Origin: Phycisphaerales bacterium
GTDB lineage: Bacteria > Planctomycetota > Phycisphaerae > Phycisphaerales > SM1A02
DNA length: 36,109 bases
Direction: 5' to 3'
Assembly (NCBI GenBank): GCA_013003065.1
Contig: JABDLI010000262.1
Coordinates: forward strand, 1 to 36,109
Below are positions 1 through 36,109 of this stretch, in pieces. Position 1 is the stretch's first letter. Each line of letters starts with the position of its first letter. The notes under the pieces were generated by a model, which saw only the letters and a program-made list of their open reading frames with translations, was not told where the DNA came from and ran no database searches. Made by a program: the position numbers and the translations under genes.

Positions 1-70
1 ACGCACGGCACGGACGCTTCGCTGTCCGTGGCACCAATCCTCGCGGCTGGGCGGGGACCGGCGGCGTCCG

Positions 71-1837
71 CTACTCGAACCCCGGGGGGCGGCGGTTGGC
101 GACGTCGAGCTCGCGTTCGAGCGCTGCGCCGATCGTCAGCAGGGTGCCTTCGTCGAAGAGTCGGCCCCAGAGCGTGATGCCGCGGGGCGTGTCGTCGTCG
201 CGGAAACCGGCGCGGATCGTGAGCGAGGGGTGACCGGTGCAGTTCGTGATCAACAGCAGCGAAGCCGCGTAGCTGGGGCTGATGATCGCGTCGACGTCCT
301 GGAACCGCTCCGCCATCATTGCCGCCACCTTGCGGCGGAAGCGGTCGGCCTGAAGGTATTCGATGGCCGGGATGAACCGCGCCTGGCGGAACGAGTTCGG
401 CCACGCCTCTGGCGCCTGCCACTCCAGCTCGTCGTCGCGATCCTCGAGCGTCAGCTCGTCGAAGGCGGTGGCGGCTTCGGCGTACAGAATGGTGAGCAGC
501 GTCTCGTAGGGCCACTCGGGCAGATCGACTTCGACCAGCTCGAGACCGACCCGCCGCGCGACCTCCAGCACCCGCTGGTCGATCGCCGGCGCCGATTCGA
601 ACCAGCTCGGGTGATACCCCACCCGCCGCCCGGCGGCCGGCACGCCGGCGTCGAACGCGAACGGGTGGCTGCGGCTGGCGGCATCGCCGTCGTCGGCGCC
701 GTTGAGCGTCGCCAGGACGGCGGCGCAGTCTTCGACACTCCGGCCGATCGGGCCGATCTTGTCCATCGACCAACAGAGCGACATCGCGCCGCTCCGGGGC
801 ACCCGCCCGAACGTCGGCCGCAACCCGGTCGTGCCGCACCGCATGCAGGGGGAGACGATCGAGCCGAGCGTTTCGGTGCCGATCGCGAACGAGACGAGAC
901 CGGCCGCGACCGCCGCCGCCGATCCGGCGCTGGAGCCGCTGGATCCCTGCGTGGGCTTCCACGGGTTGCGGGTCTTGCCGCCGAACCAGATGTCGCCGTA
1001 GGCGAGCGCGCCCAGCGTGAGCTTGGCCGTGAGCACCGCGCCGGCATCGGCGAGACGCCGCACGACCGCGGCGTCGCCCGTCGCCACGCGATGTTGAAAC
1101 GGCCGCGCGCCCCACGTCGTTCGCTCCCCCGCCGTGTCGAGGAGATCCTTCGCGCCCCACGGGACACCGTGCAGCGGTCCGCGTGTCGGCTCTCCCTCGA
1201 CGCGGGCCCGGTCGGCCCGACGGGCCTGTTCGAGCGCGAGGCGCTCGGTGCGGGTGACGACGCACTCGAGGGCGGGACCGAGCTGACGCAGACGCCGGAG
1301 GGACACCCGCGTGAGCGTCTCGCTGGTGATGTCGCCCCGCTCCATCCAGCCGGCGAGGTGGCCGATCGGGGCATAGAGCAGATCGGCCTCACGCCGCGGC
1401 GGCGACGCGGTCGGCGGCGTCAGCACGAGACGGTCCGCCGCCGGAGCGTGTGACGGCCCCGACGGCACGAGGACCTGCGCCGGCGCATCGGCGTTGACGA
1501 GCGGCGCGTCGCGTCGTCGCCGCTCGTACCGCGCCGGAAAGTCGCCGACGTCTTCGGCGATCACGACGCGTTCGGCATGGGTGAACGAGACCCCGGCGAG
1601 CTTCTCCGCCTCGGCGATCGAGCCCGGCGTGATGCCGTCCGCCTCGTCGGAATCGACGCCCGGCGGCGTCGCCTCCGGCGGGACCGGACCGGGCGTTGCC
1701 CCCGCGACACCGGGCCACACCGCCGCCGCCACCACGCCGGAGGACGTGAGAAAACGCCGGCGGCTCGGATGCGGCTCCGCCGCAGGGTTGTTGGCGGGGT
1801 CGTTGGCGGGGGGAACGGGAGGCGGGTGCGCGGACAT
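71..1837 (-). CDS. Amidase-signature family protein (GatA-like), with Tat-type signal
   Basis: SRRRFLTSSGVVAAAVW twin-arginine-like N-terminus; GVPWGAKDLLDTAG, GSSGSSAGSAAAVAAGLVSFAIGTETLGSI amidase signature. Start set to MSAHPPP (CAT 1835-1837) with GAGGAG upstream instead of the longer ORF start. Confidence 0.9.
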   Translation of the reverse strand: MSAHPPPVPPANDPANNPAAEPHPSRRRFLTSSGVVAAAVWPGVAGATPGPVPPEATPPGVDSDEADGITPGSIAEAEKLAGVSFTHAERVVIAEDVGDFPARYERRRRDAPLVNADAPAQVLVPSGPSHAPAADRLVLTPPTASPPRREADLLYAPIGHLAGWMERGDITSETLTRVSLRRLRQLGPALECVVTRTERLALEQARRADRARVEGEPTRGPLHGVPWGAKDLLDTAGERTTWGARPFQHRVATGDAAVVRRLADAGAVLTAKLTLGALAYGDIWFGGKTRNPWKPTQGSSGSSAGSAAAVAAGLVSFAIGTETLGSIVSPCMRCGTTGLRPTFGRVPRSGAMSLCWSMDKIGPIGRSVEDCAAVLATLNGADDGDAASRSHPFAFDAGVPAAGRRVGYHPSWFESAPAIDQRVLEVARRVGLELVEVDLPEWPYETLLTILYAEAATAFDELTLEDRDDELEWQAPEAWPNSFRQARFIPAIEYLQADRFRRKVAAMMAERFQDVDAIISPSYAASLLLITNCTGHPSLTIRAGFRDDDTPRGITLWGRLFDEGTLLTIGAALERELDVANRRPPGFE

Positions 1838-2023
1838 CGGCGGCTCCTCGTCGGGGGAGCGGCCAGTGTACGACGCCGGCGGGTTCTCGGACGCCGGATC
1901 CGTGAAGCGGGGCAACCCGCGCCGATCGTCGGGGCGTGGCCGGGCGTGTGCATCGCCCGGCGCGCCGATTCCGCCCGCCGCGACGCCAAACGAATCGCAC
2001 CCTCGCCGGGGGGAAGGTCTCTC

Positions 2024-2257
2024 ATGTCGATGCGACACCGGATTGCCGCCGGGCGAATGGGGCCGGGAACCGGCCTCGCCGTGCTGTCGCTGACGCTTCT
2101 GGTGGCCGGATGCGTCACCAGCGCGCGTTCGCGTTTCGAACGTCAGCTCACTGCGACCATCCCGCAGTCACCGCTCGCGCCAAACGAACCACCGGCGACG
2201 GACGTCGCGTCCGCCCTGCCTCCGCTGCGCGCGGGTGTTCCCGGTCCGCGGCCCTGA
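2024..2257 (+). CDS. Small predicted lipoprotein (77 aa)
   Basis: MSMRHRIAAGRMGPGTGLAVLSLTLLVAGC: signal peptide with lipobox LVAGC; GGGGGAAGG upstream of ATG 2024. Confidence 0.6.
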   Translation: MSMRHRIAAGRMGPGTGLAVLSLTLLVAGCVTSARSRFERQLTATIPQSPLAPNEPPATDVASALPPLRAGVPGPRP

Positions 2258-2267
2258 CGCGCGAGGG

Positions 2268-4511
2268 TCAGCCCCCCCGCCGGGCGTGCTCCGTCTGCAG
2301 ATTGGCGAGCGCGCGAGCGTTGAGGATCAGCAACGCCGTCTCGAGCTGCGAATCGATGCCCTCGGTCAAAAGGCCGTCCACCGCGGGACGCTCGGGGTCC
2401 TTCGGGTTCAGGCGGCCCTCGTCGTCCAGCGGGATCACTTCCGCCGCTTGCCGCAGCTCGATCGCATCCCGAACGTGCTGCGCGGACATCGGCACCTCGA
2501 TGTCGGGGTCGACACCCCACACGGTGGCGCCCGGCCGCTTGTGGACGAGCCGACCCGGGGTCCGGCCGTCGCGGGACGGCAGGCGGTAGTACTGCGTCGT
2601 CAGCTTGAGCCGGCCGTTGTGCGCAATGTGGTGAATCGTCTGCACGGAACCCTTGCCGAAGGAGCGATCGCCGACGATCACCGCCGCACCGTGCGCCTGG
2701 AGACAGCCGGCCACGATCTCGCTGGCGCTCGCCGAGCCGCGGTTGATGAGGACGACCGTCGGCACGCCGACGAGCTCGGCCGAATGGCGGCGGGCATCCT
2801 GCCCCCACGCGCGGTTTCCGTGCTTGTCCTCGCCGGTCACGATGCTGCCCTCGGACACCCACAGGTTGCTGATCTGCACCGCGGCGGTGAGCAGACCGCC
2901 CGGATTGTGCCGGAGGTCGAAGATCAGCCCGTTCGGCTTGCCCTCACGCCGGATCTCCCGCCACGCCTGGCGGATGTCCTGGAGTGAGTCCTCGGTGAAC
3001 TGCGTCAGCCGGATGTAGGCGATGCGGCTGACGTCATCGACGTACCAATCCCAGATCGGATCGCCGGTCTGGTCGATGTCGCTCTTCCACCAGCCCTTGA
3101 CCGAACGGATCTTGATGATGTCCCGCTCGATCGGAACCGTCACCAGATCGTCTTCGCCTTCTCGCTTCAGCCCGAGCGACACCGTCGTGCCCTTCGGACC
3201 CGTGATTCGATCGACCGCATCGTTGAGCGACCAGCCCACGGTCGAGTCGCCGTCCACCGTCATGATGAGATCGTTGGGCTTGACGCCCTGGAAGTAGGCG
3301 GGTGTGCCCTCGAGGGGGTTCACCACCATGATCTCGCGTTTGTCGTTGTGACGGATCAGGATGCCGATGCCGACGAAGTTGCCGGCGGTCGCCTGCTGGA
3401 ACCGACGCAGCTTTTCGGGCCAGATGATCTCGGAGTACGTGTCCAGCTCGTGCATCGCGCCGTCGCCATACTCACGCAGGATGACCTCGATCGGCACGTC
3501 GAGCGTCTCGCGGTTGAGCCGCACGAGCCGATCGAGCTGACTGCTGAAGGCCCACCGATCGAGCTCGCGATCGGGCATCTGGCCGAGGGCCGCAACCTCG
3601 CCGTCGAGCGCGTTCGTCCACCGGTTGACGCGGTTCGCGTCGGCCAGCGTCGGGAAGGCCTCCGAGAGCGGCGTGGTCGTGGCGAAGATCTTGAGCGATG
3701 CGAGACCGCCGCTCATCAGGTCCCGCCACCCCTTCGTCTCGACGTGCTCCGCCGCGGCGGTCTGCAACGCGGCCTTGAGCATGTGGTGGTCGACGCCCTC
3801 GAGCCGCTCGCGCCAGTCGATGGAGGTGGCCGGGTTGAAGTCGCCGTAGGGCTCCTCGCCCAGACGCGTGGCCCGTTCGTTCCGCATCTCGTGCAGCTTG
3901 CGGGGAGCGTAGCGAGCAAGCAGACCGACCCGGCGGTTCACCTGCTCGAGCTGATCGTCGAAGTACTGGAACTGGTCCTGACGGGAGGTGTCCTCGTAGA
4001 ACGTGCGAAGGAGGTACATGATCTCCTGGGAGTCGAGCCAGAGACGGTCGCGATCCGCCTGCGGGAGCTGGGCCTTCGCCCACTTCACGAGCTCCATGAT
4101 CTCCGGCTCGCCGAAGGCGCTGTCGAGATCGTCGCTGAGCGTCTGCGCCGTCACGGCCTTGCGGAGGGCGGCCGCCAGATTGTCGGCGTCACGCTCCGTG
4201 CGCATCTCGTCGATGGCTTCGGCCCGCGCCTCACGCTGGCTCGCGGCCGCGCGTTCGCGGTTGACCTTCATCGCATCGACCGACGAGCGGAAACGATCGG
4301 CCGCTTCGGAATCGAGCGCGGGCGCCGGCAAACGCGACATGCGGGCCTCGACGCTCGCCGCATCGCCGCGTCGCGCGGCATTCCAGACGTCCATCGCCCA
4401 CCGCTGGACGTCCTGCTCGCCCTCCTCCGCCACCAGGATCGGACTCGGCATCACCAGGGCGGCGATGAGCGGAAGGGCGAGACGCAGTCGGATCGGGCTC
4501 GGGGACGTCAT
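2268..4511 (-). CDS. S41 family C-terminal processing peptidase with PDZ domain, secreted
   Basis: PDZ (GIGILIRH...GTPAYFQGVKPNDLIMTVDG) and S41 catalytic blocks (LIFDLRHNPGGLL, GSASASEIVAG, GDRSFGKGSVQ); signal peptide after MTSPSPIRLRLALPLIAALV. Confidence 0.92.
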   Translation of the reverse strand: MTSPSPIRLRLALPLIAALVMPSPILVAEEGEQDVQRWAMDVWNAARRGDAASVEARMSRLPAPALDSEAADRFRSSVDAMKVNRERAAASQREARAEAIDEMRTERDADNLAAALRKAVTAQTLSDDLDSAFGEPEIMELVKWAKAQLPQADRDRLWLDSQEIMYLLRTFYEDTSRQDQFQYFDDQLEQVNRRVGLLARYAPRKLHEMRNERATRLGEEPYGDFNPATSIDWRERLEGVDHHMLKAALQTAAAEHVETKGWRDLMSGGLASLKIFATTTPLSEAFPTLADANRVNRWTNALDGEVAALGQMPDRELDRWAFSSQLDRLVRLNRETLDVPIEVILREYGDGAMHELDTYSEIIWPEKLRRFQQATAGNFVGIGILIRHNDKREIMVVNPLEGTPAYFQGVKPNDLIMTVDGDSTVGWSLNDAVDRITGPKGTTVSLGLKREGEDDLVTVPIERDIIKIRSVKGWWKSDIDQTGDPIWDWYVDDVSRIAYIRLTQFTEDSLQDIRQAWREIRREGKPNGLIFDLRHNPGGLLTAAVQISNLWVSEGSIVTGEDKHGNRAWGQDARRHSAELVGVPTVVLINRGSASASEIVAGCLQAHGAAVIVGDRSFGKGSVQTIHHIAHNGRLKLTTQYYRLPSRDGRTPGRLVHKRPGATVWGVDPDIEVPMSAQHVRDAIELRQAAEVIPLDDEGRLNPKDPERPAVDGLLTEGIDSQLETALLILNARALANLQTEHARRGG

Positions 4512-4784
4512 GTCGTAGTGCTTCCTTATTGGGCAGGCCGCGGCAGCGGGGTCGCGGCGGTGCGCGTCCGAGAATCGAGGCGGGCGGACCGGCGACACCC
4601 CAGGAGGAATCGGCTATCGCGGCCGATCCCTTCAAAGCGAGCGTCGTCCGGCATCATCCGTCTCCCGGGGCCGAGGGGTATTGAGACCATCCGGCCGCCT
4701 CCAGTGTCCATCTCACCGGACACGCATTGTTATACGCACCGTCCCCGAGAAAGGTGCGGTGACGGCTGAAACCGGCCCCTGGAC

Positions 4785-4790
4785 TATACT
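4785..4790 (+). promoter_or_regulatory. -10-like hexamer, leaderless arrangement
   Basis: TATACT-N7-ATG(4798). Confidence 0.5.
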
Positions 4791-4797
4791 CGCGGTG

Positions 4798-5040
4798 ATG
4801 GCCGCTTCTGCCCTGCTCGCGACGGTCGACCCCGGATCCGTCCGCCTGGTTGCGGTCGCCGTTGCCCTGGTGGCCGTCCTCGCGATCGTCCTCGTCCTCG
4901 TGCTCGTGGCCCTGGTGGCGATTCGGCGGCGGCGGCGGCGCCGCCGCGAGCACTCCGGACCCGCCCCCGGGTCCGGGTTGGATCCGTGGCGGGAAGCGGG
5001 GCGCCGGGCTCGCGCGTTTCCACGCCGGGGCAAGGAGTAG
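4798..5040 (+). CDS. Small single-TM protein with poly-arginine stretch (hypothetical)
   Basis: MAASALLATVDPGSVRLVAVAVALVAVLAIVLVLVLVALVAIRRRRRRRREHSG; TATACT located 7 nt before ATG. Confidence 0.55.
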   Translation: MAASALLATVDPGSVRLVAVAVALVAVLAIVLVLVLVALVAIRRRRRRRREHSGPAPGSGLDPWREAGRRARAFPRRGKE

Positions 5041-5057
5041 GTCCCCGATCGGGGAGA

Positions 5058-6098
5058 TCACTCGCCGAGCCGCTCTTCGAGCGCTGCGACCTCCGGCAGC
5101 TCCGGCGCGAGCAGACGCGCCCGACGTTGCCAACGCACGGCGTTCGCGCGATCACCGTGCGTGAGCCAGCATCGTGACGCTTCAACGGCGGCCAACGCCG
5201 CCTCGGGACCCGGGCCCAGCCGCTCGCAGCGGTTGATCCACGCCGCCGCCGCCAGGGCGTGATTGCCGGCGGCGGCATGAGCGGCCGCGATCTCCAGACA
5301 CACCCCGCGTTCCGCCCGGGCCGCCGGTGGCAGACCCACGAGCAACTGGAGGGCCGCGTGCGGCTCCCCGCGACGCCGGAGGATCTTCGCCTCCTGCGTG
5401 CGAAATCGCACGTCGGCCGGGGCCAGACCGCGAGCCTCCCGCACGTGCTCGAGCGCGGCGTCGAAACGCTCCTCGCCGAGTGCAACCATGGCGAGCGTGG
5501 CGTGAGCGAGCGGCTCGTCGGGGTCGATCACCAGCACCCGCGCGATCGCGTCGCGGGCGGCCGCGGTGTCGCCCAGCTGCAGGTACGTCTGCGCGGCGTA
5601 CAGCGGCGGCTGCGGGTTGGTCGGATCCAGCCGCGCCGCCGCTTCGTAGTGCCGCGCCGCGTCGCCGTGCTCCCGGAGCATGCTGGCCAGGATTGCCGCG
5701 TTCTGGTGGAGACCGGCGGGATGCGGGTCGAGCGTCGCGGCCCGGTCGTAGTGCGCGTAGGCGTCGCGACGAGCGCGGTGGGCAGCGTCGGCGTCCACGG
5801 CATCGAGCGCGACGGCCTCCCCCGTGAGCACGCGGGCCATGAGCTCGTGCGCGCGGGCGTCGTTCGGGGTCCGATCGAGCAACCGGGCGAGGATCGCCTT
5901 GGCCTTGGGGCCCTCGTTGCCGTCGAGATAGGTTTGCGCTGCGCGGAGCGAGGCATCGACCGCCGCCGGAGTCGGCGGGTCCGGGGCGTGGGCGTCGGGA
6001 GGGTGCGGGCAACCCCCCGCCGCCGCGCACGCGAGCAGCAGGGCGGCCACGACGCCGACTCTCCGCCTCGAACGGTTGTGCGATATCCGGGTTATCAT
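5058..6098 (-). CDS. TPR-repeat lipoprotein
   Basis: MITRISHNRSRRRVGVVAALLLACAAAGGC lipobox-like; several TPR-like units (AHELMARVLTGEA, AARHYEAAARLDPTNPQPPLYAAQTYLQLGD). Start chosen inside the 840-aa ORF because the upstream part is antisense to valS. Confidence 0.8.
   Translation of the reverse strand: MITRISHNRSRRRVGVVAALLLACAAAGGCPHPPDAHAPDPPTPAAVDASLRAAQTYLDGNEGPKAKAILARLLDRTPNDARAHELMARVLTGEAVALDAVDADAAHRARRDAYAHYDRAATLDPHPAGLHQNAAILASMLREHGDAARHYEAAARLDPTNPQPPLYAAQTYLQLGDTAAARDAIARVLVIDPDEPLAHATLAMVALGEERFDAALEHVREARGLAPADVRFRTQEAKILRRRGEPHAALQLLVGLPPAARAERGVCLEIAAAHAAAGNHALAAAAWINRCERLGPGPEAALAAVEASRCWLTHGDRANAVRWQRRARLLAPELPEVAALEERLGE
6093..6098 (+). promoter_or_regulatory. -10-like hexamer upstream of valS
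   Basis: TATCAT-N9-ATG(6108). Confidence 0.4.
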
Positions 6099-6107
6099 CT
6101 GGCTCTC

Positions 6108-9100
6108 ATGAGCAGCGCGGCCACCACCCAGCTTCCCAAATCGTACGTGCCGGCCGAACACGAGGCCGGCGTGCGGGCCCGCGCCGAGGCCTCGGGGGTC
6201 TACCACGCCGAGCCCGGCGGCGATCGGCCACCGTACTGCATTCTCATTCCGCCGCCCAACGTGACGGCGGGCTTGCACCTCGGTCATGCATTCAACAACA
6301 CGTTGCAGGATGTCCTCACCCGCGTCCACCGCATGCGGGGGTTCAACACGCTTTGGATGCCCGGCACGGACCACGCGGGAATCGCCACCCAGGCGGTCGT
6401 CGAGAAGCGGCTGCTCGCCCAGGGAACGCGTCGTCGCGACATGGGGCGTGACGCGTTCGTCGACACCGTCCAGGCCTGGAAGGACGAATACGAAGCGACG
6501 ATCACCGAGCAGCTCAAGGCGATGGGCGCGTCGTGCGACTGGGCCCGCCAGCGGTTCACGATGGATCCGGTGTGCGTGCGGGCGGTCCGGGAGGCGTTCT
6601 TTCGACTCTTCGCGGATGGGCTCATCTACCGCGGCAAGCGGCTGGTCAACTGGGATCCCGTCACGCAGACGGCGCTCGCGGACGACGAGGTCGAGATGCG
6701 TGAGGTCGACGGGTCCTTCTGGTATCTGAAGTACCCGATCGTCGACGACGCGGGTGGCGACACCGGCGCGTTCGTGACCGTCGCCACGACGCGTCCCGAG
6801 ACGATGCTCGGCGACACCGCGGTCGCGGTGAATCCACGGGACCCCGAACGCGCGTCGCTCATCGGTCAGCGGGTGCGACTTCCCATCGTCGACCGGATCG
6901 TTCCGATCATCGGTGACGACTACGTGGTGCGGCCGGACCCCGACAGCTCGGATCCCAAGGCGCAGTTTGCCAGCGGGTTCCTGAAGGTGACGCCGGCCCA
7001 CGATCCCAACGACTGGGAGATCGGTCTCCGGCACGACCTGCCCGTCATCAACGTGATGGCGCCGGACGCGACGATCTCCGGCGAGCACGGGTGGCCGGAC
7101 GTGACCGACGCGGCCCGCCGGTTCGTCGGCATGAGCCGCGAGGACGCACGCCGGGCCGTGGCCACATGGTTCGCCGACCACGATCTGCTCGCCGAGCGCC
7201 GGCCGTACCGCCACTCCGTCGGGCACAGCTACCGGTCGCACGAGCCCATCGAACCGTACCTGAGCGACCAGTGGTACGTGCGGGTGAGCGACGACGCGCT
7301 CGTGGGCTCCGCGCAGCGTGCGCTCGCCGCGGAACAGTTCGACGGGGACGCGCCGGCCGGTGTGACGCCGGGAGACGGTGAGCTTCGGTTTTTCCCGGCC
7401 CGGTACGCGCGGACGTACCAGGCGTGGCACGAGAACCTGCGTGATTGGTGCATCAGCCGGCAGCTCTGGTGGGGTCATCAGCTTCCGGTCTGGCTGAGCC
7501 CGGAGGATTCGCCCGGCGACGACGCCGCCATCCGCCGGCAACTGGACCCGTACGTGCGGGAGGGCCGCCTCGCCTACCACGCACCGGGCGACATTCCCGC
7601 CCCGGGACTCGATCCCGCTCGCACGTGGTGGCTGTGCGTGCGTCGCGAGGACGACGACGAGCTGGTCGCCGCGATCGAGGCGCTCGGCTGCGAACGCGAT
7701 CCGGATGTCCTCGACACGTGGTTCTCATCGGGTCTGTGGCCGCTCAGCACGATGGGCTGGCCCGACCCCGACCCGGACGCGGCCGGGCTGCTCGAGACCT
7801 TCAATCCGACGTCGGTGCTCTGCACCGCCCGCGAGATCATCACGCTGTGGGTGTCGCGGATGGTGATGTTCAACCGGTACTTCAACGACGGCGTCGTCCC
7901 CTTCCGGCACGTGTACATCCACGCCATGATCCAGGATGGCCACGGCCAGAAGATGAGCAAGTCGCTCGGCAACGGCGTCGACCCGCGTGATATCATCGCC
8001 AGCCACGGGGCCGACGCGTTGCGATTCACGATGACGCAGATGGCCACCGGCACCCAGGACGTCAAGCTGCCGGTCGACACCCAGTGCCCCGGCTGCGAGG
8101 CGACGTTCCATCCCGCCGAACACGTCAACGCCTCCGGTCACCGCGTGGCCGAGGCCGTGCTGACCTGCCCGAGCTGCGGCACGAGGATGAACAGCGCGTA
8201 CGGTCTGGCCACGGGCGCCGCGGACGAGTCGCTCCCGGCCGCGACGAACAGCTCGAACAAGTTCGACTCGGGCCGACGCTTCGCGAACAAGATCTGGAAC
8301 GCGACGCGGTTCGCCCTGACGATTCTCGAAGATACGGCGGACGAGGCCGACCCGACCCTGACGCTCGCGGATCGCCCACTGGTCGATCGGTGGATCGTGA
8401 GCCGGCTGCACTCGACGCTGCACGAGATCGAGGATGCCCTCGAGACCTACCAGTTCAACGTGTACGCCAACGCGATCTACAAGTTCACCTGGGGCGACTT
8501 CTGCGACTGGTACCTGGAGGCGATCAAACCCACGGTGCGGGCCGACGCCGGGCAACGCCAGGTTCTGCGGACTGTCCTCAGCGCGACGATCCGTCTGCTC
8601 CACCCCATCTGTCCGTTCGTCACCGAGACGCTGTGGCCGCATGTCCGCGGCGTCGGCATCGCGGGCATCGACGGGATCGAGCTGCCGCTGGGTCCGTCGG
8701 AGCAGGGTCTCGCCGCCTGCGGGTGGCCGGACATCGCCTGCCGCATCCACGATGCCGATGCCGTCACGGCGTTCGAACGGCTCCAGACGCTGGCCGCCGC
8801 CGTACAGAGCCTGCGGGACGAACACGGCGTGCCGGATCGGCGTGCGCTCACGCTGCACGCCCCCCCGGCCATCGCCGATCTCATCGATCGCGGGGGCCCG
8901 ACGGTCGCGACCCGCGCGAATCTCGAACAGGTCGTGCCGCGAAGCGAAGAGCGTCCGGAGGATGCGATCCCCTTCGCGTTCGAGGGGGAGGAGCTGCTGC
9001 TGAGCGGACTGACGCGAGGCGTCGACGTGGCGGCCGAGCGGGCGCGTCTGGACAAGCTCATCGCAGAGAAGGAAAAAGCGATCGACGGATACCGACGCAA

Positions 9101-9233
9101 GCTCGCCAACGAAGGGTACGTTCGCAACGCACCGGAGGCGGTGGTCGCGGAGACGCGTGATCGCCAGGCCGCAGCGGAGGCGGACCTCGCCGCGGCCCAA
9201 ACCGCGTTGCGCTCGCTCGAGGCGTCGGCATGA
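6108..9233 (+). CDS. valS: Valyl-tRNA synthetase
   Basis: PPPNVTAGLHLGHAFNNTLQD (HIGH), MPGTDHAGIATQ, GQKMSKSLGNGVDP (KMSKS), C-terminal coiled-coil DVAAERARLDKLIAEKEKAIDGYRRKLANEGYVRNAP. Confidence 0.97.
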   Translation: MSSAATTQLPKSYVPAEHEAGVRARAEASGVYHAEPGGDRPPYCILIPPPNVTAGLHLGHAFNNTLQDVLTRVHRMRGFNTLWMPGTDHAGIATQAVVEKRLLAQGTRRRDMGRDAFVDTVQAWKDEYEATITEQLKAMGASCDWARQRFTMDPVCVRAVREAFFRLFADGLIYRGKRLVNWDPVTQTALADDEVEMREVDGSFWYLKYPIVDDAGGDTGAFVTVATTRPETMLGDTAVAVNPRDPERASLIGQRVRLPIVDRIVPIIGDDYVVRPDPDSSDPKAQFASGFLKVTPAHDPNDWEIGLRHDLPVINVMAPDATISGEHGWPDVTDAARRFVGMSREDARRAVATWFADHDLLAERRPYRHSVGHSYRSHEPIEPYLSDQWYVRVSDDALVGSAQRALAAEQFDGDAPAGVTPGDGELRFFPARYARTYQAWHENLRDWCISRQLWWGHQLPVWLSPEDSPGDDAAIRRQLDPYVREGRLAYHAPGDIPAPGLDPARTWWLCVRREDDDELVAAIEALGCERDPDVLDTWFSSGLWPLSTMGWPDPDPDAAGLLETFNPTSVLCTAREIITLWVSRMVMFNRYFNDGVVPFRHVYIHAMIQDGHGQKMSKSLGNGVDPRDIIASHGADALRFTMTQMATGTQDVKLPVDTQCPGCEATFHPAEHVNASGHRVAEAVLTCPSCGTRMNSAYGLATGAADESLPAATNSSNKFDSGRRFANKIWNATRFALTILEDTADEADPTLTLADRPLVDRWIVSRLHSTLHEIEDALETYQFNVYANAIYKFTWGDFCDWYLEAIKPTVRADAGQRQVLRTVLSATIRLLHPICPFVTETLWPHVRGVGIAGIDGIELPLGPSEQGLAACGWPDIACRIHDADAVTAFERLQTLAAAVQSLRDEHGVPDRRALTLHAPPAIADLIDRGGPTVATRANLEQVVPRSEERPEDAIPFAFEGEELLLSGLTRGVDVAAERARLDKLIAEKEKAIDGYRRKLANEGYVRNAPEAVVAETRDRQAAAEADLAAAQTALRSLEASA

Positions 9234-10321
9234 GTGCTCCCCGCGTGTCGCGTGTGACCATCGCCGGGCTGACGCTGCTCGCGTTGCAGGCCGGGGCCGG
9301 CTGCGACTCGGTCCCCGCCGTCCTCGCGCCGCCCGCGGACGAGCCGGCGCTTGCGTTGAGAACCCCGGTCGCGACGCCGTCGCGTACGCTCGCCCCGGCC
9401 CGTCCCCCCGAGCTGCCGACGTCGGTGGCGGTCGAACGGGAGCCGTGGCGGTTCGCCGCGTATCCCGGCCAGCTTCTCAAGACGTCGAACTATCGAATAC
9501 ATACGACCATCGACTTCGAACGCGTGCTCGAGCGTCTGCCGCTGTTTCTCGAGTGCGCGATGACGCAGTACACCGGCTCGCTCGCGGACCTGCCGAGACC
9601 GGCCGACCCCATGGACACCTTCGTCTTCCGCGACCGGCGTCAGTGGACGGCCAAGACGAAGCAGCTCCTGCCCGAGCACGCCGGCGAGTTCGAGAACCTC
9701 GGCCGGGGCGGCTTTTCCACCCGAGGCATCGCGGTGCTGTACTACATCGACTGGGCGGGCCGCGATCGGGACACGTTGGCCATCGCGTCCCACGAGGGGT
9801 GGCACCAGTACACCCAGAGCACCTTCAAGAACCCCCTGCCGATCTGGCTGGAAGAAGGCATCGCGACGTACATGGAGGGATACCAGTTCCGACGCGACGA
9901 CACCGGGCCGCGATTCGAGCCGCGTCGCAACTGGGAACGCGCGCGAGCGCTCGGCGAAGCGCTCCGTCGCGATCGGGCGATCCCGTTGCCCGAGCTTCTC
10001 CGCCGGTCGCCGCAGTCGTTTCTCGCCGAGGGCAAGGACGACCTGCTCACGTACTACGCGCAGGTCTGGGCCCTCGTGCGGTTTCTGACCGAATCGGAGA
10101 ACGGTCGTTACCGGGACGCCCTGGCCGCGGTGCTGACCGACGCCGCCCACGGCACCCTGTTCTCGCGTCTGCGGCGTTCGCCGGCGGTGATCGCGCGGGG
10201 TGGGCAACGCGCGATGATGGGCGGACGCGACGGCCCGTGGGTGATCCTCGCGTACTTCACCACCGACATCGCGACCTTCAACCAGGAATACATGGAGTTC
10301 GCGCGGTCGATCGCCCGGTAG
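9230..10321 (+). CDS. Lipoprotein with gluzincin-like metallopeptidase motif (DUF1570-like)
   Basis: Lipobox ALQAGAGC; HEGWHQYTQSTFKNPLPIWLEEGIATYMEG (HExxH ... E). Start overlaps the valS stop (ATGA). Confidence 0.83.
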   Translation: MSAPRVSRVTIAGLTLLALQAGAGCDSVPAVLAPPADEPALALRTPVATPSRTLAPARPPELPTSVAVEREPWRFAAYPGQLLKTSNYRIHTTIDFERVLERLPLFLECAMTQYTGSLADLPRPADPMDTFVFRDRRQWTAKTKQLLPEHAGEFENLGRGGFSTRGIAVLYYIDWAGRDRDTLAIASHEGWHQYTQSTFKNPLPIWLEEGIATYMEGYQFRRDDTGPRFEPRRNWERARALGEALRRDRAIPLPELLRRSPQSFLAEGKDDLLTYYAQVWALVRFLTESENGRYRDALAAVLTDAAHGTLFSRLRRSPAVIARGGQRAMMGGRDGPWVILAYFTTDIATFNQEYMEFARSIAR

Positions 10322-10352
10322 GCGATGCACCCGCTCCCGCCCGAATCCTGTC

Positions 10353-10844
10353 ATGCGGATCGGCATCCTCTCTGATTCCCACGGGCGAGCCGCGGTGACC
10401 CGCGCCGCCGTGCTCGCGTTGCGTGAAGCCGGCGCCGACATGCTCATCCACCTCGGCGACATCGAGACCGACGCGGTCATCGACGAGCTCGTCGGCATGC
10501 CGGCCCACATCGTCTTCGGCAACTGCGACTTCGACGCCGACGCGTTGGGACGCTACGCGAGAAACGTCGGGGTCACCGTCGACGACCCCGTCGGCGATCT
10601 CGAGATCGACGGACGTCGCGTCGTCTTCACGCACGGTCATCGGCCACGGGTGCTCGAGAAGGCCCTGGCGGAAGGCGCCGAGTACATCCTGCACGGCCAC
10701 TCCCACCACCCCCGCGACGAACGCATCGGGGCGAGCCGTGTCATCAACCCGGGGGCGTTGTTCCGCGCGGTCCGGTATACTGCCTGCGTGCTGGAACCGG
10801 CGACGGACGCGGTGGAACTCCTCGAGATCCCACGCCCGGCGTGA
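10353..10844 (+). CDS. YfcE/MJ0936-family metallophosphoesterase
   Basis: MRIGILSDSHG, LIHLGDIE, FGNCD, FTHGH, LHGHSHHPRDE, INPGA. Confidence 0.92.
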   Translation: MRIGILSDSHGRAAVTRAAVLALREAGADMLIHLGDIETDAVIDELVGMPAHIVFGNCDFDADALGRYARNVGVTVDDPVGDLEIDGRRVVFTHGHRPRVLEKALAEGAEYILHGHSHHPRDERIGASRVINPGALFRAVRYTACVLEPATDAVELLEIPRPA

Positions 10845-10857
10845 CAGCATCTCCCCG

Positions 10858-11370
10858 ATGGATGGCGCGCCACCCGAATTCGATCTCACCCAACTGCGGA
10901 TCCGCATCGCGGAGCAGCGTGATCACGCCGCCATCCGCGAGCTCTTCCGCCAGGGCCACCTGGAGGGCGCCGTGCGGCTCAACGACACCGGCGCCGACAT
11001 CGAGCAGCTCTTCCACGCGTATTTTTCCGACGACGGTGCGAGCTGCTTCTGGGTGGCCTGCTACGACGACGACGTCATCGGCATGATCGGCGTGCAACGC
11101 ACGCGGGAAGCGACCGCCGAGATGTGCCGGCTCCGGGTCCGCCAGGGATTTCGCCGCCTCGGCGTCGGCACCGCGTTGATGGAAGAGGCCACCGAGTTCT
11201 GCCGACGGCACGGGTATCTCAAGGTCGTCCTCGACGTGCGGGTCGAGCGGGGCCCGGCCATCGCGTTGTTCGAGAAGTTCGGCTTCAGCCTCGCGCGTTC
11301 ACGCGAGATCGGTGAACGCAAGATGCTCGACTTCTATTACGACCTCTACCGCGACCCGGCCGGGAAGTGA
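10858..11370 (+). CDS. GNAT family N-acetyltransferase
   Basis: MCRLRVRQGFRRLGVGTALMEEATEFCRRHGYLKVVLDV...AIALFEKFGF acetyl-CoA binding block. Confidence 0.9.
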   Translation: MDGAPPEFDLTQLRIRIAEQRDHAAIRELFRQGHLEGAVRLNDTGADIEQLFHAYFSDDGASCFWVACYDDDVIGMIGVQRTREATAEMCRLRVRQGFRRLGVGTALMEEATEFCRRHGYLKVVLDVRVERGPAIALFEKFGFSLARSREIGERKMLDFYYDLYRDPAGK

Positions 11371-11383
11371 CCGGCGCGCGAAC

Positions 11384-11408
11384 GCGGCGGGCGTCGATCG
11401 CCCGCCGC
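11384..11408. terminator. Hairpin between convergent GNAT and PDZ genes
   Basis: GCGGCGGGCG-TCGAT-CGCCCGCCGC perfect 10-bp stem, flanked by AAC / GCGTTT. Confidence 0.6.
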
Positions 11409-11440
11409 GCGTTTGCAGGGCATGACGGTGCGTGGCCGGT

Positions 11441-12487
11441 CTACCGCTCGTCGCGTTTCGCACGCTCGATCAGCTTGTTGAGCAGCTCTTCGAGCTCGTG
11501 AATGCGATCCTCCAGCTCGGCCGCGTGCTCGTGGGCGTCGACGTCGTCCCGCTCTTCTCGCCATTTCGTCGTGCCGGGCGCCAGCTCGAACATGCGGTTG
11601 TCGTCGTCGAGGAAGAACTCCCGGAGCTGCGGGAGCTTCTCCAGGATCTTGCCATCCTCCATGTGCCACAGGTTCGGCAGCTCCTTCGGCGTGACCATGC
11701 TGCGTTGTCCCAGGAACGGGCTCGGGAGCGCCCGCTGACCGATGACCTCGGCTTTCGACATCGCATCCCGGTCGTAGGCGGCCAATGTCACGTTGACGTC
11801 GCGTCGCGTGCCCTCGTGGATCACGGTCAGGGTCACGGTCTCGCCGGCGTCCATCGTCGACAGCGTCTGCAGCAGCGTCTCGGAATCGGCCGGCGAGGTG
11901 CCGTTGATCCGCGTGATCACGTCGTAGGGAGCGAGACCGGCGGCGTGGGCGGGCAGACCCTTGAGGACGCCCGTGAGCATCGTCGTCTTGCCCGTGTCCA
12001 GACGCAGGTGCGATTCGAGCGCCGGCCCCGGCTCTCCCAGGTGGACGCCGAGCATGACCGGTGGCGTCGGATGCATGGCAAAGATGTTGTCGTCCATCAC
12101 CCAGCCGCCGGCCAGGTCGTGGCCACCGCCGATGGCGATCCGGATGTCCTCGATCGGATCCCCGTTCTCGTCGAGGATGACGATGCGCCCGTCGCGGTGC
12201 TCGATGCGATCCGCGGCGAGCACCTCGCCGTTGACGATGACGGTGACGTCGCCGTTCTCGACTCGCACTTGCACGCTGTTTTCGCCGGCATCGTCCACGG
12301 AGACCGACTTGGTGACGAACATCTGGTACGTCTCGGCATTCTCGTTGTCCGGCGTCACGAGGATCACCTCGTGGTCTGCGACCGGCGACTCGTCGCTGGA
12401 GGCACCGAGGCATGTCGCCGACGCCAGCGCGATCGTCACGGCCGTGAGCAGCGTCGCGCGTCCGAACTGGTTGGAGTGCGTGTTCAT
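11441..12487 (-). CDS. Secreted PDZ-domain protein with C-terminal coiled coil
   Basis: Signal peptide MNTHSNQFGRATLLTAVTIALASATCLGA; PDZ-like MLTGVLKGLPAHAAGLAPYDVITRINGTSPADSETLLQTL; C-terminal AELEDRIHELEELLNKLIERAKRDER. Confidence 0.85.
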   Translation of the reverse strand: MNTHSNQFGRATLLTAVTIALASATCLGASSDESPVADHEVILVTPDNENAETYQMFVTKSVSVDDAGENSVQVRVENGDVTVIVNGEVLAADRIEHRDGRIVILDENGDPIEDIRIAIGGGHDLAGGWVMDDNIFAMHPTPPVMLGVHLGEPGPALESHLRLDTGKTTMLTGVLKGLPAHAAGLAPYDVITRINGTSPADSETLLQTLSTMDAGETVTLTVIHEGTRRDVNVTLAAYDRDAMSKAEVIGQRALPSPFLGQRSMVTPKELPNLWHMEDGKILEKLPQLREFFLDDDNRMFELAPGTTKWREERDDVDAHEHAAELEDRIHELEELLNKLIERAKRDER

Positions 12488-12534
12488 GAAGAGTGGCCTC
12501 GTGGGGTTGGGAAGTCGGTGAAGTGGCGGCGCCG

Positions 12535-13161
12535 CTACATGCGGCCGATCCGCTGGGGCCGGTAGCGTGCGAGCGAGGGACGCCCCCGCTCGTCGCGGCC
12601 TTCGATCTGATAAAGAGAGGGAACGACCGCCCGCTCCATGATCTGCTGGATGTAGATGAGCTCGTACCCGTCCCCGCCCGGGTTGGGACGCGACTCGAGG
12701 ATGACGCGTCGCGGTTCGGCGCTCAGGACGGTCCCTTCCTCCTGCCCCTTCCGCAGGTACGTGCGCAACGCGTCCTGGGCGGTCTGGATCGGCGCGAGAC
12801 CGGCCGCCTGCACGCCCCCCTCCGCCGGTGGCTGCGGCGGCGTCAACGAGTTGATGACAAGCGCGAGGAACACCACCGCGGCGACGGCCCAGCCGAGCCA
12901 GCCGGTCCACGCGGTCGTGGCGACGGGGGCGGGTTGCGGCCGGGGCACGGGGGCATCGACGCCGTCGGCGACGGACGCGGCGACGCGTCCCAGCCGGGCA
13001 AGGTCCATCTGATCACGCTGCGCCGTGGCGAGCAGCCGCCAGACGGACTGGTCGGCCGCCGCTCGCGTGGCGAGCGTGTCCCACTCCTCGGTGCTCGCAT
13101 CGCCTTCGACGACCCGCATGATGAGGATGTCCAGCTCGTTCTCGTGCATGTCGTCGTTCAT
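12535..13161 (-). CDS. Anti-sigma-factor-like membrane protein
   Basis: Acidic N-terminus (MNDDMHENELDILIMRVVEGDASTEEWDTLATRAAADQSVWRLL), single TM WTGWLGWAVAAVVFLALVINSL; ATGA overlap with the upstream sigma gene. Confidence 0.72.
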   Translation of the reverse strand: MNDDMHENELDILIMRVVEGDASTEEWDTLATRAAADQSVWRLLATAQRDQMDLARLGRVAASVADGVDAPVPRPQPAPVATTAWTGWLGWAVAAVVFLALVINSLTPPQPPAEGGVQAAGLAPIQTAQDALRTYLRKGQEEGTVLSAEPRRVILESRPNPGGDGYELIYIQQIMERAVVPSLYQIEGRDERGRPSLARYRPQRIGRM

Positions 13162-13787
13162 GACAGCGGTCCCATCCGCCCCTCGCGGGCGGGCAAGAGG
13201 TCGGCACACAGCTCCGCCAGCATGCGACGCCCCCGCGCGATGCGGGTGTCCACGGTGGCGGGCGGAATGTCCAGAAGCATCGCGATCTGCTTGCTTCGCA
13301 ATCCCTGCAAGGCGCGAAGCAGCAGCGGTTCGCGGTAGGTCTCCGGCAACGCGTCGACGCGGCGGAGCATCCGCCGGGTCGTCTCGTCCCGGGCCAGGTG
13401 ACCGATCGCGCCGTTCCGGCCGTCGGTCGCCACGCCGTCGTCCGCGAGCGACGTCGTGACGCGATAGCGGCCGCGGCGTCCCGAGGCCCGCGCCGCGTTG
13501 ACGGCGATCGTGCGGAGCCACGCGCGCAGGTTCCGCGGATCACGCAGCGAATCGAGCTTGGCGACGAACGTCACGGCCACCTCCTGGAGCAGGTCGTCCA
13601 GATCTTCCGCGGAGGGTTTGTGGGCGAGGATGACGGCTGCGATCCAACGGCGATGACGCTCCCAGAGCGTGCGCACCGCGTCCGCCTCGCCGCTCATGGC
13701 GGCGAGGACCAGCTGGGCCTCCTCGGCCCCGTCGTCGTCCGGACCGTCGGCGGGGAATCGAAGCCTCGCCGCGTTTGTTCCCCGCAT
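13158..13787 (-). CDS. ECF-type RNA polymerase sigma factor
   Basis: Region 2 DLDDLLQEVAVTFVAKLDSLRDPRNLRAWLRTIAVNAARASGRR; region 4 LPETYREPLLLRALQGLRSKQIAMLLDIPPATVDTRIARGRRML. Confidence 0.9.
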   Translation of the reverse strand: MRGTNAARLRFPADGPDDDGAEEAQLVLAAMSGEADAVRTLWERHRRWIAAVILAHKPSAEDLDDLLQEVAVTFVAKLDSLRDPRNLRAWLRTIAVNAARASGRRGRYRVTTSLADDGVATDGRNGAIGHLARDETTRRMLRRVDALPETYREPLLLRALQGLRSKQIAMLLDIPPATVDTRIARGRRMLAELCADLLPAREGRMGPLS

Positions 13788-13918
13788 GAACGGGTCCTCC
13801 GCGTTTCCAAGCCGATCAGATGCGCCGCCGGGAGGGATCTGCCCGCCGGCGTTGCGATTCTCGCGGGTGGGAGCGTCCCGGCGTCTGCCCGGCGGGCCGC
13901 CGGCCGCCTCCGCGGCGA

Positions 13919-15346
13919 TTATCGGCACGGTCCCCACGCGCTCAGGACCGTCAGGAGGTCGGTGAAGCCGACATCGCCGCTTTCGTCCAGATCCTGAGGG
14001 CACGGCGGCGGGCAGGGTCCCCAGACGCTGAGGACGGCGAGCAGATCGGTGAACCCGACCTCGCCGCTCCGGTCCAGATCCGCCGGGCAGCTCGTCCCCG
14101 GCCACTGGAACGTGAAGAGGCCATCGCCGGCGAGCGCCCCCCCGTAGCTGGCGGCGAAGACGACCAGGCCGTCGTCGTTGATGAACAGATCCTCGAACCC
14201 GATGTCGCTGAGCGTCGTGTCCTCGGGCAGCCCGGCCACCTCGACGCCGTCGGTGATGACCAGGCAGCCGTTGACGAAGAGCCCTTCCTCGACGCCCGGG
14301 GGCGTCGCGCCCTCGAGGTCGGCGAGGTACACCACGTCCCCGTGGCGGTTGACGTCGACGCCGTTGAAGTTGCCCGTCACGACGCCCGGCAACTCGGGGA
14401 CGTCGGACCCCTGCTGCGTCATGAAACCGCGTTCCGAGAGGATGATCGCGTCGGCCGTGCTGGGGGCGTCGGCGAGATTGCCCCGGAACGCCCAGGTGCC
14501 ATCCTCCGCGAGCGCCGCTTGCAGGATCAGCTCGAGCGTGTCCGTGCCGGTGCGGGTCTCGACGGTTTGGCCCTCCTGCGCCGCGAGCACCTCCTCGATG
14601 ATCCCGCCCGTCTCCCGCCGCACGAGCAGCAGCTTGTCGCTCGCGCTCGGCAACTGCGTGTCACCCTCGAAGATCAGATCGCCACGGCCGTTGAACTGGA
14701 GCTCGTCGAAGTTGCCGGTCCACACTCCCGGAATGCCGGGCAGCGGCACGGGGTCGCCCTCGCGGTAGAGGATGTCGCCGCCCAACGTGATGGCCGAGTC
14801 GAAGTCGACGTTGCCGTCGAGATCGGCGAGAAAGCCGACCGTGCCGTCGTCGGTGACGCCGGCGAAGCCGAAGTCCTCGTAGATCCTGTCCTCGGTGCCG
14901 AAGGCATCGTCACCTTCGCGGGCGATCAGGTCGCCGTCGCGGTAGACGGCGCGGTTCGCGGCCGCGGGAACGTCACGCAGGGTGGCGATGAAGACGACCG
15001 CGCCAGCGGCGTTGATCTGCCGTCCCGTCTCGAAGAACTCGAAGGCCGCAAAGGACGCGCCGGGGGCGTCCGGGGCCGGCTCTCCCTCGCGGGCCACGAG
15101 CTCGAAGCCGCGGTAGACGACGTCGTCGGCGTCGGTGGCGTCATCGGTGTCGGCGGTGAAGGCGACCACGCCCAGCTCGGAGAGGCTCGGCCGATCGAAG
15201 TTCTCGAAGAGCGTCTTCGTCCCCGGCGCGTCGTCGCCTTCGATGAGAAAGACGTCGACGACCGGCACGGGGCACGCGGCGGTCGTCGCGATCCCGGTCA
15301 TCAGGGTCACGATCGTCACGGCCTCACGCAGCAAGCTCAGCTTCAT
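13919..15346 (-). CDS. Secreted protein with two C-terminal EF-hand/dockerin-like repeats
   Basis: Tandem CPADLDRSGEVGFTDLLAVLSVWGPC / CPQDLDESGDVGFTDLLTVLSAWGPC; repeated GDDAxGT/GREGDxxP units; strong SD GGAGGTGAT before ATG 15346. Confidence 0.85.
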   Translation of the reverse strand: MKLSLLREAVTIVTLMTGIATTAACPVPVVDVFLIEGDDAPGTKTLFENFDRPSLSELGVVAFTADTDDATDADDVVYRGFELVAREGEPAPDAPGASFAAFEFFETGRQINAAGAVVFIATLRDVPAAANRAVYRDGDLIAREGDDAFGTEDRIYEDFGFAGVTDDGTVGFLADLDGNVDFDSAITLGGDILYREGDPVPLPGIPGVWTGNFDELQFNGRGDLIFEGDTQLPSASDKLLLVRRETGGIIEEVLAAQEGQTVETRTGTDTLELILQAALAEDGTWAFRGNLADAPSTADAIILSERGFMTQQGSDVPELPGVVTGNFNGVDVNRHGDVVYLADLEGATPPGVEEGLFVNGCLVITDGVEVAGLPEDTTLSDIGFEDLFINDDGLVVFAASYGGALAGDGLFTFQWPGTSCPADLDRSGEVGFTDLLAVLSVWGPCPPPCPQDLDESGDVGFTDLLTVLSAWGPCR

Positions 15347-15515
15347 CCCATCACCTCCAGCGTTCCGTGGGGGACCGTCTCGAGCATACGCCGCGGCTCG
15401 CCGCGGGCAATGCCGCACGCGGATCTTCCCTCCCGGCGGCGTCGGTGGGCCATTTTCCGCCCGGACCGGCTCGCAACGCTCTCTAGAATGAAGACGTCCA
15501 TCGAGGAGACGACTC

Positions 15516-16493
15516 GTGAGACCCCGCGTGCAACGGTTCGTGCTGACCGCCGCCCTCACCGGATTGGCCGCTGTGGCCGGTGACGCCGGCGTCGCCACCG
15601 GCGCCGACGATCCCCGCTTCGGCCTCCTCGGCCCGCTGCCGGCATCCGGAGCGGTTCCCTCCATCGTCCATCTGCGGGACGCCCCGCGGGAGAGCGACCT
15701 GACGCTCCGGGCCCGCGCGCGTGACTACGCCGGTCAGATTCGGCGGTTGCGGCGGGCCCACTTCGGACCGATTCGAAGCCCCGCCGTCCGCGCCTCCGGG
15801 CTCGCCGAGCTGCGTGAGTTCACCGATCCGGCGGCGTTCCGCCCGTTGATCGAAGAGCTCGCCGGCGAGGGCGACGAGGTCCGCCTCGCGTTGCTCGACC
15901 ACTTCCGCGGGCAGGGCGAGGAGGGCCAGGCCGCCTTGGCGTGGGTTGCGATCACCGACGAGGACGAGGCGATCCGGGGTGAGGCCGGCCGCCGTTTGGC
16001 CGCGCCCGCCGCGACGCCCGTCCTGCGGGTGCTCGACCAGACACTGCGCAGCAACCGGCACGAGATCGCCAACAACGCCGGTGCGGTCGCGGGGATGCTC
16101 GGCGCCATCGAGACGATCCCCCTGCTGATCTTCTCGCAGGCGACCCGGGACCCGGCGCCGCAGGACGAGGGAGACCTCGCGTGGATCGCCATCCAGACGC
16201 AGCGGGCCTTCGTCGCCAACGTCCGCCCGGTCGTGGGCGACAACTCGGGCGCGTTCGAGCCCGTCCTCGGCGTCGTGAGCGAGGGCATCGTGCTGCGGGT
16301 GACCGACGCGGTGGTGATCGTCTACCGAACGGTCATCCACAACGCGCTCGTCGCGATGACGTCGCGGGACTGGGGACGCCCCACCGACGACATGGGGTAC
16401 GACATGCGACGCTGGTGGGAGTGGTACAACGAGGAGTACCTGCCGTACAAGCGGGATCAGCATCGGCTCGATCCGCCGGCGGGCGGCGGCTGA
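15516..16493 (+). CDS. Secreted hypothetical protein, HEAT-like helical repeats
   Basis: Signal peptide MRPRVQRFVLTAALTGLAAVAG; alpha-helical repeats (FRPLIEELAGEGDEVRLALLDHFRGQGEEGQAALAWVAI). GTG start with GAGGAG SD; TAGAAT -10-like hexamer at 15484-15489. Confidence 0.75.
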   Translation: MRPRVQRFVLTAALTGLAAVAGDAGVATGADDPRFGLLGPLPASGAVPSIVHLRDAPRESDLTLRARARDYAGQIRRLRRAHFGPIRSPAVRASGLAELREFTDPAAFRPLIEELAGEGDEVRLALLDHFRGQGEEGQAALAWVAITDEDEAIRGEAGRRLAAPAATPVLRVLDQTLRSNRHEIANNAGAVAGMLGAIETIPLLIFSQATRDPAPQDEGDLAWIAIQTQRAFVANVRPVVGDNSGAFEPVLGVVSEGIVLRVTDAVVIVYRTVIHNALVAMTSRDWGRPTDDMGYDMRRWWEWYNEEYLPYKRDQHRLDPPAGGG

Positions 16494-16542
16494 ACGGGGC
16501 CACCGCGACGGGGCGGCGTTTGCCGCCGACCGGCGTCCCCCC

Positions 16543-16548
16543 TATACC
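16543..16548 (+). promoter_or_regulatory. -10-like hexamer, leaderless arrangement
   Basis: TATACC-N6-ATG(16555). Confidence 0.45.
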
Positions 16549-16554
16549 GAGACC

Positions 16555-17979
16555 ATGCACACCCGGGCGGTCTTCTTGACGGGATGCCTGCTCCTCGCGT
16601 CCGCGGGCTGCGAGCGTCCGGTGATCACGCACGCGACCCCGCCTCCGCTGCCGGCGTCGATCGATCGGCTCGATCCCGCCGTGGTGGCGTTGCTGCGGAC
16701 GCGTCACGCGGCCGTCGTCGCCGACCCGGCGAACGCGACGGAATGGCGGGCCCTCGCCCTCGCCGCGGAGGCGAACGAGCTCTTCGACACCGCGCTCGCC
16801 TGCGTGACCGAGGCGGTTCGCCTCGATCCCGGCGCGCCCCGCGGCTGGTACCAGCTCGGCCGCCTGGCCACCCGCGCGGGCGATCTCGACCGAGCCCGCG
16901 AGGCCTTCGAGACGACTGCCCGCTTGGCGCCGGCGTACGCCCCCGCTCTGTGGCGGGCCGGCCGCGTCGACCTCGAGCGTGGGCGTTTCGTCGAAGCGGA
17001 AGCCGCGTTCGAACGCGCGCTCGCCATCGACGCCGCGTTGCCGGCCGCCCGGATCGGCCTCGCCCGCGCGTGGCTCGGGCAGGATCGCGTCGCGGAGGCG
17101 GCGCGTCTGCTCGAGGAGGAGTCCGCCAACGCGGATCCGGCCGCCCGCCCCTACACGCTCCACCTGCTGGCGACCGCGCGGCGGCGGCTCGGGCAGCGGT
17201 CCGATCCGTCACCGGCGGCAGCGGCCCCGACCTGGTCCGACCCGTGGACGAGCGAGCTTGCCACGTACCGGCCGGGGTACGGCGCGCGGATCGAGGCCGC
17301 CCGCCGCGATCTCGACGCCGGCCGCCGGGCGGCGGCGGAGGCGACGCTGCGACGGCTCCACGCCGAAACGCCGGACAATCCGGTCGTGACCGCGACGCTG
17401 GCGCGGGTCGTGCGGGAGACCGGTCGACCCGGCGAGGCGTTGGCCCTGCTCGACGGGATCGTGGCCGCGCGACCGGGGTTCTTCCCCGCGCACTTCGAGC
17501 GTGCCGTCACGTTGGCCCAGGTCGCCGCGACGCTCCCGCCGTCGGAGGCGGAAGAGGCTCGGGCCCGAGCCGACCGAGCGGCGACCCGCGTTCTGGAGCT
17601 GAATCCTTCGTACGCGCCGGCGCACGCGTTGCGGGGTGACCTCGCCACTGTGGCCGGCGGGCTCGCCGCGGCCACGCGACACTACGCCGACGCGCAGCGG
17701 TGCGACCGCACCGATCCGCGGTGGCCCCAGCGGTGCGGCATCGCGGCGTTGCGGCGCGGGGACTGGCCCGCCGCCGAGGACTGGCTCGAACGGGCGCTCG
17801 CGATGCGGCCGGAAGACGCCGAGACCCACCGCGGGCTTGCCATCGCGTACATGAGCCAGGGACGTCTCGAGGCGGCCGACGCCACGCTTTCGCGAGCGGA
17901 GGCGTTGCAACCCGGTGATCCCCGGATCGCCCGGACCCGCCGCGACCTCCGGGCCCTGTCGACAGGGACCCCACCGTGA
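16555..17979 (+). CDS. TPR-repeat lipoprotein
   Basis: MHTRAVFLTGCLLLASAGC lipobox; many TPR units (GWYQLGRLATRAGDLDRAREAFETTARLAPAYAPALWRAGRVDLERGRFVEAEAAFERALAID). Confidence 0.88.
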   Translation: MHTRAVFLTGCLLLASAGCERPVITHATPPPLPASIDRLDPAVVALLRTRHAAVVADPANATEWRALALAAEANELFDTALACVTEAVRLDPGAPRGWYQLGRLATRAGDLDRAREAFETTARLAPAYAPALWRAGRVDLERGRFVEAEAAFERALAIDAALPAARIGLARAWLGQDRVAEAARLLEEESANADPAARPYTLHLLATARRRLGQRSDPSPAAAAPTWSDPWTSELATYRPGYGARIEAARRDLDAGRRAAAEATLRRLHAETPDNPVVTATLARVVRETGRPGEALALLDGIVAARPGFFPAHFERAVTLAQVAATLPPSEAEEARARADRAATRVLELNPSYAPAHALRGDLATVAGGLAAATRHYADAQRCDRTDPRWPQRCGIAALRRGDWPAAEDWLERALAMRPEDAETHRGLAIAYMSQGRLEAADATLSRAEALQPGDPRIARTRRDLRALSTGTPP

Positions 17980-19658
17980 CGCACCGCCGCTCCATCGTTG
18001 TCGCCGCGGGCGTGATCGGCGTCGGGCTGCACGGGTGCGCGCCCCCGACGCCGGGGGAACCCGCGGCGAACGATCCCCCGTCGTCGTCCGCGTGGTTCCA
18101 GGAGGACGCGCTCGCGCGGGGTCTGCAGTTCACCTACCGGTCGGGCGCGGGTGTTGCGTTGCTGTTCCCGGAGATCGTGGGCGGCGGCGTGGCGCTCTTC
18201 GATCTCGAGGGCGACGGCGACCTGGATGTCTACTGCGTCCAGGGCGGCGGTGTCCTGACGACCCCGGCGGAACGTCCGCCCAACCAGCTCTTCCGCAATC
18301 GCGGCGACGGCACGTTCGACGACGTCACCCTCGGGTCCGGCGCCGGGGATCGCGGTTACGGCATGGGCGTCGCCACGGGAGACGTGGACGGGGACGGCCT
18401 CGTCGATCTCTACGTGACGAACCTGGGGCCGAACACGTTGCTGCGCAATCGCGGCGACGGCACGTTCGAGGACATCACCGGCGTCTCCGGCCTCGGCGAC
18501 GAGGGGTGGGGTACGAGCGCGGCGTTTCTCGACTACGACCGCGACGGCGACCAGGATCTGTTCGTCGTCAACTACATCCACTGGTCGCCCGCGACCGAGC
18601 GCGACTGTTTCGCCGCGACGGGCGAGCGGGACTACTGCGCTCCGGACGCCTACGCGGCGCCGGCCGTCGATCGGCTGTACCGCAACGACGGCCACGCCCG
18701 CTTCACCGACGTGACCGAGGCCGCCGGCGTGCATGCGGCCTTCGGCAACGGGCTTGGGGTCGTCACCGGAGACTTCACCGGCGACGCCTGGCCGGACGTC
18801 TTCGTCGCCAACGACGGGATGGCGAACCAGCTCTGGGTCAACCGGACCGACGGCACGTTCGTCGACGCCGCGCCGGTGCTCGGCGTCGCCCTCGACGACG
18901 ACGGGCTCGCGAAGGCGGGCATGGGGACCTGCGCCGAAGATTTCGACGACGACGGCGATCTGGATCTGCTCGTCGTCAACCTCGAACACGAGACCGACTC
19001 CCTGTACCGCAACGAGGACGGCCGGTACTTCGTCGACGACACCGCGCGAGCGGGTCTCGGCCCGGCGAGCCGGCGACACACGCGGTTCGGCGTCGGGCTC
19101 TACGACTTCGACCACGACGGCCATCTCGATCTCTTCGCGGCGAACGGGCGGGTGCGGCGGCGGGCCGGGGCGACCGACATCGATCCGTTCGCCGAGCCCG
19201 ACCGTCTCATGCGGGGTCTCGACGGGGCGCGGTTCGCGGCGGTGCCCGGCGGCGCCGGCGGGCTCCGGGCGACCAGCCGCGGCGCCGCGTTCGGCGACCT
19301 CGATGGAGACGGCGGTGTCGACGTGGTCGTCGTCAACCGCGATGCCGCGATGCACGTCCGTCTGAACCGCGCCCCGGGTCGCGCCGGGTGGATTCGTTTC
19401 CGTCTCCTCGACGGGCCGCGTGACGCGCTCGGGGCCACGGTGTGGGCGACCGTCGGAGACCGCACCGTGCGACGCGAGGTGCGGACGGCGTCCAGCTACT
19501 GCGCGGCGAACGACCCCCGCGTGCACATCGGGCTCGGACCGACCTCCGGCGTCACGGACGTCCGGGTGCGTTGGTCCGATGGATCCCGGGAGCACTTCGG
19601 CGCACACGCCGCCGGGCGGGAATGGACGCTCCGCCGCGGAGACGGCCACCCGGAGTGA
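17976..19658 (+). CDS. CRTAC1-like protein (FG-GAP/VCBS repeats plus ASPIC/UnbV domain)
   Basis: Repeated DLEGDGDLDVYCVQ, DVDGDGLVDLYVTN, DYDRDGDQDLFVVN motifs; C-terminal RTASSYCAANDPRVHIGLGPTSGVTDVRVRWSDGS; GTGA overlap with the TPR gene. Confidence 0.92.
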   Translation: MTHRRSIVVAAGVIGVGLHGCAPPTPGEPAANDPPSSSAWFQEDALARGLQFTYRSGAGVALLFPEIVGGGVALFDLEGDGDLDVYCVQGGGVLTTPAERPPNQLFRNRGDGTFDDVTLGSGAGDRGYGMGVATGDVDGDGLVDLYVTNLGPNTLLRNRGDGTFEDITGVSGLGDEGWGTSAAFLDYDRDGDQDLFVVNYIHWSPATERDCFAATGERDYCAPDAYAAPAVDRLYRNDGHARFTDVTEAAGVHAAFGNGLGVVTGDFTGDAWPDVFVANDGMANQLWVNRTDGTFVDAAPVLGVALDDDGLAKAGMGTCAEDFDDDGDLDLLVVNLEHETDSLYRNEDGRYFVDDTARAGLGPASRRHTRFGVGLYDFDHDGHLDLFAANGRVRRRAGATDIDPFAEPDRLMRGLDGARFAAVPGGAGGLRATSRGAAFGDLDGDGGVDVVVVNRDAAMHVRLNRAPGRAGWIRFRLLDGPRDALGATVWATVGDRTVRREVRTASSYCAANDPRVHIGLGPTSGVTDVRVRWSDGSREHFGAHAAGREWTLRRGDGHPE

Positions 19659-19679
19659 GCGACCATCCGTGGTTGGGCT

Positions 19680-20504
19680 TTACTCCCAGACGGCGCCGTC
19701 GCCGATCCACGTTTCGATCGCGGCGATGGCGTCGGGCGAGAGCTGCTCGCTGTCCGGCGGCATCTCCAGGTCGGGATCGCTCCACCGGACCGCGGTCATG
19801 AGCAGGCTGCCGTCGGGATGGCCCGGGACGACCGCGGGCCCGCTGACCCCGCCGGCGAGCAACCCGCTCATCGTGGTCTGATCAAGCTCGCCCGCGCGGT
19901 GCTTGCGCGCGGGGTTGTGACATCGCCAGCAGTGCTCTTCGAACACCGGACGCACCGCGGTGCGGAAGTGAACGAGACGCGGATCGTCCGGCTCGGCGTC
20001 ATCCGTGTCGGGATCGGGCGGGGCGGCGGCCGCGGCCGGCGTGCCCAGGCCGTGGTCGTAGACGAGCACGCCGCCGTGGTGCGCCGTGGTCGCCATCCAT
20101 CCGGCCGTCACGAGCCCGGCCAGCACGCCGAGCGTGTCGGTCGCGAGCCGGGGGCGGGTCCCCAGGAACCAGCCAACGGCGAAAAGCACCCCGCCTCCGG
20201 CGGCGAACACCCACACCCGCTCCGCCAGCTCCTCGTGCTCTTCGAGCGCTTCGGCCGCGGCGTCGGCCATCGCCCCCAGCTCATGCTCCGCCGCCTCGCC
20301 GCTCTTGGCCGTGATCACGGCCAGCGTCACCAGGACGGCGTAGCTGATCACCGCCGTGGTCCGCGCCGCCCGGTTGCGTCCGCGGGCGAGCGTGATCGCG
20401 GCCGGCACGATCGCGAACAACGAGAGCGCGACGGGCAGGTGGACGAGCGCCGCGTGACGGGTCGGCGGATCGGCGAGTGCATCGATCATTTCGGTCAGGG
20501 GCAT
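19680..20504 (-). CDS. Membrane protein with Planctomycete-type cytochrome C domain
   Basis: N-terminal TM helices (HAALVHLPVALSLFAIVPAAITL), C-terminal RPVFEEHCWRCHNPARKHRAGELDQTTMSGLLAGG...EMPP (CxxCH heme motif). Confidence 0.86.
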   Translation of the reverse strand: MPLTEMIDALADPPTRHAALVHLPVALSLFAIVPAAITLARGRNRAARTTAVISYAVLVTLAVITAKSGEAAEHELGAMADAAAEALEEHEELAERVWVFAAGGGVLFAVGWFLGTRPRLATDTLGVLAGLVTAGWMATTAHHGGVLVYDHGLGTPAAAAAPPDPDTDDAEPDDPRLVHFRTAVRPVFEEHCWRCHNPARKHRAGELDQTTMSGLLAGGVSGPAVVPGHPDGSLLMTAVRWSDPDLEMPPDSEQLSPDAIAAIETWIGDGAVWE

Positions 20505-20536
20505 GACGGCTCCGGTCCTTGGCGTGGAAATCTCAC

Positions 20537-21736
20537 TCAGAGGTGCTCGGCCGCGTCGATGACCGCGTGCGCGAGCTTCTCGACATCGGCCGGCGTGTTG
20601 TAGGCCTGGAACGACGGCCGGATCAACCACCGGCCGTTCCACTCGATGACGGGAACCTCGATCTTCGATCGCTCGAGCAGGCACAGGTGCAGCCGCTCCG
20701 GCGTCCCGGCGGCCGCGATCGCGTCCGGCGGCACGGGCATCGCGACCATCGATCCGAGCATCGACCCGTCGGCCGGGGTGGGCGTGGGAACGTCCCAGCG
20801 TCGGCTCAGCTCGAGCTGTGCCCAGGTCGCCAGCTGGTGGTTGTGCTCCATCACCGATGACCAGGTGCCACCGCCAAGCGCGTCGAGCGTCTCGAACGCC
20901 GCGGGCACCGACAGCCAGCCGCTGATGTCGCGGGTGCCCTGCCAGGCGAACTCCGCCGCGAAACCCTCGTCGTAGAAGTGACTGATCACGGTCGGGTGGA
21001 TGCCGGCCTGCCGGTCCGGACGCACCCAGAGGAACGCGCTGCCCGGCGGGGCGCACACCCACTTGTGGAGATTGCCCGTGTAGTACGCGGCATCGAGGGC
21101 GGTCACGTCGAGGTCGATCATTCCCGGCGCATGGGCGCCGTCGATCAGAACGTCGATGCCACGCGCTCGGGCGGCTTCCAGGATGGCCTCGACGGGGAAC
21201 CGCACGGCGGTCGGCGAGGTGATGTGGTCGATGACCAGCACCTTCACGCGGTCGTCGAGCGCGCCGGCGATGGCCTCGATCACCTGCCCCGGACTCGAGA
21301 CGGGATAGGGCACGTCAAGCTCACGCCACGTTGCGCCGACGTGCGTCGCCAGGTGACGCATCGTCTGACGCACCGCGTTGTAGACGTGGTTCGTCGTCAG
21401 CATCACGTCGCCGGATTCGAATCGAAGCGAACGCAGCACCGCGTTCACGCCATCGGTGGCGTTCGTGACGAATCCCACGTCGGAGGGACCCATCCCCAGC
21501 CGCAACCCGAGCGTCGTCTTCGCGTTCTCCAGAAGGTCCCCGCGCTCCCGCTCGAGCAGCTGCAGCGGCTGCCGCTCGAACTGCTCGCGCCACGCCGTCT
21601 GGGTGTCGAACACGCGGCGGAGCCGAGCCCCGAAGCAGCCGTGGTTGAGATAGACCACCGCCGGATCGAGCAGCCAGTCTCCCCGGTTGGCCATCGGAGC
21701 CGGGGGCGTCACGGGGTGACCACAGGTCGCGTTCAT
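20537..21736 (-). CDS. Class V aminotransferase (isopenicillin-N epimerase-like)
   Basis: VYLNHGCFGA, TNATDGVNAVLRSL, DGAHAPGMIDLDVTALDAAYYTGNLHKWVCAPPGSAFLWVR (PLP-lysine HKW). Confidence 0.92.
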   Translation of the reverse strand: MNATCGHPVTPPAPMANRGDWLLDPAVVYLNHGCFGARLRRVFDTQTAWREQFERQPLQLLERERGDLLENAKTTLGLRLGMGPSDVGFVTNATDGVNAVLRSLRFESGDVMLTTNHVYNAVRQTMRHLATHVGATWRELDVPYPVSSPGQVIEAIAGALDDRVKVLVIDHITSPTAVRFPVEAILEAARARGIDVLIDGAHAPGMIDLDVTALDAAYYTGNLHKWVCAPPGSAFLWVRPDRQAGIHPTVISHFYDEGFAAEFAWQGTRDISGWLSVPAAFETLDALGGGTWSSVMEHNHQLATWAQLELSRRWDVPTPTPADGSMLGSMVAMPVPPDAIAAAGTPERLHLCLLERSKIEVPVIEWNGRWLIRPSFQAYNTPADVEKLAHAVIDAAEHL

Positions 21737-21742
21737 CCAGAT

Positions 21743-21748
21743 AGCCTA
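21743..21748 (-). promoter_or_regulatory. -10-like hexamer, leaderless arrangement
   Basis: Minus strand TAGGCT-N6-ATG(21736). Confidence 0.45.
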
Positions 21749-21898
21749 CCGAAAGGCCCCTCAGGGGTCCGTGAGACCCGATCGGTGTACGTATGGGCGA
21801 GCACCAATCTCTTTTCGCGTGAATCTGGGGAACCGTCGGTATCGAGATACGAACAAGTACGTACCGAAAAAGAGCCAAATCTGTGGCGATAAGGTCCG

Positions 21899-21922
21899 TG
21901 TTCGGGTAACGTTTTCCGAACA
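21899..21922. promoter_or_regulatory. Inverted repeat in lower-GC intergenic region
   Basis: TGTTCGG-GTAACGTTTT-CCGAACA, perfect 7-bp arms. Confidence 0.6.
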
Positions 21923-22053
21923 GTCTGGTCGATAGAGGGGTTGGTCGCCCCTCGAGGGGGTTCGGGGCAGGAAGTGCCTGTTTCCGAGCCGAGTTCCGCT
22001 CTTCCGTGTCGCGACCAAACGGCAGAGCACTCTTTTCGGTTGGAGGCGGTTGA

Positions 22054-22690
22054 ATGGGCGTACCGCTCCTTCAGCTCGGACCCGGGGGCAGCTATACCAC
22101 CAGATACGAGCCGCGGGGATCCCACCTCGTTGCCGTGCCGGTGCCGGCTCCCGATTTCCCCACGATGCACGAGACGATCCCCGCCCGGGCAATGGTCCGG
22201 ATGGCCCACTCCGGCCAGCCGGGCGACCCGATCGCCGGCGACCAACGAAAACGCGATCGCCGCCACGCGAGCCCGGATGAGCCAAACGTCGACGAGACGC
22301 CATCCGAGGGACGAACCGAAGACGACCCGGCGATGCCCACGCGCGAACGGGAGACTCCCCGACGCGGCCCCGATCCCTCGCGGGCCGGGGGTGTGCTCCG
22401 CTCGATCCTGCGTTTCCTCAGTGCCGCGGTCTTGCCACCAACCGCACCGCCGGCCGTTACAGCCCCCGTCACCGTCGCGACGCGGCGGTCGGTCGATCGC
22501 GTCGAGATCAGTCCCGCCGCGCTCGCGGCCGCCGGTGTCCGCGTCGAGACGGCCAGCGCGCGCGTCGGCAAACCACCGGCCCCGGACATCGCGGTCGATC
22601 GGACACTCGAAGCCGTGCTCGGCGGCCTCGCCGCAACCCGCCGGGTTGCGAGACAGGCGTTGCGGCCGCTGACCGCTCCCACCATTTCAG
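22054..22690 (+). pseudogene. Hypothetical coding region upstream of lexA; apparent loss of its own stop (frame-disrupted or degenerate 3' end)
   Basis: Good SD (TTGGAGG-N7-ATG) and GC-rich third positions up to about 22670 (MGVPLLQLGPGGSYTTRYEPRG...RRSVDRVEISPAALAAAGVRVETASARV). The codon signal then fades and the frame stays open to 23055 inside lexA. Confidence 0.4.
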
Positions 22691-22849
22691 CCACTTCCCC
22701 TTCCCGGGGACTGCCTTCACTGCACGAAATCGTCTGCCGAGTTCCGGCGTCATCGCTCGGAGCGACGCTGTGCTCGACGTCACCACTAAGTTCGCCCTCC
22801 CCTGATTGCAGGGCTCGGAGATCGCGTGTCTCGCGTGAGGAGAACAATC

Positions 22850-23467
22850 ATGAACCTGACACCAAAGCAACTTCGGATCCTGCAGCTCATTCGCGACCAT
22901 CGCATCACGCATGGCTATTCCCCGACGATGCAGGAGCTGGCCAACGAGCTCGGCATCAGCAAGGTCACCGTGTTCGAGCACGTCGAAGCGCTCATCAAGA
23001 AGGGAGCGCTCTCGCGCGAGCCAAACAGGGCTCGCTCTTTGTCAATCTGCGATGACACGCTGATCCCGGACGAGCATCAACCGCTGTGCTTTCCGCTGGT
23101 TGGCCGCATCGCCGCCGGCTATCCGATCGAGAAGTTCCCGCAATCCGACCAGCTTCGTCTCGAGGAGCTCTTTGGCCCGCGGGTGGGTGAGAAGGCGGGG
23201 TCGTTTGCCCTTCAGGTCGAGGGCGACTCGATGCGTGACGAGGGAATTCTCGACAGCGACTACGTGATCGTGGAGCGGCGGGAGACCGCCCGCAACGGCG
23301 AGCGGGTCGTGGCGCTGCTGGAGAACGGCGAGACGACGCTCAAGACGTTCTTCCGCGAGAACGACGGACGCGTTCGGCTCCAGCCCGCGAACCCGGACTT
23401 CGAGCCGATCATCATCGACGACTGCAAGATCCAGGGTGTCATCATCGGGGTCATGCGACGGTACTGA
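22850..23467 (+). CDS. lexA: LexA SOS-response repressor
   Basis: MNLTPKQLRILQLIRDHRITHGYSPTMQELANELGISKVTVFEHVEALIKKGAL wHTH; Ala-Gly cleavage GRIAAGYP; catalytic GDSM and K in ENGETTLKTFF; GAGGAG SD. Confidence 0.96.
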   Translation: MNLTPKQLRILQLIRDHRITHGYSPTMQELANELGISKVTVFEHVEALIKKGALSREPNRARSLSICDDTLIPDEHQPLCFPLVGRIAAGYPIEKFPQSDQLRLEELFGPRVGEKAGSFALQVEGDSMRDEGILDSDYVIVERRETARNGERVVALLENGETTLKTFFRENDGRVRLQPANPDFEPIIIDDCKIQGVIIGVMRRY

Positions 23468-23502
23468 GTCCACGAGAACCCTCGAGCATCCGGCTCGCGG
23501 AG

Positions 23503-23540
23503 CATCGACAACGATCATCGACAACGATCATCGACAACAG
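23503..23540. repeat. Tandem 13-bp repeat, about 3 copies
   Basis: CATCGACAACGAT CATCGACAACGAT CATCGACAACAG just after the lexA stop. Confidence 0.85.
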
Positions 23541-23541
23541 G

Positions 23542-23579
23542 GCACGAGGAGAGCGGTGTCTGGGCCGTTCTCCTCGTGC
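23542..23579. terminator. Long hairpin downstream of lexA
   Basis: GCACGAGGAGAGCGG-TGTCTGGG-CCGTTCTCCTCGTGC: 15-bp stem with one G.U; no strong U-tract. Confidence 0.55.
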
Positions 23580-23631
23580 TGTCGTTCGCCCCGTCGGACC
23601 TCGGGCCCTTGCCGGGGCGGCCCGGTGGGTG

Positions 23632-23637
23632 TATCTC
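23632..23637 (+). promoter_or_regulatory. -10-like hexamer, leaderless arrangement
   Basis: TATCTC-N7-ATG(23645). Confidence 0.35.
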
Positions 23638-23644
23638 TTCGGAC

Positions 23645-23884
23645 ATGATCGACGAGGGCCCGAGCTCGGAGGATCTCGAACGCTTCGGCGGCGACACCGT
23701 CACGTGCCGCTCGTGCGGGGCTGAGATCTGGCATGACGCACCGGTGTGTCCCGAGTGCGGCGCCGTCGATGGGGTCGGTCCGGAGCGGGCGTCGTTCGAC
23801 CAGAGGCAACGCGCGATCATCGCCGTGGTCCTTGCCGTCCTGCTGGCGGGACTCATCGGTTTCTTCGGGTTGCGGCTCTTCTGA
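23645..23884 (+). CDS. Small zinc-ribbon plus TM protein (79 aa)
   Basis: CRSCGAEIWHDAPVCPECGA ribbon followed by RAIIAVVLAVLLAGLIGFFGLRLF TM; TATCTC 7 nt before ATG. Confidence 0.7.
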   Translation: MIDEGPSSEDLERFGGDTVTCRSCGAEIWHDAPVCPECGAVDGVGPERASFDQRQRAIIAVVLAVLLAGLIGFFGLRLF

Positions 23885-23892
23885 GACCGCGG

Positions 23893-24459
23893 CTACTCGT
23901 CGGCGAGCTCGTAGAAGCCCGGACCGGCCTTGCGGAGCTTGCCCTCGCGGACGAGCGCGTCCCACACCGTCTGATCGAACGCGCGGGGCGGCATGATGGC
24001 CCGGATGCCCGAATCCCGGCCGCCGGTCATCGGTCCGACGCCAAGCTTCGACTCGTGGTCAAGACGCGTCAGCTTGAGGCGTTTGCGAAAAGCGCGCATC
24101 GCCTTCTTGAGGGTCTCGGTCTCGACGTCCTCGATCGGTGCGTCGTCATCGGGCGCGGCCGTCGCCTCCAGAGCGGCGGAGGCCTCGTCGGCGGCGTCGC
24201 GGCTGAGGGCGTCGACGGCGCGACTCAATGCCTCGACGTCCCGTCGGGCGATGATCGCGGCGAGCGCCTCATGGTCCATCCGCGATTTCAACAGCAACCG
24301 ATGGGCCTGCCCCCAAAGCGGGCCCGATGCCGCCTCGTCGCTTTGGGCGATCGCGTCGACGAGGGGCGTCACCTGTGCAGCGATCTCGTGCTCGGTCGGC
24401 GGTCGGATGACCGGCCCCCCACCCTTGCCCTTTCGCTTGTTGCGTTTGCCCTTGGCCAC
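23893..24459 (-). CDS. Hypothetical protein with basic N-terminus (188 aa)
   Basis: GTG start MAKGKRNKRKGKGGG..., high GC3, C-terminal AFDQTVWDALVREGKLRKAGPGFYELADE; TATTCT 7 nt before GTG. Confidence 0.72.
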   Translation of the reverse strand: MAKGKRNKRKGKGGGPVIRPPTEHEIAAQVTPLVDAIAQSDEAASGPLWGQAHRLLLKSRMDHEALAAIIARRDVEALSRAVDALSRDAADEASAALEATAAPDDDAPIEDVETETLKKAMRAFRKRLKLTRLDHESKLGVGPMTGGRDSGIRAIMPPRAFDQTVWDALVREGKLRKAGPGFYELADE

Positions 24460-24466
24460 GACTGCC

Positions 24467-24472
24467 AGAATA
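24467..24472 (-). promoter_or_regulatory. -10-like hexamer, leaderless arrangement
   Basis: Minus strand TATTCT-N7-GTG(24459). Confidence 0.45.
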
Positions 24473-24600
24473 CCCGCCAACGGCCGGTCCGGCCCCCCAC
24501 CGAACCGGAGACTTCTGCGGCTCGATCGTCGAAGGAATGGCCCATCCGCTATCCTGAAGGGTCTCACTCGTCGATTTCTTGTACCCCCGGAGGAGTAGAT

Positions 24601-26491
24601 GCGTACGACGACCCACCGCAATCCACATCCGAGCGCCCGCCTTCGTTGGAGCGGCATCCTGACGCTGCTCCTCGGTGCTACGCTCGTCATCACGTCAGGT
24701 GCCAACGCCCAGAACGTGGGCGGACCTCCACCGAGCTTTGACAGCGACCAATTGGCGTCCTGGCAGGAGTGGTTGGTTCCCGCGGTCGAGCGGATCGCCG
24801 GCCGCTCGTTCGCCAAGCCCCCCGTGGTGCGGGCGGCTTCCCAGTTCGATCTCGCCAGACGCCTCGAGGAGGCACCGGCGGAGACGGCGGGGCGGCGTCT
24901 GGCGGCGGGTCTTCTCGGCTGGTACGACCCCGTGAGCGACGTCGCATTCATCCGCGACGACGTCGACCAGATGTTCCGCGACGCGCGGGTCGATCCCGCC
25001 GCCCTGCCGCGGATCATGCAGCTCGCGCTCGCGCGGCAGCTGGCTCGCGCGCTCGCCGATCAGACCGTCGCCTCGACCCGCCGGGGAAACGAGCGCGATC
25101 GCCTGGCGATCGAGGAGGGCATGGCCACGATCGTTCACGAGCGGATCGCCCGGAGACGCGGCTGGACCGCGGCGTCCGCCGAGCTCGAGCGGCTGCTCTC
25201 GTTGCGAGGCGTTCCCGGCTCGCGGTATGCCCCCGCCCGATCACGGCACGCCGCGATCATCGCACCCGGGCAGACGCGTGTTCGCACGGCCCTGACCGAT
25301 GGAACCGGCCTCGCGGGGGTCTTCCCGCTCCTCGCCGATCCCCCGGCGGTCGCTGGCGTCGACCTCGCCACCGACACCTCCAGCTTGCCGCCGATCGACC
25401 CGGACGTTCTCTTCGACGGGTACGCCGATCTCTTCGGCAGCGCCTTCTCGTCGAACCAGATCATGTCCGCCGAGGGGAGCAAGCTCAATCAATCGCACCG
25501 ATTCCTCAAGGAGCTGTCCCAGGGGCGTTTCCAGGACAACGTCCGCGCGAGCCATACGCTCATGATGACGAATCGGACCGCCCAACCGCCGATCATCCGA
25601 TCCGCGGCGCTCTTCGATCTGTCCAACCCCGCGTTCGGCGCGAAGATCGTGCAGTACAACAGCATGATCAAGAACGTCCAGTTCGGCGACGTCAAGAAGG
25701 CCGCCGATGAACGCGGCGGTCGCATCGACGAATCGCTGGTGCGTTCGCTGCCGGGCCTCGATTGCGAACGCGTCCGTGCGTTCCGGCTTCGCGTGTGGGA
25801 GCCCAGCGCGGCCGAGGATGCGATGCCGGTGGTGTCGTTGGCGTTGGGCACCGCCTGGCGGGGCCGCTTCGTCGTGCAGGTCAACGGCGTCGGCGGGTAC
25901 TTGGACGACACGCGGTTCGGCCTTGTCATGAATGCGCTCCTCGACCGTGCCGAGGGAATCGAGACGGTGCCCATCGTCGATCCGGTGACGACGGCGTTGG
26001 AGCGGATGGGCTCGCAGCTCGCGGCCGGCATCGAGCCCCTCGCCGTCACGGAGGTGGATCCGGTCCGGGCCGGCGAGCTCGTCAGTGACGCCGGGCAGTT
26101 CGCGCTGGCGGCGGGGTTCGTCCGGGGGTGGCGGAGCGTGCGTCGCGCCGAAACGGCGGATGGCCTCATCGCGGTCACCGTGATCGAGCTCCTGCAGCCT
26201 GATCTCGCCGCAGCGTTGGCCGAACCATTGGCGGGCGCGGCGGCACGGCAGGTCAACGCATTGCTGGGATCGGCCGCCCCGGTGGAGGTGGGTCCGGCGA
26301 CGCGACGCATGATCGACGGATCGGTTCCCGTGGTCGCGCATCCGCTCAAGCTCGCCGCCGATCACTCGGCGCCGGCGGCGGGGTCACTCTACGTTTCCCA
26401 CCACGGCCGGTTGGCGGTGCGGGTCATCGATCTCGGCAACACGCTGGGGCCCGAAGCGGTGGACGCGTTCATCCGCGATGTCATGAAGTAA
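24601..26491 (+). CDS. Secreted hypothetical protein, possibly a degenerate metallopeptidase fold
   Basis: Signal peptide WSGILTLLLGATLVITSGANAQ; SD GGAGGAG; LALARQLARALADQ ... LAIEEGMATIVHERI resembles a gluzincin block without HExxH. Confidence 0.8.
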
Positions 26492-26513
26492 GGCCGCCCG
26501 CGCGGATGAGGTC

Positions 26514-26673
26514 CTAGGTCCCGGCTCAGAATCCGTCGGAGCACGGTCATTCCCGCTCTGGACGGCGTCGCCGAAGCTCGCTGTATCGTTCAAATACGGC
26601 ATCGCTTCCCCCTCCTTGCCAGAACGGAAAGCACCGCACTCCGGCGAATCCTGAGCCGTCAAACAGGACCTAG
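26514..26673 (-). repeat. ~160-bp imperfect inverted repeat (MITE-like element or structured RNA) between convergent genes
   Basis: Ends CTAGGTCC / GGACCTAG. Arms 26522-26561 and 26619-26658 match at 31 of 40 positions when one is reverse-complemented. Inner stems are GAAGC/GCUUC and GCCGUAU/AUACAGC. Confidence 0.7.
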
Positions 26674-29600
26674 TGAAAGTCACGCGAGCGCGCCGGGAGG
26701 CGGGTGAGCTGCCGGTCGAGCGTCGCAAGACGCCGGACGTTCACGTGCACGACCATTCCCTGTCGCTCCACCCGCCCGTACGCGATCAGGGCAATCCCGT
26801 GCCGGGCGGCGTGCCGGAAGCGTTGGTAGATTTCCGGCCGGATGATCAGGTTCGCCACCGCGGTCTCGTCCTCGATCGTCATGAAGACGATCCCCTTCGC
26901 CGTGCTCGGACGCTGCCGCACCAGCACCAGACCCGCCACCGCCGTCCACGCCCCGTTCTTCCAGCGGGTCTCGTCGGCCAGGGTTTCCGCGGTCGTCACG
27001 CCGCGGCGATCCAGCTCCTCCCGCAGGAACGACACCGGATGCGCCCGCAACGACAGACGCGTCGCGGCGTAGTCGTGCGCGACCTTCTGGAACTCCGGAA
27101 CCGGCGGCAGCCGGGGCGGGCGTCGCGATTCCGGCGGTGACGGCGTGTCGTCGAACATCGGCAGCGGTTCGTCGGTCAGCGCCCTGATCGCCCACAACGC
27201 CGCCTGCCGCTCCAGCCCCAACGAGCGGAACGCATCGGCCCCCGCCAGACGCCGCAGCACGGACACCCGCACACCGCTCCGGCGATGCAGCCCCCGGGCG
27301 GAGTCGTAGGCGGCCCCGTTCCTCCGGGCATCGGCGATGGCCGTCGCGTCCTCTTCCCGCAGACCCTTGATGAGACGAAACCCCAGTCGCAACGCCGGCC
27401 CCGGGGTGTCCGCGGCGGATTCCAGATGACAGTCCCACCCGCTGTGGTTGACGTCGACGGGACGGACCTCCACCCCGTGCGTCTGCGCGTCCCGCACGAT
27501 CTGCGCCGGAGCGTAGAAGCCCATCGGCTGGCTGTTGAGGAGCGCCGCGGCAAAGGCGGCCGGATGGTGCCGCTTGATCCACGCCGAGACGTACACGAGG
27601 AGCGCAAAGCTCGCAGCGTGCGACTCGGGAAACCCGTACTCGCTGAAGCCCTTGATCTGCGCAAAGCAGCGTTCGGCGAAGTCACGCTCGTACCCGCGTT
27701 CGAGCATGCCGCTCACGAGCCGCGCGCCGAATCGCTCGATCTGGTTGCCCCGGCGTTTCCACGCCGCCATCGCCCGCCGGAGCTGGTCGGCTTCGCCGCC
27801 GGTGAACCCCGCTGCCACCATCGCGAGGGCCATCGCCTGTTCCTGGAAGAGCGGCACGCCGAGTGTCTTCTCCAGGACGGAGCGGACGGCGTCGCTCGGA
27901 TAACGCACGGGCTCCTCGCCGTTGCGGCGCCGGAGGTAGGGGTGCACCATGTCGCCCTGGATGGGGCCCGGCCGCACGATCGCGACCTCGATGACCAGGT
28001 CGTAGAAGCACCGGGGCCGGAGCCGCGGCAGCATCGACATCTGCGCGCGGGATTCGATCTGGAAGACGCCGATGGTGTCGGCCCGGCAGATCATGTCGTA
28101 GACCGCCGGATCTTCGGGGGGAATGGTGTGAAGCGCCGGCGGGGTCCGGGGGTCGGCCGCTTCCCGCGGATCGATCATCGCGAGCGCTTTGCGAATGCAC
28201 GTCAGCATGCCGAGACCGAGGACATCCACCTTGAGCATGCCCATCGCCTCGATGTCGTCCTTGTCCCACTCGATCACGGTGCGATCGGCCATGGCCGCGT
28301 TCTCGATGGGCACGAGATCGCAGAGCGGCGTCTCCGTGATGACGAACCCCCCCACGTGCTGTGAGAGATGCCGGGGAAAGCCGAGGATTTCCCGCGAGAG
28401 CCGGAGGAGCTGGTGGGTGAGCGGATCGTCGGGCGCGAGCCCCACGTCCCGCAGCCGCTCCGGATCTCCGACGCCGTCGTGCCACCAGTCGATGTTCTTC
28501 GCGAGCCGGTCGACGCAGTCGAGCGAAAGCCCGAGCGTCTTGCCCACGTCACGCACGGCGCTGCGGCCGCGGTAGCTGATGACCTCCGCCGTCAACGCCG
28601 CGCGGTCGCGACCGTACCGCCGGTAGATGTACTGAATGACCTCCTCACGACGCTCGTGCTCGAAATCGATGTCGATGTCGGGTGGCTCGTCCCGCTCCTT
28701 GCTGACGAACCGCTCGAAGAGCAGGTCGATCCGGCCGGGGTCGACCGCGGTCACGCCGAGGCAGTAACACACGGCGGAGTTCGCGGCCGCGCCGCGTCCC
28801 TGGCAGAGAATGCCGCGGCTGCGGGCAAAGACCACCAGGTCGTGGACGGTCAGGAAGTACGGGGCGTACTCGAGCTCCTCGATCAGCGTGAACTCGTGCT
28901 CGAGCTGGGTCCGGACCCGCGGCGGCACGCCACCGGGATACCGCTCCCGGACGCCCGCTTCGGTCAACGCACGCAGGTGCTCCATCGCGGTCCGCCCCGC
29001 CGGGCACACCTCACGCGGATACTGATACCGCAGCTCGTCCAGGCTGAACGCGGTCGCCCGCCGCACGATCGAGTCGATGCGGGTGACCGCCGCGGGGTGA
29101 TCGCGGAAGAGCCGTGTCATCTCCTCCGGCGTCTTCAGGTGACGCTCGGCGTGCGCGAGCAGCCGAAAGCCCGCGGTCGCCACCGTGCAGCCGTGCCGGA
29201 TGCAGGTGAGGACATCCTGGAGCGCCCGCCGCTCGGGCACGTGGTAGAGCACGTCGTTCGTTGCGACCAGCGGCACCGACGTCAGGTGCGCGATGGCCGC
29301 GAGCTGCCCGAGTCGGGCCCGGTCGTCGGGCCCGTAGAGACACGCGGCGGCGAGCGAGAGCCGATCGTCGTCGAAGATTCCGCGAAGCCCCCGCATGATC
29401 TCCAGGAAACGCTGATCGAGAACCGACGGAGGCACGACCACCGCCAGCAGATCCTCGTGGTGGTCGAGCAGGTCGTGCAGCGAAAGCGCGCACGCCCCCT
29501 TGACTGTCCGGCGTTTGCCCAGCGACAGCAACCGGCACAGACGGCCGTAGGACGCCCGGTTCGTCGCGTAGACGAGCACCGACAACGTCGTCCCGGTTCG

Positions 29601-29939
29601 GGCGTCGCCGGCATGCATCGCGTCGCGTCGCCCTTCCACCGTCATCTCCAGACGGCAACCGACGGCCAGGGGAATCCCGATCTCCTTGGCCGCCACGTGC
29701 GCACGAACGATGCCGGCGAGCGTGTTGCAATCGGTGATGGCGGCGGCCTGGTGTCCGAGGGCGGCCGCCTGCTCCACGATCTCCTCGGGATGACTTGCCC
29801 CGGTGAGAAACGTGAAGTTGGTCGTGGTATGGAGATCGGCGTAGCCGACGCGAGCGGCGGTGAACCGCGTCGTCGGTGCGAAGCCCACGCGTTTGTCACC
29901 GGGGTGTGGTCGCGATTTGGGGTTGGGAAGTTCCGGCAT
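26670..29939 (-). CDS. dnaE2: Error-prone DNA polymerase III alpha subunit
   Basis: PHP domain YADLHTTTNFTFLTGASHPEEIVEQAAALGHQAAAITD; DPGRIDLLFERFVSKERDEPPDIDIDFEHERREEVIQYIYRRYGRDRAALTAEVISYR; C-terminus ending SRDFH. Confidence 0.96.
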   Translation of the reverse strand: MPELPNPKSRPHPGDKRVGFAPTTRFTAARVGYADLHTTTNFTFLTGASHPEEIVEQAAALGHQAAAITDCNTLAGIVRAHVAAKEIGIPLAVGCRLEMTVEGRRDAMHAGDARTGTTLSVLVYATNRASYGRLCRLLSLGKRRTVKGACALSLHDLLDHHEDLLAVVVPPSVLDQRFLEIMRGLRGIFDDDRLSLAAACLYGPDDRARLGQLAAIAHLTSVPLVATNDVLYHVPERRALQDVLTCIRHGCTVATAGFRLLAHAERHLKTPEEMTRLFRDHPAAVTRIDSIVRRATAFSLDELRYQYPREVCPAGRTAMEHLRALTEAGVRERYPGGVPPRVRTQLEHEFTLIEELEYAPYFLTVHDLVVFARSRGILCQGRGAAANSAVCYCLGVTAVDPGRIDLLFERFVSKERDEPPDIDIDFEHERREEVIQYIYRRYGRDRAALTAEVISYRGRSAVRDVGKTLGLSLDCVDRLAKNIDWWHDGVGDPERLRDVGLAPDDPLTHQLLRLSREILGFPRHLSQHVGGFVITETPLCDLVPIENAAMADRTVIEWDKDDIEAMGMLKVDVLGLGMLTCIRKALAMIDPREAADPRTPPALHTIPPEDPAVYDMICRADTIGVFQIESRAQMSMLPRLRPRCFYDLVIEVAIVRPGPIQGDMVHPYLRRRNGEEPVRYPSDAVRSVLEKTLGVPLFQEQAMALAMVAAGFTGGEADQLRRAMAAWKRRGNQIERFGARLVSGMLERGYERDFAERCFAQIKGFSEYGFPESHAASFALLVYVSAWIKRHHPAAFAAALLNSQPMGFYAPAQIVRDAQTHGVEVRPVDVNHSGWDCHLESAADTPGPALRLGFRLIKGLREEDATAIADARRNGAAYDSARGLHRRSGVRVSVLRRLAGADAFRSLGLERQAALWAIRALTDEPLPMFDDTPSPPESRRPPRLPPVPEFQKVAHDYAATRLSLRAHPVSFLREELDRRGVTTAETLADETRWKNGAWTAVAGLVLVRQRPSTAKGIVFMTIEDETAVANLIIRPEIYQRFRHAARHGIALIAYGRVERQGMVVHVNVRRLATLDRQLTRLPARSRDFH

Positions 29940-29954
29940 CGTCGTCCGTTTACC

Positions 29955-31571
29955 TCACGCCCAACGCCCGTGGACGAACCAGCATCGGGTGCGATGCTCG
30001 TGGTAGATCCAGAGCCACTCCCCGCCGTCCACCTGGACCTTGAAGTAGTCACGGGCGGAAACCGCCGGGGTCGTCACCCCCCGCCACCATTCCGGCTCGA
30101 TGCGTTCGGGGCCGTGACTGCCGACGACCACGCGGTCCGAGCCCCGCCACCGCAGCCAGAGCGGCGGACCGTCCGGGGTGAGTGCCATCACGACGACGGG
30201 TTCCGGGGGCCGGAGGAGCTGGGAGGGACGCTCGACCGGGGTGACCGCACCGGCACCATTCGGCCGGGTCCTTCCGTCGACGCGGGCGAAGGCCCGTTCG
30301 GGCAGGTGCGACGCGACGGGCTTCGCACGCACCACCGCCTTCGGGCCGAGCCGGCTCGTCACGGTGTCGAGGAACTCCCCGAGCGGCTTCTCGTTCAACG
30401 CCGGCGTCGCATCGTTCTGCCACCGCGACATCTGCATGTGCGTGACCGACGCGATCGCAGGAACGGCGAGGGTCATCCGCTCGACGCCGAACCCCATCGG
30501 CATTCCCTCGATCCGGGGCGAGAGCATGGCCAGGAGATGACGGGGGGAGCGGCTGGGCCGGCTCAAGGCGAACTCGATCGTGTGCGGATCCAGATCGCTC
30601 CGGTCGCACGTGAGCGTCATCCGCATCACCCCCGCCCCGCGACGCTCGAGGACGGGGATCAATGCGGCGAGCAGATCCCGTGCGGTCTGCTGGAGCCCCT
30701 CCAGGTTGGACACCGGACCGTCGAAACACCGCGTCGCCTCGATCGGCTCGGTTGCACGCAGGGCGTCGATGGCTTCGGGAGCATCGCCCAACGCTTGATC
30801 GAGGCGGTGCAGCAACGCGGAACCGAAACGCGTGACAAGCTCATCGCGTTGAAGCTGAAGCAGGTGACCGATCGTCGTCACCCCCACCTCGAGGAGCGCC
30901 GCTTCCAACGCGGGATCGATCCGCAACGCGGCAACCGGAAGCGGTGTCAGCGTGATGCGTTCGTCTCCGGCGGCCACGATGGACCGCGGATCGACGCCGT
31001 ACCGTGCGACCGCCCACGCGCAGCCGAACGTCTCGGCCGTCGCCACCCGCGTCGTGAACCCCCGCCATTCGAGCGCGTTGCCGAGAAGGTTCAGCAGCCG
31101 CCGCTCTCCATGAAAGACACGCTCGCAGCCGGTGATGTCCAGCCACAGACCCGCGGGAGGATCGGACGCGACGAGGGGGGAGAACCGCTGCGCCCACACC
31201 GCCAATGCTCGCAACGCGCGATCGGAGCGTCGCTCGTCATCCGGCGCGACGATCGGCTCCGTCGCAAGCAACGCGCGGGCATGGGCCAGTGTCAACCCGG
31301 GGCGAACGCCGGCGGCGATCGCCTGTCCGCAGGCGTGTATCACCCGCTGGGCACCGGCGATGGTGCGGACGAGGAGCACGGGGGGAGGCGATGACGCGCA
31401 AGACGGGCCTGACGAACCAGACGGGGTTGGAAGAGCGGGCGTTGAAAGCTGCCCCGTCTCGACTTCACCCGGCTGCGACCGTTCGCACGCTGACGTCTGC
31501 CGGCGGTGACGCCGGCGTAAGAGCAGTTCCACCGGCCACATCGGCAGGTGCAGTGACAACGCCCTGGGCAT
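29955..31571 (-). CDS. imuB: ImuB-type Y-family polymerase-like protein
   Basis: MPRALSLHLPMWPVELL; GVRPGLTLAHARALL; LWLDITGCERVFHGERRLL; FTTRVATAETFGCAWAVARYG; operonic with dnaE2. Confidence 0.93.
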   Translation of the reverse strand: MPRALSLHLPMWPVELLLRRRHRRQTSACERSQPGEVETGQLSTPALPTPSGSSGPSCASSPPPVLLVRTIAGAQRVIHACGQAIAAGVRPGLTLAHARALLATEPIVAPDDERRSDRALRALAVWAQRFSPLVASDPPAGLWLDITGCERVFHGERRLLNLLGNALEWRGFTTRVATAETFGCAWAVARYGVDPRSIVAAGDERITLTPLPVAALRIDPALEAALLEVGVTTIGHLLQLQRDELVTRFGSALLHRLDQALGDAPEAIDALRATEPIEATRCFDGPVSNLEGLQQTARDLLAALIPVLERRGAGVMRMTLTCDRSDLDPHTIEFALSRPSRSPRHLLAMLSPRIEGMPMGFGVERMTLAVPAIASVTHMQMSRWQNDATPALNEKPLGEFLDTVTSRLGPKAVVRAKPVASHLPERAFARVDGRTRPNGAGAVTPVERPSQLLRPPEPVVVMALTPDGPPLWLRWRGSDRVVVGSHGPERIEPEWWRGVTTPAVSARDYFKVQVDGGEWLWIYHEHRTRCWFVHGRWA

Positions 31572-32796
31572 GATCCCACTCCAAGATCCACTGGCGCATC
31601 CCTGCGTCGTGTTGCGTCGGCGACGCGGAAAAAGAGCCCCGGGGGGCTTCGTCGATCATGCGAAGCGGGGCCTTCGCGGCCGCTTCGTCTTCGCCACTCT
31701 CGTCCCGTGTTCGCATCGCGCCGGTCAGCAGCGTGGCGGCACCGAAAGCGACCACCGCCTTGCAACGCAACGCCTGCAGATGCCACCGGGGCCGGGACGA
31801 CGGCGACCACGCAGGTCCCACCCACCAGCGGGTCGCCGCCGACGACGGCATCGTTCGTTCCTCGGGCGGCCGGGCGATCAGACCGATCGTCCCCCCCGCT
31901 TCCGCCGCGAGCTGAAGACGACGCGAGGCGGCCATCGTCAACCCTCGGCCGTCGGCCACCACGACGCTGACCGCCGGACATCGGAGCGCGAGATCGATCG
32001 TCCAGAGGCGATCGGCGTCACTCGTGGGATCGACGAACAGGGATCGTCTCAGCAGATGCGTTTCGGGCGTGCGCTCGTCGAATGAAAACGCCGTGTCGCG
32101 TCGCCCTCTTCGCGTCACGACGGGTGTATGGCGAAGTATCTCTTTCGTGTCGGGAGGGTCCGGGCGGTCATGGGAGATGCCGGCAAGCAGAGACGACGGA
32201 TGCGTTGCTTCCTCGGCGGACGAGGATGTTCGTCGTTGCGCGAGCACCCAGGGATACGGCCAGATCGCGTGACCGATCCAGATCACGAACCCGGAGCGTT
32301 CGCCTTCCCCGAGCGTGGCCTGGCCGGCAAGATGACCGAGAATGCACAGCGGGGGCGACCAGCTTCCGTCCCCGGATCGACCGGAACGCGATCGAACGGC
32401 GGGCGTCGACCCGGCCGACGTCTCGGGGGCCGATCCCGCCGGTGGCTCGGCCAGCCCGAACCACTCGTGCAACGCCCCACACGCCAAGCCGCCTTCGACG
32501 TCACCCGACGTCGCCACCGCACCACGACCAAGCCGCGGGCCGTCACGCCGAGCGGGCCCGTGCGCCACTCGGGTGGTCGCCAGCCAGCCATCGACCGGCG
32601 CCCACCCGGTGGGCACGTGCGAACGGGTGGTTCGTGAGCTCCATCCGCCACTGGCGTTGCTGCTGGCACCGGAGGCTGCACGCACGGAGCCTTCGGGATG
32701 CCCACGCCAGGACTGGGCCTCGATCTGCTCCGCCAGCTCCGCCAGCGTCGCCAGGCGACGCAAACGCTCATGTCGGTTGGCCGGATCGGGTCGCAT
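31465..32796 (-). CDS. imuA: ImuA-like protein (RecA-like, SOS mutagenesis cassette)
   Basis: GGLACGALHEWFGLAEPP; LALRCPAVSVVVADGRGLTMAASRRLQLAAEAGGTIGLIARPP...SSAATRWWVGP; SD TGGAGGG before ATG 32796; immediately upstream of imuB. Confidence 0.87.
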   Translation of the reverse strand: MRPDPANRHERLRRLATLAELAEQIEAQSWRGHPEGSVRAASGASSNASGGWSSRTTRSHVPTGWAPVDGWLATTRVAHGPARRDGPRLGRGAVATSGDVEGGLACGALHEWFGLAEPPAGSAPETSAGSTPAVRSRSGRSGDGSWSPPLCILGHLAGQATLGEGERSGFVIWIGHAIWPYPWVLAQRRTSSSAEEATHPSSLLAGISHDRPDPPDTKEILRHTPVVTRRGRRDTAFSFDERTPETHLLRRSLFVDPTSDADRLWTIDLALRCPAVSVVVADGRGLTMAASRRLQLAAEAGGTIGLIARPPEERTMPSSAATRWWVGPAWSPSSRPRWHLQALRCKAVVAFGAATLLTGAMRTRDESGEDEAAAKAPLRMIDEAPRGSFSASPTQHDAGMRQWILEWDHAQGVVTAPADVAGGTALTPASPPADVSVRTVAAG

Positions 32797-33098
32797 CACA
32801 GCCCTCCAATCCGGGATGGTAGTACTTTGTTCGGTCTTTGCAAGGGTCTTTTCGCAAATCTGGCTCCTCGGCCTCTGACCGCGTGTATCAAGCGTGGGGA
32901 CTTGGGGGGACGGGTGGACGTCTGCCGGCTGCGCCGGTGTCAGGGGCGTCACCCGGGTCGAGTTGGGTGATCGCGGTTGCCACGCCGCCGGACGCCGGCA
33001 CAGTCGAAGGGTCTGGATGCGTCTCCGACGGACCCGCGCGGCGTCGGCGGTACAGCCGGATACGAGAAGAGATCAAACACCCGAAGAGGAGAGAGACA

Positions 33099-33728
33099 AT
33101 GAAAGCGACCACCGCCATTCTTGCCGCGGTCACGACCACGTTCGTGATTGCCGGCACCGCCGACGCCGGCCTGCTGGGCACCGGCGCCGGCTTCGACATC
33201 CCCGACGACGACCCCGTCGGCGCCTCGACCAGCTTCGTCGCGGGCAGCAGCGGCCAGATCGCCGAGATCACCGTCAACCTCGACAACCTGATTCACACGT
33301 GGTCCGGCGACCTGATCATGACGCTGACCCACGACGCCGGCGCCGGAGACGTCGTCTCCGCGACCTTCGTGAACCGTCCCGGCTCCACCACCGACGGCGG
33401 CGGCACGTTCGGCAGCGGCGTCGACTACGCCGGAAACTACTCCTTCAACGACGCGGGCGACGACCTGCTCACGTCGCTGAACTCCGCGGGCGTCTCCCTC
33501 GCGGGCGGCACCTACAGCCACGTCGCGCTCGTCGGCGGCACCGACGCCCTCTCGACCTTCAACGGTCGCGACACCGCCGGCACCTGGACGCTGAACGTCA
33601 GCGACAACGCCCAGGCCGACACCGGCACGCTCGGCGGCTGGTCCGTCGATGTCACGACGGTTCCCGCTCCCGGCGCCCTGGCTTTGCTCGGCATCGCCGG
33701 TCTCGCCGGTCGCCGTCGCCGCGGCTGA
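33099..33728 (+). CDS. Secreted P-domain-like protein with PEP-CTERM-like (VPAP) C-terminal sorting tail
   Basis: MKATTAILAAVTTTFVIAGTADA signal; DLIMTLTHDAG...DTAGTWTLNVSDNAQADTGTLGGWSVDV (proprotein-convertase P-like); VPAPGALALLGIAGLAGRRRRG tail. Confidence 0.86.
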   Translation: MKATTAILAAVTTTFVIAGTADAGLLGTGAGFDIPDDDPVGASTSFVAGSSGQIAEITVNLDNLIHTWSGDLIMTLTHDAGAGDVVSATFVNRPGSTTDGGGTFGSGVDYAGNYSFNDAGDDLLTSLNSAGVSLAGGTYSHVALVGGTDALSTFNGRDTAGTWTLNVSDNAQADTGTLGGWSVDVTTVPAPGALALLGIAGLAGRRRRG

Positions 33729-33756
33729 TTCGAACGCTCGGACTTGAATCCAACTC

Positions 33757-33791
33757 GAGCCGGCCCGCCAACGCGGGCCGGCTCGTTTCTT
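33757..33791 (+). terminator. Rho-independent terminator after the sorted secreted protein
   Basis: GAGCCGGCCCGC-CAAC-GCGGGCCGGCTC perfect 12-bp stem followed by GTTTCTTT. Confidence 0.82.
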
Positions 33792-33803
33792 TGGTTTGCG
33801 TCG

Positions 33804-34520
33804 TCAGTCGAAGAGCGACGGTTGCACGGGATCACGCGGGAAACCGTCGTCGGGCGGCACCGGGGTGACGCAGTCGGGCGCGTCGTGGTCGACGAAGTTG
33901 ACGCGGCGGCTGACGGGGTGGGTCTCGAGCGTGTCGGCCGGGCACGGCCCCAGCAGCGAGCGGATGGCCCCGGTGTCGTGCGTCTCGGGATCGAGCCACG
34001 CCGCGAAGTCATCCCGGTCGAGGATGACCGGCATGCGATCGTGCAGGGGCGCGACGAGGTCGTTGGGGCGGGTGGTCAGGATCGTGAACGACTCCATCGA
34101 CTCCCCCGCCCCGTCCCGCCAACCCTCCCACAGACCGGCGAACGCCAACGGCCCGTGGTCGCGGCGACGGATGAAGTGCGGCTGCTTGCCCCCCTCCCGC
34201 TTCCGCCACTCGTAGAATCCGTCGGCGGGCACGAGACAGCGGCGACGCTGGAGCGCTTCCCGAAAGGCGGGCTTCTCCGCCGCCGTCTCCGAGCGGGCGT
34301 TGATCATCCGCGTCCCGATCTTGGGGTCCTTCGCCCACCACGGCACGAGCCCCCAGAAGAGCTGATCGAGCCGCCGCTCGCCGTCATCCGTTTGTCGCAC
34401 GACGGGCGCGCGCTGCGTGGGCGCGATGTTGTAGCGCCGGATGGCGGGCGGGAGGGACGAGAGGCCGCACAGCTCCGCCACCAGCTCCGCTGCGCTCATC
34501 AGGGCATACCGTCCGCACAT
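33804..34520 (-). CDS. SOS response-associated peptidase (SRAP; YedK/HMCES family)
   Basis: MCGRYALMS catalytic Cys2, RYNIAPTQRAPVV, WGLVPWWAKDPKIGTRMINARSETAAEKPAFREALQRRRCLVPADGFYEWRK, THPVSRRVNF. Confidence 0.94.
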   Translation of the reverse strand: MCGRYALMSAAELVAELCGLSSLPPAIRRYNIAPTQRAPVVRQTDDGERRLDQLFWGLVPWWAKDPKIGTRMINARSETAAEKPAFREALQRRRCLVPADGFYEWRKREGGKQPHFIRRRDHGPLAFAGLWEGWRDGAGESMESFTILTTRPNDLVAPLHDRMPVILDRDDFAAWLDPETHDTGAIRSLLGPCPADTLETHPVSRRVNFVDHDAPDCVTPVPPDDGFPRDPVQPSLFD

Positions 34521-34526
34521 GGCGTG

Positions 34527-34532
34527 ATTGTA
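34527..34532 (-). promoter_or_regulatory. -10-like hexamer, leaderless arrangement, SRAP gene
   Basis: Minus strand TACAAT-N6-ATG(34520). Confidence 0.5.
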
Positions 34533-34536
34533 CGGC

Positions 34537-34562
34537 GGCCGCGGGAGGAGCCTCCCGCGGCC
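34537..34562 (-). terminator. Perfect hairpin between vWA gene and SRAP gene
   Basis: GGCCGCGGGAGG-AG-CCTCCCGCGGCC, 12-bp arms; no U-tract on the minus strand. Confidence 0.5.
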
Positions 34563-34593
34563 ACGCGATTCGACACCTCGATCACCCGTCCGT

Positions 34594-36109
34594 CTACCGC
34601 TGCACGGACTGCGCCCGCCGCACGAGATCGAGAAACTCGGCGCGATCGCCGTGCGGGTCGTCGGCAAGACCGGGGCTGGCCAGATCGAGGACCTGTTCGT
34701 ACGTCGCTCCGGCCCGGTACTCGGAGCCGCGGAGCAGCATGCCCCACTCGGCCACCGCGGCCGCGAACCGGAAGTCGCTCGTCGTTTGCGCGAGCGGGGC
34801 GTCGCGGTCGACGACCGGGTGCTCGATGAGCTTGCTCACGTCGCCGTCGGGTGCCTTGGCACGCAGCTTGACCGTCATCAGCTCGCCGCTCGCCGCCTCG
34901 GCCGTGGCCGCGGCCGCCTTCTGGTACTTGAGCGGATCGACCGAGCCCGTCGCGAGCGGCGCGCCGGGGGGCACGATCTCGTAGAGCGCGGTCACCGTGT
35001 GTCCGGCCCCGATCTCCCCGGCGTCCTTGGTGTCGTCGTTGAAGTCCTCGGCGGCCAGGATGCGGTTCGCGTATCCGATCAGCCGATAGGCGGCGACCTT
35101 TGCCGGGTTGAACTCGACCTGGACCTTGACATCCTTGGCGATCGTCACGAGCGTGCCGCCCATCTCGCGGACGAGCACCTTCTTCGCCTCCCGCAGCGAG
35201 TCGATGTAGGCGAAGTTGCCGTTGCCCTTGTTGGACAGCGTTTCCATCCGGTCGTCCTGCCAGTTGCCGTGACCGAAGCCGAGGATGCTGAGAAAGACGC
35301 CGGACGTCCGCTTCTCCTCGATGAGCCGGTCCAGATCGCCCTGGCTGCTGACGCCGACGTTGAAGTCGCCGTCGGTGCACAGGATGACCCGGTTCACGCC
35401 GCCCTCGATGAAGTGCTCGGCCGCGAGACGGTAGGCGAGCTCGATGCCCTCGCCACCGTTCGTCGAGCCACCGGCCGACAGCCGGTCGAGGGCGTCGAGG
35501 ATCGTCTGCTTCTCGTCGCAGTACGTCGGCGGCAGCACCACCCCGGCGGCGCCCGCGTAGACGACCATCCCGATCCGATCGTCGGCGTTGAGCCGATCGA
35601 TGAGCAGACGCAGCGACTCCTTCAGCAGCGGCAGCTTGTTCGCCTGGTTCATCGAGCCGGAGACGTCGATGAGGAAGACGAGGCTGGTCGCCGGCCGCAT
35701 GTCGAGGTCGACATCCTGACCGCGGAGCCCGATCCGCACCAGGCGATGCGCCGGCTCCCACGGGCAGCCGCCGGTCTCGACGTTGACCGAGAACGGCTCG
35801 TCCCCGCTCGGCGGCTCGTACGCGTAGTCGAAGTAGTTGATCAGCTCCTCGATCCGCACCGCATCGGGCGGCACCCGCCGCCCCTGCCGGAGCATGCGAC
35901 GGACGTTGCTGTAGGAAGCCGTGTCGACGTCGATCGAAAACGTCGAAAGGGGCGTGTCGGCGGGCCGGCGGAACGGATTGTCGACGAGGGATCCGTAGGC
36001 CTCGCGATCGTGACCGGGTTGGCGGAAATCGGCGCCCGCGCGATCGCCCGCGCCGCCTTCACCCGCCTGCACCTGGCGACGCACTTCGGCGGGCGGCGCT
36101 CCGGGAGAC
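34594..36109 (-). CDS. von Willebrand factor type A domain protein, YfbK-like (truncated at window edge)
   Basis: FSIDVDTASYSNVRRMLRQGRRVPPDAVRIEELINYFDYAYEPPSG; MIDAS DVSGSMNQANKLPLLKESLRLLI; CTDGDFNVGVSS. Frame stays open to the right edge. Confidence 0.92.
   Translation of the reverse strand, partial: SPGAPPAEVRRQVQAGEGGAGDRAGADFRQPGHDREAYGSLVDNPFRRPADTPLSTFSIDVDTASYSNVRRMLRQGRRVPPDAVRIEELINYFDYAYEPPSGDEPFSVNVETGGCPWEPAHRLVRIGLRGQDVDLDMRPATSLVFLIDVSGSMNQANKLPLLKESLRLLIDRLNADDRIGMVVYAGAAGVVLPPTYCDEKQTILDALDRLSAGGSTNGGEGIELAYRLAAEHFIEGGVNRVILCTDGDFNVGVSSQGDLDRLIEEKRTSGVFLSILGFGHGNWQDDRMETLSNKGNGNFAYIDSLREAKKVLVREMGGTLVTIAKDVKVQVEFNPAKVAAYRLIGYANRILAAEDFNDDTKDAGEIGAGHTVTALYEIVPPGAPLATGSVDPLKYQKAAAATAEAASGELMTVKLRAKAPDGDVSKLIEHPVVDRDAPLAQTTSDFRFAAAVAEWGMLLRGSEYRAGATYEQVLDLASPGLADDPHGDRAEFLDLVRRAQSVQR

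Follow-up and report, generated by a model that had tools for sequence, protein, structure and literature searches.

The imperfect palindrome that closes dnaE2 in this Phycisphaerales genome is very probably a MITE, a palindromic and non-autonomous member of the IS5 family (NF033580 type), which would have been mobilised in trans and inserted at the CTAG that forms the native stop of the gene. The first-pass annotation had offered two readings, a MITE-like insertion and a structured 3' RNA of the SOS mutagenesis operon. The former agrees with what we found: a multicopy family with conserved terminal repeats, a TA duplication and matching IS5-family elements. The features of this locus, in coordinates of the window (the whole stretch of 36,109 nucleotides analysed), are as follows.

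24599-26491, plus strand: convergent 630-aa open reading frame of unknown family, ending about 22 bp before the element
26515-26516, no strand: left TA of the target-site duplication, within CTAG 26514-26517 (from end-base conservation over 62 ends)
26517-26670, minus strand: MITE body of 154 bp, that is, the 167-bp class (flanking CTAGs counted) less a 7-nt deletion; the AAGGAGG motif, as in the IS leader, reads on the minus strand
26517-26529, plus strand: terminal inverted repeat lacking TGTTTGA (GGTCC-CGGCTCAG)
26522-26561, plus strand: left palindrome arm
26611-26617, minus strand: AAGGAGG motif, Shine-Dalgarno-like, common to the IS left end and lying in an internal loop of the fold
26619-26658, plus strand: right palindrome arm, complementary to the left at 31 of 40 positions
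26651-26670, minus strand: intact terminal inverted repeat GGTCCTGTTTGACGGCTCAG
26671-26672, no strand: right TA of the target-site duplication, within CTAG 26670-26673 (from end-base conservation)
26670-29939, minus strand: dnaE2, error-prone polymerase, with its native end SRDFH-CAC-TAG, the CTAG being the target

The inverted repeat at 26514-26673 is real, and its geometry was recovered as the first-pass annotation had described it. Compared letter by letter, the 40-mer arms match at 31 positions, and the nine mismatches yield six G·U pairs on the minus strand against one on the plus strand. The outer ends CTAGGTCC/GGACCTAG are present, the 7-nt asymmetry corresponds to TGTTTGA/TCAAACA being absent from the left terminal repeat, and the dnaE2 stop TAG (26672-26670 read on the minus strand) lies inside the terminal CTAG. 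Both proposed inner stems, GAAGC/GCUUC and GCCGUAU/AUACAGC, appear in the predicted fold, whose energy was -97.4 kcal/mol on the minus strand (z -8.1) and -77.3 kcal/mol on the plus strand (z -5.7); on neither strand did any of 200 dinucleotide shuffles fold as stably.

The element belongs to a family. Its own genome (4.57 Mb in 385 contigs) holds one copy of 98% identity, one of 89% and further, more distant ones, and the end sequence CTAGGTCCTGTTTGACGGCTC matches it 18 times at up to three mismatches, while the reversed-pattern control gave none. Places with an element end or fragment number about 19 in this genome and about 20 in Bpl_8, the richest in copies among the hosts of our public-genome scan, which were Phycisphaerales (Planctomycetota). 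A DNA search of 41 genomes gave matches in only two others, and a strict end pattern occurred in 3 of 181 genomes of the family, a patchy distribution as expected for a mobile element. A looser end pattern occurred in 76 of 400 genomes of the order. Searches with paired end sequences recovered copies of 167-169 bp, a few of them shortened, from seven genomes of five genera (G000, which is the source genome, Bpl_8 or G020, G102, G107, G110, G150 and G194); no viral contig searched contained the terminal repeat. All these copies follow a common plan of a terminal repeat of about 20 bp, a long arm, an internal loop and an apical stem; the loop carries GGCAAGGAGG on one side (GCGAGGAGG in G150 and G194) and usually CGACG opposite, and the arms differ strongly in sequence between subfamilies with their complementarity kept. 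The copies are short, multicopy and free of conserved coding capacity. A small open reading frame (AAGGAGG and ATG to ...EPSNRT*) was considered and rejected, as its start codon varies between copies.

Several oddities were observed among these copies. The two that are 98% identical (window 26517-26529 and L009:2992-3008 on C100) bear different deletions in one place of the same terminal repeat, the former of 7 nt and the latter of 4 nt. A remnant of about 34 bp (L020:2965-2998 on C10 of the source genome) retains little beyond two terminal repeats back to back, and short remnants on C89 and C157 resemble it. In three further places (L170:1011-1344 in G107, L134:1042 and L065:3300-3337) elements abut end to end with one CTAG in common, which suggests that the element's own ends may be used as targets. 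Other palindromic mini-elements combine the same or similar terminal repeats with unrelated interiors (L139:2131-2256 in G344, L141:605-733 in G088, L066:3661-3889 and L081:1524-1656).

The target can be read from the ends themselves. Of 62 element ends, 51 retain the outermost C, 54 the T after it and 58 the A, and the two G that follow are retained in 60 and 62. Two copies sit at other words, GTAC (C26; GTA..TAC) and TTAA (L178 in G020; TTA..TAA), and both fit a TA duplication. Hence, the body begins at GG, and the TA inside CTAG is what is duplicated, present at both ends with a variable outer base. A 4-bp target duplication was also considered, and it is contradicted by the same two copies.

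A partner that could supply the transposase exists in related genomes. In OFTM74 (L085) we found a complete element of 979 bp that is bounded by CTAG on each side and has related terminal repeats; its two overlapping frames, orfA and orfB, score 120.5 and 171.1 bits against the NF033580 (IS5 family) model with its cut-off of 110 and contain the domains DUF4096 and DDE_Tnp_1; the partner thus codes for an IS5-family DDE transposase. G398 and G344 carry further copies of complete length, the terminal repeat of the former (TAGGTCCTGYCTGACGGCT) being the closest to that of the MITE. The MITE ends GGTCCTGTYTGAYGGCTC therefore recur, identical or closely related, as terminal inverted repeats of autonomous elements of about 980 bp, although the closest of these lie in genera other than that of the window's host. 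The complete elements (L085, L130 and L140) resemble the MITE in their identical or closely related terminal repeats, the flanking CTAGs and a leader motif GCAAGGAGG, and differ in encoding a transposase where the MITE encodes nothing conserved. Moreover, the MITE half with AAGGAGG is similar to the IS leader, at p 0.007, 0.010 and 0.017 in three subfamilies and at p 0.05 and 0.07 in two; in the opposite half, no homology to the IS could be detected outside the terminal repeat. The MITE would have arisen from the left end of the IS, through either an inverted duplication or an internal deletion. The source assembly itself yielded only a C-terminal fragment, which has 92% identity to that part of the IS and lies at the end of contig C54, as a collapsed or decayed repeat would, and no intact transposase N-terminus. 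Contigs of OFTM399 break about 140 bp inside an IS of the OFTM74 type. One locus of OFTM74 (L068:2255-2526) looks nested or chimeric, as the terminal repeat is followed by an apparent fragment of an IS630-type transposase (FIDETWAKTKMTR).

Why the element lies on a stop codon is explained by the rarity of its target. CTAG occurs three times in the window against 101 expected from composition, and two of the three are the element's own ends. Outside elements, 158.8 kb of loci from G000 and Bpl_8 contain nine, four at TAG stops, five intergenic and none inside called genes. Accordingly, in 18 of 32 copies (from G000, G020, G102, G107, G110 and G194) the terminal TAG is at the same time the stop of a gene called by codon usage, one of the 18 genes being weakly scored. 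This placement follows from the preference for CTAG together with its avoidance in these genomes. Relative to the CTAG background there is no significant enrichment (18/32 versus 4/9, p 0.21, with a small background sample). At dnaE2, ten homologues, all free of the element, end in SRDFH, SRDFR or ARNFH, with cac-tag in three and cgc-tag in one. Since the window gene ends in SRDFH-cac-tag, the insertion used the native stop and the DnaE2 protein is whole. At a second site, in genus g49 (L131), relatives without the element stop at or beside the same codon, the spacers being too diverged for the TA duplication to be read.

We propose that an IS5-family transposase of the partner type (DUF4096 and DDE_Tnp_1, from frameshifted orfA/orfB) would recognise the common terminal repeat and move the MITE in trans. 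Insertion at CTAG duplicates the central TA and, with CTAG almost confined to TAG stops and intergenic DNA, falls on gene ends, where the host gene stays intact because the duplication regenerates the stop; the native CAC-TAG of dnaE2 served as such a target. Any effect of the hairpin thereby added to the 3' untranslated RNA would be no more than generic, for example on mRNA stability or through cleavage by RNase III, and the element bears no specific relation to DNA repair. The case is a clean one of a rare word of the host and the target preference of an element together bringing a transposon onto stop codons at little cost to the genes.

Among published elements, MITEPsy1 of Pseudomonas syringae comes closest in kind: a short MITE of proposed IS5-family origin (ISPsy2) that targets CTAG or YTAA, but of 100 bp, with 18-nt repeats and a reported 4-nt duplication; the portion of its report drawn on here does not mention stop-codon placement (PMC3189936). 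Other palindromic repeats of similar size, for some of which effects at the RNA level have been reported, include Correia, ERIC and YPAL (PMC2229807, PMC10969869). The Correia/NEMIS elements of Neisseria are MITEs of about 105-155 bp with TA at their ends and an RNA hairpin, yet they have other ends and another host, and RNase III processing was demonstrated for them (PMC2229807, PMC2649163). ERIC and YPAL/RU-2 of enterobacteria are palindromic too (127 and 168 bp), and ERIC can likewise occupy 3' ends of genes; in contrast, their sequences are unrelated, and YPAL lacks TA termini (PMC2229807, PMC10969869). In the literature searched, outside which most subscription journals lie, we found no report of such an element in planctomycetes or of stop-codon placement mediated by CTAG.

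A further question is whether selection acts on the long hairpin itself, in the form of RNA or extruded DNA, during the mobile life of the MITE, for instance because it blocks read-through translation or aids transposition. We regard this as possible, though unlikely. Two clades keep pairing at 97% of cells with 17 and 12 pairs changed on both sides, and their doubly changed cells exceed every one of 500 shuffles, a test that the kinship of the sequences inflates. Changes shared between copies keep pairing in 34 cases and break it in 5, against 26 and 24 for private changes (p 0.0005), as expected if pairing is kept only during the mobile phase of a lineage. The AAGGAGG motif, too, is retained without a conserved start codon. 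Against selection, replication template switching between the arms can homogenise them and gives the same covariation pattern with no selection at all (PMC8604942, PMC8794818), and the subfamilies show no consistent excess of G·U over A·C; such a G·U excess, which would speak for RNA, is limited to the subfamilies of G000 and Bpl_8. Retained pairing could therefore be explained either by constraint on the mobile lineage or by arm-copying in replication, and the family offers a natural data set for telling these two processes apart behind covarying hairpins. A bolder version strikes us as rather improbable: the hairpin of about 167 bp, with AAGGAGG in its internal loop and its pairing kept by compensatory changes, would be selected in the mobile phase, so that a structured RNA or a cruciform would serve the spread of the MITE alongside its terminal repeats, with CTAG avoidance by the host steering it to stops.

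An intrinsic terminator serving the convergent genes is very unlikely: the element does lie between them and its hairpin is long and GC-rich, but neither strand has a U-tract after the hairpin, and the sole terminator-like match falls within an arm. The least credible reading, an RNA specific to dnaE2 and the SOS mutagenesis operon, could draw on the very stable minus-strand fold, the G·U strand bias in the subfamily of the window copy and the covariation among copies, but the same element follows many unrelated genes, in other genera too, its AAGGAGG strand is sense to the host gene in 7 cases and antisense in 11, an unbiased orientation that leaves this reading unsupported, the ten DnaE2 relatives lack it, and no Rfam family reached its gathering threshold (only MIR820 appeared, with 21.8 bits against 196). 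The first-pass annotation had held that a lack of homologous copies and covariation would speak against its proposal; such copies and covariation do exist, but they belong to a mobile element family. The MITE reading removes a tempting but wrong lead. The G·U bias is specific to lineage: mismatches that become G·U number 5-10 versus 1-4 on the two strands in copies of G000 and Bpl_8, whereas G102 and G110, subfamilies without this bias, have 0-1 versus 2-6. As a signature of RNA throughout the family the bias was thus ruled out, being confined to these first two, related subfamilies. Upstream of dnaE2, an ImuB-like Y-family gene with an IMS domain (29955-31571, minus strand) completes an ordinary mutagenesis-cassette layout.
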